Below are positions 1 through 64,000 of a stretch of DNA of 64,000 nucleotides, piece after piece. Made by a program: the position numbers and the translations under genes. Numbering within the stretch: the first letter of the stretch is position 1; each line of letters opens with the position of its first letter. Below the pieces are notes generated by a model. That model did no database searches and was not told the origin of the DNA. It worked only from the letters and a program-made list of their open reading frames with translations. The stretch covers positions 1 through 64,000 of the forward strand of contig JANQFL010000066.1 in the NCBI GenBank assembly GCA_028277845.1. The letters run 5' to 3'. This DNA comes from Sneathiellales bacterium (GTDB lineage: Bacteria; Pseudomonadota; Alphaproteobacteria; JANQFL01).

Positions 1-84
1 CGTCTCGGCCATACCCCCGGTATGGCCGTCACCGCCAGCCTTGGCCTTGGCGCCAATACGCTCCGTCAGAATGCTTCCATCTAA
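1..84 (+). CDS. possible 3' end of an upstream gene (partial)
   Basis: Frame 1 is open from the first base to a TAA at 82-84 and would encode about 27 C-terminal residues rich in Gly, Ala and Leu. Third positions are mostly G or C, as in the real genes here, and the stop lies 12 bases from the convergent alanine dehydrogenase stop. The fragment is too short to assign a family. A perfect 9-bp inverted repeat (7-15 with 19-27) lies inside it but has no T-run, so I do not call it a terminator. Confidence 0.3.
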   Translation, partial: RLGHTPGMAVTASLGLGANTLRQNASI

Positions 85-96
85 AGAGGAATTGCT

Positions 97-1215
97 CTAT
101 GCCGCCAGGGCGTCGTCCGCCGACTGGTACTCCTCGTTCAGGTCGCGGGCGACGGCTTCGTAGGTCAGCTTGCCCTTGTGCACGTTGAGGCCGTTGCGCA
201 GGTGGCCGTCGTCCTGCAGCGCCCGGACATACCCCTTGTCGGCCAACGCCAGGGTGAACGGCAAGGTGGCGTTGTTGAGGGCGAAGGTCGAGGTGCGGGC
301 GACGGCGCCGGGCATGTTGGCGACGCAGTAGTGCACCACCTCGTCGACCACGTAGGTCGGCTCGGCGTGGGTGGTCGGCTTGGCCGTCTCGCAGCAACCG
401 CCCTGGTCGATGGCGACATCGACGATCACCGAACCCCGCTTCATGCCCTTGACCATGTCGGCGCTGACCAGCTTGGGCGCGGCGGCGCCGGGCAGCAGCA
501 CGGCACCGACCACCAGGTCGGCGCCCTGGACGTGTTCCTCGATGGCGTCGACGGTGGAGAAGATGGTGTTCAGCGTCGGGCCGAACTGCATGTCCAGTTC
601 GAACAGCCGGTGCAGGTTCTTGTCGATGACGGTGACGTGGGCCTCCAGTCCCATGGCCATGCGCGCCGCGTTGGTGCCGACCACGCCGCCGCCGAGGATG
701 ACCACCCGGGCCGCCGCCACGCCGGGCACGCCGCCGAGCAATGTGCCGCGGCCGCCCTGGTACATTTCCAGGCAATGGGCGCCGGCCTGGATCGACATGC
801 GCCCCGCCACTTCGCTCATCGGCGCCAGCAGCGGCAGGCCGCCGAACTTGTCGGTCACGGTCTCGTAGGCGATGGCGATGCAGCCCGACTGCATCAACGC
901 CTTGGCCTGGTCCGGATCGGGCGCCAAATGCAAGTAGGTGAACAGCACCTGGCCTTCCCGCAGCATGGCGCATTCGTTGGGTTGCGGTTCCTTGACCTTC
1001 ACGATCATGTCGGCCCGGGCGAAGATTTCCTCGGGCGTGTCGACGATCTCGGCGCCGGCCTTGCGGTAGATGTCGTCGTCCAGGCCGATGGCGGCACCGC
1101 CGTTAGTCTGCACGATGACCCGATGGCCGTGGTGGACCGCCTCCCGAACCGACGACGGCGTCATGCCGATGCGGTATTCGTGGTTCTTGATCTCCTTGGG
1201 CACTCCGATGAGCAT
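97..1215 (-). CDS. ald: alanine dehydrogenase
   Basis: This 372-residue protein interconverts L-alanine and pyruvate plus ammonia with NAD(H). The start chosen is the ATG giving MLIGVPKEIKNHEYR, the conserved N-terminus of the family; an in-frame extension upstream has no family likeness. The N-terminal catalytic domain contains the conserved VKVKEPQPNE stretch, and the Rossmann domain carries GGGVVGTNAARMA near residue 175. Length is normal. It lies about 100 bp downstream of the transaminase on the same strand and is probably co-transcribed with it. Inference: the enzyme recycles the alanine that a pyruvate-dependent transaminase produces, regenerating pyruvate and releasing ammonium. Confidence 0.95.
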   Translation of the reverse strand: MLIGVPKEIKNHEYRIGMTPSSVREAVHHGHRVIVQTNGGAAIGLDDDIYRKAGAEIVDTPEEIFARADMIVKVKEPQPNECAMLREGQVLFTYLHLAPDPDQAKALMQSGCIAIAYETVTDKFGGLPLLAPMSEVAGRMSIQAGAHCLEMYQGGRGTLLGGVPGVAAARVVILGGGVVGTNAARMAMGLEAHVTVIDKNLHRLFELDMQFGPTLNTIFSTVDAIEEHVQGADLVVGAVLLPGAAAPKLVSADMVKGMKRGSVIVDVAIDQGGCCETAKPTTHAEPTYVVDEVVHYCVANMPGAVARTSTFALNNATLPFTLALADKGYVRALQDDGHLRNGLNVHKGKLTYEAVARDLNEEYQSADDALAA

Positions 1216-1318
1216 GGCGCGGTCCTCCAAAGTCTTCCGCCGGTCGCGAGCGGGGGCAGAGAAACCGGAGGCCGGCCGGGCGCCCCCGCACAACCCGGCC
1301 GGACCGTATGCGTGCCGC

Positions 1319-2644
1319 TTACGGCAGGGTCTTCAACACGTCGGCGATGGTGCCGAACAGTTCGTCGATGTTCTGCTTCGAGATGATCAGCGGCGGCGAC
1401 AGGGCGATGATGTCGCCGGTGGTGCGGATCAGCACACCCTTGTCGTAGCAGCGCAGAAACGCCTCGAACGCCCGCGCCGTCGGCTGGTCGGCAATGGGTT
1501 CCAGTTCGATGCCGGCGATCAGGCCCATATTGCGCAGGTCGATCACGTGCGGCAGGCCCTTGAGCGAATGCACGGCATCTTCCCAATAGGAGGCCATTTC
1601 GTTGCAGCGCTCGAACAGGCCTTCCTCCTTGTAGGTGTCCAGCGTCGCCAGGCCCGCGGCCGCGGCGATCGGATGCCCCGAATAGGTGTAGCCGTGGAAC
1701 AGCTCGATGGCGTTCTCCGGCCCGTCCATGAAGGCGTCGTAGATTTCCTTGCGCACCAGCACGGCGCCCATGGGGATGACGCCGTTGGTCAGGCCCTTGG
1801 CGCAGGTGATCATGTCGGGCATCACGTCGAACTTGTCGGCGGCGAACGCCTCGCCCAGGCGGCCGAAGCCGGTGATGACTTCGTCGAAGATCAACAGGAT
1901 GCCGTGCTTGGTGCAGATTTCGCGCAGGCGCTGCAAGTAGCCCTTGGGCGGCATCAGCACGCCGGTCGACCCGGCCATGGGTTCGACGATGACGGCGGCG
2001 ATGGTCGAGGCATCGTGCAGGGTGACGATGTTCTCCAGCTCGTCGGCCAGGTGGGCGCCCCATTCCGGCTGGCCCTTGCTGAAGGCGTTGTGTTCGATGC
2101 TGTGGGTGTGCGGCAGGTGATCGACGCCCGCGAGCAGGGAGCCGAAGAACATGCGGTTCTTGACGATGCCGCCGACCGAGATGCCGCCGAAGCCGACGCC
2201 GTGGTAGCCGCGCTCGCGGCCGATCAACCGGGTGCGGGTACCGTCACCCTTGGTGCGGTGATAGGCCAGCGCGATCTTCAGGGCGCTGTCGACGGCCTCG
2301 GAACCCGAATTGGTGAAGAACACATGATCGATGCCTTCGGGCGCCATGTTGGCGACCCGGGCGGCCAGTTCGAAGATTTTCGGGTGGCCCATCTGGAAGG
2401 CCGGCGCGTAATCCAGTTCCTCGACCTGGCGCTGCACGGCCTCGACGATCTTGGGCCGGGCGTGGCCGGCGTTGACGCACCACAGTCCGGCGGTGCCGTC
2501 CAGCACGCTGCGGCTGTCGGCGGTGGTGTAGTGCATGTCCTTGGCGCCCACGAACAGGCGCGGGGCGGCCTTGAACTGCCGGTTGGCCGTGAACGGCATC
2601 CAGAACGGTTCGAGGTCGTTGGGTGTGGTCGCCGTGACAGACAT
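1319..2644 (-). CDS. class III aminotransferase, omega-amino acid:pyruvate type
   Basis: A 441-residue PLP-dependent fold type I aminotransferase resembling beta-alanine/omega-amino acid:pyruvate transaminases. Visible are the N-terminal PFWMPFT motif, NSGSEAVDSALK for cofactor phosphate binding, IFDEVITGFGR with the PLP-binding Asp, and CAKGLTNG with the Schiff-base lysine. The start MSVTATT is preferred to an ATG ten codons upstream because family alignments begin near there. The partner alanine dehydrogenase follows, and a PuuR-like XRE-cupin regulator is divergent. Together they suggest catabolism of an amine or omega-amino acid such as beta-alanine, taurine or a polyamine derivative. The exact donor cannot be read from sequence; no taurine sulfoacetaldehyde gene (xsc) is present in the window. 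Confidence 0.88.
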   Translation of the reverse strand: MSVTATTPNDLEPFWMPFTANRQFKAAPRLFVGAKDMHYTTADSRSVLDGTAGLWCVNAGHARPKIVEAVQRQVEELDYAPAFQMGHPKIFELAARVANMAPEGIDHVFFTNSGSEAVDSALKIALAYHRTKGDGTRTRLIGRERGYHGVGFGGISVGGIVKNRMFFGSLLAGVDHLPHTHSIEHNAFSKGQPEWGAHLADELENIVTLHDASTIAAVIVEPMAGSTGVLMPPKGYLQRLREICTKHGILLIFDEVITGFGRLGEAFAADKFDVMPDMITCAKGLTNGVIPMGAVLVRKEIYDAFMDGPENAIELFHGYTYSGHPIAAAAGLATLDTYKEEGLFERCNEMASYWEDAVHSLKGLPHVIDLRNMGLIAGIELEPIADQPTARAFEAFLRCYDKGVLIRTTGDIIALSPPLIISKQNIDELFGTIADVLKTLP

Positions 2645-2840
2645 GTGCGCGCTCTCCGTGTTGGCCGCCGCCAATGGATGTTCGATCCCTTATCACGGCC
2701 GGCATGGGGTTTGGAATTCGTACCGCCGCCCTGGCTCCACGCATTGAAGAAAGCTGGTAGTGTCCCCGGTCGCGCTCGGTCCAGGGCGGTAACGAATGCG
2801 GAGGCTAACACGATCAAAAAAATAGACAAGCTGAATCATG

Positions 2841-2903
2841 AGGCGCAAAAAGACGTACCGTTTGCGCCTAGTCGTTTGTGCATGTATGTTTAATTTATTA
2901 AAC
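2841..2903. promoter_or_regulatory. two inverted repeats in the divergent transaminase/regulator promoter region
   Basis: The 275-bp gap between the transaminase and the XRE-cupin gene holds two inverted repeats. One has perfect 9-bp arms AGGCGCAAA (2841-2849) and TTTGCGCCT (2861-2869). The other has perfect 7-bp arms GTTTAAT (2888-2894) and ATTAAAC (2897-2903) with a 2-base spacer, ending 16 bases before the regulator ATG. AT-rich palindromes of this shape are typical operators for PuuR-like HTH proteins, so self-repression and control of the transaminase are likely but unproven. Confidence 0.5.
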
Positions 2904-2919
2904 GAATTTGAGGTACGGC

Positions 2920-3468
2920 ATGTCTTTCGATTTGGGCGAGCGGCTGAAGACGGTGCGGCAGATGTATGGTCTGTCGCAACGGGAACTGGCCAAACGGGCC
3001 GGCGTCACCAACGGACTGATTTCCCTGATCGAACAGAACCGCACGAGTCCGTCGGTGGGGTCGCTGAAAAAAGTCCTGGATGGCCTGCCCATATCCATGT
3101 CCGACTTCTTCGCGCCGGACCTGCCGCTGCAAAGCCAGGTGTTCTTCAAGGCCACGGAACTGGTCGATCTGACCGAGGGCGAGGTCTCCTACCGCCAGGT
3201 CGGCAACGACCTGCGTGGCCGGTCGGTACAGATGCTGCACGAGCGCTACCAGCCGGGCGCCGACACGGGACGGACGCCGCTCAGCCACCAGGGGGAGGAG
3301 TGCGGTGTCGTTGTCAGGGGGCGGATCGAACTGACGGTGGGCGGCAAGAAGAAACTGCTGGGGCCGGGCGATGCCTACTACTTCGACAGCCGGCTGCCGC
3401 ACAGATTTCGCAATGTCGGAGACGAGGACTGTGAACTGGTCTCGGCCTGTTCGCCGCCCAGCTTCTGA
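2920..3468 (+). CDS. XRE-family regulator with C-terminal cupin domain (PuuR-like)
   Basis: A 182-residue cytoplasmic transcription regulator. Residues 3-60 form a lambda-repressor-type helix-turn-helix (LKTVRQMYGLSQRELAKRAG, then NGLISLIEQNR). Residues 110-175 form a cupin_2 domain (HQGEECGVVVRGRIEL, GDAYYFDSRLPHRF) that usually senses a small ligand. The ATG at 2920 is preceded by GAGG at 2910-2913; an upstream TTG at 2908 is less likely. It is transcribed divergently from the omega-amino-acid transaminase and is its probable regulator by position. PuuR-type proteins govern polyamine or related amine catabolism, but ligand specificity is not visible here. Confidence 0.85.
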   Translation: MSFDLGERLKTVRQMYGLSQRELAKRAGVTNGLISLIEQNRTSPSVGSLKKVLDGLPISMSDFFAPDLPLQSQVFFKATELVDLTEGEVSYRQVGNDLRGRSVQMLHERYQPGADTGRTPLSHQGEECGVVVRGRIELTVGGKKKLLGPGDAYYFDSRLPHRFRNVGDEDCELVSACSPPSF

Positions 3469-3537
3469 GATGCGCGGTCCATATGGTAATGGTAGAGATA
3501 TCAGTCCAACGAACGCCGGGCGAAAAGGGAGCGGAAC

Positions 3538-4023
3538 ATGACCAGACAGGAAGGCGGTTGCCTGTGCGGTGCCTTGCGGTATGCGGTAATGGCGCCACCG
3601 CAACGCGTGACGTTTTGTCACTGCCGGTTCTGCCAGCGCGCGACCGGGTCCGCGTTTCTGGTCGAACCCATTTTCGCGAAATCGGATTTTGCGATCACCA
3701 GGGGTACGGCGGCGACCTACGACCACCAGTCGGAGGGCAGCGGCAAGCGCGTCACAATCCATTTCTGCGGCACGTGCGGTACCAAGATCCTGCTCTCCTT
3801 CGAACGGTTCGAGGATGTCGTCGGTGTCTATGGCGGAACGTTCGACGACCCGAACTGGTTCGAGCGGTCAGGTGAAGCGGCCAAGCATATTTTCCTGGAT
3901 GCCGCGCAGCACGGGACCGTCATTCCTCCCGGCGTGAACACCTATCGCGAACACGCCATGACCAACGCGGACGAACCCGTCGACCCGGCGGTTTTTGAAA
4001 AGCCGCACGTCATCGGCTCCTGA
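3538..4023 (+). CDS. GFA/CENP-V family zinc protein
   Basis: A 161-residue member of the glutathione-dependent formaldehyde-activating (GFA) superfamily. The full cysteine set is visible: C8 and C10 (GGCLCGALRY), C27, C29 and C32 (CHCRFC), and C77 and C80 (CGTCG). Two zinc sites of this kind define the fold. Most members have unknown substrates, and formaldehyde-glutathione activity should not be assumed. AGGG lies about ten bases upstream of the ATG. It follows the XRE-cupin gene by 69 bp on the same strand and may be co-transcribed, but the functional link is unknown. Confidence 0.8.
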   Translation: MTRQEGGCLCGALRYAVMAPPQRVTFCHCRFCQRATGSAFLVEPIFAKSDFAITRGTAATYDHQSEGSGKRVTIHFCGTCGTKILLSFERFEDVVGVYGGTFDDPNWFERSGEAAKHIFLDAAQHGTVIPPGVNTYREHAMTNADEPVDPAVFEKPHVIGS

Positions 4024-4074
4024 CCTGAGATCACAGAGCTGGCCGGTGCGGTGAAACGGGTGGTGGGTTAAGGG

Positions 4075-5067
4075 CTAGAGAATACCCGGCTGGTCGATGG
4101 CGTCGCGGTGGCTGGTCGCGGCGTAGGCGCTGGTCGCATGAGCAAAGGCGGCGCGCGAATGGTCGGGGGTTCCGGCGAAACTGTCGAAGATACCGGCGTT
4201 GTGACCGGCGCCGTTGCCAGAAGCGCCAATGTTGGAACCGTTGCCGGCGTTACCGAAGGTGTTTCCGGGCACGAACGGTTTGAAACCGGCATCCGAAGCA
4301 CCAGCCGTCTGATCGGAGGTCTTGCCGGCGTCCGTCGAGCCGTCGGGCTTCCCACCGTCTTCCGGGCCGCCCAAGGCTTTCTGCAACTCTTCCGCCTGCT
4401 GCTTATTCAGCTCTGCCTGGGCTTCGGCCTTCTGCTTGTCGGCCGTGGCGGCCACCGCCCGATCGGCACCCGACGGATCGTGCGGCGCCAGGGCGGCGCG
4501 CTTGACCACTTCCATCTTCTGGATGGTGGCCCGTGGGTTGTCCGGGACCGGCGAGGTGTCGATGGACACGCTGCCGGCAACGGCATAACGCTTGCCGTCC
4601 GGTCCGGTCTCGTAAGTGTATTGCGGCGATCCGGCATAACCGCCGCCGGCGACGGCGTGGGCCTGTTCGTGGGCGCGCACCTCGCGGTCCACGGCGGCCA
4701 ACTTGTCGACGACCTCCTTCTCCTCGTCGCTCAGCCCGCCGAGCGTCTTGCGGCCGGTCTCGCCCTTGCCGCTGCCCGGCACCGCGTCCTTGTCGCCGCA
4801 GCAATCGCAATTGGGGCCGTTCTCGCACTGGGCCGATTTGGTCTTGGCCGCGGGCTGCGCGGACTCCGCCGGCGCCGTTGCCGCCGCCTGTGCCGTGGTC
4901 AGGCCCGACACATCCACCAGCGGCCGGAACGCCATGTCCACGGCGCCCCGCTGCGGGCCGCCTTCATGGCCCGGGACGGCAGGCGTGTCGACGGCCGCGG
5001 GCCGCGCCGCGGGCGCGCCGGACGGGCGAATCGGAAACGCCGGTATGCTGTTGATAACCGGATTCAT
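4075..5067 (-). CDS. SprA-related putative metalloprotease
   Basis: A 330-residue protein with a central SprA-type domain. The key segment near residues 118-170 is EVRAHEQAHAVAGG followed by YTYETGPDGKRYAVAG and GSVSIDTSPV, which contains an HExxH zinc-protease-like motif (HEQAH). Around it are low-complexity regions. The N-terminal third is Pro/Ala-rich with a Cys cluster (CENGPNCDCCGDKD), and the C-terminal third is Gly/Asn/Ser-rich. No signal peptide is evident. The family is widespread in Proteobacteria and annotated as putative metalloprotease, but I know of no defined substrate. The gene is isolated and convergent with the GFA gene. Confidence 0.7.
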   Translation of the reverse strand: MNPVINSIPAFPIRPSGAPAARPAAVDTPAVPGHEGGPQRGAVDMAFRPLVDVSGLTTAQAAATAPAESAQPAAKTKSAQCENGPNCDCCGDKDAVPGSGKGETGRKTLGGLSDEEKEVVDKLAAVDREVRAHEQAHAVAGGGYAGSPQYTYETGPDGKRYAVAGSVSIDTSPVPDNPRATIQKMEVVKRAALAPHDPSGADRAVAATADKQKAEAQAELNKQQAEELQKALGGPEDGGKPDGSTDAGKTSDQTAGASDAGFKPFVPGNTFGNAGNGSNIGASGNGAGHNAGIFDSFAGTPDHSRAAFAHATSAYAATSHRDAIDQPGIL

Positions 5068-5224
5068 AGACCGGCGATTATCGGAAACCGGCGCTAACGA
5101 AGAGTAAACCGCCCGAATCGGCCGAAAAACCCAGCCCGCCGCTGGGTTGACCGCAGGGGAAAGCGCCGGTTTAATTCCACAAACAATTTAAGGTTAAAGA
5201 TTAAAACGACCAGAAGGGGTGGAA

Positions 5225-5350
5225 ATGGTCAACGAATTGTTCCCGTTGTTTGTCGCCATGGGCATCACCATTGCCGTAATGATCGGGTTGCTCATCATCT
5301 TCCGTCGCTGGATGGAACAGCGCGACAAGCTTCTGGAAGGGCGCGACTGA
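5225..5350 (+). CDS. 41-residue single-pass membrane protein
   Basis: A short ORF starting with ATG at 5225 and ending with TGA at 5348-5350. AGAAGGGG lies at a good distance upstream. The peptide begins MVNELFPLFVAMG, continues with a hydrophobic helix (about residues 5-26), and ends with a charged tail RRWMEQRDKLLEGRD. This gives one transmembrane segment with a basic cytoplasmic boundary. It reads like a genuine small membrane protein, but I recognise no family. It is divergent from the SprA-like gene, sharing an AT-rich promoter gap (5068-5224). Confidence rests on the ribosome site, composition and membrane topology only. Confidence 0.5.
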   Translation: MVNELFPLFVAMGITIAVMIGLLIIFRRWMEQRDKLLEGRD

Positions 5351-5459
5351 CTGCGGGCTTGACCGGCGCCAATCAGTTTTTCTGTCGATGTGAGCGTCCG
5401 GTCCTGCCGCGTGACGTGCCCATGGCGTATTTCTGGGCAACACCCGGCGACACCGTGAC

Positions 5460-7169
5460 CTATCGGAACAGCTTCCTTCTCCGGTCGTGGTATGAAGCGC
5501 GCCGGAAGTGGCGTTTGGTCCAGCTATGGTCCGGAGTAAGGAATGCCGCGCGGCCGGGATCGTTGCGACCTCTGCGCGCCAAGAGTTGTGCGATATGCCG
5601 AAAGTAAAAGTGGTTGAACAAGCGCATGAACTCGACCGTGTAGATGTCTGCAACGCGTTTGTCGCCCCGTATCAACAGCATGTTCTCGTCATTGCTTAGC
5701 AGTGATGCCGGAGAGAAATTTGCCGAGCCGGTGAATACCAAGGGATCGTCCGTCAGCGTATCGAGCAGCATGATCTTGGTATGCACATAGAATATGTGCC
5801 CTTTCTTGCGATAGTGCTCTTCGCGTTTATACCACTCATCGAGTTGATGGCCGTTAAGGCCGAGTGCCAGGGCGTCGCGATTGAGTGCCGCACCAAGCGC
5901 GATACGGGTGTCCCTGTCGCGAGTCAGCATGACTTGAGTTTCCTCGCTTCTGTTACGGCGTTCCATCAGCAGAAAGCGCAAATAGTCGCGATCGTTGTCG
6001 AACCGTTCGGCGAGACGACGGGTAACACCGAAGGCGGCCGTCAACATTACCGTCTGATTGGCATCCTCAAGCCGGTCACCGTACCAGTCGAGCATTTGCG
6101 ATTTTTGTCGCGGGCTGAATATGGGCGTGATTCCCCGCGCCGGTGGACGGTCGCCGACATAAGGCGAGTACGTTGAGCACCAAGTCTGGAATTCTTCCGG
6201 GTCGGGATCACATGCCAATTGCTGCCAGTAGTCCAAAAACTGCGCAGCAACCTGCGTATCGCGCACGATGTGGCCGACATTGCTTTGACCGAGAAAACCG
6301 GACGGCGTGAAATTTGTCGATCCGGTCCACACTTCGAGGGGCCTGCCATCTTTCAACAGGATTATGAATTTGTTGTGCGGAATGGCGCGGCGTTTTTGCC
6401 GGGGTATCAAATTTAGTCCTGCTTGGCTCGCCAATGCGCCAACGCGGATCGCTCTACGGTTCATCCTCGTCGTCGACGTTAGAACAAGGCGTCCATCTTT
6501 TTTCTGCGATCCGTCTTCATAGACAACGGAGACATCGGCGCCGGACGCGGCCGCGCTTCTCAAGGCGTCCAAAATGGGAGGATAAGAAAACTCGTAGGCC
6601 GCGACCCGTAGCGCGTATCGGGGGCCGCGTGCCTGGAAGATGAATCCCAGCGCAGCTTCAAGCAGGCCACGCGATAGCCATGCGACGTCTTCGGCATCTG
6701 GGTCGTTCGGATCGTCCGGACCGCGATTGCCGAACAAGTCCGCAAATTTCTGGCTCGGAATAGCACCGCGGTTATGAAACACCGCGTGCTTACCCCGGTC
6801 CTCTGGTTCCGTCCTGACGGTGACGGAGACATCGGAACCATATGTCAGTGCCGCCGGTGTGCCGTAGACCGGCCGGATCGTAAATGTGTATCTCGTATTT
6901 GGGACGGCGCTGTAGTCTCCCCACAAGAAGGACTGGATGGGATGTTTGAGCGTGCTGCGCCGTTCACCCGGCTGCGGATCCGGCACGGTTTCCCGAAAGA
7001 ATTTAAACCCTCGAAGCCATCGCGCGTCGCCGCCGCTGCGCGATTTTCTGATGGCGAAACCGAGAAGGCCGTTCCGACCTCTGGCGTTGGCGTCCAGGCC
7101 TAACAGAATCGCTCTGCTGCCCGATATGGCGTGGACACTGATACCGCCTCTTCGTGCTCTGACACGCAT
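5460..7169 (-). CDS. phospholipase D-like domain protein
   Basis: A 569-residue protein with two HKD catalytic motifs. The first is HNKFIILLKD at 265-274 followed by GSTNFT (283-288); the second is HTKIMLLD at 463-470 followed by GSANFS (481-486). Both histidine-lysine pairs are intact, so the paired active site could be functional as a phosphodiesterase (nuclease or phospholipase). Residues 90-120 resemble a fibronectin-like strand region (TRYTFTIRPVYG). No signal peptide is obvious. Base composition is lower in GC than in neighbouring genes, and an IS481-type element lies about 130 bp upstream of its start, so I read it as laterally acquired. Substrate unknown. Confidence 0.75.
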   Translation of the reverse strand: MRVRARRGGISVHAISGSRAILLGLDANARGRNGLLGFAIRKSRSGGDARWLRGFKFFRETVPDPQPGERRSTLKHPIQSFLWGDYSAVPNTRYTFTIRPVYGTPAALTYGSDVSVTVRTEPEDRGKHAVFHNRGAIPSQKFADLFGNRGPDDPNDPDAEDVAWLSRGLLEAALGFIFQARGPRYALRVAAYEFSYPPILDALRSAAASGADVSVVYEDGSQKKDGRLVLTSTTRMNRRAIRVGALASQAGLNLIPRQKRRAIPHNKFIILLKDGRPLEVWTGSTNFTPSGFLGQSNVGHIVRDTQVAAQFLDYWQQLACDPDPEEFQTWCSTYSPYVGDRPPARGITPIFSPRQKSQMLDWYGDRLEDANQTVMLTAAFGVTRRLAERFDNDRDYLRFLLMERRNRSEETQVMLTRDRDTRIALGAALNRDALALGLNGHQLDEWYKREEHYRKKGHIFYVHTKIMLLDTLTDDPLVFTGSANFSPASLLSNDENMLLIRGDKRVADIYTVEFMRLFNHFYFRHIAQLLARRGRNDPGRAAFLTPDHSWTKRHFRRASYHDRRRKLFR

Positions 7170-7295
7170 GGCTCACCCGATCAGTGAAGAATGATGTACA
7201 CGCGAATATATTGAAGATTATCAAGCTTAAGTAGAAAATCAAAGAGAGGTGTTGGAGGGCACGCCAAGTTGGTCGACGGAGTGCAGAATTGCCCT

Positions 7296-8276
7296 CTAGT
7301 TGTTTGGTCCCAGGTTTTGATGGATTGGATTGAGTTTGAATCGTTGTGGTTGTGAAGTCCAGATTTTGCAGATGTATTCGTAAGGTGTGAGGCCTTGAAG
7401 GGTCTTGAGCCGCCGCGCGAAGTTGTAGGCGGCCAGGAAGTCATCGAGATGGCTTCGCAGTTGGTGGTGGGTGTCGTAATGGAAGCGCTTGACGGTGGCA
7501 TCCTTGATGGTTCGGTTCATGCGCTCGGCCTGACCGTTGGTCCACGGATGGTTGGGCTTTGTCAGGCGGTGCTCGATCCTGTGTTTCCAACAGGTCCGGT
7601 CGAACAGGTGCCCTCTATACCGGGCCGTTGGGCCATTGCGGTTCCTGGGAATATCGGCGAATTGGATGCCATTGTCGGTCAACACTGTATGGATCCGGTA
7701 AGGAACGGCATCGACCAATTCATCCAGAAAGGCCGCGGCCGCCTTGATGTTGGCGCGTTCCACCAGCTTGGCGAATGCGAACTTGGAAGTACGGTCTATG
7801 GCGATGAAGAGATAGAGCTTGCCTTCTGCGGTACGTAATTCGGCAATATCGATGTGGACATAGCCGATGGGATAGCGCTTGAAGCGCTTCTTTGCCGGCT
7901 TGTCGCCGGCAACGTCCGGCAGGCGGCTGATGCCATGGCGCCGCAGGCAGCGATGGAGTGACGAGCGTGTCAGATGCGGGATCGATGGTTGCAATGCGTA
8001 GAGACAGTCATCGAGCGGCAGCAGCGTGCGGCGACGGAAGGCGATGATGATCGCCTCCTCGTCTTCACTGAGAACGGTCGAACGCGGGGTCTTTGGCCCC
8101 GTTTTGCGATCCTCGACCGTCGCCCGCTTGCGCCATTTCTGAACCGTCTTCGGATTGAGTCCGTAGGTCCGGCTCAACGCCGCGACCGAAGCTTTCGATC
8201 GCTGTATTGCCGCTCGGATGGCGTGCGTCGTCGTGGCGCTGCCGTGAAGTACCTGTCCCACAGTGCCTCCTTCCAT
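7296..8276 (-). CDS. IS481-family transposase
   Basis: A 326-residue transposase. Residues 10-75 form an N-terminal helix-turn-helix (AALSRTYGLNPKTVQKWRKR). An rve/DDE integrase core follows, with HIDIAELRTAEGKLYLFIA giving the first Asp near 142, VLTDNGIQF giving the second Asp near 202, and TNGQAERMNRTIK giving the Glu near 250. The C-terminus is QNLGPNN. The reading frame closes on TAG at 7296-7298, which lies in the flanking CTAG target rather than inside the element, so the element borrows its stop codon from the target site. No frameshift or truncation is seen. Confidence 0.93.
   Translation of the reverse strand: MEGGTVGQVLHGSATTTHAIRAAIQRSKASVAALSRTYGLNPKTVQKWRKRATVEDRKTGPKTPRSTVLSEDEEAIIIAFRRRTLLPLDDCLYALQPSIPHLTRSSLHRCLRRHGISRLPDVAGDKPAKKRFKRYPIGYVHIDIAELRTAEGKLYLFIAIDRTSKFAFAKLVERANIKAAAAFLDELVDAVPYRIHTVLTDNGIQFADIPRNRNGPTARYRGHLFDRTCWKHRIEHRLTKPNHPWTNGQAERMNRTIKDATVKRFHYDTHHQLRSHLDDFLAAYNFARRLKTLQGLTPYEYICKIWTSQPQRFKLNPIHQNLGPNN
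7301..7323. repeat. left terminal inverted repeat of the IS481 element
   Basis: This 23-bp end matches the reverse complement of 8295-8317 at 22 positions, with the one mismatch at T/C in the fifteenth base. The adjacent outer base and CTAG flank mark the insertion boundary. Confidence 0.88.
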
Positions 8277-8294
8277 TGCAAAGAAAAGATCGCA

Positions 8295-8317
8295 CCATCA
8301 AAGCCTGGGACCAAACA
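8295..8317. repeat. right terminal inverted repeat of the IS481 element
   Basis: The partner of 7301-7323, followed by one base and CTAG at 8319-8322. It lies 18 bp upstream of the transposase start and probably overlaps its promoter. Confidence 0.88.
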
Positions 8318-8318
8318 C

Positions 8319-9608
8319 CTAGCGTTCGTGTCTGCGAATCTCTTTCCAAGCATCCCGCAGGCCGTCCCGGAACTTCGGCGCCGCCAGGCCGATAACGGCT
8401 TGCGCGCGGGCCTCCACGTCCAGTCCACGCAGGCTGGCGGCCCCGTATTCGGTGACGATCCAGTCGGTATCGGTGCGCGAACAGGTGACGACGCCGTCCC
8501 CGATTCGCGGCACGATACGCGATATGGTGCCGCGTCCCGCCGTGGCGGCCAGGGCGTAGATCGCCCGGCCATCCGGGCTCATGGCGGCGGCGCGCACGAA
8601 GTCCGGCAAGCCGCCGGCGGCTGAGATCTGACGGCCCGCGACACTCTCGGCGTTGACCTGGCCATACAGATCGACTTCGACCACCGAATTGATGGCGGTG
8701 AAGCGGTCCATGTCGGCGGCGACGCGCACATCGTGGGTGTAGCTCACCGGGCGGAAGGCCACGTCCGGCCGGTCGGCGACGCGGCGGTAGAAGGATTGCG
8801 TGCCGAGGGCGATGCCGGTGACCACCTTGCCGGTGTCGCGCGGCTTGCGGCGGCCGGTCACCACGCCCTTGTCGAGCAGGTCCAGCACACTGTCCGCGAT
8901 CATGCCCGAATGCACGCCCAGGTCGTTCTTGTCCCCCAATGCGCCGGCGATGGCCGATGGCAGCCGGCCGACGCCGATCTGAATGCAGGCGCCGTCGGGA
9001 ATGTGTTCGGCGGCCAGCCGGGTGATGGTGGACAACGGCTCCTCGACGGCCGCGGCCGATTGCTCGGGCAGCGGATGGTCGGCCCGCACGGCATAATCGA
9101 TGCGGTCCAGCGCGATCGTCGGGCTGTCCGGGCACCACGGCATTTGCGCGTTGACCTCGGCGACGAGGGTCAGGCCGTCGTGGCTCAGCAGGGCCGGCAG
9201 GAAATCCGGCGCCACGCCCAGGCTGCAGCGGCCGGCGTCGTTGGGTTCGGAGACCTGCACCAGGGCCAGGTCGGGCGCCGGGCCCGATTCCAGGTCGCGA
9301 AAGTAGCGCGAGTAATAGGTCGGCACGAACCGGGCCTTGCCCGCGTCCATCGAGGATTGCGATTCCGACGTGCCGAAATGCAGGGTCGAGCGGGCGCCGG
9401 CGGCCAATCCGGCGTAGTCGGTCGTGTTGACGCCGGGCAGAAAGACGCCGCTGTAGGTCACGCCGTCGCTGGCGGCGGGCCGGGCTTTCAGCGCCTCGAC
9501 CAGGGTCAGCGGCTCACCCGTTACGCCCTGGACGTAGACCCGCATGCCCGGCCGCAAAAGGCCGGGAACGTCTTCCGGGACAATCCATTGGGTCGAAAGC
9601 TCGGACAT
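8319..9608 (-). CDS. acetyl-CoA hydrolase/CoA-transferase family protein
   Basis: A 429-residue protein of the acetyl-CoA hydrolase / 4-hydroxybutyrate CoA-transferase family. These enzymes move CoA between acyl-CoA and a carboxylate through a glutamyl-CoA intermediate. Family segments are CIQIGVGRLPSAIAGAL near 208-224, NDLGVHSGMIADS near 228-240, and VDLYGQVNAES near 313-323. In characterised CoA-transferases of this family the GVHS/T motif is followed by the catalytic Glu; here residue 235 is Gly, so activity or mechanism may differ. The TAG stop at 8319-8321 lies in the CTAG duplicated by the IS, so the protein is unharmed. It is divergent from the CoA-transferase subunit genes. Confidence 0.82.
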   Translation of the reverse strand: MSELSTQWIVPEDVPGLLRPGMRVYVQGVTGEPLTLVEALKARPAASDGVTYSGVFLPGVNTTDYAGLAAGARSTLHFGTSESQSSMDAGKARFVPTYYSRYFRDLESGPAPDLALVQVSEPNDAGRCSLGVAPDFLPALLSHDGLTLVAEVNAQMPWCPDSPTIALDRIDYAVRADHPLPEQSAAAVEEPLSTITRLAAEHIPDGACIQIGVGRLPSAIAGALGDKNDLGVHSGMIADSVLDLLDKGVVTGRRKPRDTGKVVTGIALGTQSFYRRVADRPDVAFRPVSYTHDVRVAADMDRFTAINSVVEVDLYGQVNAESVAGRQISAAGGLPDFVRAAAMSPDGRAIYALAATAGRGTISRIVPRIGDGVVTCSRTDTDWIVTEYGAASLRGLDVEARAQAVIGLAAPKFRDGLRDAWKEIRRHER

Positions 9609-9683
9609 GGGGCAGGTCTCGAATAAACGAATAGGTGCTATGCTTACCGCGCACCCCGATACCTGTTATCCTACGGGTAAGCA

Positions 9684-10529
9684 ATGGATGGAACAGAAAT
9701 GACTCAAAGTGACACCATCATGTCGTTGGACGCCTTGGTCGCTCTGGTTCAGGACGGCGACCTGGTGGCCGTGCCCCGCGACGGCGCGCCGATCGCCATG
9801 GCCGCCACACGGGCCTTGATCCGCAAGGGTGCGCGGGATTTGCGCCTGCTCACGGTGCCCACCAGCAGCGTGCAGGCCGATATGCTGATCGGCGCCGGCT
9901 GTATCGCCCGTATTGAGACGGCAGGGGTCAGCCTGGGCGAATTGGGGCAGGCGCCCCGCTTCAACAAGGCCGTGCGGGCCGGAGACATCGCCATCACCGA
10001 CACCACGTGCCCGGCCGTGCATGCCGCGTTGCAGGCGTCGGAGAAGGGCATTCCGTTCATGCCGTTGCGCGGCATCATCGGCTCCGATTTGACGCGCCAT
10101 CGCGACGACTGGCGGCTGATCGACAATCCCTTCGGCGAAGACGACGCCATCCTGGCCCTGCCGGCCATCAAGCCCGACGTGTCGTTGTTTCATGTCCCGC
10201 TGGCCGACCGGGACGGCAATATCTGGATCGGCCGCGACCGCGAACTGATGATGATGGCCCATGCGTCGGAGAAGACCATCGTGACGGCCGAGCGTATTCA
10301 GGACCAGTCCCTGCTGGCCGACGAGCAACTGGCGGCCGGCACCGTCCCGGCGCTTTACGTCACGGCGGTGGCCGAAGCGGCCTTCGGGTGCAAGCCGCTG
10401 GGCCTCGCCGGTCACTACGAAGACGATACCGAACATCTCAGGACCTACGCGGCCATGGCCAAGACCGACGAAGGCTTCGCCGAGTATCTCGACCAGTACG
10501 TGTTCGACCGGGTCGCCGCCGCCGAATAA
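9684..10529 (+). CDS. CoA-transferase alpha subunit (glutaconate CoA-transferase/IpdA type)
   Basis: A 281-residue class I CoA-transferase alpha-like subunit. Visible are MSLDALVALVQDGDLVAV, the loop VPTSSVQADMLIGAG and KPDVSLFHVPLADRDGNIWIG, all typical of GctA/IpdA relatives. An alternative ATG at 9699 (MTQSD) has GGA six bases upstream and is equally possible. Its stop overlaps the start of the beta subunit in TAATG, so the two are translationally coupled. Relatives act on glutaconate or open rings of steroid and alicyclic degradation. The neighbourhood (CaiB-type transferase, molybdenum hydroxylase) suggests processing of an unusual carboxylic acid; the substrate is unknown. Confidence 0.8.
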   Translation: MDGTEMTQSDTIMSLDALVALVQDGDLVAVPRDGAPIAMAATRALIRKGARDLRLLTVPTSSVQADMLIGAGCIARIETAGVSLGELGQAPRFNKAVRAGDIAITDTTCPAVHAALQASEKGIPFMPLRGIIGSDLTRHRDDWRLIDNPFGEDDAILALPAIKPDVSLFHVPLADRDGNIWIGRDRELMMMAHASEKTIVTAERIQDQSLLADEQLAAGTVPALYVTAVAEAAFGCKPLGLAGHYEDDTEHLRTYAAMAKTDEGFAEYLDQYVFDRVAAAE

Positions 10530-11290
10530 TGTCGTACAGCCAGCAAGAACTTCTGATCAGCGTCGTCGCGCGCATGCTCGGCGGCCTCGGCCACATCGCC
10601 GTCGGCGTGTCGTCGCCCATACCCGGTTCGGCGGCGCTGCTGACCCGGGAACTGTCGGGCGGGCGCACCCGGGTGTCGATCCTCGGCAGCCGCGACAACA
10701 ACAGTTTCACCGACGGCGGCGTCGAACTGTTCGATTGCGCGGCGCAAGGCCGGGTCGATGCGTTCTTCCTGTCGGGTGGGCAAATTGACGGCCACGGCAA
10801 TGTCAATCTGGTCGGCGTTGGCGATTATCCCACCTCAGACGTGCGCTGGTCCGGCTGTTTCGGCTCGGCCTATCTCTATCTGCTGGTGCCCCGTGTCATT
10901 CTGTTCCGCGACGAACACACACCGCGCGTGCTGGTGCGGGATGTGGATTTCATCTCGGCGCCCGGTTCGTCGGCCCCGAACACCTACCGCAAGGGCGGGC
11001 CGCATGCCCTGGTTACCGGCAAATGCCTGTTTCTATTCGACAAGGACCGCAAGCGCTTCCGGCTGGAGAGCGTGCATCCCGGCCACACCGTCGGCGAGGT
11101 CACCGATGCCACCGGTTTCGATTTCGATCTGCCCGACGGCGGCGCCGAAGCCGTGCCCGAAACGCCGCCGCCGTCCGACGACTGGCTGGCGTTGCTGCGC
11201 GGCACGGTGGCCGGCGCGGTGGCGGAAACCTATCCGGCCTTCGCCGCGACCGCGTTTTCAAATCCCCCCGCCGACACACTTTCCGCATAA
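10529..11290 (+). CDS. CoA-transferase beta subunit (glutaconate CoA-transferase/IpdB type)
   Basis: A 253-residue partner of the preceding subunit. The start is the ATG at 10529-10531, overlapping the previous stop by one base. It contains DAFFLSGGQIDGHGNVNLVGVG, a class I beta-subunit hallmark quoted here in part, and VLVRDVDFISAPGS. The segment where glutaconate CoA-transferases carry their catalytic Glu (before the ELFD helix) reads SILGSRDNNSFTDGG, with no evident Glu. IpdB-type subunits also diverge there and act as ring hydrolases rather than transferases. An IpdAB-like hydrolase role is therefore possible, and a plain transferase should not be assumed. Confidence 0.78.
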   Translation: MSYSQQELLISVVARMLGGLGHIAVGVSSPIPGSAALLTRELSGGRTRVSILGSRDNNSFTDGGVELFDCAAQGRVDAFFLSGGQIDGHGNVNLVGVGDYPTSDVRWSGCFGSAYLYLLVPRVILFRDEHTPRVLVRDVDFISAPGSSAPNTYRKGGPHALVTGKCLFLFDKDRKRFRLESVHPGHTVGEVTDATGFDFDLPDGGAEAVPETPPPSDDWLALLRGTVAGAVAETYPAFAATAFSNPPADTLSA

Positions 11291-11301
11291 CAGGAGTATC
11301 T

Positions 11302-12519
11302 ATGCCGACGGATCAGCAAGCTGGCGCCTTGGCGGGCATTCGCGTGATCGATCTTTCCCGTGTTCTGGGCGGGCCTTACTGCAGCCAGATGCTGGCCGAC
11401 CATGGCGCCGAGGTGATCAAGGTCGAACCGCCGCAGGGCGACGAGACCCGCGACTGGGGCCCGCCGTTCAACGAGGACGGTTTGAGCGCGTATTTCTCCG
11501 GCGTCAACCGCAACAAGCAGTCCATCGGCCTCGACCTGCGTGTGCCGGAAGGCCGCGATGTGCTGCTGCGCCTGCTCGAAGGGGCCGACGTTTTGTTGGA
11601 AAACTTCAAGACCGGCACGCTGGAGAAGTGGGGCCTGGGCTATGACGACGTCCTCAAGGACCGCTTTCCCCAACTGATCCACTGCCGCATTTCCGGCTTC
11701 GGCGCGGACGGGCCGTTCGGCGGCTTTCCGGGTTACGACGCGGTGATTCAGGCCTGGGCCGGTCTGATCAGCATCAACGGCTCGCCCGACTCGGGCGCCA
11801 TGCGCCTCGGTATTCCGCTGGTCGATCTCGGCACCGGGCTTTACGCCGCCACGGGCATTCTGATGGCGCTCAACGAACGCAGCCGCTCGGGCCAGGGGCA
11901 GTTTCTCGAGGCCTCCCTGTTCGATTGCGGCATTGCGCTGATGCATCCGCATGCGCCCAACTACTTCATGTCGGGCAACGCGCCCAGACTGACCGGCAAT
12001 GCCCACCCCAACATCTCGCCCTACGATCTGTATTCGACCAAGGGCCGGCCGGTGTTTCTCGGCGTCGGCAACGACCGCCAGTTCCGCCGCCTGGTGACCG
12101 AACTGGGCAAACCCGAACTGGCCGACGATCCGCGCTTCCTCAAGAACGCCGACCGGGTAACCAACCGGGCCGAACTGCGCACGGAACTCGACACCCTGCT
12201 GGCCGATCACGACGGCGAAACCATCGCCGCGCGGCTGCTGGAGGTCGGCGTACCCGCCGGCGCGGCGCTGGCCGTGCCCGATGTCATGAGCCACCCGCAC
12301 ACCCTGCACCGGGAGATGGCGGTGGAGAAGGGCAATTACCGGGGCACCGGCATCCCCGTGAAGATGGACCGCACGCCCGGCGCGGTGCGTTCGGCCCCGC
12401 CGGCGTTCGGCGCGGCCAGCCGGGACGTGTTGTTGGAATACGGTTTCTCGGCCGACGAGGCCGACCGGTTGATGAATTCAGGCGTTGTGGTGGACAAAAG
12501 ACAAAAACCACCCAAATAA
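11302..12519 (+). CDS. CaiB/BaiF family (class III) CoA-transferase
   Basis: A 405-residue class III CoA-transferase. Visible are IRVIDLSRVLGGPYCSQMLA near residues 13-32, the CoA-contacting NRNKQSIGLDL (69-79), and the nucleophilic Asp near 175 in GIPLVDLGTGLYAATG. Length matches the family. CAGGAG precedes the ATG, the gene follows the beta subunit by 11 bp, and a strong terminator follows its stop, so it closes a three-gene operon with the class I subunits. Acyl substrate unknown. Confidence 0.88.
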   Translation: MPTDQQAGALAGIRVIDLSRVLGGPYCSQMLADHGAEVIKVEPPQGDETRDWGPPFNEDGLSAYFSGVNRNKQSIGLDLRVPEGRDVLLRLLEGADVLLENFKTGTLEKWGLGYDDVLKDRFPQLIHCRISGFGADGPFGGFPGYDAVIQAWAGLISINGSPDSGAMRLGIPLVDLGTGLYAATGILMALNERSRSGQGQFLEASLFDCGIALMHPHAPNYFMSGNAPRLTGNAHPNISPYDLYSTKGRPVFLGVGNDRQFRRLVTELGKPELADDPRFLKNADRVTNRAELRTELDTLLADHDGETIAARLLEVGVPAGAALAVPDVMSHPHTLHREMAVEKGNYRGTGIPVKMDRTPGAVRSAPPAFGAASRDVLLEYGFSADEADRLMNSGVVVDKRQKPPK

Positions 12520-12528
12520 TTGCAAGCG

Positions 12529-12568
12529 ACCCGGATGGCGCCTTTGCGTGCCATCCGGGTTTCGTTTT
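12529..12568 (+). terminator. Rho-independent terminator after the CoA-transferase operon
   Basis: Perfect 11-bp arms ACCCGGATGGC (12529-12539) and GCCATCCGGGT (12550-12560), a 10-base loop, then TTCGTTTT. It begins 10 bases after the CaiB-type stop and separates this operon from the molybdenum hydroxylase gene. Confidence 0.9.
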
Positions 12569-12612
12569 GCCCCCAATGGATCGGGATATCGCGCAGGAGG
12601 ACCGTTCGAATC

Positions 12613-14940
<2,328 letters not shown>

Positions 14941-14953
14941 CCGGCGGGGTGAC

Positions 14954-15391
14954 ATGAGCAGCCGGGAATATCCCGCGCGCCCCATTCCCGCCGTCGGCGT
15001 CGTGGTTTTGCGGGACGGCGCGGTGCTGCTCATCCGCCGCGGCAAGGCACCGCGCCGCGGTGAATGGAGTCTGCCCGGCGGCGCCCAGAAGATCGGCGAA
15101 ACGGTGGCCGAGGCGGCGCGGCGCGAAGTGCTGGAAGAGACCGGCCTGACGGTCGATATTCTCGGTCTGATCGACGTGGTCGATTCCGTCCTGCGCGACG
15201 ATGACGGCGCGGTGCAGTATCACTACACGCTGGTAGACGTGGCCGCCCGCGTCACGGCCGGGGAGCCGGTGGCGGGCGGAGACGTGGACGACGTGCGCTG
15301 GGTGCCGTTGCCGGCGCTCAAGGATTACAGCCTGTGGGATGAAACGGTGCGCATCATCGCGGAGGCGCAGCGGCGCTGGCCTGACCGCTAA
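14954..15391 (+). CDS. Nudix hydrolase
   Basis: A 145-residue protein with a complete Nudix box, GAQKIGETVAEAARREVLEE continuing to TGL (residues about 44-66), matching GX5EX7REUXEEXGU. The segment RGKAPRRGEWSLPGG precedes it, as in ADP-ribose/NADH-type pyrophosphatases. It starts 13 bp after the molybdenum hydroxylase stop and is likely translated from the same transcript. The last four bases overlap the convergent PAS gene stop. The substrate, a nucleoside diphosphate derivative, cannot be predicted. Confidence 0.88.
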   Translation: MSSREYPARPIPAVGVVVLRDGAVLLIRRGKAPRRGEWSLPGGAQKIGETVAEAARREVLEETGLTVDILGLIDVVDSVLRDDDGAVQYHYTLVDVAARVTAGEPVAGGDVDDVRWVPLPALKDYSLWDETVRIIAEAQRRWPDR

Positions 15392-15870
15392 GAGTCGACG
15401 CGCTTGTATGTGATCGCGCCCACCAGGGTATCGGTGGACCGGCGATCCGAACCGAACGGCATCAATATGGCGCGGAACAACAGGTATCCGCCGTCCGTGT
15501 CGGACGCCTGTCCTTCCACGATCTGCGGCGCGCCGGACGCTACGACGGCGGGGACGGCGTTCAGGGTGCGCGCCAACGCCGTGTTGTCGGATATCTCCGT
15601 CACCGCCCGGCCCGTGAGGTCGCCGCCGCTGATCGAGGCCAGCGCGCTGCCGACGAAGTCAAACATCTCGGGCTCTCCGTCCTGCAGCGGCAAAATAAAA
15701 CATTGCGTCCACGATACCGGCAGGTTGTCCGGGTTCAGGTCGTTCATGGACGGCATGGCTTTGCCGCGCCGCAGTCTGTTCCACAGAATGTTCAGCCGTA
15801 CCGTCGCCCGGCGCTCGCGGCCCGTGGGAGAGGCCGTTTCCGCACTATCGGAGGAGATGATCGAAGTCAT
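15388..15870 (-). CDS. PAS-domain protein (PAS_5-like)
   Basis: A 160-residue protein resembling the single-domain PAS proteins common in Rhodospirillales. After an N-terminal leader, RLNILWNRLRRGKAMPSMNDLNP gives the typical entry. Then come LPVSWTQCFILPLQ, FDFVGSALASISGGDLTG, and a C-terminal strand LLFRAILMPFGSD followed by TDTLVGAITYKR. There is no output domain. The ATG giving MTSIISSDS was chosen over an upstream in-frame start because the longer N-terminus is basic and not family-like. It probably senses or signals through protein contact; ligand unknown. Confidence 0.65.
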   Translation of the reverse strand: MTSIISSDSAETASPTGRERRATVRLNILWNRLRRGKAMPSMNDLNPDNLPVSWTQCFILPLQDGEPEMFDFVGSALASISGGDLTGRAVTEISDNTALARTLNAVPAVVASGAPQIVEGQASDTDGGYLLFRAILMPFGSDRRSTDTLVGAITYKRVDS

Positions 15871-16033
15871 GGCGCGCCGCGCGGTGGTGTGAAAAATGAC
15901 CCGGACATTGAGGCATCGGCGTTCCACCTTCGTTACACATGCTTTTGATCAAGGCCTTGCCGGCAGATCACCTATATCTGTGGCGTGAAGTCTAGTAGGA
16001 ATTTCAGCGGTCGGCTTGCGGAAAGTTAAGGAA

Positions 16034-16660
16034 ATGTCGCGTTTTCGGTTTGGAATATACGTTCTTCTGGCGTTGGGCCTGGTGATCGGCGCCGTTTCGG
16101 TCTGGTCGGTTTACGAGAACCGGCAATCCGTCCGGCAGGCGTCCGCGGTGCCTGAACTGGGCGGCGATTTCCGATTGACCGACCATACCGGGAAGTCCGT
16201 GACCCAAGCCGACTATGCCGGCAAGTATGTTCTGATCTTCTTCGGCTATACCTTCTGTCCCGACGTGTGTCCGACCGGTTTGCAGACCGTGGCGTCGGCG
16301 CTCGATGAACTGGGTGACGATGTGGACAGGGTGCAACCGTTGTTCGTTTCCGTCGATCCGCTCCGCGATACGCCGGACGTCATGGCCGAATACGTCGATG
16401 CCTTTCACCCCCGGATGATCGGACTGACCGGTACGGACCGGCAGATCCGCGACATCGCCAAGGCGTACCGGGTGTACTACGCGAGCGGCCGGGACCCGGA
16501 CAGCAAGACGCCGGCGGCGGACGACGACTATCTGGTCAGTCATTCCGCGTTTACCTATCTGATGGGTCCGGACACGAAATTCCGGTTCCTGTTTCCGCAT
16601 GGCACTACGCCCGAGCAAATGAGCGAGAAAATTCGCCAGACCATCGCCGCCGACTCGTGA
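16034..16660 (+). CDS. SCO1/SenC family copper chaperone or thiol-disulfide protein
   Basis: A 208-residue membrane-anchored protein. An N-terminal helix (about 6-27, FGIYVLLALGLVIGAVSVWS) tethers a thioredoxin-fold domain facing the periplasm. The copper/redox motif FCPDVCPTGL (CxxxC) and the distal His in HSAFTYLMGPD are present, as required for Cu(A) site delivery to cytochrome oxidase. A TTG at 16016 is an alternative start. No oxidase gene lies nearby, so a link to respiration comes from the family, not from context. Confidence 0.9.
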   Translation: MSRFRFGIYVLLALGLVIGAVSVWSVYENRQSVRQASAVPELGGDFRLTDHTGKSVTQADYAGKYVLIFFGYTFCPDVCPTGLQTVASALDELGDDVDRVQPLFVSVDPLRDTPDVMAEYVDAFHPRMIGLTGTDRQIRDIAKAYRVYYASGRDPDSKTPAADDDYLVSHSAFTYLMGPDTKFRFLFPHGTTPEQMSEKIRQTIAADS

Positions 16661-16689
16661 ACTTCGTGGCGATTCGCTAATCTCGCGCG

Positions 16690-17634
16690 ATGGACGCGGT
16701 TTCGACAAAATCCGCTGCCGGCGGTCTCTCTGACGGCCGGCAACAGGCGCTGATCCACCGGCGGCAACGTGAATCGCATGCGACGGGGCGTCCCGGACGC
16801 CGGCACCGGCGGCTGAAACGTCTGCAAAAGGCGGCGGCCGTGATGCTGAAGGTGACCGGTCTGTATTATTGGGGCAAACGCAATGCCGCCCAGGTACGCT
16901 TGGTGGATGTCGCGGTCGACTGCCCCGGCCTGGCGCCGTCCCTGGACGGTTTTACGGTTCTGCAACTGTCCGACCTGCATCTCGACAATCACTCCGGGAC
17001 GGCGGACGCCGTTCTCAAGCTGGTGGACGGTCTGGAAACGGACGTGTGCGTCCTGACCGGCGATTATGTGCACGACCCCCGGAAGGGAACGGCGGATCTG
17101 CAGGCGTTCGCGCCGCGCCTGACGCAATCCGTCTCCAGCCGTCACGGCGTCGTGGGCATCCTGGGCAACCACGATTCCATCCGGGTCGCCGAGATACTGG
17201 AAACGCACGGCGTGCGCGCACTGATCAACGAGAGCATCGTGCTGGACGGGCAAGGGCAGCGTGTTTGCCTGACGGGCGTCGATGACGTGCACGTGTACCG
17301 CACGCCGGCGGCCGAGCAAGCCCTACAGGCCGCGGCCGACCTGGCGCCAGGCGCGTTTCATATTGCGCTGGTGCATTCGCCCGAGCTCGCGGACGTCGCG
17401 GCGCAAGCCGGTTTTGGGCTGTATCTGACAGGCCACACCCACGGCGGGCAGATTTGCTGGCCCGGCGGCAAGGCCATCGTCACGAATCTGCGTGATCCGT
17501 CGTCCTACGTGTCCGGCCGGTGGCAGACCGGAAAGATGGTGGGATACACAAGCCGTGGCGCCGGTGTCTCCCTGCCGCCGGTCCGGTTCAACTGTCCGGC
17601 CGAAATCACCCGGTTCATGCTGCACCGGGCATGA
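16690..17634 (+). CDS. metallophosphoesterase (calcineurin-like)
   Basis: A 314-residue protein with all metal-binding blocks of the calcineurin-like superfamily: SDLHLDNH (D-x-H), LTGDYVHD (GD), GILGNHDS (GNHD), ALVHSPE and TGHTHGGQ (GHxH). The family is close to YkuE/LpxH-like membrane-peripheral phosphoesterases. The N-terminal 50 residues are basic with a short hydrophobic stretch, and an internal ATG at 16843 (MLKVTGLYYWG) is a credible alternative start because no good ribosome site precedes 16690. It follows the Sco gene by 29 bp. Substrate unknown. Confidence 0.85.
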   Translation: MDAVSTKSAAGGLSDGRQQALIHRRQRESHATGRPGRRHRRLKRLQKAAAVMLKVTGLYYWGKRNAAQVRLVDVAVDCPGLAPSLDGFTVLQLSDLHLDNHSGTADAVLKLVDGLETDVCVLTGDYVHDPRKGTADLQAFAPRLTQSVSSRHGVVGILGNHDSIRVAEILETHGVRALINESIVLDGQGQRVCLTGVDDVHVYRTPAAEQALQAAADLAPGAFHIALVHSPELADVAAQAGFGLYLTGHTHGGQICWPGGKAIVTNLRDPSSYVSGRWQTGKMVGYTSRGAGVSLPPVRFNCPAEITRFMLHRA

Positions 17635-17747
17635 GCCGCTTCGCGCCGCCGGCGGCCCCGATCCATAGCCGCACATTGAGTCAGGTCATTGCGTGAAGGG
17701 ATTTGGGCGGCTAGTTTTGCCACGCACCCTGAAAGGCGGAGAAGCCG

Positions 17748-18293
17748 ATGAACGAGATTCTGGCCACCTTGCATGACGACCACGTCAACATGTCGAAACT
17801 GATCGACTTGTTGGAGCAGGAACTGGCCGCCTTCAAGGAGGGCGACGCGGTGGACATCGCCTTGCTGCAGGACCTGATGGACTATATGAGCCACTATCCC
17901 GACGGCGTCCATCATCCGCGCGAGGACCTGATCGCCCGCAGGCTGGCGGAACGGGATCCGGTCGCGGCGTCAAATGCCGACAGCCTGATGGCGGAGCATG
18001 GCGAACTCGATGACCTGGCCCGCCGCGTTTACGCCGCCGTGAACGAGATCGCTTTGGATGCGGAACTGGACCGCGACGGCATCGTTCATTTGGTGGCCGA
18101 TTATGTTGATCGGTTACGCAACCATATGAACCGGGAAGAAGTGACGTTTTTCCCGCTTGCCGAACGCACGTTGCTCGCGGCGGACTGGGAGGATCTCAAG
18201 GGTTCGTTCGGCGACGCGCGCGATCCCATGTTCGGTCCCGACATGCAGGAAAAATACCGATCCTTGCGGGACAGCCTGCTGTCCGGCCAATAG
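17748..18293 (+). CDS. hemerythrin HHE domain protein
   Basis: A 181-residue cytoplasmic four-helix protein with hemerythrin-like iron ligands: HDDHVNM near 9-15, HYPDGVHHPRED near 49-60 (H, HxxxE), AEHGEL near 84, and NHMNREEVTFFPLAER near 131 (HxxxE). Such proteins bind O2 or NO, or act in iron and redox stress. An AGGCGGAG element precedes the ATG. A second hemerythrin lies at 44.8-45.3 kb; the two share only the family pattern. Confidence 0.88.
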   Translation: MNEILATLHDDHVNMSKLIDLLEQELAAFKEGDAVDIALLQDLMDYMSHYPDGVHHPREDLIARRLAERDPVAASNADSLMAEHGELDDLARRVYAAVNEIALDAELDRDGIVHLVADYVDRLRNHMNREEVTFFPLAERTLLAADWEDLKGSFGDARDPMFGPDMQEKYRSLRDSLLSGQ

Positions 18294-18459
18294 GACCGGC
18301 AAGACACCGGAATCGGGCCACAGATTTGTCATCCGCGGTTAACCTCTTGTTAACCTTAATCCCTTATGGCTGGAAATGTTCCTGGAACGTACTAGGAACA
18401 TATGTGCATAACTTGTGAATGACTTGTGGGCAATTCTTATCGAGGGGCAGGAGATCATC

Positions 18460-18669
18460 ATGATCAGTCCTTATCTTAGACGCCCCCTGCGTACCTTGGA
18501 TCAGGCCCGGAGCGAACTGAGGCCTGGTGGGACGTCAGCCGAAGATCGGCCGCCGCTCGCCGACACCGCCGGCCAGGGCCGGCCTGTGGTTGTCGGCGTC
18601 TTGCCGGTGCTGCGCCGCCCGCGTCCGTCCAACGAGGATGGATTGGACCCGCGCCCGAAAGCGGCTTGA
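18460..18669 (+). CDS. small hypothetical protein, 69 residues
   Basis: The ATG at 18460 has GGAG at 18450-18453, an ideal ribosome site, supporting translation. The peptide starts MISPYLRRPLRTLDQARSEL, followed by a Pro/Arg-rich tail with no membrane segment. The opening PYLRRPLRTL pattern looks like small conserved proteins I associate with Rhodospirillales, but I cannot verify this and assign no function. It stands alone before a long intergenic region. Confidence 0.45.
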   Translation: MISPYLRRPLRTLDQARSELRPGGTSAEDRPPLADTAGQGRPVVVGVLPVLRRPRPSNEDGLDPRPKAA

Positions 18670-19266
18670 TCGGGCCGTTTCCGTATTGTTGCGCGGTAAC
18701 GCGCCATGGAAAACGTGCATTGGCCGCCGTGCGGCGGATGTCGGATTTTTTTACATATCCGCATCCCGGTTGCCGGGTGGGCGAAATCTCTATAACTTAT
18801 TGAAATATATTAGAAAATTACCGGACAACGTGATCCTGTAAAGCCGTTAACCATAGATCGGGCAAACGGCCGGAGTGCTGCGGCGCAATGTACGCTGTTT
18901 CCGTTTACTCCCCGGATATATCGGGATTGCAGGATTAAATCCTTGAAATCATTATTATAATACGCCGTAGCCTTGCGATTTGGCGGCCCGGCCGGATTCC
19001 GTCCGCCTGACAGGGCCCATTCCGAGTCGGGATTTTTTACACCTGATTGACGTTTTCGCGTTAACTTCTTACCGGAACAGCCGTAAGTGCTTGAAAAACA
19101 ACAGGTGGGATACAAATGGCGCGCTTCTTGCAGTGTAATTTCCCGTAGGCGTGTCATTTTGGTGGCCGCGGTTATAATATTGGCGTAAGTGGAGGCCCGT
19201 TGAACGAACCGCAATCCCGATCCCAGCAAGGCGGTTGTTCGGCGTACAGGGTCAAACGAGGTGGAT
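18670..19266. other. 597-bp intergenic region upstream of the PEP-CTERM gene
   Basis: No convincing ORF on either strand. The sequence is AT-richer than its surroundings and holds the sigma-54-type promoter at 19117-19132. TATAAT hexamers at 18956-18961 and 19173-19178 lack good -35 partners at proper spacing. The stretch 18700-19100 is long enough for upstream activator sites, as expected for sigma-54 control. Confidence 0.5.
19117..19132 (+). promoter_or_regulatory. sigma-54 (RpoN) -24/-12 promoter for the PEP-CTERM gene
   Basis: TGGCGCG, four bases, TTGCA. The invariant GG (19118-19119) and GC (19130-19131) are exactly 10 bases apart, and TGGC-N8-TTGC fits the RpoN consensus closely. Transcription would start near 19143, leaving a leader of about 120 bases before the ATG. 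PEP-CTERM genes in exosortase systems are known to depend on RpoN with the PrsK/PrsR pair, which fits the gene it serves. Confidence 0.75.
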
Positions 19267-20076
19267 ATGATTAGCAAGCTTGGCGGATTTGGTGTTTCCC
19301 TCGGCGGCATTGTCGCCGCTTTGACCTTGATGTCCGCGCCGGCGAACGCCGCGAACCTGAGCTGGGACATTCATTCCGGATCCGGCGGCGACCCCGCAAC
19401 GTGTATCGCCAACTGCAACAACTTCGGCAACGTATTGCGCTACACCGGCACGGGCGGCGCCCTGCTGGATACCAGTGCCTACAGCTTCCCGAATTCGGGC
19501 GGCGTGGCGACCGGGGCGGCGGAAGACGCCTACCTGGCCCGCTGGAGTTCCGGCGTCGGCGTCGTCAGCACCCAGGAAGACACCGGTAGCTGCGGCTACC
19601 CCTGCGTGGGCAGCCCTGAACATACCGTCAGCAACACCAATTGGAACGACTTCGTCTACTTCGACCTGCAGTCGGAAATGACCCTGACCCAGGTGGTCGT
19701 GACCGAGTGGGGCGATTCCAACGACTCCGATTTCACCGTCTGGATCGGCAACAATGCCATGGATCCGGCGGGCAAGACCGTGGCCGACCTGGATGCCAAC
19801 TTCACCCGTTTGGACGAACTGTCCAACACCGGCGTCAGCGGCAACACGCGAACCGTCAACTTCAGCGACCCGAACCTCAAGGGCCGTTACATGATCATCG
19901 GCGCGGCCGTGGACATTCACGAGGGCTATGTCGACCGCTTCAAGATCAAATCGATCTCGACGAAAACCAGCAACGGCGGCACCAGCGTGCCGGAGCCCGC
20001 AACCCTGGCATTGTTCGCGGCGGGCCTCGCCGGTATCGGCGTCATGCGCCGGCGGTCGAAGAAGGCCCAAGCCTAA
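19267..20076 (+). CDS. PEP-CTERM sorting-domain protein
   Basis: A 269-residue exported protein. Residues 1-29 form a signal peptide ending in SAPANA. The mature domain (30-240) is Ser/Gly/Asn-rich with four cysteines in short loops (DPATCIANCNN, DTGSCGYPCVG). The C-terminus carries the sorting signal VPEPATLALFAAGLAGIG followed by the basic tail RRRSKK. Such proteins are processed by an exosortase and usually placed in extracellular matrix or the envelope. GAGG at 19258-19261 sets the ATG at 19267. A sigma-54 promoter lies upstream, and a PrsT-like gene is convergent downstream. No exosortase gene is in the window, so the enzyme must be elsewhere. Confidence 0.9.
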   Translation: MISKLGGFGVSLGGIVAALTLMSAPANAANLSWDIHSGSGGDPATCIANCNNFGNVLRYTGTGGALLDTSAYSFPNSGGVATGAAEDAYLARWSSGVGVVSTQEDTGSCGYPCVGSPEHTVSNTNWNDFVYFDLQSEMTLTQVVVTEWGDSNDSDFTVWIGNNAMDPAGKTVADLDANFTRLDELSNTGVSGNTRTVNFSDPNLKGRYMIIGAAVDIHEGYVDRFKIKSISTKTSNGGTSVPEPATLALFAAGLAGIGVMRRRSKKAQA

Positions 20077-20112
20077 TCGCAGCACATAACGGACGGACTG
20101 CCGTCCGCAACA

Positions 20113-20141
20113 AAAAAGGCCCGATTGTCTCGGGCCTTTTT
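20113..20141. terminator. bidirectional terminator between the PEP-CTERM and PrsT-like genes
   Basis: Perfect 12-bp arms AAAAAGGCCCGA (20113-20124) and TCGGGCCTTTTT (20130-20141) with a 5-base loop. A-run and T-run at both sides allow termination of both convergent genes. Confidence 0.92.
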
Positions 20142-20156
20142 AATGCGCCGGTTCGG

Positions 20157-22967
20157 CTATCCGCCAAGCTTTTTCAGCAGTTGCTTGGCGTCCTTCTCTT
20201 CCGAGAAGGAGATGTTTTTGTTGGCGAACAGCCGCTTCAAAACCTTTCGCGCCTCGTCTTTCTTTCCGACTTTGGCCAGCGCCCGGGCAAGATGATATTT
20301 CGGGTCGGGTGCGGCCGGTGCCAGCTTGACGGCGCGCTGCAGCAATGAAATCGCTTCCGTTTCCTTGCCCCGCGCGTACAGGATGACACCCAGCGTATCC
20401 ATCACGCCCGCGTTGTTCGGCGCCAGCTCCAAGGCTTTTTCCGCGTGCAGCAGGGCAGCCGAATTCCGGTCCAGCCGGTGCAGCGTCCAGGCCAGGTTAT
20501 TGCGGGCGAGCGCATTGTTGGGAAACGATTCGACCACTGCCTCCAGATGGCCGTGGGCTTCCTGATACCGGTCTTTCGTCAGCAGCAGGTTGGCGTATTC
20601 CAGCCGCACGTTCCCGTCACCGGGCTGCCGCTGCAGCCAATCCTTCATCGTTGCCAAGGCGCCGTCCTGGTCCTTCGACAGCCACTTCGCACGGCTGAGC
20701 TGAATGACGAGCCGGCTATTGGCGCCGAAGGTCAAGGCCTTTTCGAAAGCGGCAATGGCCTGCTCGGGTCGGCCCTCGGCCAGCGCGACGGTCCCGTCCA
20801 GTTCGGCGACGGCGGGCACGTCGGGGTAGGTTTTGATCAGTTCGTCGACCTGTGCACGCGCAACGTCGATCTTGGCTTCGGACAGATTGAGGCGTGCCCG
20901 TTCCACCAGCGACTTGAAATGGGCCGGGTCGACTTCGAGCGCCCGCGCGATTTCGGATTCATAGCGCGCCATGTCGCCCAGATCCCGGTAGGCGGTGGCC
21001 AGGTAAAAATGCGAATCCGGTGTGTCCGGCAGGACGTCCACCAGCTTGCGGAACGTGGCCACGGCGTCGGCGGGTTTGCGTAACGCCAGTTGCGACCGTC
21101 CGACGACCTCCAGCAATCCCGGATTGCCGGGATAGTGATCGAGCACGTCCGATGCAATCGACAACGCCTTCTCCGGCCGGTTGATGCGGAACATGACCTG
21201 GCCGAACACGATACGCGGCTGTAGGGCGGTCGGGTACTTGAAGACGGCTTTCTCGAGATTGCCCACCGCGTCCTGAAAGCGGCCCATGGAAAGCTGTACC
21301 ATGGCCATGCGCAGCAGGGTCTGCAGCCGGTCGGGCCGCAGTTTCTGCGCCTTCTCGAAGTGTTGCAGCGCCCGTTCAAGTCGGCCCAGTTTCCGTTCCA
21401 GGTTGCCGAACGCCATGACGGCGGGCACGAAATTGTTGTCGAGCGTGATGGCTTCGTTCAAGGCTTCGCGGCTGCCGTTCAGGTCGTTCAGCGCCTGGCG
21501 GGCGATACCGATCAAGGTCGGCGGCAGGGGGTGCTGCGGCATCAGCATCTTGAGCTCGCGGGCGGCGGAGATTGCGTCGATGAATTCGCCCGACCGGTAG
21601 GCCGACAAATAGGATTTGATGCCCTGGGCCTGGGGTGTCGTGCGCCCTTCGAGGACATTCTCCAGATCCTCGAGACCATCCTCCGCGTTGCCCAGCGCGA
21701 TCTTGGTGATACCCAGCCGGGCGCGGTCGGCGGTGCCTTCCGGCCGTTTCTCGACCGCCTGGCCGATGAACCGGCGGGCCTCCTGCAAATCCCCGCCGGC
21801 CAGCGCCGCGGAACCCAGGAGGGACAACAGTCCGGCGTCATCGGGGATTTTGTCGGCCAGGGGGCGCAGCACTTCGTAGGCCTCGGGCGAACGGCCCAGT
21901 TTGATCAGAGCCGCGCCGTACAGCTTGCGGGACAAAATGTGGCCCGGGTTGGATTTGAGGAACCGCGCCATATGGCCGCGCGTGGCTTCATAGCCGCCGG
22001 TCGCGTAATGCGCACCCGCCGCCAGCAGCATGGCGACCTGGTTGTCGGGATCCAGACCCAGAACCTCTTCGCTATAGTGTTTGGCCAGGTCGAAGTTCTT
22101 TTCCTGGAACGCTGCCTGGGCGCGCAGCAGAACCCGCCCGGCGTCGTTGGGGTTGGGCAGAAACGCCTCGTCGAGATTGGCGACGGCGGCACTGAGCTTG
22201 TTCTGCGCCAGCAGGGCGCGGACCAGGGACATGCGCAGGGGGGCATTGTGTTCGTAGAGCTCGACGGCCTTGAGCAGGGCCGTCTCGGCCTCGGCGTAGT
22301 TCTTGCGCAGATAAAGCATGTCGCCCTGCAGGTGCAGGGCTTCGCGGCTGTTGGGATTGACGGCGAGCGCCTTGTTCAGGAACTCGTTGACCCGTTCGTA
22401 GTTCTTGTTGTTGCGCAGCGCACTCTGGCCCAGACCGGCGAGTGCCGGCACATAGTCCGGTTGGACTTGCAGGGCGTCCTTGAACGCCGTGTCCGCTTTG
22501 GAAAAATCCTTGAGGCCCATATAGGCCCGGCCGCGCAGAACATGGAAATAGGCCATCTGGCCGGCCGGCAGGGATTCGGGGTCGCCGATTTCCGTCAGCG
22601 CCTTGACGAAATCCCGTTTCAGGATCCACGTCAGTGCAAACGGCGCCTTCAGCTTCTTTTCATCGACACCCAGTTCACGGGCCCGCAACAGCGCGTTCTG
22701 CGCCGAGTCGCCGTCGCCGACATCCTCGGCGTGGATCGCGCCCATCAGGAAGTGCGCTTCCGCGCTGTCCGGGTCGTTTTGCAGGGCCGAGCGCAGCTCG
22801 ATTACGGCGGCCATCAGTTCGCCGCTTTGACGATAGGCGTTGGCCTTTTGCAGCGCTTCGATCGACGCGTTTTGATCCTCGCAGGCGGCGACACCGAATG
22901 CCAATACGACGGGTAAGAGCGTCCGGATGGGACGGAGCCTGCGGAGGAGGAGACGCAACGTCATCAT
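20157..22967 (-). CDS. prsT: PEP-CTERM system TPR-repeat lipoprotein (PrsT-like)
   Basis: A 936-residue protein. The N-terminal signal (RLRPIRTLLPVVLAFGVAAC) ends in a lipobox with Cys, so it is a lipoprotein. The rest is an almost unbroken array of tetratricopeptide repeats from about residue 40 to 910 (for example ALQNDPDSAEAHFLMGAIHA and ALELAPNNAGVMDTLGVILY). This size and layout match PrsT, a TPR protein that accompanies XrtA/PEP-CTERM exopolysaccharide systems. Two tandem ATGs at 22962-22967 were chosen for the start; a GTG at 23030 would add 21 residues before the signal. It probably scaffolds polysaccharide export or matrix assembly at the envelope. Confidence 0.85.
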   Translation of the reverse strand: MMTLRLLLRRLRPIRTLLPVVLAFGVAACEDQNASIEALQKANAYRQSGELMAAVIELRSALQNDPDSAEAHFLMGAIHAEDVGDGDSAQNALLRARELGVDEKKLKAPFALTWILKRDFVKALTEIGDPESLPAGQMAYFHVLRGRAYMGLKDFSKADTAFKDALQVQPDYVPALAGLGQSALRNNKNYERVNEFLNKALAVNPNSREALHLQGDMLYLRKNYAEAETALLKAVELYEHNAPLRMSLVRALLAQNKLSAAVANLDEAFLPNPNDAGRVLLRAQAAFQEKNFDLAKHYSEEVLGLDPDNQVAMLLAAGAHYATGGYEATRGHMARFLKSNPGHILSRKLYGAALIKLGRSPEAYEVLRPLADKIPDDAGLLSLLGSAALAGGDLQEARRFIGQAVEKRPEGTADRARLGITKIALGNAEDGLEDLENVLEGRTTPQAQGIKSYLSAYRSGEFIDAISAARELKMLMPQHPLPPTLIGIARQALNDLNGSREALNEAITLDNNFVPAVMAFGNLERKLGRLERALQHFEKAQKLRPDRLQTLLRMAMVQLSMGRFQDAVGNLEKAVFKYPTALQPRIVFGQVMFRINRPEKALSIASDVLDHYPGNPGLLEVVGRSQLALRKPADAVATFRKLVDVLPDTPDSHFYLATAYRDLGDMARYESEIARALEVDPAHFKSLVERARLNLSEAKIDVARAQVDELIKTYPDVPAVAELDGTVALAEGRPEQAIAAFEKALTFGANSRLVIQLSRAKWLSKDQDGALATMKDWLQRQPGDGNVRLEYANLLLTKDRYQEAHGHLEAVVESFPNNALARNNLAWTLHRLDRNSAALLHAEKALELAPNNAGVMDTLGVILYARGKETEAISLLQRAVKLAPAAPDPKYHLARALAKVGKKDEARKVLKRLFANKNISFSEEKDAKQLLKKLGG

Positions 22968-23117
22968 GAGAAGAACCCGAGTCCGATTGTAAGCAAGGCC
23001 GGAAATGCGAACATTTGCGGACCATAGCACGAAATTTTGGTTACTTTTTGTCTAACGGTACCGGATTGCTCACAATCGATTGACCGCCAGAACCGCCAAA
23101 TATGGCATTGGCTGGCG

Positions 23118-23564
23118 TTATATCGCCGGATCTATGATCAGTTGGTCGTTTTGCCTGCGCCGTTCGGCGTTCTTGATCAGCGTCGTGATCGTGATCGAAC
23201 GCAGCGTCGCCTGGGTCAGATCGTTGATTTCGTCGCGCACGTCCTGCAGCGCGCCGCCGATGTTGGTCGGCGGCACGTCGGACGCCTCTTCCAGATCCAG
23301 TTCGGGCTCCAATTCCTCGAACAGGGTGATGATATCCAGCAGCGTGGTGCGGTTGGCGTTGCCGCAAAACCGGTAGCCGCCGCCGGCGCCGCGCGCCGAC
23401 TGCACCAGGCCGCCGCGCACCAGACGGCGCATCACCTTGGCGAGATGATGGGTGGAAATGCCGTAGCGGTCGGCGATTTCGTTGGTCGAAAGCTGTTTGT
23501 CGGGGGCGCTGGCCAGTTCCAGCACGGCGTAGAGTGCGAAAACGGTCGATTTCTGCAGTTTCAT
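23118..23564 (-). CDS. Rrf2-family transcriptional regulator (BadM-like)
   Basis: A 148-residue winged-helix regulator. Visible are MKLQKSTVFALYAVLELAS, then LSTNEIADRYGISTHHLAKV (recognition helix) and RGAGGGYRF (wing). Only one cysteine follows, so the three-Cys iron-sulfur site of IscR/NsrR is absent. Rrf2 member BadM of Rhodopseudomonas palustris represses benzoyl-CoA reductase genes, and this gene stands next to the benzoyl-CoA cluster with a GNAT gene beside it. I infer the same role. The longer in-frame start at 23633 is rejected because MKLQKST is the family N-terminus. A palindrome lies upstream (23648-23671). Confidence 0.85.
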   Translation of the reverse strand: MKLQKSTVFALYAVLELASAPDKQLSTNEIADRYGISTHHLAKVMRRLVRGGLVQSARGAGGGYRFCGNANRTTLLDIITLFEELEPELDLEEASDVPPTNIGGALQDVRDEINDLTQATLRSITITTLIKNAERRRQNDQLIIDPAI

Positions 23565-23647
23565 GTCCGAATTCGTCTCTTCGTCACTCCCAAATCCCTG
23601 TTGTCGCGGCGAGGAAGGGGGGCTGGTGGCCAATAATGGTATTATCG

Positions 23648-23671
23648 ATCCTTAATATCGATTTTAAGGAT
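23648..23671. promoter_or_regulatory. palindromic operator candidate upstream of the Rrf2 gene
   Basis: Perfect 8-bp arms ATCCTTAA (23648-23655) and TTAAGGAT (23664-23671) flank 8 bases containing ATCGAT. It sits 84-107 bases upstream of the Rrf2 start in an AT-rich patch, a normal place for an autoregulatory site. A nearby ATTATCGAT (23641-23649) shares ATTATCG with the operator candidate in front of had. Confidence 0.45.
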
Positions 23672-23747
23672 TTTTGCACCTTGAGCAAGGATTTGGGCCG
23701 ATTTCCCGCTCCATGGAATGGCGCGCGCATCAACCGTGCGGGCCCGC

Positions 23748-24212
23748 TCAATCCAGTTGCTTCTCCAACTGGATATAGCTGCCGGCCGTCAGGCCCTGGC
23801 TGCGGAAGAAGGCCAGATTGAGGGTATCGCGCCGCGAGTGCATGGTACGCAGGGTGTTGATGCCGGCGGCCTTGAACCGGTTGCTGATGTCGTCCAACAG
23901 CATGCTGCCGATACCCTTTTCCCGGTATTCCGGCTCGACATTGATGGCGAACACCCAGCCGCAAGGCGGCGAACCGAATTCCCAGGCCCGGATTTCACCG
24001 ACGATGAAGCCGATGACCCGGCCTTCGGCCTTGGCGGTCAGGACGAAGCGGTCGGGCTGGTTGTTGGCCACGTAGCGGTTGAACACGTCGGTCCAGTAGT
24101 CCGGTTTGGCCAGGCCCGTATCCATTTCGTCGAGGCGGATCACCGTGTCGATGTCCGCCATTTCGGCGGGGCGGATGACGATGTTGTCGGGACTTTCTGC
24201 GGGCACGGCCAT
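23748..24212 (-). CDS. GNAT family N-acetyltransferase
   Basis: A 154-residue acetyltransferase of the GNAT fold. The N-terminal strand is IVIRPAEMADIDTVIRLDEM. Motif A is VFAINVEPEYREKGIGSMLL near residues 88-107 (acetyl-CoA pyrophosphate loop), and motif B is RTMHSRRDTLNLAFFRSQG. In R. palustris the GNAT enzyme BadL acetylates aminobenzoates and influences BadM control. The position of this gene next to a BadM-like regulator suggests an analogous role, but that is inference. It could equally acetylate a protein or an unrelated small amine. Confidence 0.82.
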   Translation of the reverse strand: MAVPAESPDNIVIRPAEMADIDTVIRLDEMDTGLAKPDYWTDVFNRYVANNQPDRFVLTAKAEGRVIGFIVGEIRAWEFGSPPCGWVFAINVEPEYREKGIGSMLLDDISNRFKAAGINTLRTMHSRRDTLNLAFFRSQGLTAGSYIQLEKQLD

Positions 24213-24433
24213 TCCCTATCGATACTGCGTTTGCGGTGACGGCACATTATACGCGTCATCCGGGAACGCCAAAGAAAATGCGGCCGGAGACACGTTCCAG
24301 GACTTTCGGCATGGCTTGGAACGCCTCTCCGGCCGTCGAGGGCAGTGTGAACGGACGTGCCCTTTACGCGGTACTCGTACGCTACGAAACGGGACCATGT
24401 GCGGCGACGCTTACGGGCCCCGAAACGGGGCCG

Positions 24434-24829
24434 TCACTCGGGGATGACCGCCGTGGCCTCCAGCTCTATCTTGCCCGGCTCGTCGAGCAGGGCGGACACG
24501 AACACCATGGTCATGGCGGGGAAGTGCTTGCCGATCTTCTCGCGCCAGATACCGCCGATCTCACGGCGTGCCGCCAGGTATTCCGGTTTGTCGGTGCAAT
24601 AGGCGGTCATGCGGCAGATGTGCTCGGGCTTGCCGCCGGCCTCGGCCAGCACGGCGATGATGTTGTCGAGCGCCTGGGCGAACTGCGGCGCGATGTCCTC
24701 GCTGTGGAACACCTGCTTTTCGTCCCAGCCCACCTGGCCGGCGACGAACACGATGCGTCCGGCCGGGACGGTGATGCCGTTGGAATAGCCGATGGGCGGA
24801 TCCCAGCTTTCGGGGTGTAATACGGTCAT
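24434..24829 (-). CDS. RidA/YjgF family protein
   Basis: A 131-residue RidA-superfamily protein (MTVLHPESWDPPIGYSNGIT, IVFVAGQVGWDEKQV, NIIAVLAEAGGKPEHICRMT, PAMTMVFVSALLDEPGKIEL, EATAVIPE). AGGAGG five bases before the ATG fixes the start. Canonical RidA hydrolyses 2-aminoacrylate-type enamines using an Arg in a C-terminal strand near R105; here that region reads FVSALLDEP, so canonical imine deaminase activity is doubtful. It is the last gene of the korAB operon, 47 bp after the ferritin-like gene. RidA relatives are found in aromatic degradation clusters, with uncertain function. Confidence 0.85.
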   Translation of the reverse strand: MTVLHPESWDPPIGYSNGITVPAGRIVFVAGQVGWDEKQVFHSEDIAPQFAQALDNIIAVLAEAGGKPEHICRMTAYCTDKPEYLAARREIGGIWREKIGKHFPAMTMVFVSALLDEPGKIELEATAVIPE

Positions 24830-24876
24830 GATACCTCCTGTTTTACGGACTGCTTCGCGGGCGGCGCACCGGGCCG

Positions 24877-25434
24877 TCAGTGGGCCACGGCGTCGTCGGG
24901 GTCTTCCGGAATGTGCGGATCGATGTCGGGATAGTCGGCCATCCACTTCTCGACCAGGCTGACATGTTCGCGTTCCTCGGCGGCGAATTCCTCCGCCAAC
25001 GCCCTGACGTCGTCGGGCGGCGACCCGGCCAGCAGGGTCTCGTAGAACGCCAGGGCCCGCTTCTCGTTGTGCAGGGCCAGTTTGAGGGCTTGCGGCGCGG
25101 TCATCAGATAATGGGCTTCCTCGACCGGCGTGACTTCGGGTGCTTCCGGATCGAGCCAGCGGTATTCCCACGGTGGCCGCCGGGTAACGCCGCGCTCGGC
25201 GCACATGGCGGCCAGCTTGTCGGCATGGATCTGTTCGATCCGGGCCATCTTGTCGAACACCTCGGCCGTTTGCGGATTGTTGTGGATCTCCATCTGGTCG
25301 GCCAGTTCGTGGTAGCGGTCCGCCGCTTCCGATTCCATGGCGTGGGCGTGGGCCAGCACGTCATCGGGCGAGGCGACGCCGGCGGCCAGCGCCTTGATGG
25401 GATCGTCGCCTTTGCTGCTGGGGCCCGGGCTCAT
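24877..25434 (-). CDS. ferritin-like/rubrerythrin-type diiron protein
   Basis: A 185-residue predominantly helical protein. Candidate diiron ligands are ESEAADRYHELADQ (first Glu), RIEQIHADKL (ExxH), HNEKRALAFYETLL (third Glu) and AAEEREHVSLVEKW (ExxH). This is the rubrerythrin-domain pattern without a rubredoxin Cys4 tail. The ATG overlaps the korB stop in ATGA, so it is translated with the oxidoreductase. I infer protection of the oxygen-sensitive 2-oxoacid oxidoreductase or ferredoxin system from peroxide or oxygen. The role is not established. Confidence 0.72.
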   Translation of the reverse strand: MSPGPSSKGDDPIKALAAGVASPDDVLAHAHAMESEAADRYHELADQMEIHNNPQTAEVFDKMARIEQIHADKLAAMCAERGVTRRPPWEYRWLDPEAPEVTPVEEAHYLMTAPQALKLALHNEKRALAFYETLLAGSPPDDVRALAEEFAAEEREHVSLVEKWMADYPDIDPHIPEDPDDAVAH

Positions 25435-26264
25435 ACCGCGAACTCCCTGTCGAACTGCTGCACGTCGGTCAGGTTGGCGTCGACCGGCGGCATGTACGGC
25501 GCGCGGTTGTCGTAGAACAGCACGCCGGTGTTGAAGCCGTCGTCGGTGGCCAGGCGCCGGGCGGCGCGGCCGCGGTCGTTGGTGGCTTCCACCGGGGCGG
25601 GATGGGTCTCGTGTTTCCAGTTGCGCTGTTCCGGACGGAACGTGACGCACGGGCTCAGCACTTCGACGAACGAGAAACCCGGATGCCGGATGGCTTCGGC
25701 GATCAGTTGGGCCGTGCCGTTGGGGTCGCCGGAAAACCCGCGGGCGATGAAGTTGGCGCCCGAGGCCAGGGCAACGACCAGCGGCATGAACGGCCGGATG
25801 CGGGTGCCGCCCGGCACCAGGCCGCTTTCCCAGTCGGGTTCGGTTGTCGGGCTCGGCTGGCCCTTGGTCATGCCGTACACCTGGTTGTCCATGACGATGT
25901 AGGTCATGTCCACGTTACGCCGGCAGGCGTGCAGGAAGTGGTTGCCGCCGATGGAATAGCCGTCGCCGTCGCCGCCGGTGACGATCACGGTCAGGTCGGG
26001 ACGCGAGACCTTGAGGCCGATGGCCAGCGGCAGGGCACGGCCGTGCACGCCGTGAAAGCCGTAGCAGTTGGTGTAGGCCGGGATGCGCGACGAGCAGCCG
26101 ATGCCGGACACCACGGCCACGTCTTCCGGCGGCGTCTGCAGTTCGGCCAGCGCCTTGGTGACGGATGAGAGGACCGAATAGTCGCCGCAACCGGGGCACC
26201 AGACGGGTTTGATATCGGACTTGAAGTCCTTGGCCGCGAAGGCCGGTGCAGATTCGGCGGTCAT
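25431..26264 (-). CDS. korB: 2-oxoglutarate:ferredoxin oxidoreductase, beta subunit
   Basis: A 277-residue thiamine-diphosphate subunit. The [4Fe-4S] and TPP elements are seen in [10 protein letters not shown] (CxxC), GIGCSSRIP, and [20 protein letters not shown] (GDG binding of TPP-Mg). It overlaps korA upstream (ATGA) and the ferritin-like gene downstream (ATGA). In Thauera-type benzoate degraders KorAB oxidises 2-oxoglutarate from the TCA cycle and reduces the ferredoxin that feeds benzoyl-CoA reductase. The placement opposite the bcr operon supports that here. Confidence 0.92.
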
Positions 26265-28006
26265 TGTCGGGTCCACTCCCTGATTTTCGCTTCCAGCTCG
26301 GCCGGGCGCAGCGGCAGCGGGCCGGGCCGGTGGAAGGGTTCGGCGTTGGTGTCCAGGCCGAAGTGGCTGTAGAGGTAATGATAGAATTGCGCGCTGTGGG
26401 TCTGTTCGACGACCAGGGTGCGCTCGACCCCGTCCAGTGCCTCGGCCAGCCACTCGGGCTTGGCCGGTGCCAGCAGGCGCAGCGACACGACCCGCACCTT
26501 GGACCCGTCCGGGTCGACCCGCCGGGCGGCTTCGCGCACCGGGCCGGTCATGGAGCCCCAGGTGACCACGGCGACGTCGCCGTCGCCGTCGATATCGGCC
26601 CAGTGGCTGCCGTAGTCGAACTCGACGATCTTCTGCAGGCGCTTTTCCATCTGCGCGGCGTGATCTTCCGCCGTGCTCGACGGCGTGCCGCGCGGATTGT
26701 GTTCCAGGCCGTCCGCCGTGTACTGGCCGCCCGGCGTGCCCGGCAGGCTCATGGGCGAAACACCGGTGCCGGTCAGGGCATAGCGGTTGTAACTTTCGTC
26801 CACCGTGTCGGCGACCAGGCGCCGGGTGGCGAAGGCGATGTCGGCCGGCTTGTCGATGACCGAGATGGTCTGGCCCAACGCCTGATCGGACAATACGATG
26901 GCCGCGGTCTGCATGCTCTCGGCCAGATGCACCGCCCACTGGGTGGTGAACACGCAGTCCGATATGGAGGTCGGCGCCACCACCACGTGGGGCGCGTCGC
27001 CGTGCAGGCCGAACACGGCCAGGTTCAAGTCGCCCTGTTCCGATTTGGTCGGGATGCCGGTGGACGGCCCGCCGCGCATGACGTCGACCACGACGACCGG
27101 GGTTTCCGAGGCGATGGCCAGGCCGATGGATTCGGTCATCAGCGCCAGGCCCGGACCCGACGTGGCGGTCAGCGACGGCGTGCCGCCATAGGACGCGCCG
27201 ATGGCCATGTTGATGGACGCCAGTTCGTCCTCGGCCTGCACCAGATTGCCCCCGACCTTGGGCAGGCGCGGCGACATCCATTCGAGGATCTCGGTGGCCG
27301 GGGTGATCGGGTAGGCGGCGACGAAACGGATGCCGCCGCGCAGCGCACCCAGGCCGGCGGCCTGGTTGCCGGTGATGACCCAGTGTTCCGGTCCGTTCTG
27401 CGCCGGCGTCGACAGCTTGGGAAAGGACGGCAGGTCGCGGGCGCACTTGGCGCCCAGTTCTGCGGCGGCGGTGGAGGACTCGATCGCCATGGCGCCCTTC
27501 TTGCCCAATCGGCTTTCCAGCACGTCTTCCACGGCGTCGGGCTGAATGCCCATCAGGGTGCAGACGACGCCCAGGGCCAGCATGTTGGGCCGGCCGCCGG
27601 AGACATCCTTCAGCAGCGCCTTGACGTCCAGTTCGGCTATGCGGGCGCCGCCCTTGGTGAAGGCGTCCGGCACCGTGGCGCCGGCTTCGCCGCTGACGAT
27701 CAGGCTGGCCGTGTCGAGCGGGATCTCGGCCGAGAAGCGTTCGGCGTTTTTCCAGTCGATGGCATAGAGCATGTCGAAGCGGTCGCTCGGCGCATCCACC
27801 GGGCGGCTCGACAGGGTGACATAGGCCGCCGCTTCGCCGCCGCGGATCTGCGGCCCGGACGAGCGCGTCATCATGCCGTACCAGCCGGCTTTCGAGGCGG
27901 CCCGCAGCAGGAAGTCGCCGGCGGTCATGACACCGCTGCCGCCGCTGCCGACCAAGGCGACCGTGATGGTCTCTGCCGCTTGCGCGGCCGGGTCCGAAGT
28001 GTTCAT
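26261..28006 (-). CDS. korA: 2-oxoglutarate:ferredoxin oxidoreductase, fused gamma-alpha subunit
   Basis: A 581-residue protein. The N-terminal gamma domain (1-190) starts with [17 protein letters not shown] and [13 protein letters not shown]. The alpha domain (about 205-570) has [51 protein letters not shown] and a C-terminal [12 protein letters not shown] segment. The fused arrangement is the one found in KorA. It heads the operon korA-korB-ferritin-like-ridA and is divergent from had, with a 186-bp shared promoter region. It acts in the cytoplasm as the reductant supply for ring reduction. Confidence 0.92.
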
Positions 28007-28063
28007 TCCGGCTGTCCTCCTGATCGCGAAATCAAATCCATACTGAAATTGAGGAAATTTGTA

Positions 28064-28096
28064 TTGACAGCAATTATCGTAATCCAGTACGGTAAT
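28064..28096 (+). promoter_or_regulatory. promoter and operator in front of the had-oah-dch-bcr operon
   Basis: TTGACA (28064-28069) is a perfect -35 element; TACGGT (28088-28093, 18-base spacing) is a weak -10. The near-palindrome ATTATCGTA (28073-28081), 6 bases, TACGGTAAT (28088-28096) has 9-bp arms with one mismatch and covers the spacer and the -10. A protein bound there would block RNA polymerase, as expected for a BadM/Rrf2-type repressor. The distance to the had ATG is about 97 bases. Confidence 0.6.
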
Positions 28097-28192
28097 ACCA
28101 AATTAAAACGGATCGACACGGTTCGTCAACAAAAAAATCAAGTTCGATCAAGGGTTTCTGGGCAGGGTTTTGGTTTCAAAGGGGCTTTGATA

Positions 28193-29269
28193 ATGGGTAT
28201 CGACGCTTACCGATGGATGATGACGGAGGCCGGACAACCCTTCCAAAAGGAGGCGTTTGATCCGTTCCCGCTGGCCGCCGGCGATGTGCTGGTGGAAATC
28301 GCGGGCTGTGGCGTCTGCCATACCGATCTCGGTTATTACTATGACGGCGTGCGCACCAATTCCGCGCTGCCGCTGGCCTTGGGTCACGAAATCAGCGGCC
28401 GCGTGGTGGCCACCGGCGACGGCGCGGAAGACTGGACCGGCGCCGCGGTGGTCGTGCCGGCGGTCATGCCGTGCGGCGAATGCGAACTCTGCAAAAAGGG
28501 CCGCGGCTCCATCTGCCGCAGCCAGAAGATGCCGGGCAACGACATCCAGGGCGGTTTCGCCAGCCATATCGTCGTGCCGGCCAACGGCCTGTGCCGGGTC
28601 GATGAAGGCAAGCTGGCCAATGCCGGTTTGGCCCTGGCCGATCTGTCGGTGGTGGCCGATGCCGTCACCACGCCCTATCAGGCGGTGACCCGCGCCGGCG
28701 TCAAGCAAGGCGACGTGGCCATCATCATCGGGGTCGGCGGGGTCGGCGGGTATGCCGCCCAGATCAACGCCGCCTTCGGCGCCACCGTGATCGCCATCGA
28801 CGTGGACCAGGCCAAGCTCGATGCCCTGGACGGGCAGGGCGTGGCCCTGGCCCTCAACGCCCGCGAATTCGAGGGCCGCGAGCTGAAGAAGCGCATCCAG
28901 GGCTTCATCAAGGACAACAACCTGTCGCCGTTCGAGTGGTTCATCTTCGAGTGCTCGGGCACGGCCGCCGGCCAGAACACGGCGTTCGGGCTGCTGACCT
29001 TCGGGTCGACCCTGTGCGTCGTCGGCTTCACCATGGACAAGCTGGAACTGCGGCTGTCCAACCTGATGGCCTTCGACGCCCGCGCCATGGGCAACTGGGG
29101 TTGCGTGCCGGAGCTGTACGGACCCGCCGTCGACATGGTGCTCGACGGCCGCGTCAAGCTGGCGCCGTTCGTCGAACAGCACCCGCTCGATTCCATCAAC
29201 GACATTTTCGAAGCGGCCCACGCCCACAAGCTGACCAAGCGGGCCGTCCTCGTCCCGTCACACACCTGA
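28193..29269 (+). CDS. had: 6-hydroxycyclohex-1-ene-1-carbonyl-CoA dehydrogenase
   Basis: A 358-residue zinc-type medium-chain dehydrogenase. It oxidises 6-hydroxycyclohex-1-ene-1-carbonyl-CoA to the 6-oxo compound with NAD+, the second step after benzoyl-CoA reduction. Catalytic zinc ligands are C42 (GVCHTD) and the LALGHE block. The structural zinc set is C94, C97, C100 and C108 in [16 protein letters not shown], and the Rossmann loop is [11 protein letters not shown]. The ATG at 28193 is preceded by AAAGGGG; the open frame extends far upstream but only noncoding promoter DNA lies there. It is the first gene of the rightward operon, followed by oah after 36 bp. Confidence 0.93.
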
Positions 29270-29305
29270 TCATCCGGCCGTGACGACGGCCGAGGGAGCA
29301 AGACA

Positions 29306-30418
29306 ATGACCGAACTGTTTGATTTCAACGAACACGACATCACCCCCGCCAGCGACGTAGCGGGTATCGATTACGAACTCAAGCCCGCCACCCTGCCCGA
29401 CGGATCGGTCGCCGAGGGCCTCTACAACGCCTGGATCACCCTGAACAATCCGGGCCAGTACAACTCCTACACCACCGACATGGTGAAGGGTGCCATCCTG
29501 GCCTTCCGCCGCGCCTCCAACGCCCGCGACGTGGTTTCGGTGGTCTTCACCGGTGCCGGTGACAAGGCCTTCTGCACCGGCGGCAACACCAAGGAATACG
29601 CCGAGTACTACGCCGGCCGGCCGCAGGAATACCGCCAGTACATGCGGCTGTTCAACGACATGGTCTCGGCCATCCTGGGCTGCGACAAGCCGGTGGTCTG
29701 CCGCGTCAATGGCATGCGCATCGGCGGCGGCCAGGAAATCGGCATGGCCTGCGACTATTCCGTCGCCCAGGACCTGGCCCGCTTCGGCCAGGCCGGCCCG
29801 AAGCACGGCTCCGCCCCGATCGGCGGCGCCACCGACTTCCTGCCGATCGTCATGGGCGCCGAGCGGGCCATGGAATCGGGCACGCTGTGTGAGAGCTGGT
29901 CGGCCCACAAGGCCTACTTCAACGGCATGATCATGAACGTGGTGCCGGCCCTCAAGGTCGACGGCGAATACGTCGCCAACCCGCTGGTCGAAACCCAGAC
30001 CATGGTCGACAAGTACGGCCGCCTGGCGTTCGGCGAATCCAAGACCGGCGACGACCTGGCCGCCGGCAAGGCCATGCTGAAAAGCGGCGAGGTCGATCTC
30101 TCGATGCTGGACGCCGAGGTCGAGGCCCTGTGCGCCAAGCTGGTGCTGACCTTCCCCGACTGCCTGACCAAGACCATCGAGGAACTGCGCAAGCCCAAGC
30201 TGGAAGCCTGGAACCGCAACAAGGAAGACGCCCGCGCCTGGCTCGCCAACAACATGATGACCGAAGCCAAGGCCGGCTTCCGCGCCTTCAACGAAGGCAC
30301 CAAGCAAAGCCGCGAGGTCGACTTCGTCGCCCTGCGCCGCGACCTGGCCAAGGGCGTGCGCTGGACCGACGACTACATCGACTCGCTGATGCCGGCCAAC
30401 CGGCAGGCGGCGGAGTAG
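29306..30418 (+). CDS. oah: 6-oxocyclohex-1-ene-1-carbonyl-CoA hydrolase
   Basis: A 370-residue crotonase-family enzyme that adds water and hydrolytically opens the ring of 6-oxocyclohex-1-ene-1-carbonyl-CoA, giving 3-hydroxypimelyl-CoA. Crotonase motifs are FTGAGDKAFCTGGNTKEYAE (first oxyanion-hole strand) and GMRIGGGQEIGMACDYSVA (second). QAGPKHGSAPIGGATDFLP is characteristic of Oah. It is longer than typical enoyl-CoA hydratases because of a C-terminal helical extension, normal for this enzyme. A GAGGGAG motif precedes the ATG. It lies between had and dch in the expected Thauera/Magnetospirillum order. Confidence 0.93.
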   Translation: MTELFDFNEHDITPASDVAGIDYELKPATLPDGSVAEGLYNAWITLNNPGQYNSYTTDMVKGAILAFRRASNARDVVSVVFTGAGDKAFCTGGNTKEYAEYYAGRPQEYRQYMRLFNDMVSAILGCDKPVVCRVNGMRIGGGQEIGMACDYSVAQDLARFGQAGPKHGSAPIGGATDFLPIVMGAERAMESGTLCESWSAHKAYFNGMIMNVVPALKVDGEYVANPLVETQTMVDKYGRLAFGESKTGDDLAAGKAMLKSGEVDLSMLDAEVEALCAKLVLTFPDCLTKTIEELRKPKLEAWNRNKEDARAWLANNMMTEAKAGFRAFNEGTKQSREVDFVALRRDLAKGVRWTDDYIDSLMPANRQAAE

Positions 30419-30428
30419 GGCCAGGGCC

Positions 30429-31202
30429 ATGAACGAAGCGGTCCCCGCAAAGGTCTGGCTGGAGCACGAAGGTACGCTGCTGCGTATCCGTCTGGCCCGG
30501 CCGAAGGCCAACGTGATCGACGCCGCCATGTGCAAGGCGTTGTCCGAGGCCTTCCACAACCACGTCAACCAGCCCGAGCTGCGGGCCGTCATCCTCGACG
30601 CCGACGGACCGCACTTCAGCTTCGGCGCCAGCGTCGAGGAGCACCTGCCCGACCAGTGCGCCGACATGCTGCACGGCTTCCATGCCCTGATCCTGCAGAT
30701 CCTGGCGGCCCCCGTGCCGGTGCTGGTGGCGATCCGCGGCCAGTGCCTGGGCGGCGGGCTGGAACTGGCCTGCGCCGGCTCCATCTTGTTCGCCGAACCC
30801 GGCGCCATGATGGGCCAGCCCGAAATCAGCCTGGCGGTGATCGCGCCGGCGGCGTCGTGCCTGTTGCCGCAGCGTATCGGCCAGGCCCGCGCCGAGGACC
30901 TGCTGTTCTCGGGCCGCAGCGTCAAGGCCGACGAGGCCCTGGCCATGGGTCTGGTCAACTTCGTGGCCGACGACCCGGAAGCCGCGGCCGTCGCCTATTT
31001 CGAGAAACACCTGGCGCCGAAAAGCGCCAGCTCCTTGCGCCACGCCGTGCGTGCCGCCCGCAAGGGCGAAATCGGCGGCATCAAGCGCAAGCTGGAAGCC
31101 GTCGAGAGCCTGTATCTCGACGACCTGATGAAAACGCACGATGCCGTCGAGGGCCTGCAGGCCTTCCTCGAAAAACGTGCCGCCCAATGGCAAGACCGGT
31201 AA
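30429..31202 (+). CDS. dch: cyclohexa-1,5-diene-1-carbonyl-CoA hydratase (dienoyl-CoA hydratase)
   Basis: A 257-residue enoyl-CoA hydratase-family protein that adds water to the dienoyl-CoA product of benzoyl-CoA reductase to give the 6-hydroxy-ene-CoA. Visible are IRLARPKANVIDAAM, the oxyanion-hole block PHFSFGASVEEHLPDQC, and IRGQCLGGGLELACAGSILF. The family-specific GASVEEHLP region is as in Dch. It begins 10 bp after oah, and bcrC follows after 17 bp. The length is standard. Confidence 0.93.
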   Translation: MNEAVPAKVWLEHEGTLLRIRLARPKANVIDAAMCKALSEAFHNHVNQPELRAVILDADGPHFSFGASVEEHLPDQCADMLHGFHALILQILAAPVPVLVAIRGQCLGGGLELACAGSILFAEPGAMMGQPEISLAVIAPAASCLLPQRIGQARAEDLLFSGRSVKADEALAMGLVNFVADDPEAAAVAYFEKHLAPKSASSLRHAVRAARKGEIGGIKRKLEAVESLYLDDLMKTHDAVEGLQAFLEKRAAQWQDR

Positions 31203-31219
31203 GTGGGGAGATTAACGCC

Positions 31220-32383
31220 ATGTCCACGCAAGAAATCGTCAATCGCTGCCAGGCCCTGTTCGACGACCTGGACTTCACGGCGATCAAGGAATGGAAGGAC
31301 GCCGAGCCCGGCCGCAAGGCCATCGGCTACATGCCGGTCTACGTGCCGCGGGAGATCATCCACGCCGCCGGCATGCTGCCCGTCGGCATCATGGGCGGCG
31401 GCGACCAGCTCGAGGTCATCCACGGCGACGCCTACTACCAGTCCTACATCTGCCGCATCCCGCGCTCGACCATCGAGCTGGGCGTGACCGGCCGGCTGGA
31501 CAGCCTGGACGGTATGCTGTTCCCCAGCATCTGCGACGTCATCCGCAACCTGTCGGGCATGTGGAAGATGATGTTCAAGGACAAGTACGTCCGCTACTTC
31601 GATGCGCCGCAGAACTACGACGACGAGGTCGGCGGCAAGTTCTACATCGAGGAACTGAACCACCTGCGCAACGACCTGGCCAAGCTGGCCGGGCGCGAGG
31701 TCACCGACGACGACATCCGCAACTCCATCGCCATCTACAACGAGAACCGCGAGGCCATCAACGAGCTCTACCAGTTCCGTGCCGAGAAGCCGTGGAAGGC
31801 GTTGAGCGCCGAGGTCTACCTGGTGGTGCGCGCCGGCATGGTGCTGCCGCCCGAGGAACACACGAAGCTGGTGCGCGACTACATCGCCGCCGCCGACGCC
31901 GAGGACCGGCCGCTGCGCGACAACTGCCGCGTCGTGGTGTCGGGCGTGTTCTGCGAGCAGCCGCCGATCGGCCTCATCAAGTCCATCGAGATGGCCGGCT
32001 GCTACATCGTCGACGACGACTTCATGCTGGTCACCCGCTGGCTGCTGGACGCAGTGCCGACCGACGGCGACCCGGTGAAGAACCTGGCCGACGCCTTCCT
32101 GCACTATTCCAACGAGACCGCGGCCAAGTACGTGGACAAGAAGGAAAACAAGGGCGTCTACCTGGTCGACTCGGTGCGCAACAACGCCGCCGAGGGCGTC
32201 ATCTTCGCGGCGCCCAGCTTCTGCGACCCGGCGCTGCTGGACCGGCCCATGCTGCAGCACGCCCTGGCCAACCAGAACATTCCCTACACGGCGTTCAAAT
32301 ACGCCGAGAATTCCGGGCAGATGCAGCCCATCCGCGAGCAGGCCGGCACTTTCGCCGATTCCATCAAACTCTGGAGCGCATGA
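31220..32383 (+). CDS. bcrC: benzoyl-CoA reductase subunit C
   Basis: A 387-residue subunit of ATP-dependent (class I) benzoyl-CoA reductase. BcrB and BcrC form the substrate-binding iron-sulfur module, related to 2-hydroxyacyl-CoA dehydratase components. Visible cysteines for cluster binding include SYICRIPRS, PSICDVIRN and SGVFCEQPP. The RKAIGYMPVYVPREIIHAAG N-terminus is diagnostic of this family. GGGGAG lies ten bases before the ATG. The bcrC-B-A-D order matches Thauera aromatica. Confidence 0.93.
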   Translation: MSTQEIVNRCQALFDDLDFTAIKEWKDAEPGRKAIGYMPVYVPREIIHAAGMLPVGIMGGGDQLEVIHGDAYYQSYICRIPRSTIELGVTGRLDSLDGMLFPSICDVIRNLSGMWKMMFKDKYVRYFDAPQNYDDEVGGKFYIEELNHLRNDLAKLAGREVTDDDIRNSIAIYNENREAINELYQFRAEKPWKALSAEVYLVVRAGMVLPPEEHTKLVRDYIAAADAEDRPLRDNCRVVVSGVFCEQPPIGLIKSIEMAGCYIVDDDFMLVTRWLLDAVPTDGDPVKNLADAFLHYSNETAAKYVDKKENKGVYLVDSVRNNAAEGVIFAAPSFCDPALLDRPMLQHALANQNIPYTAFKYAENSGQMQPIREQAGTFADSIKLWSA

Positions 32384-32384
32384 C

Positions 32385-33686
32385 ATGAACGCCAAAACAA
32401 AAGCCCCGCAGGAGGTCCTCAAGGAGGACTCCATGTGGAAACAAAAAGAGATGATCAACGCCAACTACCGTGGTTTGGCGCGCGCCCACGAAGACGGCCG
32501 CAAGGTGGCCTCCACCTTCGTGCCGGGCAATCTCAACGAACTGCTCATGTGCTTCGACTTCGCGCGCAACCTGCCGGAGACCAACGCGCTGCAGAACGGC
32601 ATGCGCAAGAAGTCCGGCCGCATGATCATGGAAGCCGAGCGCGCGGGCCATTCGGAAGACGTCTGCACGTATGTCAAGGCGGACCTCGGCATGATGGCCC
32701 AGGGCAATATCGGCCCGACCGGCGATCCGCTGCCGACGCCCGACGTCTTGCTGCTGTCCTACACCGGCTGCTTCACCTTCATGAAGTGGTTCGAGCTGGT
32801 GCGCGAACAGTACGACTGCGAAACCGCCATGCTGCACGTGCCCTACCAGGGCGACGGCACCATCACCTCGACCATGCGCGATTACGTGGTCAAGCAGCTC
32901 AAGGAAGACATCATCCCGACGCTTGAGCGCGTCTCGGGCGTCAAGTTCGACATCGACCGGCTGCGCGAGTATCTGAAGGAATCGGCCAAGGCCGAGGACG
33001 ATCTGGTGTGGGTGCTGCAGAGCGCCAAGAACACGCCCTCGCCCATCGATGCCTATTTCGGCGGCGTCTACTATATCGGCCCCATCTTCACCGCCTTCCG
33101 CGGCACCAAGGAGGCGACCGACTATTACGCCACCCTGCGCAAGGAGATCGAGGAGCGCGTGCGGCTCGGCAAGGGTCCGATCACGCCGGACGGCGAGCTG
33201 ACCGAAGAGAAGTACCGCATCGTCGTCGAGGGCCCGCCCAACTGGACCAGCTTCCGCGAGTTCTGGAAGATGTTCTACGAGGAAGGCGCCGTCGTCGTCG
33301 CCTCGACCTACACCAAGGTGGGCGGCGTCTACGACCAGGGCTTCCGCCACGACCCCGACAACCCGTTGGAGAGTCTGGCCGACTACTGCCTCGGTTGCTA
33401 CACCAACCTGAACCTGCCGAGCCGCGCCGACATGCTGGCCAAGTACGTCGAGGACTATCAGGCCGACGGCCTGCTGATCAACTCGATCAAGAGCTGCAAC
33501 AGCTTCTCGGCCGGCCAATTGCTGCTGCTGCGCGACGTGGAAGAGCGCACCGGCAAGCCCGGCGCCTTCATCGAAACCGACCTGGTCGACCCGCGCTACT
33601 TCTCGGCGGCCAACGTCAAGAACCGCCTGGAAAGCTACTTCCAGATGGTCAACCAGAAGAAGCAAGGAACGGGAGTTGCGGCATGA
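32385..33686 (+). CDS. bcrB: benzoyl-CoA reductase subunit B
   Basis: A 433-residue partner of BcrC in the aromatic-ring-reducing module. Family features are [53 protein letters not shown] and [16 protein letters not shown], which hold the cluster cysteines. It starts 1 base after the bcrC stop and its stop overlaps bcrA in ATGA, so subunits are made in fixed ratio. No truncation. Confidence 0.93.
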
Positions 33687-34996
33687 AGTGTTTCATCGGC
33701 ATCGATCTCGGCTCCACCACCACCAAGGCCGTGGTGCTGGACGAGAACTTCAAGCAGTTGGGGGCGGGTATCACCAACTCCCGCTCCAACTACGACATCG
33801 CCGCCGAGGTGGCGAAGCAGGAAGCGCTGGTCAACACCCGCATGAACCTGGTGCGCCAGTCGCTGGGCGAGGTCGCCGGCCTGGAAGGCAAGCTCGACGA
33901 CTTCCTGACGGCGCTCGAGCGCAACTTCCGCCTCGAGCAGTTCCTCGAGCAGCTCGACGATCTGGAAGCCACCTGTAAGGGCAACGCCACCGGCGACCGC
34001 TTCAAAGGCTATGAGAAAGCCATGGACGAGGCGCTGACGGAAACCTTCGTGCGCCTGCGCGAGGAGGCGCCTGCGCTCTTTGAGCCGGGCGCCCAGCGCA
34101 AGTCCGACTTCTTCCGCGACATCGCCGGCTCCCGCTTCATGGCGGTCGGCGAAGCGGTGGCGAAAGAGGCCAAGCTGGCCTTCGACCTCCTGCTCAACGT
34201 CTACGACCGCTCGATCATCGAGGTGGAAAACCGCATCACCGGCGAGAACCTGGGCGGCCTGGTGCTCGGCGCGCTGGACCGCGCCATCGACACGCTGGGC
34301 CAGGTCAACGGCACCGGCGACGTCATCCGCGCCTCGGTCAAGGACACCCTGGCGCTGGACATGGAGGAAACCTACGTGGTCGGCACCGGTTACGGCCGGG
34401 CGCGGCTGCCGTTCTCGAAGGATCACATCCGCTCCGAGATCCTGTGTCACGGCCTCGGCGCCCACGTCATGTATCCGGACACCCGCACCGTGCTCGACAT
34501 CGGCGGCCAGGACACCAAGGCGATCCAGGTCGACGATGCCGGCATCGTCGAGAGCTTCCAGATGAACGACCGCTGCGCCGCCGGCTGCGGCCGTTATCTC
34601 GGCTACATCGCCGACGAAATGAACGTCGGCCTGCACGAACTGGGCCCGATGGCCATGAAGGCGACCCGCACGGTGCGCATCAACTCGACCTGCACGGTGT
34701 TCGCCGGCGCCGAGCTGCGCGACCGCCTGGCGCTCGGCGAAAAGCGCGAGGACATTCTCTCGGGCCTGCACCGGGCGATCATCCTGCGCGCCATGTCGCT
34801 CTTGTCCCGCTCCGGCGGCATCCGCGACCAGTTCACCTTCACCGGCGGCGTCGCCAACAACGAATCGGCGGTCGACGCGTTGAAGACGCTGGTCAGGGAA
34901 AACTACGGCGACAAGGTTCTCAACATCGACCCCGGCTCGATCTACACCGGGGCCCTGGGCGCGGCCACCTTCGCCCGCCGGGCAGTGGAGGAATAA
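33683..34996 (+). CDS. bcrA: benzoyl-CoA reductase subunit A (ATPase)
   Basis: A 437-residue ASKHA-fold ATPase subunit, homologous to 2-hydroxyglutaryl-CoA dehydratase activator. It opens with [20 protein letters not shown] (phosphate 1). [13 protein letters not shown] is phosphate 2. The bridging [4Fe-4S] cluster is held by [11 protein letters not shown] and a partner Cys nearby. It has an inserted helical domain (residues 40-200) not found in BcrD. With BcrD it hydrolyses two ATP per electron pair to drive electrons from ferredoxin to the ring. The ATG overlaps the bcrB stop. Confidence 0.93.
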
Positions 34997-35000
34997 GACG

Positions 35001-35843
35001 ATGACGTACACAGTAGGAATCGACATCGGCACCGGCGCGGTCAAGACGGCCCTGTTCCGGGTCGAGAACGACGAGACCGAATGGCTCGGCCGCCACACCA
35101 GCCGCATCCGCCGGCGCGATCCGCTCAAGCTGGCCGAGGACGCCTACCACGACCTGATCGCCGAAGCGGGATTGTCCGCCGACGACATCGCCTACGTGGC
35201 GACCACGGGCGAGGGCGAGAACGTGCCGTTCCGCACTGGCCACTTCTATTCCATGACCACCCACGCCCGCGGCGGGGTCTACCTGGAACCGGAAGCCCGC
35301 TCCGTGCTCGACGTCGGCGCCCTGCACGGCCGCGCCATCTCCATCGACGACCGCGGCAAGGTGCTGAGCTACAAGATGACCAGCCAGTGCGCCTCGGGCT
35401 CGGGCCAGTTCCTGGAAAACATCGCCCGCTATCTGGGCGTCGCCCAGGACGAAGTGGGCAGCCTGTCCAAGGAAGCCGACGATCCGGAAAACGTCTCCTC
35501 GATCTGCGCCGTGCTGGCCGAGACCGACGTCATCAACATGGTGTCGCGCGGCATCTCCACGGCCAACATCCTCAAGGGCATCCACCTCTCCATGGCCGGA
35601 CGCCTGGTGAAGCTGCTCAAGGCCATCAAGGCCGGCGACGGCGTCGTGCTGATGACCGGCGGCCTGGCGCTGGACGAAGGCCTGGTCAACGCCATGCGCG
35701 AACAGGCCGAGGAACAGAAGGTCGAGCTCAACGTCGCCAACCACCCCGACAGCATCTACGCCGGCGCCATCGGCGCCGCCCTGTGGGGCGCCTTCCGCTA
35801 CGAGAAGCTGGCGCAGTTGGAGACTCTGGCGAAGGCGAGCTGA
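35001..35843 (+). CDS. bcrD: benzoyl-CoA reductase subunit D (ATPase)
   Basis: A 280-residue ASKHA ATPase, the second subunit of the electron-activating module. Motifs are TVGIDIGTGAVKTALF, VLDVGALHGRAISID, QCASGSGQFLENIARYLGVA (cluster Cys) and VLMTGGLALDEGLVNAM. In BcrD the loop that reads GGQDTK in BcrA is GALHGR, as usual for this subunit. It follows bcrA by 4 bp. After the stop comes a 239-bp gap with a palindromic repeat before the ferredoxin gene. Confidence 0.93.
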   Translation: MTYTVGIDIGTGAVKTALFRVENDETEWLGRHTSRIRRRDPLKLAEDAYHDLIAEAGLSADDIAYVATTGEGENVPFRTGHFYSMTTHARGGVYLEPEARSVLDVGALHGRAISIDDRGKVLSYKMTSQCASGSGQFLENIARYLGVAQDEVGSLSKEADDPENVSSICAVLAETDVINMVSRGISTANILKGIHLSMAGRLVKLLKAIKAGDGVVLMTGGLALDEGLVNAMREQAEEQKVELNVANHPDSIYAGAIGAALWGAFRYEKLAQLETLAKAS

Positions 35844-35875
35844 TGTTCACGGTTGTCGCGCTCTGACATTCGGAC

Positions 35876-35951
35876 GGCCCGCTCCCCCGTCCCAAACGCC
35901 CTCACAGAATCGCGGGTGGTTGGCCAAAGATTAGATTTGGGGGAGCGGGCC
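35876..35951. repeat. dispersed palindromic repeat, copy A
   Basis: Perfect 13-bp arms GGCCCGCTCCCCC (35876-35888) and GGGGGAGCGGGCC (35939-35951) bracket a segment containing GGGTGGTTGGCCAAAGA. The same arms and core occur in the opposite orientation at 43909-44003. Copy A lies between bcrD and fdx, so it may affect transcript processing or separate ferredoxin expression from the rest of the operon. Confidence 0.7.
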
Positions 35952-36082
35952 GGCCAGGCCGCGGAACGCGGATAAACAGAAAAGCGCGGCAACGGGATTG
36001 ATTGGACGCAATTACGGGGGGTGATTTTTTACGTTTAAGGTCACCGTGAAGACCCGCGATTGAGGAAGACAAGGAGGCTTAA

Positions 36083-36325
36083 ATGGCCCTGATGATTACC
36101 GAAGACTGCACCAACTGCGATGCGTGCGTCGAACCCTGCCCGAACGATGCCATCACGGCCGGCGACGACATCTACGTCATCGACGCCTTCAAGTGCACCG
36201 AATGCGTCGGCGCCGAGGACGAGCCCCAATGCATGCTCGTCTGCCCGGCCGACTGCATCGTGCCCAACCCGGAATTCGAGGAAAGTGAAGACGAGTTGAT
36301 GGCCAAATACGAATCGCTGCACTGA
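36083..36325 (+). CDS. fdx: 2[4Fe-4S] ferredoxin (electron donor to benzoyl-CoA reductase)
   Basis: An 80-residue ferredoxin. Cluster I ligands are C9, C12, C15 and C19 (CTNCDACVEPCP); cluster II ligands are C38 and C41, then after 8 residues C50 and C54, with C58 following. The 8-residue loop between the Cys pairs and the C-terminal extension are those of Alvin-type ferredoxins used by BCR. AGGAGG at 36071-36076 precedes the ATG. Its 3' end and terminator are repeated about 1.07 kb downstream as a fragment, and the gap between holds unrelated AT-rich DNA. Confidence 0.93.
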   Translation: MALMITEDCTNCDACVEPCPNDAITAGDDIYVIDAFKCTECVGAEDEPQCMLVCPADCIVPNPEFEESEDELMAKYESLH

Positions 36326-36472
36326 CAGCGATATAGACGTCTGCCCGGCGCAGGGATGTCATGCCCTCTGCGCAGGATGCAGATTGCGGTGTGCCGCTCG
36401 AGTCTTTCCGAAGCCCCGGAATCGACGCACACCCGGTGCTCCCGGATCCCTCAGGATTCGGGAGCATTTTTT
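36228..36472 (+). repeat. direct repeat: fdx 3' end plus terminator, intact copy
   Basis: About 245 bp covering the last 31 codons of fdx, 112 bp of downstream DNA and the hairpin terminator. It matches 37296-37547 closely along its length, including noncoding blocks such as GATGCAGATTGCGGTGTGCC. Within the coding part the copies differ at 29 of 31 residues by nothing or by synonymous changes. Confidence 0.88.
36438..36472. terminator. terminator downstream of fdx
   Basis: Arms GCTCCCGGATC (36438-36448) and GATTCGGGAGC (36455-36465), one mismatch, then A and six T. On the other strand an A-run precedes it. The reading frame of the leftward membrane-protein gene closes inside this hairpin (stop at 36451-36453). 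Confidence 0.85.
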
Positions 36473-37185
36473 AGTATGTCGGTGATTCTTGGATATTTCA
36501 TACCGTACGGATATCGGACGTAGCTCCGACCGAAGAATGTCGTCGCAAATCCCCGATAAACGAAATCATAAGTGAGGTGTTTCGATACGTACGAATCGGG
36601 TTCCCTTACATCTCTGATAGTTCTTTTTGTCTTGGCCGTTTTTACAAAGAAGTTCTCTTCAGTCTCTTCAGTAATAGTGACTTCATAGTCGGACTGAAAT
36701 TCGTCTATTTTTGTCGTTGCGATACAGTAGTCGTTCACTCTCTTTTTTGTCCTTTCCGTCGGCGTGGTGCGCAGCCACAGGTCATAGGCGTTGCAATCCT
36801 TGTCAGGTTGTTTCGTCAATGAAAAACGAAAATTTCCTTTCCCTTCCACGAGATCGACGATGCTGTGTCTGGTCGATTCGTTTTCGACAAATCGATAGGA
36901 GCCATCTTCAAGCAAGAGCTTGCAAGTCCTGCCGCATCCCGATCCTTGGCGGAGAATGATGGATTCGACACCAGTTGCTGTGCGCATCGTCTCAATTATG
37001 GGTGCGTCTCCTGCCCGTTCGATGTAGGCCGGGTAAAATTCACTCATGCCGACGCGTTCGAGGAACGGATAAAGAAACAACATCGTGCCGATCAGCATTC
37101 TGATCCACGTTCGTCTGATAAAGATTTTCAGTATCGATGTGATGAAAAAGATGACGGCGAAATATAGAACAAAAAGCAATGTCAT
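36451..37185 (-). CDS. hypothetical membrane protein, 244 residues
   Basis: No recognised family. Two N-terminal membrane helices are clear (about 2-23, FVLYFAVIFFITSILKIF, and 28-46, IRMLIGTMLFLYPFLER). A soluble domain of about 195 residues follows, mixed-charge and beta-rich, with a Cys pair (GSGCGRTCKLLL) and conserved-looking SYVRYPYGMKYPRI near the end. The protein ends KNAPES, encoded by the fdx terminator hairpin, so its 3' end was shaped by the junction. The base composition is AT-rich against neighbours. It lies between two copies of the fdx 3' end, which suggests acquisition as cargo. Confidence 0.6.
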   Translation of the reverse strand: MTLLFVLYFAVIFFITSILKIFIRRTWIRMLIGTMLFLYPFLERVGMSEFYPAYIERAGDAPIIETMRTATGVESIILRQGSGCGRTCKLLLEDGSYRFVENESTRHSIVDLVEGKGNFRFSLTKQPDKDCNAYDLWLRTTPTERTKKRVNDYCIATTKIDEFQSDYEVTITEETEENFFVKTAKTKRTIRDVREPDSYVSKHLTYDFVYRGFATTFFGRSYVRYPYGMKYPRITDILKNAPES

Positions 37186-37299
37186 CAGTCAGTCCACGAG
37201 CAGAAGGCCGGCGGCATCGTAGTCGTTGCGCGCGCCGTCCGTCAAAGCCGGTTGTAGGCGTGAGTGCTCGCACTTGACTGAGTAACTAGTGGGCCGCGA

Positions 37300-37395
37300 T
37301 GCCAGCTCATCTGCCCGGCAGACTGCATCGTGCCCAACCCGGAATTCGAGGAATCGGAAGACGAGTTGATGGCCAAATACGAGTCGCTGCACTGA
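37300..37395 (+). pseudogene. fdx 3' fragment (31 codons)
   Basis: TGC at 37300 to TGA at 37393-37395 encodes CQLICPADCIVPN and the rest of the ferredoxin C-terminus. Only two residues differ from fdx (Met to Gln, Val to Ile), while several codons differ silently, including a serine written AGT in fdx and TCG here. Such a serine switch needs two substitutions and indicates that this copy evolved under selection as a functional gene elsewhere. It has no start codon and is not expressed as a ferredoxin. Confidence 0.85.
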
Positions 37396-37512
37396 TCGCA
37401 GTGTAGAGAATTTCTGCCCGGCGCCGGGAAGTCATGCCCTCGGTGCACGGATGCAGATTGCGGTGTGCCACTCGAGTCTTTCCGAAGCCCCCGGTATCGA
37501 TGCATACCCGGT

Positions 37513-37546
37513 GCTCCCGGATCCCTCTGGATTCGGGAGCATTTTT
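37513..37546. terminator. terminator of the duplicated fdx fragment
   Basis: Arms GCTCCCGGATC (37513-37523) and GATTCGGGAGC (37530-37540), then ATTTTT. It separates the fragment from the kinase-helicase operon, whose last gene ends convergently at 37641. Confidence 0.82.
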
Positions 37547-37640
37547 GTTGGGGGCAACAACAAAGGAGGCTAGGAAATCAAATAACAAGATTCACCGATT
37601 AGCGAGTGTTTCTCAATTTGAGAAGCGGTAACGCTATCGT

Positions 37641-39044
37641 TCATTTTCTGTTTGCGCCACTCCGTGCATCGGAAACATCGTTTGAAAATAGTTCTCTTTG
37701 CCGAGGGGCCGTATCAATCCGGTTCAGCATCTTATCAATTCTACGAATTAGATGCCTGATCTCCCGCAGATCATTTCGGTCAAACTCCACGTGTCTCAAC
37801 GGCCTTGTTTCCTTCACTTCACGACTTACACGAAAGTGGCCCGAAATCAGTGGAAAGATTTCAATAGAAACCAAATTGCTGTACTCAGTTCGAAATCCGA
37901 TATCGCGATGTCGGTCTTGGTGAAGTAACTCAAGCTCGTGGAATCCAATGTCTCGATCCAGTGAATTTATCTTTTTGTTCGGGGCCTCTATGTAACGAGC
38001 AAGTCGTCTTCCTAAGCAGTTGCCGGCTGTCAAAACATCTGTTTTTTTATGAAGGCCGCTGAGAAAGCCATACCAAATAACGGCTCCAGGAAATCTCTGT
38101 GCCGCTAAGTTTGCAAGTGGCATGTACAGTATTGATCCTTCACCTATCTTGGCGAGCAAGAATGCAACAAAAAATTCTGCAATTTCCTGACTAATCGATG
38201 TGGCCGAGTGGAAATCCAATACGATTTTGTTGAATAAGTTGACCCTCTCTTCTTTTGCGCCGCTCATCAGTTCGACAATTTCGTATATGTCAGCGACATC
38301 TTTTGAAACTATCTGTTTAATCTCTTGGCCCAATTCTTTGTGTTCTTCAAATTCATATATTGCCTCAAGAATTGTCGGATTTACAGAAACAGAGTTTCTA
38401 GCTCTCTTTGAAGAATTTGTTCTAGATAGATCAGCGTAGGCCATAATATTTGACCATACGTGGAAGCTGTTTTCTGGTCGTATATTTAGTTTGCTGGGGA
38501 GCAATCCAACTAGCTCCCTAGATCTAATCCAACGCCAGGATAGTTCCTCGGATACTTCATGATGATATCCACTGTATATTGCCTGTGCCATGCAATATGA
38601 GAGTGTCGCAAAGCAGCTCTGGAGAGTGACAACTTCGACTCCACCGTCACGAAGTCCCGACTGAACATACGCTTCCGATAAAACTGCACCTGTGGCTGCG
38701 TTTAGTACGTGTTCGTTGCTCGGTGAGGAAGAAAATCTCTTTTGAAGAGAATCAAATTCATCTGTGCTAATGACGTTAAAGAACGCACTAAAAGGAAAAT
38801 GTGTTCCAATATATGTCGCTGTATATGAGAGGAACTCGCGAATAGACTCTTCGTCTACAACGAACGCATCTGGGCGGACGCTGTTATCTTTGGGATCATT
38901 TAACCAAACAGCGCCAATAATGGATGCTGATAACTTTAGACTCTTCGAGGTTGCATTTTTTTGTAAGCGCTTAGGTTCAGGGTAAACTTGGTGCGCAATC
39001 AGATTTACAAATTCGTCTCGGTTTATTGGGGACCAGTACATCAT
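37641..39044 (-). CDS. unknown 467-residue protein, third gene of the kinase-helicase operon
   Basis: I do not recognise a family. It is largely helical by composition, with no signal peptide or membrane segment, an N-terminal MYWSPINRDEFVNLIAHQVY, an internal aromatic/Cys-rich stretch (SCFATLSYCMAQAIYSGYHH) and a basic C-terminal helix (DLREIRHLIRRIDKMLNRID). A SLDRDIGFHELELLHQDRHR stretch is charged and His-rich. The start ATG overlaps the helicase stop in ATGA, so it is translationally coupled and belongs to the same system. The base composition is AT-rich like its partners. It may be the effector or sensor, but nothing in the sequence settles that. Confidence 0.7.
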   Translation of the reverse strand: MMYWSPINRDEFVNLIAHQVYPEPKRLQKNATSKSLKLSASIIGAVWLNDPKDNSVRPDAFVVDEESIREFLSYTATYIGTHFPFSAFFNVISTDEFDSLQKRFSSSPSNEHVLNAATGAVLSEAYVQSGLRDGGVEVVTLQSCFATLSYCMAQAIYSGYHHEVSEELSWRWIRSRELVGLLPSKLNIRPENSFHVWSNIMAYADLSRTNSSKRARNSVSVNPTILEAIYEFEEHKELGQEIKQIVSKDVADIYEIVELMSGAKEERVNLFNKIVLDFHSATSISQEIAEFFVAFLLAKIGEGSILYMPLANLAAQRFPGAVIWYGFLSGLHKKTDVLTAGNCLGRRLARYIEAPNKKINSLDRDIGFHELELLHQDRHRDIGFRTEYSNLVSIEIFPLISGHFRVSREVKETRPLRHVEFDRNDLREIRHLIRRIDKMLNRIDTAPRQRELFSNDVSDARSGANRK

Positions 39045-40210
39045 GAGCCTGCTTTAAATAGGTCGTTGAGAGATGGTTTGACTGGAACTCTTTCGACCGA
39101 AGAGACGGCGTTTTCAATATACCCTGGCAGACTGCCACTATGGTGCAATGTGAGAGATGTTTTAGCCCGTGTAACACCGGTATAAATCAACCTTTTTTGC
39201 TTGGCTTTGAATTTTCTGACTTGTTCAGCCCCGGCTATATGCAAGGCTCTGAATTCCATCCCCTTCGTTCCATGTAATGTTGTCACGTATATTTTCTTTT
39301 CTGGATCCAACTGGGAATATCCTGTTTTGAAAGTCTGAAGCTGAGCACTGTTAGCCAGTGGCGAGTTACGAATAACTTCCCAAACCGCCTCCAATTCTCG
39401 ATGCCTGGGACAAGCAACTCCAATTAGTTCGCCGGGATAGGCCAGTAACTGCGTCTCCAATTGAGCGATAATTTTCTCAGCTTGTTCCTCGATTGTATCT
39501 GATTGCACTGATTCAACGGAGGAAGGGTTTGAAGTCTCGTCATATTGTGAGGTGCTTTCCAAGCCATTTGGTGAATCAAGGTTATTACGGATTGAATCCG
39601 CTACTCGACAAATCTTGCGCCCGTTCCTGTAATGATATTTTAGCGGAGGAGCCTCTTTGCAATAGTTCTTTAGTTGATCGATTCCATCTTTTTCGTCGTA
39701 TATTTGCTGCTGGTCGTCTCCAACGGCGAATATTCTTTTACCTAAGCTCCTAAATATGTCTATTTCTTCTGAAGTGTAGTCTTGTGCTTCATCAATTAAT
39801 AGGCAATCGTATCTATCAATGGCTCCTTTTTCGGCAATCAACTTCTTGACTTTTTCTGTTGCATCTTTCTGCTGTTCTTGGAAGCTGCCGCTACTACTAG
39901 TGAATGATTCACCATTCTCCTGAATCACCCCTATGCACCAATGTAGGTATGTCTGAATTTTTTCACTTGCGAAATCGTAATGTCTAACCCCGGATGATAA
40001 AAACTCCTTTAGTGTCCTGTTATAAGTAATAATCGCAAGATTATGCTTTCCATTTAAATGAAGGTAGGTCGCACGTAATATCAGCAAATTGGTTTTACCA
40101 GAGCCGGGTGGTCCGGCGATTAAATGATCTTCTTCTGTAGACAAGTCGTTAATAATTGCCTGTTGATCTTCATCTAATTCACTAGGATCTGTCCACCAAC
40201 CGCTATCCAC
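39041..40210 (-). CDS. compact UvrD/Rep-like superfamily 1 helicase or ATPase
   Basis: A 389-residue SF1A helicase core. Motifs in order are Q (LDEDQQAII, 12-20), Walker A (GPPGSGKT, 33-40), Walker B (LLIDEAQDYT, 137-146), motif III (GDDQQQIY, 164-171), a YRNGRKI motif IV region (194-200), motif V (TTLHGTKGMEF, 310-320) and motif VI (IYTGVTRAKT, 342-351). At about half the length of UvrD it lacks the large 1B/2B insertions, suggesting a signalling or remodelling ATPase rather than a processive helicase. The GTG start lies inside the kinase gene (8-base overlap), and the stop overlaps the third gene. AT-rich composition. Confidence 0.85.
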   Translation of the reverse strand: MDSGWWTDPSELDEDQQAIINDLSTEEDHLIAGPPGSGKTNLLILRATYLHLNGKHNLAIITYNRTLKEFLSSGVRHYDFASEKIQTYLHWCIGVIQENGESFTSSSGSFQEQQKDATEKVKKLIAEKGAIDRYDCLLIDEAQDYTSEEIDIFRSLGKRIFAVGDDQQQIYDEKDGIDQLKNYCKEAPPLKYHYRNGRKICRVADSIRNNLDSPNGLESTSQYDETSNPSSVESVQSDTIEEQAEKIIAQLETQLLAYPGELIGVACPRHRELEAVWEVIRNSPLANSAQLQTFKTGYSQLDPEKKIYVTTLHGTKGMEFRALHIAGAEQVRKFKAKQKRLIYTGVTRAKTSLTLHHSGSLPGYIENAVSSVERVPVKPSLNDLFKAGS

Positions 40211-41606
40211 TGTTCACACCTCTTATATGCAACCACTCCGTTTCGCTATTTTCAACTGCTGATCGATTTTGGACCGCGTCAATCAGCTCGAAGATGTACG
40301 ACTCTAAACTTGAAAATATTGCGTCACCATCATACGGCCCTTGAAAAATCTGATCTGCGACATCCGAGTTAAACTTAGATGGCCGAGTTCCCCGAGCCGC
40401 ACAGGCCGTGATAGTGATTATTTTTGCAGCAATGTCTTCTAGAACGACACTCAATATACAGTTCACGGAATCAAATACTAATCCGCGTTCAAAAGCATCA
40501 AAGGTAATGAAAATTTGACATTCTGGATCAGCTGTTCGGTTGACGAACACTTGACCTCTCGGTAACGCACTTGAACTCGCCCTTATTGAACTTACTGATG
40601 CTTTTATAAATTCGGTTGTTTCGCGCAGTAGTTCTTTGTCGACCTCATCACTTTTGTTCTGGGATTCGTCAATGTCTTCAGAAATTTCTCTAGAGTCACG
40701 AATTCGATTCAGTACGCGCTGCTGTGCGGATGATGTCTCCTCAACTGTTTCCTGTTTTTCGAAATCGGACCAGTTCACTAGTTCCAAACGTTTTCGCCAG
40801 TCTTTTAAAAGGCATCGTGCAGCAAGACTTTTCAGTTTTTGTGAAACTAGTTCATTTGCTATCGCCGGACTTTCGTTTTGTACTGCATTGACGAGGCGGG
40901 CATACGGGATCTTGTATTCTTCAAATAGCGGCTTTTTAGTAATTAGGTCATGTAGTACTCCGCCGATCTGATAGAACGTTAAAGCGCGCCAACCTTCTGT
41001 GCTGTCTTCTTCTTGGCGCAGAAGAAATTCGGGTGAGCTATATTGCAAAGTGCCAACAAATTCTTGTACACCACCATCATCTGTAAGACTTCCGTCACCA
41101 AAAGGCCTTAATACTCCTAAATCCAAAAGAACTAGCTTTTGGAAGTCGTCTAGCACAACAATATTTTCGGGTTTGATATCTCTGTGACAGATTTCTAAAT
41201 CTTCAAGAAATTGGGCGGCAGAGGCTAACTGATTCAACAATATCGGTATGCGATCATAAGGTATATCTTTGAGCGCTTGAGCAATGTTCGGGCCTCGCAG
41301 ATATTCCATTGCTATGAAGTAGTAGTTTGTTTTTTCGTCCAATCCTCCATCGAATATCTTGACAAGATTTGGATGGTCCTGGCCAACAAGCGAACGTTCT
41401 CGTTCAATGCGACCAATTTGAGTGTCGTCTCCATACTTTTCGATCAGCTCATCATCAAATATCTTTATCGCTGCGTTTTGCCCTTCTTTTGAAGCTTCAA
41501 ATACTGCAGCGGATTTTCCGCAGTTGATGTATTTCTCAATCGTCCATCCATCAACGTCATTGCCGACCAACTTGTTTGTCAGTTCTGCTGCTTTGACCTT
41601 ATCCAT
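40203..41606 (-). CDS. Hanks-type serine/threonine protein kinase with C-terminal extension
   Basis: A 467-residue protein. The kinase domain spans about 22-280: a modified glycine loop (INCGKSAAVFEA, 28-39), the ATP lysine in AIKIF (K48), a helix-C Glu near 69, the catalytic loop HRDIKPEN (141-148), DLG instead of DFG (162-164), SPE instead of APE (191-193), and YQIGGVLHDLI. Catalytic residues are intact. Residues 285-345 are charged and probably coiled, and 345-467 form an uncharacterised domain (VFVNRTADPECQIFITFDAF). No membrane helix or PASTA domain. First gene of an overlapping three-gene AT-rich operon; phosphorylation-triggered defence is my inference. Confidence 0.85.
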   Translation of the reverse strand: MDKVKAAELTNKLVGNDVDGWTIEKYINCGKSAAVFEASKEGQNAAIKIFDDELIEKYGDDTQIGRIERERSLVGQDHPNLVKIFDGGLDEKTNYYFIAMEYLRGPNIAQALKDIPYDRIPILLNQLASAAQFLEDLEICHRDIKPENIVVLDDFQKLVLLDLGVLRPFGDGSLTDDGGVQEFVGTLQYSSPEFLLRQEEDSTEGWRALTFYQIGGVLHDLITKKPLFEEYKIPYARLVNAVQNESPAIANELVSQKLKSLAARCLLKDWRKRLELVNWSDFEKQETVEETSSAQQRVLNRIRDSREISEDIDESQNKSDEVDKELLRETTEFIKASVSSIRASSSALPRGQVFVNRTADPECQIFITFDAFERGLVFDSVNCILSVVLEDIAAKIITITACAARGTRPSKFNSDVADQIFQGPYDGDAIFSSLESYIFELIDAVQNRSAVENSETEWLHIRGVNSG

Positions 41607-41807
41607 GGCTCATTATCTTGCAGAGGAGTTCTGTGGCAAATTTAACGCGAATAAACGCCGCTATCTACATCTGTATGTGCTGCAGAGGTTGAGAACACAC
41701 TTGTGTTGAATACCGTGTCGCAGATTGGTGTCGTCGCGCTCTGGATTTGGAGGCTCCTTAGTTCCTGCATTTGGTCCTGCAAATCGAAGATGGACGTCGC
41801 ATTTCCC
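41607..41807. other. intergenic DNA between the kinase start and the GNAT-fragment terminator
   Basis: About 200 bp that must hold the promoter of the leftward kinase operon. I see no clear -35/-10 pair and only a weak GAG before the kinase ATG. A 62-codon leftward frame (41642-41830) begins in the terminator hairpin and has no good ribosome site, so I do not call it. Confidence 0.4.
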
Positions 41808-41900
41808 CCAAAACAAAACCCCCGGCCCACATGGATCAGTGGCGACCGGGGGAGTTCGAGGGAGGAAAGAACGCTACGGGTACGCGGGGGATGGGTGCCC

Positions 41901-42141
41901 CTAGACCTCGCGGGCGAAGACCAGCCGTTGCGAGGGTTCGAAGCCGCAGGAGTAGAGGAAGCCGAGCAGATCGAAGTTCTCGCGGGCGACCTGGCCTTCG
42001 CCCCGACGAAGCGGCTCTCGCCTCTGCGAAGCCTCCGGCGGAGCCTGGGACGGCCGCGCAGGCTGGGTCTCCAGCGTCTCCACCTGCAGGCCCGAGAGGT
42101 TGACCATGAGCTGGCTCAACAGCGCGTGGCCGATGCCCTTG
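41901..42141 (-). pseudogene. GNAT acetyltransferase 3' fragment with in-frame insertion
   Basis: Reads SQLMVNLSGLQVETLETQ, then 24 extra residues from the insertion, then VARENFDLLGFLYSCGFEPS and the same C-terminus and TAG as the intact gene at 43290-43853. The 5' two thirds, including the acetyl-CoA site, are missing. Differences from the intact gene are nearly all synonymous (for example Asn AAC/AAT and Asp GAT/GAC), so this end came from a diverged functional allele. Confidence 0.85.
41995..42066. other. 72-bp in-frame insertion in the GNAT fragment
   Basis: The intact GNAT gene reads straight through where this segment interrupts the fragment. The insert is 72 bp, keeps the reading frame, and has CTGG at both borders (41991-41994 and 42063-42066). 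Internal hairpin-forming pieces include CTTCG/CGAAG (41996-42000 with 42006-42010). The pattern is that of a small palindromic mobile element inserted in protein-coding sequence. Confidence 0.6.
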
Positions 42142-42155
42142 CTAACGGAGATTTC

Positions 42156-42500
42156 TCACGCCCTTTTTGCGCGTTTCTTTTCATCGTTTTCCATGGCAGC
42201 AAGACCGCTTAATTCGATCGGCGGACGGTCGGGGAATTCTGCGACGAAATGCAGCTTGCCGCCCATCGCCTCGACATAACCCCGCAGAGTTGAAATCAGC
42301 AGATCGGACCGTTGTTCGATACGCGAAACGTTTTCCTGTTTGATGCCCAGTTTCTTGGCGACGGATTGTTGCGTGCGTTTGCGGGCCTTGCGCAAATCCC
42401 GCAGGGACAATTCCTCGGCAATCAGTTCTTCCGCCCGCGCCTCCACGGTCGCCCGGCGCTGCTTGGGCAGGTCCCGCATTCTTTGCTTCAATGTGCTCAT
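42156..42500 (-). CDS. XRE-family antitoxin (HigA-like)
   Basis: A 114-residue protein with a helix-turn-helix at about 45-70 (TQQSVAKKLGIKQENVSRIE) after a helical N-terminus, and a C-terminal strand region (GGKLHFVAEFPDRPPIEL) likely to bind the toxin. It is second in the operon, and its ATG overlaps the toxin stop in ATGA, the toxin-first order of higBA modules. It should repress its own promoter through the palindrome at 42891-42910. Its stop lies next to the truncated GNAT fragment. Confidence 0.85.
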   Translation of the reverse strand: MSTLKQRMRDLPKQRRATVEARAEELIAEELSLRDLRKARKRTQQSVAKKLGIKQENVSRIEQRSDLLISTLRGYVEAMGGKLHFVAEFPDRPPIELSGLAAMENDEKKRAKRA

Positions 42501-42868
42501 GTCTTTTTCCCGCCTTTCGGCTTCAATCTCTCAAGGTGCGCGGCGTATCGGGCATCGGCTTTGCCGATGAGCGCCTTGTAGAAACGCTTTTCGCCGCCGC
42601 CCGATTTATCTCCCGCCACCAGCAGCACCGCCCGCCTTTTCGGATCGAAGGCGAAGGCGACGCGCCAGGCGCCGTTCGCTGCCTGGAACCGTAGTTCCTT
42701 CATGTTCGCATGGCGCGAACCGTTCAGGGTGTCCACCCGGGGCCGTCCGAGCGTCGGTCCGAATTCCTCCAGAAGCCGTGCATGGGCGAGAATCTCGTTC
42801 TGTACGGTCTCCGGCAACGCATCGAACTCCGGATCGAACGCCTCGTCAAACGCGACGTCCCAACTCAC
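42497..42868 (-). CDS. RelE/HigB-like (Gp49 family) toxin
   Basis: A 123-residue type II toxin with a GTG start. The family pattern is clear: FDEAFDPEFDALPETVQNEI, LLEEFGPTLGRPRVDTLNGS, HANMKELRFQAANGAWRVAF and FDPKRRAVLLVAGDKSGG, then FYKALIGKADARYAAHL. Gp49-type toxins are ribosome-dependent mRNA interferases. Complete and paired with an antitoxin. It is flanked by the two GNAT 3'-end copies, so it travelled as cargo. Confidence 0.85.
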   Translation of the reverse strand: MSWDVAFDEAFDPEFDALPETVQNEILAHARLLEEFGPTLGRPRVDTLNGSRHANMKELRFQAANGAWRVAFAFDPKRRAVLLVAGDKSGGGEKRFYKALIGKADARYAAHLERLKPKGGKKT

Positions 42869-42890
42869 GACATATTTTCCCTCACTACAA

Positions 42891-42910
42891 ATATGCAGTC
42901 AAGCGCATAT
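42891..42910. promoter_or_regulatory. operator palindrome upstream of the toxin-antitoxin operon
   Basis: ATATGC (42891-42896), 8 bases, GCATAT (42905-42910), 23 bases upstream of the toxin start in an AT-rich patch. This is a usual form of HigA-type binding site, so autorepression is expected. Confidence 0.5.
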
Positions 42911-43052
42911 GCGTTTGGAATCATAATTCTGATTGATTGACGCTATCCTAAGCCACTCGCCGAATCGATTGAATTGGGTCTATTTTACTCGCGTTTGAGG
43001 GCTGGGTCACGGATTGTCCCATCTTGGACCAATCGCCCAGTCTTCCACCAGA

Positions 43053-43092
43053 AACAAAACCCCCGGCCCGAATCATTCTTCGGGGCCGGGGG
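43053..43092 (-). terminator. terminator of the intact GNAT gene
   Basis: On the minus strand the stem CCCCCGGCCC/GGGCCGGGGG (43060-43092), extended by CGAA/TTCG, is followed by TTTTGTTT (43053-43059). It lies about 200 bp after the GNAT stop, because repeat DNA intervenes. Confidence 0.82.
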
Positions 43093-43187
43093 AGTTCGAG
43101 GGAGGAAAGAACGCTACGTGTACACTTGGGAACGGGTGTCATTTAATTGAGCGGCAATGATCGGGATCGATCATTGCCTTACCTCAG

Positions 43188-43260
43188 ACGCCGGGCGCGG
43201 CCCTCCGGGCCGCTTGGCTCACGCCGCATAAGCGGCGCGGCGCAGTCGCGCCGGCCAAGC
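43188..43260. repeat. intergenic palindromic repeat, short copy
   Basis: Starts ACGCCGGGCGCG, contains GCTTGGCTCACGCCGC (43212 onward) and ends GCGCCGGCCAAGC. The arms GCTTGGC (43212-43218) and GCCAAGC (43254-43260) are inverted. The same start, core and end recur at 44575-44695 with a longer middle. Confidence 0.65.
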
Positions 43261-43289
43261 TTCGATGCAACGAATACATCGAAACTTGG

Positions 43290-43853
43290 TTAGACCTCGC
43301 GGGCAAACACCAGCCGTTGCGAGGGTTCGAAGCCGCAGGAGTAGAGGAAGCCCAGCAGGTCGAAATTCTCACGGGCGACCTGGGTCTCCAGGGTTTCCAC
43401 CTGCAGGCCCGAGAGATTGACCATGAGCTGGCTCAACAGCGCGTGGCCGATGCCCTTGCCGGCGAAGCCGGGGTCGACACCGACGGTGTCGATGACGGCG
43501 TTGGTTTCGGCCCGGCCGTAATCGCCGAAGTCGACCTTGGCCATGATGAAGCCGACGGGCTCGCCGCCCGGATTGCTCGAGCCGTCTTCCGGCGGCAATG
43601 CGACCAGGGAGACGCGCACGGCCGAGTCGTTCATGGCTTCGTCCAGCTTGCCGGCCAGGTAGGCCGAGCGGTCGTCGCCGGTGATCTTGCGGTCGATGCG
43701 GGCGACGGCGGCCAGGTCGCCGGCCTCCATGGTGCGCACCGGCACTTTATCCCTCGAAAGGGCGTCGAAGTCGTCGCCGTCGGGATCGGAATAGTCGGGT
43801 TCCAGTTCGGCGTCGGCCGGCATGGGGATGTGCAGGGATTTCTTGTCGGTCAT
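43290..43853 (-). CDS. GNAT family N-acetyltransferase
   Basis: A 187-residue acetyltransferase. After an acidic N-terminal extension (about 45 residues, ELEPDYSDPDGDDFDAL) comes the GNAT domain: VRTMEAGDLAAVARIDRKIT, motif A VIDTVGVDPGFAGKGIGHAL near 120-139, motif B SQLMVNLSGLQVETLETQV, and NFDLLGFLYSCGFEPSQ. The start is the ATG giving MTDKKS; an upstream frame extension is palindromic repeat DNA. It resembles the GNATs at 23.7 and 44.0 kb, so the benzoyl-CoA region holds three related acetyltransferases. Its 3' end has a truncated second copy at 41901-42141. Substrate unknown. Confidence 0.85.
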   Translation of the reverse strand: MTDKKSLHIPMPADAELEPDYSDPDGDDFDALSRDKVPVRTMEAGDLAAVARIDRKITGDDRSAYLAGKLDEAMNDSAVRVSLVALPPEDGSSNPGGEPVGFIMAKVDFGDYGRAETNAVIDTVGVDPGFAGKGIGHALLSQLMVNLSGLQVETLETQVARENFDLLGFLYSCGFEPSQRLVFAREV

Positions 43854-43908
43854 CTTTTTGGCTCTCGTTGATCGCAAATGAGCCGGTGGCTCATTGAAGG
43901 TGCCGGGG

Positions 43909-44003
43909 GCCGGCCCGCTCCCGCATCTCCCGTCTTTGGCCAACCACCCGTGAGTGTACCCTAGGGGTGGTTGGGCCATTGGGTTCTTGCGGAGCGGGCC
44001 GGC
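43909..44003. repeat. dispersed palindromic repeat, copy B
   Basis: Arms GCCGGCCCGCTCC (43909-43921) and GGAGCGGGCCGGC (43991-44003), with an inner pair GGCCAACCACCC and GGGTGGTTGG. Core TCTTTGGCCAACCACCCG is the reverse complement of the copy A core at 35876-35951. It lies upstream of one GNAT gene and downstream of the next, at the far edge of the accessory block. Confidence 0.7.
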
Positions 44004-44027
44004 TGAGGCGTCATCAGACAGACAACC

Positions 44028-44507
44028 TCAAAACTCATGCACGCGGGCGACGGGGATTTCGACCACGGTGCGGCGCGCCAGGCGGAAGCCGTTGGCGTCG
44101 AAGAACTTCAGCACCTCGTGGTCCTTCCACGACGCCTGGGTCTGCAGTTCCCTGATGCCCTTGTGGCGCATGACCTCCTCGATGCCGGACATCAGCGCCT
44201 GGCCGGTGCCGTGATGCTGCTGGGCCGGGTCGACGCTCAGCGCCTCCAGCACCACCGCCGGTTCGGAGCGGCCGAACTCGCCGTCCTGGATGCGGGCCAG
44301 GGCGAAGCCGGTCAGGGCGCCGCCCCCCGATTCGGAAGAGATCTCGGCCGCCACCTGGATGTGGCGGTCCGGGGTTCTTAGTGCCGCCGCCAAGCGTTTC
44401 TCCATGAAGCCGCGGCGTGCGCGCCCGGCGATGGCCTTGTCGATCTCGACGGCGGCGTTCAGGTCGGCTTCGACCAACGGCCTCACCGTCACGGTCTCTG
44501 TTGTCAT
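44028..44507 (-). CDS. GNAT family N-acetyltransferase
   Basis: A 159-residue GNAT. Strand one is VTVRPLVEADLNAAVEIDKA, motif A is LEALSVDPAQQHHGTGQALM near 87-106 (the usual Q/RxxGxG reads QQHHGTG), and motif B is RELQTQASWKDHEVLKFFDA. The C-terminus NGFRLARRTVVEIPVARV is close to that of the neighbouring GNAT in layout. GAGGGAG precedes the ATG. It is separated from the next GNAT gene by the copy B repeat and from the hemerythrin gene by a second palindromic repeat. Substrate unknown. Confidence 0.82.
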   Translation of the reverse strand: MTTETVTVRPLVEADLNAAVEIDKAIAGRARRGFMEKRLAAALRTPDRHIQVAAEISSESGGGALTGFALARIQDGEFGRSEPAVVLEALSVDPAQQHHGTGQALMSGIEEVMRHKGIRELQTQASWKDHEVLKFFDANGFRLARRTVVEIPVARVHEF

Positions 44508-44816
44508 GCTCTCCTCCCTCAGGGTTCGATTCTACTGCCGCCGTGACCGGAGCCGGTCACGGCCGCAACTTCAAACGCCGGGCGCGCGCCTCCGGAGCGC
44601 TTGGCTCACGCCGCCCGGGTCCGGCCTCTGGCCGGTCCAAGAACAGGCTATGGCGCGGCGCGGCCCCAAACTGGTTTCCGGCGCGCCGGCCAAGCCGGCA
44701 TTGCGTTTACACGCCCTGCCGCTTGGTAATCTCGCCAACTTCCCAACATCTCTATGCGTCATCCTCGTTTCGTGTCCCTTGTCGCGCCGCAGGCAACCCG
44801 CCCGGGCTGCCAGCCC
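44508..44816. other. 309-bp intergenic region with palindromes
   Basis: No ORF is supported. It contains a perfect 11-bp hairpin GCCGTGACCGG/CCGGTCACGGC (44539-44562) without a T-run, and the long copy of the palindromic repeat (44575-44695). The right part (44700-44816) shows nothing I can name. Confidence 0.5.
44575..44695. repeat. intergenic palindromic repeat, long copy
   Basis: Same start (ACGCCGGGCGCG), core (GCTTGGCTCACGCCGC, arm 44599-44605) and end (GCGCCGGCCAAGC, arm 44689-44695) as 43188-43260, with about 48 extra bases in the middle. The structure resembles REP/BIME-like mosaic palindromes. Confidence 0.65.
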
Positions 44817-45320
44817 CTAGCCCGCCATGGCGTATTCGGTGGCCAGGTCGGCGTCGACGTCGTCGTCCAGCAGGTCTTCCAGGATGGGCAGCAGGCCCAT
44901 TTCTTCCTTCTGAATGTGCGCCACCTGGCGTTCGACCAGTTCCATGCCGTACTGGTGGAAGTCGCGCCAGGCCTCGACCGAGAAGCCGTCGCTTCGCGCC
45001 GTACGGGCCATGGCGGCCAGGGTGTCGGCGAGGGGCCGGATGGCGTTGTGTTCCTCGGTCAGCAGTTCGGCGATGAAGCCGTCGCCCATCTCGTTCAGGC
45101 GGGCGAACAGGTGGCCTTCCTCGAAGTCGAAGTGCCGGCCGGTCTCGTTTTCCAGGTTGGCGGCCAGCTCGCCCAGCAGGCGGTGGATGTCATTGTCCGA
45201 GGTGTCGGCGGGGGTTTTCGGGCCGGCCTTGGCCAGCACACCCTCCAGCCGGTCCAGCAGGCTGATGGTGGCGGCGTGTTCTTCGTGCAGAAGGCGCGGT
45301 ACCTGTCGCGAAAAGTCCAC
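44817..45320 (-). CDS. hemerythrin HHE domain protein
   Basis: A 167-residue protein with hemerythrin-type ligands: LLHEEHAATISLLDRLE near 10-26, GRHFDFEEGHLFARL near 61-75 (HxxxE, H), TEEHNAIRPLAD near 88, and HQYGMELVERQVAHIQKEEM with HxxxE near 142-152. This is close to the DnrN/YtfE-related group used in nitric-oxide and iron-sulfur stress, though shorter than YtfE. It sits 133 bp downstream of the DUF59 gene on the same strand and plausibly belongs to the same NO-response operon. Confidence 0.88.
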   Translation of the reverse strand: MDFSRQVPRLLHEEHAATISLLDRLEGVLAKAGPKTPADTSDNDIHRLLGELAANLENETGRHFDFEEGHLFARLNEMGDGFIAELLTEEHNAIRPLADTLAAMARTARSDGFSVEAWRDFHQYGMELVERQVAHIQKEEMGLLPILEDLLDDDVDADLATEYAMAG

Positions 45321-45452
45321 GAAATCTCTCCTTTATGCGGGTACGCCCTTGGTCCTCACAGCGCCGCACGGCCGCTAAATAAGTATTCACGTACCAAATT
45401 ACCTTAATTATCCGTGCGAGTCAACAATGGCCATAAAACGGCAGGGGTCTTT

Positions 45453-45752
45453 CTAGTTTTGTAAGGCCCGGCGGCCGTCCGGCGTGATGCGGGCCGGCGT
45501 CCACGGCGGGTCGAAGGTGACGGCGATGTCGACGGCGGGCGCACCGGGCAGGGCCGCCAGCACGTGTTCGGCCTCGGCCAGCAGCGCCGGGCCCACCGGG
45601 CAGGCCTCGGTGGTGAACGTCATGGTCACGGCGACACGCTTTTGTTCCGCTTCAATGGCATAGACCAGGCCCAGATCGACGATGTTGATGCCGGCCTCGG
45701 GGTCCAGCACGTGTTTCAGCGCGTCCTCCGCCTGGCGGTCCAGCGCGCTCAT
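45453..45752 (-). CDS. DUF59/MIP18 family metal-sulfur cluster assembly factor
   Basis: A 99-residue protein of the PaaD/SufT-like DUF59 family: ALKHVLDPEAGINIVDLGLV near 11-30, MTFTTEACPVGPALLAEAEH with the conserved Cys near 49, and VTFDPPWTPARITPDGR. Such proteins deliver or help assemble Fe-S clusters. Its start overlaps the NnrS-like gene stop in ATGA. In NO-responsive operons it would help repair cluster enzymes; that specific role is inferred. Confidence 0.88.
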   Translation of the reverse strand: MSALDRQAEDALKHVLDPEAGINIVDLGLVYAIEAEQKRVAVTMTFTTEACPVGPALLAEAEHVLAALPGAPAVDIAVTFDPPWTPARITPDGRRALQN

Positions 45753-47038
45753 TCCGCCGCCTCTTTTCTGAGATTATGCAGGCGCCACAGCACGCCGCCG
45801 AAGAACAGGGCGAAGGCGCCGGCGCCGAACAGGCCGGTCAGGGCGCCGGCGCGGATGATCCAGGCCTCGTCCAGCACGATGCCGATCAGCAGCAACGCCA
45901 GTGCCCCCAGGTGACAGTAGGCGTGCACCTTGGCGGGCTGCTCCGGCGTCAGGGCCGACACCAGCGGCGGCGCCCGGTTCGGCTTGGCGGCGTGCATGGA
46001 GGCGAGGAACGGCGTGATGCGCTGCAGGATGCCCATGACGAAGGTCAGCAGCCAGCCGAACAACATGGCGAACCCAAACAGCGCCGGCGCCTTGTCGGGC
46101 AGCAGGCCGAAGGCGAGCACGACGCCGGCGGCGATGCTCAGCGGCAGGAAGCTCCAGCTGACGCGGATGAGGATGAACGCGGTGCCGAGGCGCTTGCGCA
46201 TGCGCCGGCGCAGCACGTCGGCCATGGTCCAGACATAACCCGCCGCGCCGGCCAGGCCGGTGAGAATGGCGGCGGTGAACAGGACCCGGTCGCCGCCGGT
46301 CAGGGTCGCCGCCGTGGCCAGCACGACACCGCCCGCCGACAGGCCGAGCGTCGCCACGCCGTGCTGGGTTTTCGGCACCGGCGACAGGGCGAACATGGGC
46401 ACCAGGATGTGGCTGAAGCCCATGGCCAGCAGGCCCATGAAACCGTACCCCGCCAGGATCATGTGGGCGGCGCCGATGGCCAGGGGGTCGTCGAGATAGC
46501 CGTGCTCGTAGTCGAAGATCAGGGCCAGCGCCAGGCCGGCCAGGGCGAGCAGCGCCACCACCGCGCCCCAGGCGTGGCCCGTGACCACCACCATGCCCTT
46601 GGTGCGCCACAGATTGTCGGCCAGCACGGCGGCATAGACGAGGATGCCCAGGCCGACCAGGACGCCGCCGATGCTCATGACCAACGGCAATGCGTGGGCC
46701 ATGCCGCCGGCCAGCACCGCGGTGCCGGGGATGAACAGCCACGACGCGGCGCGGGCCGGCCAGGTGGCGCGCAGGGCCTGCTTGGTGGCGACGGGCAGCA
46801 ACTGGAACGCCGCGCCCATGGCCGACATGGTCAGCACACCGAGGGTGAGCAGGTGAATGGCCGCCAGCACCGGGCCGGGACCGCCGCCGAAGCCGGTGAC
46901 GCCGTCGGCGCCGAGCAGCAGGATGATCCACAACGCCACGTGAAACACCGCCGCCGCGCCGAAGAAGCGCAGCGGGATGGAGGGCGGCAGCAGCCGCGAC
47001 TTGGCGCTGCCGAGGAAACTGCTGGCGGCCAGACTCAT
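45749..47038 (-). CDS. NnrS-like polytopic membrane protein
   Basis: A 429-residue protein with about 12 hydrophobic helices, for example VFHVALWIILLLGADGV and AIHLLTLGVLTMSAMGAAFQ. Histidines at helix positions (AIHLLTLG, VTGHAWG, AAHMILAGYG, FSHILVPMF) suggest heme or copper ligation, like NnrS proteins and oxidase-type subunits. NnrS eases nitrosative stress and is controlled by NO regulators. It lies 13 bp after the DUF2249 gene and overlaps the DUF59 gene, forming an operon. Confidence 0.75.
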   Translation of the reverse strand: MSLAASSFLGSAKSRLLPPSIPLRFFGAAAVFHVALWIILLLGADGVTGFGGGPGPVLAAIHLLTLGVLTMSAMGAAFQLLPVATKQALRATWPARAASWLFIPGTAVLAGGMAHALPLVMSIGGVLVGLGILVYAAVLADNLWRTKGMVVVTGHAWGAVVALLALAGLALALIFDYEHGYLDDPLAIGAAHMILAGYGFMGLLAMGFSHILVPMFALSPVPKTQHGVATLGLSAGGVVLATAATLTGGDRVLFTAAILTGLAGAAGYVWTMADVLRRRMRKRLGTAFILIRVSWSFLPLSIAAGVVLAFGLLPDKAPALFGFAMLFGWLLTFVMGILQRITPFLASMHAAKPNRAPPLVSALTPEQPAKVHAYCHLGALALLLIGIVLDEAWIIRAGALTGLFGAGAFALFFGGVLWRLHNLRKEAAE

Positions 47039-47051
47039 GGGTTCGGCTCGA

Positions 47052-47852
47052 TCAGTCTTTCGTCAGCCGCAGGCGCACTTCGTCGCCGTCGGTGAACAGC
47101 ACCTCGTACGACCAGCCGCGCTCGGCCAGTTCGGGATAAAGGTACAGCGGCTCGCGCTCGTGGTGCACGATCACTTCGCCGCCGGTGCCGGGCCGTTCCA
47201 GCAGCGCGATCACGGCGATCATCGGCATGGGCGCGTCCAGCCCGCGCACGTCGATGTGGGCGATCGGCCCGACCATCCAGTCGACGGCTTCGTCCTTCAC
47301 CGCGCCCGCCGGGAACTGCTCCCCGCCGTCGCGGCGGAACCAGATGCGCCAGTGCTCGTCGTTCAGGGACTCGCCGTAAGACGAGAAGCCCTTGCGGCCC
47401 AGCACCCGGCGCAGCGGCGCGGGATCGAACGGCGCGTCGATGACCAGGGCCGCGCCGTCCGCGACGGTGGCGGCGAGGGGCATGATGGTGGCCAGCGGGT
47501 CCTGGCCCGCGTCGATCATCGTCCGCACGTCGAGCCGGGCGCAGCCGTCCAGGTCGATATCGTCGGCCCAGCCCGGGCGCGGTTCTTGTGCCGGTGACGT
47601 CGTGTTCTCAGGCATGGCGGCAGTCCCCACGGACGTGGCGCAGTTGGCCACGGCCAGCAAATCGTCCAGCGTCACTCCCGCGACCCGCGCAGCATCGCCG
47701 AACGTGATCAGCTTGGCCATGGTCTTGCGCAGCACCGGGTTCTTCAGTTTGGCGAAGGCCGGGCGGAAGGCGGCCAGCCGGTCGACCAGGCCGGGGTCCC
47801 GGGCGATGGCGGCGGCCACCGTTGTGTCGGCGGTAATGTGCAACGCGTTCAT
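47052..47852 (-). CDS. DUF1858/DUF2249 domain protein
   Basis: A 266-residue cytoplasmic protein. The N-terminal 65 residues resemble DUF1858 (ALHITADTTVAAAIARDPGL, VDRLAAFRPAFAKLKNPVLR). Two DUF2249 repeats follow: DLDGCARLDVRTMIDAGQDP around 100-165, and AHIDVRGLDAPMPMIAVIAL around 195-262. DUF2249 proteins belong to denitrification and NO-stress neighbourhoods, and the downstream NnrS-like, DUF59 and hemerythrin genes fit. First gene of this operon, with an FNR/NnrR-type box upstream. The biochemical function is unknown. Confidence 0.8.
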   Translation of the reverse strand: MNALHITADTTVAAAIARDPGLVDRLAAFRPAFAKLKNPVLRKTMAKLITFGDAARVAGVTLDDLLAVANCATSVGTAAMPENTTSPAQEPRPGWADDIDLDGCARLDVRTMIDAGQDPLATIMPLAATVADGAALVIDAPFDPAPLRRVLGRKGFSSYGESLNDEHWRIWFRRDGGEQFPAGAVKDEAVDWMVGPIAHIDVRGLDAPMPMIAVIALLERPGTGGEVIVHHEREPLYLYPELAERGWSYEVLFTDGDEVRLRLTKD

Positions 47853-47920
47853 TCAGGCATCCATTCACTCGCAACGAACTGCAATGTGAGAACGGATATC
47901 AAGTGCCCGGCGGCGAGGCT

Positions 47921-47934
47921 TTGATACCGGTCAA
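47921..47934 (-). promoter_or_regulatory. FNR/DNR/NnrR-type box upstream of the NO-response operon
   Basis: TTGAT-ACCG-GTCAA, an inverted repeat differing by one base from the FNR consensus TTGAT-N4-ATCAA and matching the mixed NNR/DNR form. Its centre is about 75 bp before the DUF2249 start, suiting a class II site about 41 bp upstream of a transcription start near 47886. It implies oxygen- or NO-dependent activation. Confidence 0.6.
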
Positions 47935-48020
47935 CAGCCCGTGCCGTCGCGCCGTCCCGGCCATCACGTTTTTGTGAGACGCCGGCGCCGAAGATGAAAA
48001 GCCGGGATTGCCGGACCCGT

Positions 48021-49349
48021 CTACTTGTTCCGCAGGTCGCGCACCCGCACGGCCTTGCCTTGCGAGCGCGGCAGTTCGCCGGGTGGCATCACAGACGCCC
48101 GGCAGGAGACGCCGATCATCGACTTGATGTGATGCACCACCTCCTTGGCGATGCGGTCGTAGTCGGCTTCCGGCGTGTTGGGCACGGCTTCCACTTCGAC
48201 GGTCAGGGTGTCCATGGTGCCCTCGCGCGAGACCACCAGCTGATAGTGCGGCGCGATGTTGGGCAGGCCGACCAGCATGGCCTCGACCTGGCTCGGGAAC
48301 ACGTTGACGCCGCGGATGATCAGCATGTCGTCGTTGCGCCCGGTGATGCCCATGATGCGCACGTGGGTGCGGCCGCATGCGCATGTCTCCCGGTTGAGCC
48401 GGGTGATGTCACGGGTCCGGTAGCGCAGGATCGGCAGGGCCTCTTTCGTCAGCGTGGTGATGACCAGTTCGCCCGGCTCGCCTTCGGCCACCGGCTGGCC
48501 GGTTTCCTGGTCGATCAGCTCGAACAGGAAGTGATCCTCCCAGCCGTGCATGCCGTCCTGGGCGACGTCGCATTCCACCGCGACGCCCGGGCCCATGATC
48601 TCGCTCAGGCCGTAGATGTTGAGGGCCTTGATGCCGAACAGGCTCTCCAGCTCCTCGCGCATGGCCTGGCTCCACGGCTCGGCGCCGAAGATGCCGCGCT
48701 TCAGATTGGTCTTGCGCAGATCGACGCCCTGCTGCTCCGCCACCTCGGTGATGTTGAGGGCGTAGGACGGCGTGCTGCACAGAACCGAGGCGCCGAAATC
48801 CTCCATCAGCATGACCTGGCGCTCGGTGTTGCCGCCCGACATGGGCACCACGGCGCAGCCGAGCCGCGTGGCGCCGTCGTGGGCGCCCAGACCGCCGGTG
48901 AACAGTCCGTAGCCGTAGGCGTTGTGTACCACCTGGCCGGGACGGGCGCCGGCGCAGGCCATGGACCGGGCCATCAGGTCGGACCACATGTTCAGATCGC
49001 CCTCGGTGTAGCCAACCACGGTCGGCTTGCCGGTGGTGCCCGACGAGGCATGGATGCGCAGCACCTGGTCCTGCGGCACCGCGAACATGTCGAAGGGATA
49101 GTTGTCACGCAGATCGGTCTTGACCGTGAACGGCAGCTTGGTGATGTCGTCGAGGGACTGGATATCGGCGGGCGAGACGCCGGCGGCATCCAGCGCCTTT
49201 TTGTAATGGCCTACGTTGGCATAGGCGTGGGCGACGACCTTTTGCAGCCGTTCGAGCTGCAGGGCCGCAAGCTGCTCCCGGGGCATGGTTTCCGCCTCGG
49301 GCTGGTACATGTACGGGTCAGAAGTCTCTTGTTTGATCGCGTGGGCCAT
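48021..49349 (-). CDS. paaK: phenylacetate-CoA ligase
   Basis: A 442-residue AMP-forming ligase of the PaaK family (phenylacetate + ATP + CoA to phenylacetyl-CoA). Visible are HASSGTTGKPTVVGYTEGD near 99-117 (P-loop), the GLFTGGLGAHDGATRLG block, IFGAEPWSQAMREELE, NIYGLSEIMGPGVA, and LRYRTRDITRLNRETCACGR near 315 with ITGRNDDMLIIRGVNVFP. The start MAHAIK was chosen over a codon 20 residues upstream. It closes the operon with PadBCD-like genes, so it probably initiates anaerobic phenylacetate degradation. Confidence 0.92.
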   Translation of the reverse strand: MAHAIKQETSDPYMYQPEAETMPREQLAALQLERLQKVVAHAYANVGHYKKALDAAGVSPADIQSLDDITKLPFTVKTDLRDNYPFDMFAVPQDQVLRIHASSGTTGKPTVVGYTEGDLNMWSDLMARSMACAGARPGQVVHNAYGYGLFTGGLGAHDGATRLGCAVVPMSGGNTERQVMLMEDFGASVLCSTPSYALNITEVAEQQGVDLRKTNLKRGIFGAEPWSQAMREELESLFGIKALNIYGLSEIMGPGVAVECDVAQDGMHGWEDHFLFELIDQETGQPVAEGEPGELVITTLTKEALPILRYRTRDITRLNRETCACGRTHVRIMGITGRNDDMLIIRGVNVFPSQVEAMLVGLPNIAPHYQLVVSREGTMDTLTVEVEAVPNTPEADYDRIAKEVVHHIKSMIGVSCRASVMPPGELPRSQGKAVRVRDLRNK

Positions 49350-49487
49350 CGGCCGTTCCTCCGGGGGTCTTTTCTTGTTTGCTCGCCGGCCAAAATACCG
49401 TGCTGGCACGGGAATTCTTTGACCGGCGTCATCTCGTAAAGACGCCGGCCGGCGGCGGGGTGGTGCTGGGCGCGTGACGTGGGGTGG

Positions 49488-50378
49488 TTACTGGCTCCCC
49501 TTGCTCCAGCCCGGCTTGATGCCGGGGGCGGGCGTGCCGACACCGCGCACCGGCAGCTTGGGCAGGGCGAAGCCCTGGTTGTAGGCCGAGCGGGCGATGA
49601 CGGTGAATTTCAGGAACCAGCCGCCGAGCAGGGCGACGGCGCCGGCGACCGTGGCCGTCAGTGGCCCCTGTTTTGCCGACCAGATCACCAACAGCACGGC
49701 CGGCAGGGCATTGCCGATGTACAGCACCGGCCGGTCGGCGGTGGTCAGCACGGCCAGCGCTTTCTCCGGCGCACCTTTGTCGTTCAGGGCATTGCGGTAC
49801 ATCCACCACGAGACGGCGCGGGCAATCACCAGCACCAGCAGCACCGCGCCCTGCCAGAACGCCGGCTTGGTGTTGAGAACGGGCATGGCCAGGATGAGGA
49901 AACCGAGCCCCTCGGTCAGTCCGGTCAGGCCGGTTACCGGCATGAAGGCGTTGTCGCGCCAGGTGGGAATGCCTTTCGAGGCCTGCAGGATTTTCATCTG
50001 GCAGAACAGGTAGGCGACGGCGATCAGGCCGGCGAGCCAGAACCAGATCGCGTCGCCCAGAACGACGGCCAGGAAGCCCGCGCCCATCAGCGGCACCGAC
50101 ATGTAGGCCTCGCGGGTCATCCACGAGCGCTTGGGCTGCCGGAACACGTTCATGAAACGCAGGGGCTTGCCGATTTCGGCCCACACGCAGAGCAGGCCAA
50201 GGCCGACGAAACCCAGGGCGAAGAACGCCATGATACGGGCCGAGATGGGGTCCAGCGCGCCAGCCGCCAGGCTGACGGTGGTGGCGATCATCAGTCCGGT
50301 ACCGGTGCCGCCGCCGATGAAGTTGCCGGCGGCGCGCCAGTCCCAGTTGGTCTGGTGCCAAGGTTCGACGCGGCTCAT
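49488..50378 (-). CDS. padD: membrane anchor subunit of phenylacetyl-CoA:acceptor oxidoreductase (PadD-like)
   Basis: A 296-residue NrfD/DmsC-like membrane protein with about eight helices (for example ARIMAFFALGFVGLGLLCVW and GGWFLKFTVIARSAYNQG). Entry motif EPWHQTNWDWRAAGNFIGGG is typical of the family. It anchors the molybdenum enzyme and passes electrons to quinone. The ATG overlaps the PadC-like stop, and PaaK follows. Function assigned by the family and operon. Confidence 0.82.
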   Translation of the reverse strand: MSRVEPWHQTNWDWRAAGNFIGGGTGTGLMIATTVSLAAGALDPISARIMAFFALGFVGLGLLCVWAEIGKPLRFMNVFRQPKRSWMTREAYMSVPLMGAGFLAVVLGDAIWFWLAGLIAVAYLFCQMKILQASKGIPTWRDNAFMPVTGLTGLTEGLGFLILAMPVLNTKPAFWQGAVLLVLVIARAVSWWMYRNALNDKGAPEKALAVLTTADRPVLYIGNALPAVLLVIWSAKQGPLTATVAGAVALLGGWFLKFTVIARSAYNQGFALPKLPVRGVGTPAPGIKPGWSKGSQ

Positions 50379-51022
50379 TTCTTGTCATCCACTACGTAGT
50401 AGAAACCAGGATCGGTGCCGAGCTCCTCGTGCATGCGGAAGTGCTCGGTTTCGCGCAGCATGACCGAGACGTTGCTGTCGGGGTCGTCACGATCGCCGAA
50501 ATGCAATGCGCTGGCGATGCAGGAATTGACGCAGGCGGGCGTCACCTCGGGGTCGACGCCCGGCGTCTGCCCCGTCTCCTCGGCCAAGTCGATGCGGTCC
50601 TTGCAGAAGGTGCACTTGGTGGCCACGGAAATGCGCTTCTCGTCGAAACGCTGGTTTTCGTTCTGCGTCGCCTTGCCGTAGGCGAACTCGGCCCGGTGCA
50701 CGATGTGGCGGGCCTGGTAGGGGCAGGCGACGGCGCAGTAGCCGCAGCCGATGCAGATGTCGTAGTCGATGGTGACGAGGCCGTCCTCGCGCTGGCCCGT
50801 CGCGGTCGATGGACAGACATGCATGCACGGCGGATCGGCGCAGTGCTGGCAGCCCACCGGCACGAAGGTGCGGTTGACGTCCGGGAACTCGCCCGATTCG
50901 ATATCCAGCACCTGGCGCCACTGCACGCCGGGCGGCGTGGCGTTGGCGTGGCGGCAGGCGGCGGTGCAGGTCTGGCAGCCGACACAGCGCCGCAGATCGG
51001 CAATCATGACATAGCGTGTCAT
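50375..51022 (-). CDS. padC: iron-sulfur subunit of phenylacetyl-CoA:acceptor oxidoreductase (PadC-like)
   Basis: A 215-residue ferredoxin-like electron-transfer subunit with four cluster-binding regions: CVGCQTCTAACRHAN, CQHCADPPCMHVCPS, CIGCGYCAVACPY and CTFCKDR with a late CVNSC. This is the DmsB/PadC pattern of four [4Fe-4S] clusters. The start MTRYVMIAD is chosen over an upstream frame. It lies 4 bp after the large subunit gene and overlaps the membrane subunit, as in DMSO-reductase-type complexes. Confidence 0.88.
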   Translation of the reverse strand: MTRYVMIADLRRCVGCQTCTAACRHANATPPGVQWRQVLDIESGEFPDVNRTFVPVGCQHCADPPCMHVCPSTATGQREDGLVTIDYDICIGCGYCAVACPYQARHIVHRAEFAYGKATQNENQRFDEKRISVATKCTFCKDRIDLAEETGQTPGVDPEVTPACVNSCIASALHFGDRDDPDSNVSVMLRETEHFRMHEELGTDPGFYYVVDDKK

Positions 51023-51026
51023 AGCG

Positions 51027-53747
51027 TCAGGCTCCCACGCGGCGCAGGCCGACGCGGACAAGGTCGGCGGACGACCCCGTGGCGTCGGTCAGTTCCATGT
51101 TCATGGGCGTGACCGTGTTCATGCTGGGGATCTTCAGGTCCTTGGCATGGGGCGTGGCCCAGTGTTCGAATTGGCCGATGATCAGCAGCGTGTCGGGGCG
51201 GATGCCCTGGCGCAGGATGGCCTTGCCTTCGGTCGAGCGCAGCGTCGACGTCACTTCGACCATGTCGCCGTCGGCAATGCCCAATTCCCTGGCCTTGCCG
51301 GTGTTGATGACGACGCCGTTCTGGCCCTTGACGTTCTTGGCCACCTCATTGATCAGCTGGATGCCGACATTGTTGCCCCAGGAATACTGCATGCTGTGGG
51401 CCGTGATCAGCCAGAACGGCATCTCTTCGAGCGAGCCGCCGGCGTTGACGGTCGCCTTCTCCCAGATGCCGGGGAAGTCCTTCCACGGCGGCAGGGGATT
51501 GTATTCCTCGAGCTGGGTGTCCCACCAGTTGATGCCCTTTTCGTGCAGGCGGTTGCCCAGTTCGCGGCCGACCCGGGTCAGCTGCTCCTGATAGGGCAGT
51601 TCGAAGCGGACCCCGCGTTCGCGCATGGTCGGGAACAGGTACCAGTGTTTGCGGGAATACGGTTTGACCATGAAACCGTTTTCCTTCCACCACGCCAGGT
51701 CGTGCACTTCCTTGCCGTCGCTGACTTCGGCGCTGGCCGCCTTGCACGAGGCGTCCCAAATCTCCTCCGACGAATGCGGCACCTTCGGATCGAGACTGAA
51801 ATCGTAGTTCTCGCCGCTCAACGGCACGCCGCCGGCGCCGCGGTTGAGGGCCGCGTTGTACTTCTCGGTCAGGCCGAGGCGCTCGCACAGTTCGGTGGAG
51901 ATGTCGGTGAATTCCTTGGTGTCGCTGGGCGGCTTGGCGGCCGGCTGGCGCAGGGCGAAGCCGGTGTAGTCCCAGAACTGTTCCTGGAACTTTGTGCCGC
52001 CGATGCGGATGAGCTGCGTCGCCTCCAGGTCGGTGCATTCGGGCAGCAGCACGTCGGCCATGTGGTTGGTTTCGTCGTGGGTGTAGGCGAAGCATACGGT
52101 GAAGGGGAAGTCGGCCATGGTCTCGGCCACGGTCGGCGCATCCCACTGGGAGATCGCCGGATTGGTGCGGTAGACGAACCAGACATCCGGGCGCGTGGTC
52201 TTGGGGAAATGCTCCGGCTGTTCGCGCTGGAACAGCCAGGCCAGATGGGTCGGACCCAAGGCCGGGCTCCACGGCGACGATGCCGACAGGGGCACCAGGG
52301 TGTTGTAGGCGTTGCGTATGCGTGGCTGTTCCTGCCAGTCGTCCTTGCCCGTCGGGTTCATGGGATAGACCATGAAGCCGTCCGGGCCCTGGCTGACGCT
52401 AGCCTGGCGGCTGGTTGCCGGGCGCACCAGGCGCACGGTGGTGCCCAAGGTGCCGCCGGGGACTTCGAGGGCGCCGACCAGCACCGCCAGCATGGTCCGG
52501 GCCCAGCAGCATTCGTAGCCGCCCCAGCCGTTGTTGACGGTCTTGCCGAGCGCCACGGACACCGGCCTGAACGGCATGGTCTCGCCGTCGATCTCGATGG
52601 TTTCGCCGACACAGGCGTGGTCGAGGAACTCGTTGGCGATGCGGCGCACCGTCTCGGCCGGCACGTCGCAAACGCCGGCCGCCCACTCGGGCGTGTAGTT
52701 GGTCATGTGGACCAGCATCTTGGTGAAGCCGGTCTCGGCCTCGGCGCCGGAATGAGTCCAGATCTCCTCGTCCGGGCCGACCTCGATGCCGTCGACGGAG
52801 AACGTGCCTTCCAGCGCCGGCACGATGTCCTCGGTGTCGAAGGTAACGGCCTGGTTGCGCTTGGTGTCCCACAGCAGCGGCTTGCGGCTTTGTGGGTCGC
52901 GCATGTAATAGCCGTTCGGGCCGACCAGGTAGGGCGACGCCGTGTGGTCGCGCAGGAATTCGACGTCAAGGCGGTTGCGCTCCGCCTCGTGCAGCATGAC
53001 GTTGATCAGGGCGTACATGAACGCCGCGTCGGTCTTGGGCTTGATCGGCACCCATTCGGCCGAGCAGCCGCCGGTGACCGACAGGTGCGGTTCGATCTGC
53101 ACCCGCTTGGCATGCTGTTCGACCCGTGCGTTGGCGTGGCGGTACACGCCGGCGACGCCACCCGACGATTCCACGTTCATGCCGAAGGACAAGATATATT
53201 TGGTGTTGGGCGTGTCGGAACACACGGTGAAGCCACGGTGCCACAGCTCGCCGTACAGATGTTCGGAGTGCACGCACTTGACGCCCTGGCCCGAGCCGAA
53301 GCTGAGATCGACCGGCCCCCAGGCCGACATGAACGCGGGGAAGGTGCCCATGTAGTAGGTCGAGGTGCCGCCGCCGCCGAAGCTGGCCGCAACCCGCGGA
53401 AAGCCGGATTCGTCGATCAGTCCCTTGCCCTGCACTTCCTTCAATTTGTCGGCGACGATATCGAGCGCTTCGTCCCAGGAAATCGGCACGAATCCCGGAT
53501 CGTGCTCACGGCCCTTTTGCGGGTTCGTCCGCTTCATGGGCGTTTTCATGCGGTTGGGATTGTAGGACTTCTGCACCAGGCCGAAGGCCTTGACGCAGAC
53601 CTTGCCCGCACCGGGGTGGACGTCCGCTGCCTTGAAGTTCGGTTCCACCTCCGTGGCGACACCGTCCTCGACCTTGACGGTCAGCAAATCCGGGCCGGCC
53701 ACACACTGATAGCAATAGACAGGGACTTTTTTGGCTTCCGCGGCCAT
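51027..53747 (-). CDS. padB: molybdopterin catalytic subunit of phenylacetyl-CoA:acceptor oxidoreductase (PadB-like)
   Basis: A 906-residue DMSO-reductase-family enzyme. The N-terminal [4Fe-4S] site is indicated by YCYQCVAG and GKVCVKAFG. Then come PISWDEALDIVADKL, a block of active-site region ASFGGGGTSTYYMGTF, and a C-terminal molybdopterin-dinucleotide binding domain (LITAHSMQYSWGNNVGIQLI, then TLRSTEGKAILRQGIRPD). The start has GGAGGAA upstream. In Thauera this enzyme oxidises phenylacetyl-CoA to phenylglyoxylate. PadC- and PadD-like genes and a phenylacetate-CoA ligase follow, which fixes the assignment more than the domain alone. Related family members act on other substrates. Confidence 0.85.
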   Translation of the reverse strand: MAAEAKKVPVYCYQCVAGPDLLTVKVEDGVATEVEPNFKAADVHPGAGKVCVKAFGLVQKSYNPNRMKTPMKRTNPQKGREHDPGFVPISWDEALDIVADKLKEVQGKGLIDESGFPRVAASFGGGGTSTYYMGTFPAFMSAWGPVDLSFGSGQGVKCVHSEHLYGELWHRGFTVCSDTPNTKYILSFGMNVESSGGVAGVYRHANARVEQHAKRVQIEPHLSVTGGCSAEWVPIKPKTDAAFMYALINVMLHEAERNRLDVEFLRDHTASPYLVGPNGYYMRDPQSRKPLLWDTKRNQAVTFDTEDIVPALEGTFSVDGIEVGPDEEIWTHSGAEAETGFTKMLVHMTNYTPEWAAGVCDVPAETVRRIANEFLDHACVGETIEIDGETMPFRPVSVALGKTVNNGWGGYECCWARTMLAVLVGALEVPGGTLGTTVRLVRPATSRQASVSQGPDGFMVYPMNPTGKDDWQEQPRIRNAYNTLVPLSASSPWSPALGPTHLAWLFQREQPEHFPKTTRPDVWFVYRTNPAISQWDAPTVAETMADFPFTVCFAYTHDETNHMADVLLPECTDLEATQLIRIGGTKFQEQFWDYTGFALRQPAAKPPSDTKEFTDISTELCERLGLTEKYNAALNRGAGGVPLSGENYDFSLDPKVPHSSEEIWDASCKAASAEVSDGKEVHDLAWWKENGFMVKPYSRKHWYLFPTMRERGVRFELPYQEQLTRVGRELGNRLHEKGINWWDTQLEEYNPLPPWKDFPGIWEKATVNAGGSLEEMPFWLITAHSMQYSWGNNVGIQLINEVAKNVKGQNGVVINTGKARELGIADGDMVEVTSTLRSTEGKAILRQGIRPDTLLIIGQFEHWATPHAKDLKIPSMNTVTPMNMELTDATGSSADLVRVGLRRVGA

Positions 53748-53875
53748 GGGGCGTTCCTCCGCCTGTGGTCTCTAGAACATGTCTTGCCTACTGAGCCTTA
53801 CATTGGCCTTGCCGGGGCGCTTCTTGGCTCCTGTCGGGTGATACATGCTCCAGCCGTTTGCGAGTTTGGCTCTCT

Positions 53876-54283
53876 CTAGCCGTTTGCGAGCTTGGCCTTC
53901 TTATCGGCTAACTTACCGCGCAACATGCCGACGTCCACGACAAAGCGGCTGTGCTTGCCTTTGCCGACCTCTTCGAGGGGATCGCGGGCGGTCACTTCGA
54001 AACTGACCGCGCGGCCGTCCACCGCCGTGACGGTCGCCGTGATTTCCACCCATGCGCCGAGGGGCGTCGCCCCGGTATGGGCGACGGAAATGTGCGTGCC
54101 GACGGAATCCTCGTTGTCGTCGGTGTGCTGCAAAATCAGATCGCGGCAGGTGATTTCGATGTCGCGTACCAATTCCGGCGTAGCGTAGACCCGCAGTTCA
54201 TCGCCCATGAAATCGATGGTTCGGGCTTCGTCGATTTCGACGCGGTTGGTCAGCGAAACGCCGGGTTGCAAAGTGTCTTTCAT
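53876..54283 (-). CDS. hotdog-fold thioesterase (FlK-like)
   Basis: A 135-residue single-domain hotdog protein. The candidate triad T35, E43 and H69 (ATPELVRDIEIT then SVAHTGATPLG) has exactly the spacing of Thr42, Glu50 and His76 in the fluoroacetyl-CoA thioesterase FlK. Segments VEITATVTAVDGRAVSFEV and HSRFVVDVGMLRGKL complete the fold. It is the first gene of the phenylacetate operon, 128 bp before padB. It probably hydrolyses a CoA-thioester of the pathway, for example to release trapped CoA; fluoroacetate activity is not implied. Confidence 0.8.
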   Translation of the reverse strand: MKDTLQPGVSLTNRVEIDEARTIDFMGDELRVYATPELVRDIEITCRDLILQHTDDNEDSVGTHISVAHTGATPLGAWVEITATVTAVDGRAVSFEVTARDPLEEVGKGKHSRFVVDVGMLRGKLADKKAKLANG

Positions 54284-54923
54284 GAATCTTCCCCCTCGAA
54301 CAGCGGGCCAAAGGCGCGGTTTCTTGATTGATTGACGGAATTCATCCGCTTTTCCATTGCGGTAAATTCGTACTTTAATGCGACTTAATTTGGAGTCAAC
54401 AGGGTACTGTATGAACGTTCGTTCCTATTATGACGGACAAGGACGCGCATTCAAACCCTTCTCGAACGAGGGGAATAATCGAGGCAGAATAATAGACGCA
54501 TATACACATTACTAATTATCGAACAAGTAAAGTCGTATCTCTTGTTAATAGTGTAAAATCCTATGTTTGACCGATACAAAAGTGTCGCGTTCCAAACGCT
54601 TCGATGGTGCTCCGAACGATTCATTGGCAGACTTCTGTGATTCAAAGGCAAACATGTTGCATCTCGGCAACTGTGGACAGGTATTCCAGTAGTTCCAAGG
54701 ATTTACAGTTGCTCGGGTTGTTGGTGATCGTTAATACTGCCCATGAATTTGATGCTGGAGTGGAATCTCTGGCAGTGCGCGTTCGGGCAGAGATTGATTG
54801 GTTGCCTTGAGCGCGTGCACACATTTTTCGAGGGGGCACAAAGCGTAGTCAGTGAGTTTGTGCGCTATAAAAATTGAATTGCGTAGTTGAGAGAGGGTTG
54901 TACCAGTGAATTGGGAGCTGATG
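54284..54923. other. 640-bp AT-rich intergenic region between the thioesterase and tolC
   Basis: Divergent promoter region. Candidate elements are the GAACG/CGTTC palindrome at 54413-54424 and TATAAA at 54866-54871 ahead of tolC. Scattered short frames (for example 54604-54810 on plus and 54451-54651 on minus) lack ribosome sites and normal codon composition, so no gene is called. Confidence 0.5.
54413..54424. promoter_or_regulatory. TetR/PaaR-type operator candidate upstream of the phenylacetate operon
   Basis: GAACG, two bases, CGTTC: a perfect inverted repeat containing AACG-NN-CGTT, the core of the operator recognised by PaaR, a TetR-family regulator that responds to phenylacetyl-CoA in other bacteria. 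It lies 130 bp before the thioesterase start. No TetR gene is in the window. Confidence 0.5.
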
Positions 54924-56249
54924 ATGGGGATCAAAGCCGAAGCCTCAGTGTTGCGTAAAGGTTGCTTGGCCACAGCGGCGGCGCTGATTGTGGCGACGGC
55001 CGGCGCAGCCAGTGCTGAGACCCTGGAAGGCGCGGTGGATGCCGCTGTCCGGACCAACCCTGAAATCACCGAAGTGGCGACGGACCGCCGCGCGGTGGAT
55101 CAGGAAAAGCGGCAGGCGCGTGGCCTGTTCTATCCTTCGGTTGATGCCCTGGCCAATTGGGGTTTTCAACGTACGAAGTCACCGTCCACCGGTGGTGGTT
55201 ACGCCAGTGAGTGGCCTTGGCTGGGCTCTCTGACGTTGACTCAGATGCTGTATGACGGCGGTGCCGCACGCAGCGAACTGGAACGCCAGTCGGCCCGTGT
55301 CGACTCGGCGGCGGCGCGCGTGCTGGAAGCTTCCGAAGTGATCGGCCTGCAGGCCGTCGAGGCCTATCTCGACGTGCAGCGCCAACGTGAACTCGAGAAA
55401 CTGGCGCAGGGCCTGGTCACCGTGCATGAGCGCACACTGCGGCAAATGGAACAGCGTGCCCAATCGGGCCGCGGCCGGGCCGCCGACGTGCAACAGGCCG
55501 GCGCCCGTCTGGGCTTGGCCCGGGCCACGTTGGCCTCCACCCGCGGCGCCTTGGCAGACGCCGTCGCCAATTACATCCGTGTCGTTGGGGATACGCCCGA
55601 TACCCTGGATCCGGCTCCGCGTCCCGATTACCCGATGCCGTCCAATCTGTCGCAGGCGCTTGCCGACGGCGTCGACCGCAACCCGACGCTGAAGATCTCG
55701 GCCGCCGACGTGCAGGTCGCCGAAGCGGAACACCGAGCCGCCGACGCGCCGTTCCGTCCGCGCTTGGATCTGGAACTGAACAGCACGTTTGCCAGAGATC
55801 AGAACGGTGTGAGCGGCGACAACAATCAGATGAGCGCCCTGCTGGTCGCCCGTTGGAATCTGTACCGCGGTGGCATTGATCAGGCCGCCAAGCAGGAAGC
55901 CCTTGAGCGCGTTTCAGAGTCCCGTGCGGTTATGGCCAAGAACCAGCGCCGTATTCAGGAAGACATCCGCCTGTCCTGGAACGCCGTGGAAACGGCCCGC
56001 GCCCGTCTGGCCGCCGAGCGTGAACACGCCGAGCGTCAGGAACAGGTGCGGGACGCCTACCAGCGCCAGTTCGATATCGCCGCCCGGACGCTGCTCGACG
56101 TTCTGGATGCCGAGAACGAACTGTTCAACGCGCAGTCGAACGTAACGACCCTGGCATACACCGAACTGTTCGGCATGTATCGCGTGCTGGCCTCGATGGG
56201 CAAGCTGCTGGAGACCCTGGCAGTCGATCCGCCCTCCGAAGCGATGTAA
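54924..56249 (+). CDS. tolC: TolC family outer membrane efflux/secretion protein
   Basis: A 441-residue outer-membrane channel protein. A signal peptide ends ATAGAASAE (about residue 31). Two TolC repeats follow: ETLEGAVDAAVRTNPEITEV and NLSQALADGVDRNPTLKISA open each half, with the coiled-coil stretches VLEASEVIGLQAVEAYLDVQ and RIQEDIRLSWNAVETARARL, and RTLLDVLDAENELFNAQSN near the end. GGGAG at 54913-54917 fits the ATG at 54924, although an ATG at 54921 and a GTG at 54906 are also in frame. It probably forms the outer-membrane exit of the type I system encoded at 60.6-64 kb. Confidence 0.92.
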   Translation: MGIKAEASVLRKGCLATAAALIVATAGAASAETLEGAVDAAVRTNPEITEVATDRRAVDQEKRQARGLFYPSVDALANWGFQRTKSPSTGGGYASEWPWLGSLTLTQMLYDGGAARSELERQSARVDSAAARVLEASEVIGLQAVEAYLDVQRQRELEKLAQGLVTVHERTLRQMEQRAQSGRGRAADVQQAGARLGLARATLASTRGALADAVANYIRVVGDTPDTLDPAPRPDYPMPSNLSQALADGVDRNPTLKISAADVQVAEAEHRAADAPFRPRLDLELNSTFARDQNGVSGDNNQMSALLVARWNLYRGGIDQAAKQEALERVSESRAVMAKNQRRIQEDIRLSWNAVETARARLAAEREHAERQEQVRDAYQRQFDIAARTLLDVLDAENELFNAQSNVTTLAYTELFGMYRVLASMGKLLETLAVDPPSEAM

Positions 56250-56288
56250 GCGGACTTTGACAATCGGCCGGTCACCGACCGACCAATG

Positions 56289-56315
56289 AAACGCCGGCCC
56301 TCGGGCCGGCGTTTT
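56289..56315 (+). terminator. Rho-independent terminator after tolC
   Basis: AAACGCCGGCCC (56289-56300), 2 bases, GGGCCGGCGTTT (56303-56314), followed by T. The 12-bp arms are perfect. It begins 40 bases after the stop. Confidence 0.88.
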
Positions 56316-56362
56316 CGTTTGCGGCGATGCGGTTGTTTTTCGACGCATCCGGCCGTGCCGTC

Positions 56363-57022
56363 TCACCACGTCACATCGATCATCACCATGCAGGAGAAGT
56401 CTCTGGGCGACTTGATGCTGGCGGCACAGATCGTCGCCTTCGCGACCACCACGCGGCCGGGCGCGAGATAGGTCAGTTTGGCCGGTATGGGCCGGTCATA
56501 GCCCTGCCCCAGGCGGCGCCACACCTCCGCCATCGGCGCGGCGGCGGCAAAATTGAAGAACCGGTCAAACGGCCGGCCGATGAGATCCTTGCGGGAAATG
56601 CCCGACCAGCGGGCGAACGCGCCGTTGACCCGCAGGATGACGTGGTCATGCGAAACCAGAAGCGTGGGCGCCGGGCTGGCCTCGACAATGACCGGCAATT
56701 TGGTCAGGCCGGATGACAATGTCAGGTCCAATACCCGGTCTTCCAAACGCATGATTCTGTGGCCGGCCTCGGCCAGGCAATACTGCCGCAACGCCGATGC
56801 CAGATTGCCACCGTCCGGTATTTCGCGGGCGATCTCGGCGATCAGGACATTCAAGCGCATGTGGCGGGCCGCCGCCAAACCCTCCAGCCAGACCCAGAAT
56901 TCGGGCTCGAGCTTCAACGAGTACCGCCGGCCCCGATGCTGCACAATGCGTTGACGCATGGCGGGAACGGCCCCGGCCGGCGCCTGGTCCATCGTTTGTG
57001 TCTGAGCAGTTCGGTTTTTCAC
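56363..57022 (-). CDS. ribbon-helix-helix (RHH_4) and PAS fusion protein
   Basis: About 219 residues. Residues 20-75 resemble the RHH_4 domain common in Rhodospirillales (RRYSLKLEPEFWVWLEGLAA, MRLNVLIAEIAREIPDGGNL, ASALRQYCL), and residues 85-195 form a PAS domain (VIVEASPAPTLLVSHDHVIL, RVNGAFARWSGISRKDLIG, RPFDRFFNFAA). Such RHH domains bind DNA, so this could be a PAS-controlled transcription factor. Start uncertain: GTG at 57022 has AGGG upstream, while MDQAPAG at 56992 is possible. It is divergent from the ligase gene. Confidence 0.7.
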   Translation of the reverse strand: MKNRTAQTQTMDQAPAGAVPAMRQRIVQHRGRRYSLKLEPEFWVWLEGLAAARHMRLNVLIAEIAREIPDGGNLASALRQYCLAEAGHRIMRLEDRVLDLTLSSGLTKLPVIVEASPAPTLLVSHDHVILRVNGAFARWSGISRKDLIGRPFDRFFNFAAAAPMAEVWRRLGQGYDRPIPAKLTYLAPGRVVVAKATICAASIKSPRDFSCMVMIDVTW

Positions 57023-57246
57023 AACACACACCCTAGTGTATTGCTTTATGCTAGCGAAATTTCGTTAACAGGGATATGCCTTGCCGGAAATATGTCTCGG
57101 TCTGGACCGCGGGTGCAAACGGGCCGGACAACACGATGGCGCACGTTTAACGGCTCTAAAATCATTTCCCCGTTAAAGTCCGTGGCGGCATGGCAACTCG
57201 TCCGTCGCGTCCGGGGGGCGATCGTTCGCCGGTCATCGGCGGCCGG

Positions 57247-58731
57247 ATGAAACTTTGGGAGATTGAGGGGCGGGATATGTTTGTTGCGCCGGGGATTTTG
57301 GGCTCGATCACGGATCTGGTCGCTGACCGTCATTGGCGGGGTGGCGAGCTTGATCGCGAGATCGCCGTACGCCATAACGCGCTGCGCGGACGCGGCGTGG
57401 GTCCCGGCCAGAAGGTGGTCATCGCGCACGGAAATTCCCCGTCCTTTTTCGCCGACCTGTTTGCGGTCTGGGCGGCCGGCGGCTGCGCCGTCTGCACCGA
57501 CGCGGGTCTGACGCCGGGCGAACTCGAGAACATCGTCTCGTTCGTTTCCGCCCGTGTCGTTTTGTCGGGGCCCGAGCAGAACAACACCGGTGGCCTGCGG
57601 GTCCCGGTCTATTGCGGCGATGACTTGAGCGCCCAGGACGAGGCCCGGCCGCCGTTGCAGCCGCGGTCCCAACTGGACGACCCGGCGCTGATCCTGTTCA
57701 CCTCGGGCACGACCGGAACGCCCAAGGGGGTGGTCCACAGTTTTCGTTCCCTCGCGGCGCGCGTCGCGCTCAATCAGGCGCATATCGGCCGGGACACGTT
57801 GCGCAATTCCTTGTGTGTTCTGCCGACGCATTTCGGCCATGGACTGATCGGCAATTGCCTGACGCCCTTGCTGGCCGGCAGGCATCTGCTGCTGATGCCC
57901 GGCATCGGCATCCGCGGCGCGGCGGAACTCGGCCAGGTCATGACCGACCATGACATCACGTTCATGAGCTCCGTTCCGGCATTTTGGAAGCTCGTGCTCA
58001 AGGTCGGCGCACCACCGGGTGAACGGACGCTGCAGCAAGTGCACATCGGGTCCGCGCCCCTGTCGTTCGATTTATGGCGCTCCGTCGCCGAATGGTGCGG
58101 CATCGATCGTGTGTTCAACATGTACGGTATTACCGAAACGGCGAATTGGCTGGCGGGCGCATCCGTGACCGAAGACGGCGCCGGAGACGGCCTGCTGGGC
58201 GACATGTGGGGCGGCGTGGCCGCGATCGTGACCGAGGACGGCAGTGTCTCCCGGTCCGGCGAGGGGGAGATCGCGGTGCAGAGCCCGGCCCTCATGACGG
58301 GCTATTACGAGCGGCCGGACCTGACCGAGGGCGTGTTGCGCGACGGCTGGTTTCTGACCGGCGATATCGGCCGCATCGACGGCGCCGGACGGTTGTGGAT
58401 GACGGGCCGCCAGAAAAACGAAATCAACCGGGCCGGTATGAAAGTCCATCCCGAAGAGATCGATTTGCTGCTGGAGCGTCACGACCAGGTTCTCGAGGCG
58501 TGCGCGTTCGGCGTCCCCGACGATATCAGCGGCGAGGTCGTCGGCGTCGCCATACGCTTGTCCGACGGCGCCGACGTGGATACAAAGGCACTGCGTACCT
58601 GGTGCCGCGAACGCCTGCGGCGGGAAAGCGTTCCCGAAAAATGGTTTCTGGTTCCCGATATACCGAAAACGGACCGGGGCAAGGTGAACCGGCAGAACGT
58701 CATGGCGTACTGCCTCAATCAGGATAGGTAA
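57247..58731 (+). CDS. AMP-forming acyl-CoA synthetase / ligase family protein
   Basis: A 494-residue adenylate-forming enzyme. ALILFTSGTTGTPKGVVHSF near 155-174 is the P-loop, FNMYGITETANWLAG is near 290, WFLTGDIGRIDGAGRLWMTG is near 370, and the swivel Lys region is KTDRGKVNR near 480. The short N-terminus (MKLWEIEGRDMF) was chosen; a further 19 codons upstream are open. With the downstream GNAT and acyl-carrier genes it could load an acyl group onto the carrier protein rather than onto CoA. Substrate unknown. Confidence 0.85.
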   Translation: MKLWEIEGRDMFVAPGILGSITDLVADRHWRGGELDREIAVRHNALRGRGVGPGQKVVIAHGNSPSFFADLFAVWAAGGCAVCTDAGLTPGELENIVSFVSARVVLSGPEQNNTGGLRVPVYCGDDLSAQDEARPPLQPRSQLDDPALILFTSGTTGTPKGVVHSFRSLAARVALNQAHIGRDTLRNSLCVLPTHFGHGLIGNCLTPLLAGRHLLLMPGIGIRGAAELGQVMTDHDITFMSSVPAFWKLVLKVGAPPGERTLQQVHIGSAPLSFDLWRSVAEWCGIDRVFNMYGITETANWLAGASVTEDGAGDGLLGDMWGGVAAIVTEDGSVSRSGEGEIAVQSPALMTGYYERPDLTEGVLRDGWFLTGDIGRIDGAGRLWMTGRQKNEINRAGMKVHPEEIDLLLERHDQVLEACAFGVPDDISGEVVGVAIRLSDGADVDTKALRTWCRERLRRESVPEKWFLVPDIPKTDRGKVNRQNVMAYCLNQDR

Positions 58732-58736
58732 TAGGA

Positions 58737-59423
58737 ATGGCTGAATCGGACGCGCAAGCAACCAAGCCGGCGGCCGCCGGCGCGGGTGGCGAAACGGACT
58801 CACCGCAGTCCCGGCAAGGCCAGGGCGCCAGACGGGCATCCTGGAAACCCGGCAATCCGCTGGTCCTCGTGACGAAGAATTTCCTGCTGCGTTCCGTGCC
58901 GCCGGAAAAGGTCGGACCATGGTACGTGGGATGGCTGCAGGACCCCGAACTGATGGCGTTCCTCAACATGGAACCGCGCAAGGACGATACGCCGGAAAAG
59001 GCGTTGGAACGCATGCGCCGGTATGTCGCCCGCGCCGACAACCGGACCAATTTCCACCTGGGCGTCTTTCCCAAGGACCGGGCGCAGCAGATCGGCTTTT
59101 TCTCCGTCGACATGGATTTCCGCAACGGTACGGCGCAAACGCGTGTGGTCATCGGCGAAAAGGATTACTGGGGCAAGCACGTGGTGCGCGAAACCCGGGC
59201 GGCAATCATCGAGTTTGTTTTCCGCACCACGAATTTCGTCAAAGTCTGGGGCATGACGTCGTCGCGCAATGTCCCGTCGGTCTACAACTACAAGGCCCAG
59301 GGGTTCCAGAACGAAGGCGTGATGCGCCAGCACATCCGGACGGTCGATGGCGACCGCATCGACGTCATTCTGTTCGGGTTGATGCGGGACGAATGGACCA
59401 AGCGTAAGGAGCAGGGCCTGTGA
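58737..59423 (+). CDS. GNAT family N-acetyltransferase (RimJ/RimL-like)
   Basis: A 228-residue protein. After a disordered N-terminal 40 residues, the domain reads NFLLRSVPPEKVGPWYVGWL, LGVFPKDRAQQIGFFSVDMD, RVVIGEKDYWGKHVVRETRA near 132-151 (motif A, of RimL type with KDYWGKHV) and VWGMTSSRNVPSVYNYKAQG near 177. It lies 5 bp after the ligase stop, and its stop overlaps the acyl carrier start. It probably N- or O-acylates a small molecule or sugar using an acyl group held by the carrier. Confidence 0.85.
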   Translation: MAESDAQATKPAAAGAGGETDSPQSRQGQGARRASWKPGNPLVLVTKNFLLRSVPPEKVGPWYVGWLQDPELMAFLNMEPRKDDTPEKALERMRRYVARADNRTNFHLGVFPKDRAQQIGFFSVDMDFRNGTAQTRVVIGEKDYWGKHVVRETRAAIIEFVFRTTNFVKVWGMTSSRNVPSVYNYKAQGFQNEGVMRQHIRTVDGDRIDVILFGLMRDEWTKRKEQGL

Positions 59424-59659
59424 GCGATACATTGACCGCGGCCAAACAACTGGTTGCCGAAGCCCTGGAAGTCGAAGTGACGGAGATCGAGGACGAGTCC
59501 AATTTGGACAATCTGGAGGCGTGGGACAGCCTGGCCCATATGCGGGTCGTCCAAGGCCTGGAGGAAAAGCTCGGCGGCACGCTTTCCGCCCACGATATCG
59601 TCAGCATTTACGGCGTGAGCGACGTCGTGGAGATTCTCGGGCGGGGTCAGGCGGGCTAA
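59420..59659 (+). CDS. acyl carrier protein
   Basis: A 79-residue acidic four-helix carrier. The phosphopantetheine serine is in LEAWDSLAHMRVVQGLEEKL (DSL motif, S37). The GTG start at 59420 overlaps the GNAT stop in GTGA. It is distinct from the housekeeping AcpP by its EAWDSLAH motif, which is typical of carriers in secondary metabolism and sugar-modification pathways. Confidence 0.9.
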   Translation: MSDTLTAAKQLVAEALEVEVTEIEDESNLDNLEAWDSLAHMRVVQGLEEKLGGTLSAHDIVSIYGVSDVVEILGRGQAG

Positions 59660-59878
59660 CGTTTCATGCTACCATGAGTAGCATCCCAAAGGGGCGGACG
59701 CATGGTCCCGGCCGCACGCGATTCCGGCGTTGATAGAGTGTAGCCGTAGCATTGAATTGCAACGCATTGTTATGGTTAACAAAAATCTTGTATCGATGCC
59801 CATGAACAGGCTTCCGCCGCTGTCCTGGCCGTGCTATGGTAAAGCCCTGTTAACGATCATGACGTGTATCGGTCGGCC

Positions 59879-60289
59879 ATGGCTACCAAATCGGACAAAT
59901 CAGACGGCACCGTAGCTGCGCAGGATCCTGCGGACGACGCGATTGAATTCGCGCCGTTCGGCGATCTGTTCGAAACCGATCTCGACATCGACTGGGATTC
60001 GTTCGGCGAGTTCGCGGCGGCCGAACCGGACCCCGCCGGCGAAGTGGAACTGGCGCTGTCCGATCTGATTTCGGACGACAACAACGAAGTCGTGCTGACC
60101 AGCGATCCGTCGTTCGAAACCCTGAAACTGACCGTCGACTCCGAAGTCCTGTCCAGCGGCATCGCCGCCGATCACGTGACGGCCGGCGGGCAGGACGTCA
60201 CCGGATACCATTATCTCAGTTTCGAGTCCGGACTGACGCTGTACTACGGCGACGGCATCGATCTGCAAATCCACTCGACGGATATTTGA
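59879..60289 (+). CDS. acidic hypothetical protein, 136 residues
   Basis: No recognised family. It is rich in Asp, Glu and Ser (DLDIDWDSFGEFAAAEPDPA, EVELALSDLISDDNNEVVLT) and ends GLTLYYGDGIDLQIHSTDI. There is no signal peptide, Cys or membrane segment. The upstream GTG at 59864 is a second possible start, and neither has a strong ribosome site. The acidic composition and position just before a type I secretion transporter are compatible with a small secreted protein, but no RTX repeat is seen. Confidence 0.5.
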   Translation: MATKSDKSDGTVAAQDPADDAIEFAPFGDLFETDLDIDWDSFGEFAAAEPDPAGEVELALSDLISDDNNEVVLTSDPSFETLKLTVDSEVLSSGIAADHVTAGGQDVTGYHYLSFESGLTLYYGDGIDLQIHSTDI

Positions 60290-60594
60290 TCGCCGCGCCG
60301 GCCGCGCTGAACGGCTCTCTCTTTCCCGAATACCCGAACGAGTGCATCCGCACCCGGATTTGTGGTGTGCAATCAATCCGCTAGGCACCGCTCGGGCGCC
60401 CGATGAGGGGGTGACAGAACGCGGCGGGCAGGTCAATATAACGGCCATATTAACCATAAAATACGAGGGCGGTATTCGGGCAGGCGTGGGCCGTTCACAC
60501 ACGTGGGTTGTAAAGGCTTTGGTAAAGCTTTGACCGTAGCCTGCGCGCAGTGGACGGGAGACGTCGCAGTGTTGCGGCCTTTGCTGGGATTATC
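60290..60594. other. 305-bp intergenic region upstream of the type I secretion genes
   Basis: No gene is seen. It contains AATAT/ATATT arms around AACGGCC (60434-60450 region) in an AT-rich patch, likely part of the transporter promoter. The remainder shows no clear element. Confidence 0.45.
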
Positions 60595-62955
60595 ATGACA
60601 ACAACCCAATCCGAGGCGGTCCAACCGAACGCCGCCGAAGAAGAGTCTATGCATTCTGATCGCGAGTCCGGGCAGGCCCCCAAGTCGTCTTCGGACGGCG
60701 CGTCTGACGCCCCCTCGGAAGTCGAGGCCATCGACAAGGCGGCCGGCGAACTGGGTGCGATCGGCGCGGAAGGGGACGGCGACGAGGCCGCCGAGGACAA
60801 GCCCGAATGGGGCATCAATTCGCGCGAGCTGGCGGCGGAATCGCAGGACCCGCTGCTTGGGTGCCTGATCGTCCTGACCAAGATTTTCGAGCGCACGTTC
60901 TCGGCCGACGCCCTGACCGCCGGCCTGCCCAAGGTCGACAACCGGCTGACGCCCGACCTGTTTCTGCGGGCCGCCGAGCGGGCCGGCATGTCGGGACGGG
61001 TGGTGCGCCGCGACCTGGCCGATATTCCCAAGCTGGTCATGCCGTGCGTCCTGTTGCTCCACGACCTGAAGGCGTGCGTCGTCACTAAACGGCTGAGCGC
61101 CGACCGCTATGAAGTGATATTCCCGGAAACCGGCACCGGCGCGCAGCAGGTCAGCGCGCAGGAAATGGCCGAGCTCTATTCCGGTTACGCCATCTTCGTG
61201 CGGCCGGAATATCAGTTCGACGGACGCACGGTCGATTTCGAGGCCCCCAAGTACCGGTCCTGGTTCTGGGGCACCCTGATCAGTTTCTGGCCAACCTATT
61301 CGCAGGTGTTGCTGGCCTCGGTGCTGATCAACATGTTCGCCCTGGCCAGCCCGCTGTTCATCATGAACGTCTACGACCGCGTCGTGCCGAACAATGCGGT
61401 GGAGACCCTATGGGTCCTGGCCATCGGCGCCGGTACGGTGTTCCTGTTCGATTTCGTCCTGCGCAACATGCGCGGCTACTTCGTCGACGCGGCCGGCAAA
61501 AGCGCCGACGTCATCCTGGCCAGCCGCATCTTCCAGCAGGTGCTGAACATCCAGATGCAGGCACGGCCGGAATCGTCCGGCGCCTTCGCCAGCAATCTGC
61601 GCGATTTCGAGACGGTACGCGATTTCTTCACATCGGCCACTGTCACCACGCTGGTGGATCTGCCGTTCGCGTTTTTCTTCATTTTCATCGTTTGGATGCT
61701 GGGCGGGCCGGTGGCCTACATTCCCCTGGTCGCCGTGCCGCTGATCGTCATCGTCGGCTATTTCATCCAGATCCCGCTGAACCACGCGGTCGAGAAGATC
61801 CACGGCGAAGCGTCGCAAAAGCACGGCATCCTGGTCGAGGCCATCGGCGGCCTGGAAACCGTCAAGACCCTGGGCGCCGAAGGCCGCATGCAGCGCCAGT
61901 GGGAGCGCTTCGTCGGCCTGACGGCGGAAACGGCGCGCAAGTCGCGGCTGCTGTCGTCGGGGGCCGTCAACTTCTCCATGCTGATGACGCAACTGGTCAC
62001 CGTCGGCGTCGTCGTCATGGGCGTCTTCATGATCAAGGAAGGCGACATGTCGGTGGGTGCCCTCATCGCCTGTGTCATCCTGTCGGGCCGTGCCATGGCG
62101 CCGCTGGGCCAGTTCGCCGGACTGCTGGTGCGCTACCATCAGTCGAAGGCGGCGCTCAAGACGCTCAACCAGATCATGACCATGCCGGTCGAACGGCCGG
62201 CCGGCAAGACCTTCATCAGCCGGCCCATCGCCCAGGGCGAAATCGAATTCAAGGACGTCACGTTCAAGTATCCGCACCAGGAACTGGCGGCGCTGACGGA
62301 AGTGTCCTTCAAGATCAAACCGGGCGAGCGTGTCGGTATTATCGGCCGCATCGGTTCGGGCAAGAGCACTGTCGGCAAACTGATCGTCGGCCTGTTCCAT
62401 CCCGAGGAAGGCTCGGTGCTGATCGACGGCGTCGACTTGCGCCAGATCGATCCGGCCGACCTGCGCCACGGCATGGGCTACGTGCCGCAGGACACGTTCC
62501 TGTTCTACGGTTCGGTGCGCGACAATATCTCGATGGCGGCGCCCTATGCCGACGACCGCATGGTCGTCAACGCGGCCAAGCTGGCCGGGGCCGATGACTT
62601 CATCATCCGCCACCCGCTGGGTTACGACATGCCCGTGGGCGAACGCGGCGAGGCCCTGTCGGGCGGCCAGCGGCAGACCATCTCGGTGGCCCGCGCGCTG
62701 ATGCTGGATCCGCAGATCATGATCCTGGATGAACCGACCAGCGGCATGGACAACTCGTCCGAGCAAAAACTGAAGGCGCGCCTGACCGAACTGTTGCCGG
62801 GCAAAACCCTGGTGCTGGTATCGCACCGGGCCTCCCTGCTCACCCTGGTCGACCGGGTCATCATCCTGGATGCCGGCCGCGTCGTCGCCGACGGCCCGCG
62901 GGAACAGGTGCTGCAGCGCCTGAGCCAGGGCAAGCTGCGCGTGCCGCGGACCTAA
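60595..62955 (+). CDS. type I secretion ABC transporter, permease/ATPase (LapB/HlyB-like)
   Basis: A 786-residue inner-membrane exporter. The order is: an acidic N-terminus (1-70); a C39-like domain (75-200, SQDPLLGCLIVLTKIFERTF) that lacks a recognisable peptidase triad and so probably only docks substrate; six membrane helices (about 215-500, for example LLASVLINMFALASPLFIMN); and the ATPase with Walker A GRIGSGKST (584-592), signature LSGGQRQ (688-694), Walker B IMILDEP (near 708) and the switch His in VSHRAS. The ATG chosen is MTTTQSE. With TolC and the HlyD adaptor it forms a one-step exporter for an adhesin or RTX-like protein, which is not encoded in this window. Confidence 0.92.
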   Translation: MTTTQSEAVQPNAAEEESMHSDRESGQAPKSSSDGASDAPSEVEAIDKAAGELGAIGAEGDGDEAAEDKPEWGINSRELAAESQDPLLGCLIVLTKIFERTFSADALTAGLPKVDNRLTPDLFLRAAERAGMSGRVVRRDLADIPKLVMPCVLLLHDLKACVVTKRLSADRYEVIFPETGTGAQQVSAQEMAELYSGYAIFVRPEYQFDGRTVDFEAPKYRSWFWGTLISFWPTYSQVLLASVLINMFALASPLFIMNVYDRVVPNNAVETLWVLAIGAGTVFLFDFVLRNMRGYFVDAAGKSADVILASRIFQQVLNIQMQARPESSGAFASNLRDFETVRDFFTSATVTTLVDLPFAFFFIFIVWMLGGPVAYIPLVAVPLIVIVGYFIQIPLNHAVEKIHGEASQKHGILVEAIGGLETVKTLGAEGRMQRQWERFVGLTAETARKSRLLSSGAVNFSMLMTQLVTVGVVVMGVFMIKEGDMSVGALIACVILSGRAMAPLGQFAGLLVRYHQSKAALKTLNQIMTMPVERPAGKTFISRPIAQGEIEFKDVTFKYPHQELAALTEVSFKIKPGERVGIIGRIGSGKSTVGKLIVGLFHPEEGSVLIDGVDLRQIDPADLRHGMGYVPQDTFLFYGSVRDNISMAAPYADDRMVVNAAKLAGADDFIIRHPLGYDMPVGERGEALSGGQRQTISVARALMLDPQIMILDEPTSGMDNSSEQKLKARLTELLPGKTLVLVSHRASLLTLVDRVIILDAGRVVADGPREQVLQRLSQGKLRVPRT

Positions 62956-62972
62956 CGGGGGCGCGCGGCGAG

Positions 62973-64000
62973 ATGAATCAGGAAGGGTCGATGTCGGAAG
63001 GCGGAATGTTGGACAGCGTCAGCAAATGGTTCGCGGAGATCGCGGAATTGGGTGTGTTCGGCATGGTGCCGGCCAGCGTCTGGATGTGGGGCCTTGTCGT
63101 TGTTTTGCTGATCACCGCTCTTTTCCTGTTACGCCGGGCTTGGTCCAAGGGAACGGCCATCGAGGCGGGCGGACAGCTGGCGGCGGCCGGTACCGCCGAA
63201 AAAATCCGCAGTTGGGGCGACGCCGACTTTGTTTCCGCGGTGCACGCCGAAACGGTCTATGGCCGTCACCGCAGGGTCAGCTATCTGTTTTTCTCGATCG
63301 TCCTGTTCTTCATCGTCATGGTGGTCTGGGCCGATCACGCGGTGCTGGACGAGGTCACGGTCGGACAGGGCAAGGTCATTCCGTCCAGCCAGTTGCAGGT
63401 GGTGCAGAACCTGGAAGGCGGCATCGTCAAGGAGATCCTGGTTTCCGAAGGCCAGATCGTCGAACAGGGCCAGGTGCTGGTCCGCATCGACGACACCGGG
63501 TTCGCCTCCAGCGTCGGCGAAAACCAGGCGCGCCAGGATGCCCTGATGGCCGCCATTGCCCGGTTGACCGCCGAGTCGGAAGCCAAGCCCCTTTCGTTCG
63601 GCAAGAAACTCAAGGCCCGCGCCAAGGAACAGGTGGACGCCGAACGCGACCTCTACCGCCTGCGCAAGGACGAACTGACGTCCCAGTTGGCCATCCTGCA
63701 GCAGCAGGTGACGCAACGGCGCCAGGAACTGGCCGAGTTGAAACGCCGCCTCGCGCAGTTGACGGGCAGTTACGGTTTGCTGGCCAGGGAGCTTGAACTG
63801 ACCCGGCCGTTGATCCAGGAAGGCGCCATTTCCGAGGTGGAAATCCTGCGCCTGGAGCGCGAAGTCAACGACCTCAAGGGTGATCTGGAAACCACCAAGC
63901 TTGCCTTGCCGCGGGCGGAAGCGGCGTTGAAGGAAACCCGCCGCCGTATCGGCGAGCGCAAGGCGGCCTTCCGGGCCGAGGCGCAACGGGAGCTGAACGA
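62973..64000 (+). CDS. HlyD-family type I secretion adaptor (partial, runs off window)
   Basis: Open from the ATG at 62973 to the last base (about 342 residues visible, no stop). The membrane-fusion segment near 100-150 (VTVGQGKVIPSSQLQVVQNL, EGGIVKEILVSEGQIVEQGQ) contains the lipoyl-like entry. A long coiled coil follows (QLAILQQQVTQRRQELAELK). It carries an extra N-terminal hydrophobic segment (SVWMWGLVVVLLITALFLLR) before the expected helix (LFFSIVLFFIVMVVW), so there may be two membrane passes. It starts 18 bp after the transporter stop. Confidence 0.88.
   Translation, partial: MNQEGSMSEGGMLDSVSKWFAEIAELGVFGMVPASVWMWGLVVVLLITALFLLRRAWSKGTAIEAGGQLAAAGTAEKIRSWGDADFVSAVHAETVYGRHRRVSYLFFSIVLFFIVMVVWADHAVLDEVTVGQGKVIPSSQLQVVQNLEGGIVKEILVSEGQIVEQGQVLVRIDDTGFASSVGENQARQDALMAAIARLTAESEAKPLSFGKKLKARAKEQVDAERDLYRLRKDELTSQLAILQQQVTQRRQELAELKRRLAQLTGSYGLLARELELTRPLIQEGAISEVEILRLEREVNDLKGDLETTKLALPRAEAALKETRRRIGERKAAFRAEAQRELN

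Follow-up and report, generated by a model that had tools for sequence, protein, structure and literature searches.

A kinase, a minimal SF1A helicase and a protein of unrecognised fold form a conserved three-gene cassette that is very probably an undescribed antiviral system

Three intact open reading frames at positions 37641-41606 of contig JANQFL010000066.1 from a Sneathiellales bacterium, of which we analysed a stretch of 64,000 nucleotides (the window), encode a Hanks-type Ser/Thr kinase, a compact UvrD-like helicase and a third protein that could not be assigned. Computation shows that the three genes are inherited together as one unit, which is found both in defence islands and in prophages. 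We conclude that it very probably represents an undescribed antiviral system; the evidence for this is genomic association only, without a phage assay. As a working model, plausible but not quite as probable as its negation, we suggest one mobile three-gene antiviral (anti-mobile-element) cassette in which a clamp-docked sensor of helicase and third protein drives the kinase towards abortive infection; the mechanism is inferred.

The genes overlap by 8 bp (kinase/helicase) and 4 bp (helicase/third gene), and their GC content is 42.9% vs 62.3% for the window, so that an earlier description of three overlapping AT-rich genes, made from the letters alone, proved accurate. The flanks of the inserted segment carry duplicated fragments of neighbouring genes, which supports the rearrangement hotspot that this sequence-only reading had placed here. 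It had also taken the adjacent toxin-antitoxin genes as fitting a defence role; the pair is real (HTH_3/HTH_37 plus Gp49) but is weak defence evidence by itself, and it is not conserved near the trio at other loci. An addiction module similar to toxin-antitoxin systems, in which phosphorylation by the kinase neutralises or activates the third protein and which is selected for persistence instead of defence, would suit a compact, mobile operon close to this pair. All three genes are large, however, a short labile antitoxin and a conserved regulator are lacking, and the pair is not conserved near the trio elsewhere, so we regard such a module as very improbable.

Table 1. Positions of the cassette, its sequence motifs and its borders within the window.
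Feature	Position	Strand	Basis or remark
Gene 1: Hanks-type Ser/Thr kinase, 467 aa	40203..41606	(-)	Pkinase E=4e-26
Kinase C-terminal domain, aa 319-460: helix-five strands-helix, KA1/AMPK-alphaCTD-like topology (predicted)	40227..40652	(-)	DSSP of model
Gene 2: minimal SF1A (UvrD-like) helicase/translocase, 389 aa, GTG start	39041..40210	(-)	UvrD/AAA_19/UvrD_C_2
Helicase Walker A, GPPGSGKTN	40088..40114	(-)	Translation; conserved in relatives
Helicase Walker B, DEAQD	39779..39793	(-)	Translation; conserved
Gene 3: 467-aa protein, fold unrecognised	37641..39044	(-)	No family match
QRELF, third protein aa 449-453: QxxLF-type putative sliding-clamp-binding motif, disordered tail	37686..37700	(-)	Consensus QL[S/D]LF or QxxLF; no binding data
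Duplicate of ferredoxin 3' end + terminator (source 36223-36471)	37293..37546	(+)	87-98% identity; one border of inserted segment
Duplicate of GNAT acetyltransferase 3' end (source 43043-43459)	41803..42142	(+)	75-96% identity; other border of inserted segment
HigBA-like toxin-antitoxin pair, neighbour outside cassette	42156..42868	(-)	Pfam Gp49 + HTH_3/HTH_37

The third protein alone gave no matches as a genome-wide query, and the kinase activation segment was therefore taken as the anchor for locus searches; to guard against anchor bias, the helicase and the third protein also served as anchors. The order kinase-helicase-third gene is kept, on the same strand, in 25/25 kinase-anchored loci, with junctions mostly between -8 and +14 bp; in one of these loci a Mutator IS separates the helicase gene from the third gene, and one has a frameshifted helicase. 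The loci span about nine phyla, two plasmids (both with the same gene order) and two unambiguous prophages, together with additional viral contigs and a single sampled genome; every intact locus that allowed a check had the trio. The helicase- and third-anchored searches likewise recover the trio, and no separated pair was found with them. One locus (L026) seemed at first to have a separated third gene, but an IS has inserted there and the third gene is broken. Three weaker helicase matches (1e-26 to 1e-32) were NERD-UvrD proteins whose loci have neither kinase nor third gene. Between the three proteins, pairwise distances show correlations of 0.53-0.61, a level reached by 0/2000 permutations. 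Recurrence in the same order, with tight junctions and in many phyla, indicates that the trio is more than a chance association; neighbourhood searches from all three anchors agree, in line with the sequence-only reading, that the genes are linked and not scattered, and they almost certainly constitute a single functional system. No conserved fourth gene was found around the trio, and the neighbours vary by locus: the Rhizobium copy alone is followed by an FRG gene, which an IS has truncated, and a Cupriavidus AAA ATPase was not seen at other loci. At one exceptional locus a 269-aa gene and an N-terminal extension of the helicase stand in place of the kinase, with helicase and third gene kept, which shows that not every locus requires the kinase.

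The kinase is, by computation, catalytically intact: K48, HRD and N148 are present, with the variants DLG (D162) and SPE, in agreement with what had been read from the translation, and the K, HRD and DxG elements are invariant in 28/28 relatives. Its AF2 model (pLDDT 85.5, pTM 0.62) contains a C-terminal domain that had been described as new. Foldseek aligns this domain over its full length to AMPK alpha and to MARK1-KA1 with high rmsd, and sequence searches gave no match; the predicted topology and the extent of the structural alignment suggest a KA1-like domain, without support from sequence. The domain is therefore not obviously new. Chorismate-mutase matches to the domain were discarded (E about 0.8), and homology between it and the third protein was rejected.

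The helicase, too, is catalytically intact as judged by computation, with the SF1 motifs Q, I, Ia, II, III, IV, V and VI all contained within 389 aa and conserved in relatives. The description of a half-size UvrD-like ATPase is supported by the Pfam matches and can be refined: the small size reflects a core 1A/2A motor, in which neither an accessory domain nor a nuclease domain was found.

For the third protein, no match was obtained in Pfam, PADLOC, NCBIfam or PDB sequences, and its confident AF2 model (pLDDT 84, pTM 0.82) matched no fold in the PDB or among the viral folds of BFVD, so that the protein remains as unassignable as it first appeared. An ADP-ribosylhydrolase-like fold was discarded (E>0.5, TM 0.27 or less). 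The protein evolves fastest of the trio (mean identity 23% vs 39 and 41%), and the family alignment shows five invariant residues, E124, E265, W324, D365 and E370. The sequence-only reading named this protein as the prime candidate for the effector. In a defence system of this kind it might be a new nuclease or some other toxic enzyme, with the helicase as DNA sensor and the kinase as regulatory switch. This is possible, though we lean against it: rapid evolution, an unrecognised fold, retention where the kinase is replaced and the acidic residues among the invariant ones, which could be catalytic, are all compatible with an effector, but no nuclease or enzyme signature, family or fold match was found in the protein (nor any nuclease in the helicase, as had been noted for the trio from the start), and a motif in its tail fits docking and not catalysis. 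An effector function has thus not been shown, and the tail motif together with retention without the kinase fits a sensor or scaffold at least equally well.

The tail motif follows the sliding-clamp consensus QL[S/D]LF or QxxLF (PMC12309361). QxxLF-type motifs occur in 12/27 third-protein tails vs 0.55±0.73 in shuffled tails (maximum 4 in 2000 shuffles), a test that leaves the relatedness of members unmodelled. The motif occupies two different tail positions among members, in a region with pLDDT<50, and later-found third proteins carry QRDLY, QRDFF and QGDLY in the tail. The strict motif is absent from over half of the tails, and position 2, which in clamp motifs prefers an aliphatic residue (PMC13254535), is often R. 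The sequence criterion for a sliding-clamp client is thereby met, in that a QxxLF-type motif lies in a tail predicted to be accessible; without binding data, we consider docking on the replisome or clamp an inference that may equally well be right or wrong.

That the cassette serves in defence is highly likely, judged from genomic association only, phage protection being untested. At a threshold of 1e-25, 118 PADLOC families were found in 112 trio neighbours vs 1 in 112 controls, the controls being regions from other, alphaproteobacterial-class genomes. The neighbours include Gabija, RmrA, Dpd and type I and IIG restriction; Hachiman and RmrA adjoin the plasmid copies, and two copies lie inside prophage head/packaging gene clusters. 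Carriage by conjugative plasmids and prophages, and a replisome-directed sensor that would suit plasmids as well, leave room for anti-plasmid or anti-conjugation activity or inter-element exclusion in place of an anti-phage role; the adjoining systems are mostly anti-phage, however, and the prophage cargo position is typical of superinfection exclusion, so we hold this to be unlikely. Less likely still is an accessory module for replication, repair or fork restart that serves the mobile elements' own replication without any defence. A UvrD-like motor, a clamp-binding-like motif and copies on plasmids and prophages could be expected of such a module, but not the strong co-occurrence with defence genes, the patchy distribution (2/385 and 2/399 genomes, the window's own included) or the prophage copies among head genes instead of replication genes; repair helicases do not usually come with a dedicated active kinase.

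None of the family libraries, PDB sequences, fold libraries or literature searched places all three genes in a characterised system, as the sequence-only reading had anticipated. Mokosh, an antiphage system that joins a Ser/Thr kinase to an RNA helicase, in some cases with a PLD domain, is similar in its combination of activities. The trio differs in having kinase and helicase as separate genes, a minimal UvrD-like helicase and an unrelated third gene: MkoA profiles match kinase residues 29-340 only, no MkoA is among the 25 best helicase matches, the third protein has no match, and no PLD domain was found in the trio, so the architecture is distinct, as had been claimed. The best PADLOC matches of the kinase are PD-T4-6 profiles (1e-32), and, as in PD-T4-6/Stk2, the Hanks kinase has its catalytic residues intact. 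PD-T4-6 acts as a stand-alone kinase, whereas the trio kinase is locked to the helicase and third gene, which follow it in all sampled loci. Outside the family, the helicase is closest to NERD-UvrD fusions (PADLOC C3a187, 5.9e-25), which carry a NERD nuclease domain absent from the trio helicase and lack the kinase and third gene at their loci. Gabija also has a UvrD-like SF1 motor within a defence operon, and the GajB profile matches the helicase at 4e-21, with relatives also in the PDB; yet the trio has no GajA/OLD-TOPRIM nuclease partner, the third protein does not match GajA, and the helicase is shorter than full GajB. One trio locus has a complete Gabija next to it, which is a system in its own right. 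MADS (MAD6 kinase) and BREX (PglW) likewise have defence-associated Hanks kinases, but here the match is at the level of the generic domain only (NF047741 46 bits vs a cut-off of 460; PglW 28.5 bits vs 990) and other MADS or BREX genes are missing from the trio: helicase and third gene were not identified as mad genes, and there are no pgl genes among the island ORFs read, and identity with MADS and with BREX type 2 is rejected on these grounds.

We speculate that helicase and third protein act together as a sensor engaged on DNA: the third protein would dock on the replisome via the putative clamp-binding motif of its disordered tail, and the SF1 motor would probe DNA that is replicating or aberrant (phage DNA). 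The C-terminal KA1-like domain may restrain the kinase, which a phage-specific state might release; it could then phosphorylate the third protein and/or host targets, so that replication or growth stops in an abortive infection. Stk2, a stand-alone kinase that executes abortive infection (PMC6532042), is a precedent for this last step. The assignment of the kinase as output and of helicase plus third protein as sensor is inferred and tentative, since the kinase has no known target and might serve as a regulator or as an effector. Surveillance of the replication fork by a new-fold protein on the sliding clamp and a minimal SF1 motor, signalling through a KA1-like-gated Ser/Thr kinase, is in our view rather unlikely.

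The cassette is unnamed in the 2023-2026 libraries searched, though it is spread over about nine phyla, and at about 4 kb it is small enough for cloning. With it, bacterial immunity would gain a kinase-signalled system and a protein family of no known fold. Phage DNA replication as a trigger has been inferred more often than shown, and if the clamp motif works, the cassette would give direct access to the question of how bacteria might sense it.

The three genes form a compact minus-strand segment whose reading frames overlap by 8 bp (kinase/helicase) and 4 bp (helicase/third gene), the ORF coordinates returning the values already noted from the sequence alone. The segment has a GC content of 43% vs. 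62% for the window, and its borders are duplicated fragments, a ferredoxin 3' end with terminator and the 3' end of a GNAT acetyltransferase gene, the GNAT copy adjoining the trio being a truncated pseudogene; a HigBA-like pair lies upstream. The ferredoxin duplication marks an apparent insertion hotspot where a benzoyl-CoA-reductase-type gene cluster ends. The ferredoxin 3'-end copies also flank a membrane-protein ORF.

Features of the trio locus (window coordinates)
Feature	Positions	Strand	Basis or remark
Kinase gene, 467 aa	41606-40203	-	translation
Kinase C-terminal domain	40227-40652		structure model
Helicase gene, 389 aa	40210-39041	-	translation
Third gene, 467 aa	39044-37641	-	translation
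Ferredoxin 3' end + terminator, duplicated	36223-36471 and 37293-37546		87-98% identity
Membrane-protein ORF, 244 aa	36451-37185		no convincing family match
GNAT acetyltransferase 3' end, duplicated	41803-42142 and 43043-43459		75-96% identity

The trio is a conserved unit, and the genes prove linked whichever protein serves as query. With the kinase activation segment as query, a scan across 84,980 species genomes found 25 loci, all 25 in the order kinase, helicase, third gene on one strand; one has a frameshifted helicase, and one a Mutator transposase between the helicase and a truncated third gene. They come from Pseudomonadota, Planctomycetota, Desulfuromonadales, Gemmatimonadota, Acidobacteriota, Myxococcota, Bacteroidota, Binatia and a patescibacterium; several are metagenome-assembled, and single taxon labels are provisional. 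Searches with the third protein in sets of 399 and 385 genomes returned, besides the window's own genome, a full trio (G731) and a helicase-plus-third-gene locus (G055); tblastn with the same query found the operon on a Rhizobium leguminosarum conjugative plasmid, and the helicase as query found it on a Cupriavidus plasmid, with the third gene partly unannotated. A helicase-anchored search of viral contigs gave six loci, four of them full trios, the fifth cut short by the end of the contig after kinase and helicase and the sixth beginning within the helicase and running on into the third gene; weaker helicase matches were NERD-UvrD fusions without a kinase or third-gene partner. The three proteins also have correlated pairwise distances (Spearman 0.53-0.61), at a level that none of 2000 permutations reached.

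In the Cupriavidus copy (L003 11149-12522) only ~242 of 455 aa of the third protein are annotated, its start being mis-annotated; such starts may hide the family. On the Rhizobium plasmid an FRG-domain gene truncated by an IS3 element lies directly 3' of the third gene (L002 11361-11567). Four IMG/VR contigs (L071-L074) form a second, more divergent branch.

Judged by their motifs, kinase and helicase look active. K48 and HRD are invariant in all 28 kinases compared and the DxG motif reads DLG in 21 and DFG in 7, bearing out the proposal of intact catalytic residues with a DLG variant; helicase motifs Q, I, Ia, II, III, IV, V and VI are retained across the helicases, whose closest sequence relatives are NERD-UvrD, GajB, HelD and UvrD. 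The kinase C-terminal domain is modelled as helix-five strands-helix, and the best fold matches of the kinase are AMPK-alpha chains, with CaMKII and MARK1-KA1 also among the matches. The full-length AMPK-alpha alignment and the MARK1-KA1 match suggest a KA1/AMPK-alphaCTD-like topology and a KA1-like autoregulatory domain, a likeness that no sequence match to the domain backs.

The third protein is new within the libraries searched. Neither Pfam nor PADLOC gives a match and NCBIfam yields only noise, its relatives giving isolated weak family matches, and its AlphaFold2 model (pLDDT 84, pTM 0.82) found nothing by Foldseek at E<=0.001 in PDB or BFVD, in line with the sequence-only reading of an unassignable protein. 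Of the three proteins it evolves fastest (mean identity 23% vs. 39 and 41%), with E124, E265, W324, D365 and E370 invariant.

The protein ends in a disordered tail of ~20 residues that includes QRELF (449-453). Q..[LM][FY] is present in 12 of 27 tails, whereas 2000 shuffles gave 0.55±0.73 and never more than 4; it is found at two different sites along the tail and per residue is ~15 times commoner there than in kinases or helicases; later-found proteins carry QRDLY, QRDFF and QGDLY. QxxLF is the general bacterial clamp-binding motif, in which position 3 favours D or S (PMC12309361); a stricter consensus calls for an aliphatic second residue (PMC13254535), which many tail copies lack. We read the tail, from sequence and without binding data, as carrying a putative clamp-binding-type motif. 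The divergent branch has QSLNL, QSMELF and DDLF in its tails, possibly as variants of the clamp motif.

In G055 (L006 8130-12306) the third protein is kept, and the kinase position is taken by a 269-aa protein without a Pfam match and a 270-aa N-terminal extension of the helicase, itself an unknown domain. Because other parts stand in for the kinase, helicase and third protein look like the core of the system, and this variant suggests that the signalling module is exchangeable. We favour a mechanism, inferred and with binding untested, in which helicase and third protein would form a clamp-docked sensor that drives the kinase; Stk2 is a precedent for a kinase executing abortive infection (PMC6532042). 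The third protein had earlier been put forward as the effector itself, which remains possible but which we consider somewhat less likely.

The trio does not qualify as Mokosh, Gabija, MADS, BREX or PD-T4-6/Stk2, differing from the last in that its kinase is accompanied by the helicase and third gene across the loci sampled. No description was found in the open-access literature searched, closed-access papers and preprints being outside its scope; kinase-helicase defence has precedent, while this architecture and the third family have none within what was searched.

At E<=1e-25, 112 neighbouring ORFs matched 118 PADLOC families vs. 1 for 112 control ORFs, a contrast and not a gene count, as many of the 118 represent one protein matched by several overlapping models. 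Matches include Gabija (GajA and GajB), RmrA, DpdF, type I and type IIG restriction and dGTPase; Hachiman adjoins the Rhizobium copy and RmrA the Cupriavidus copy. In two IMG/VR prophages (L032, L033) the trio lies among terminase, scaffold/protease, portal and major capsid genes, in clusters of P2-like and Mu-like gene order. The prophage head-gene region is a typical site of lysogen-protecting cargo, and the same position in related phages might hold further undescribed defence genes.
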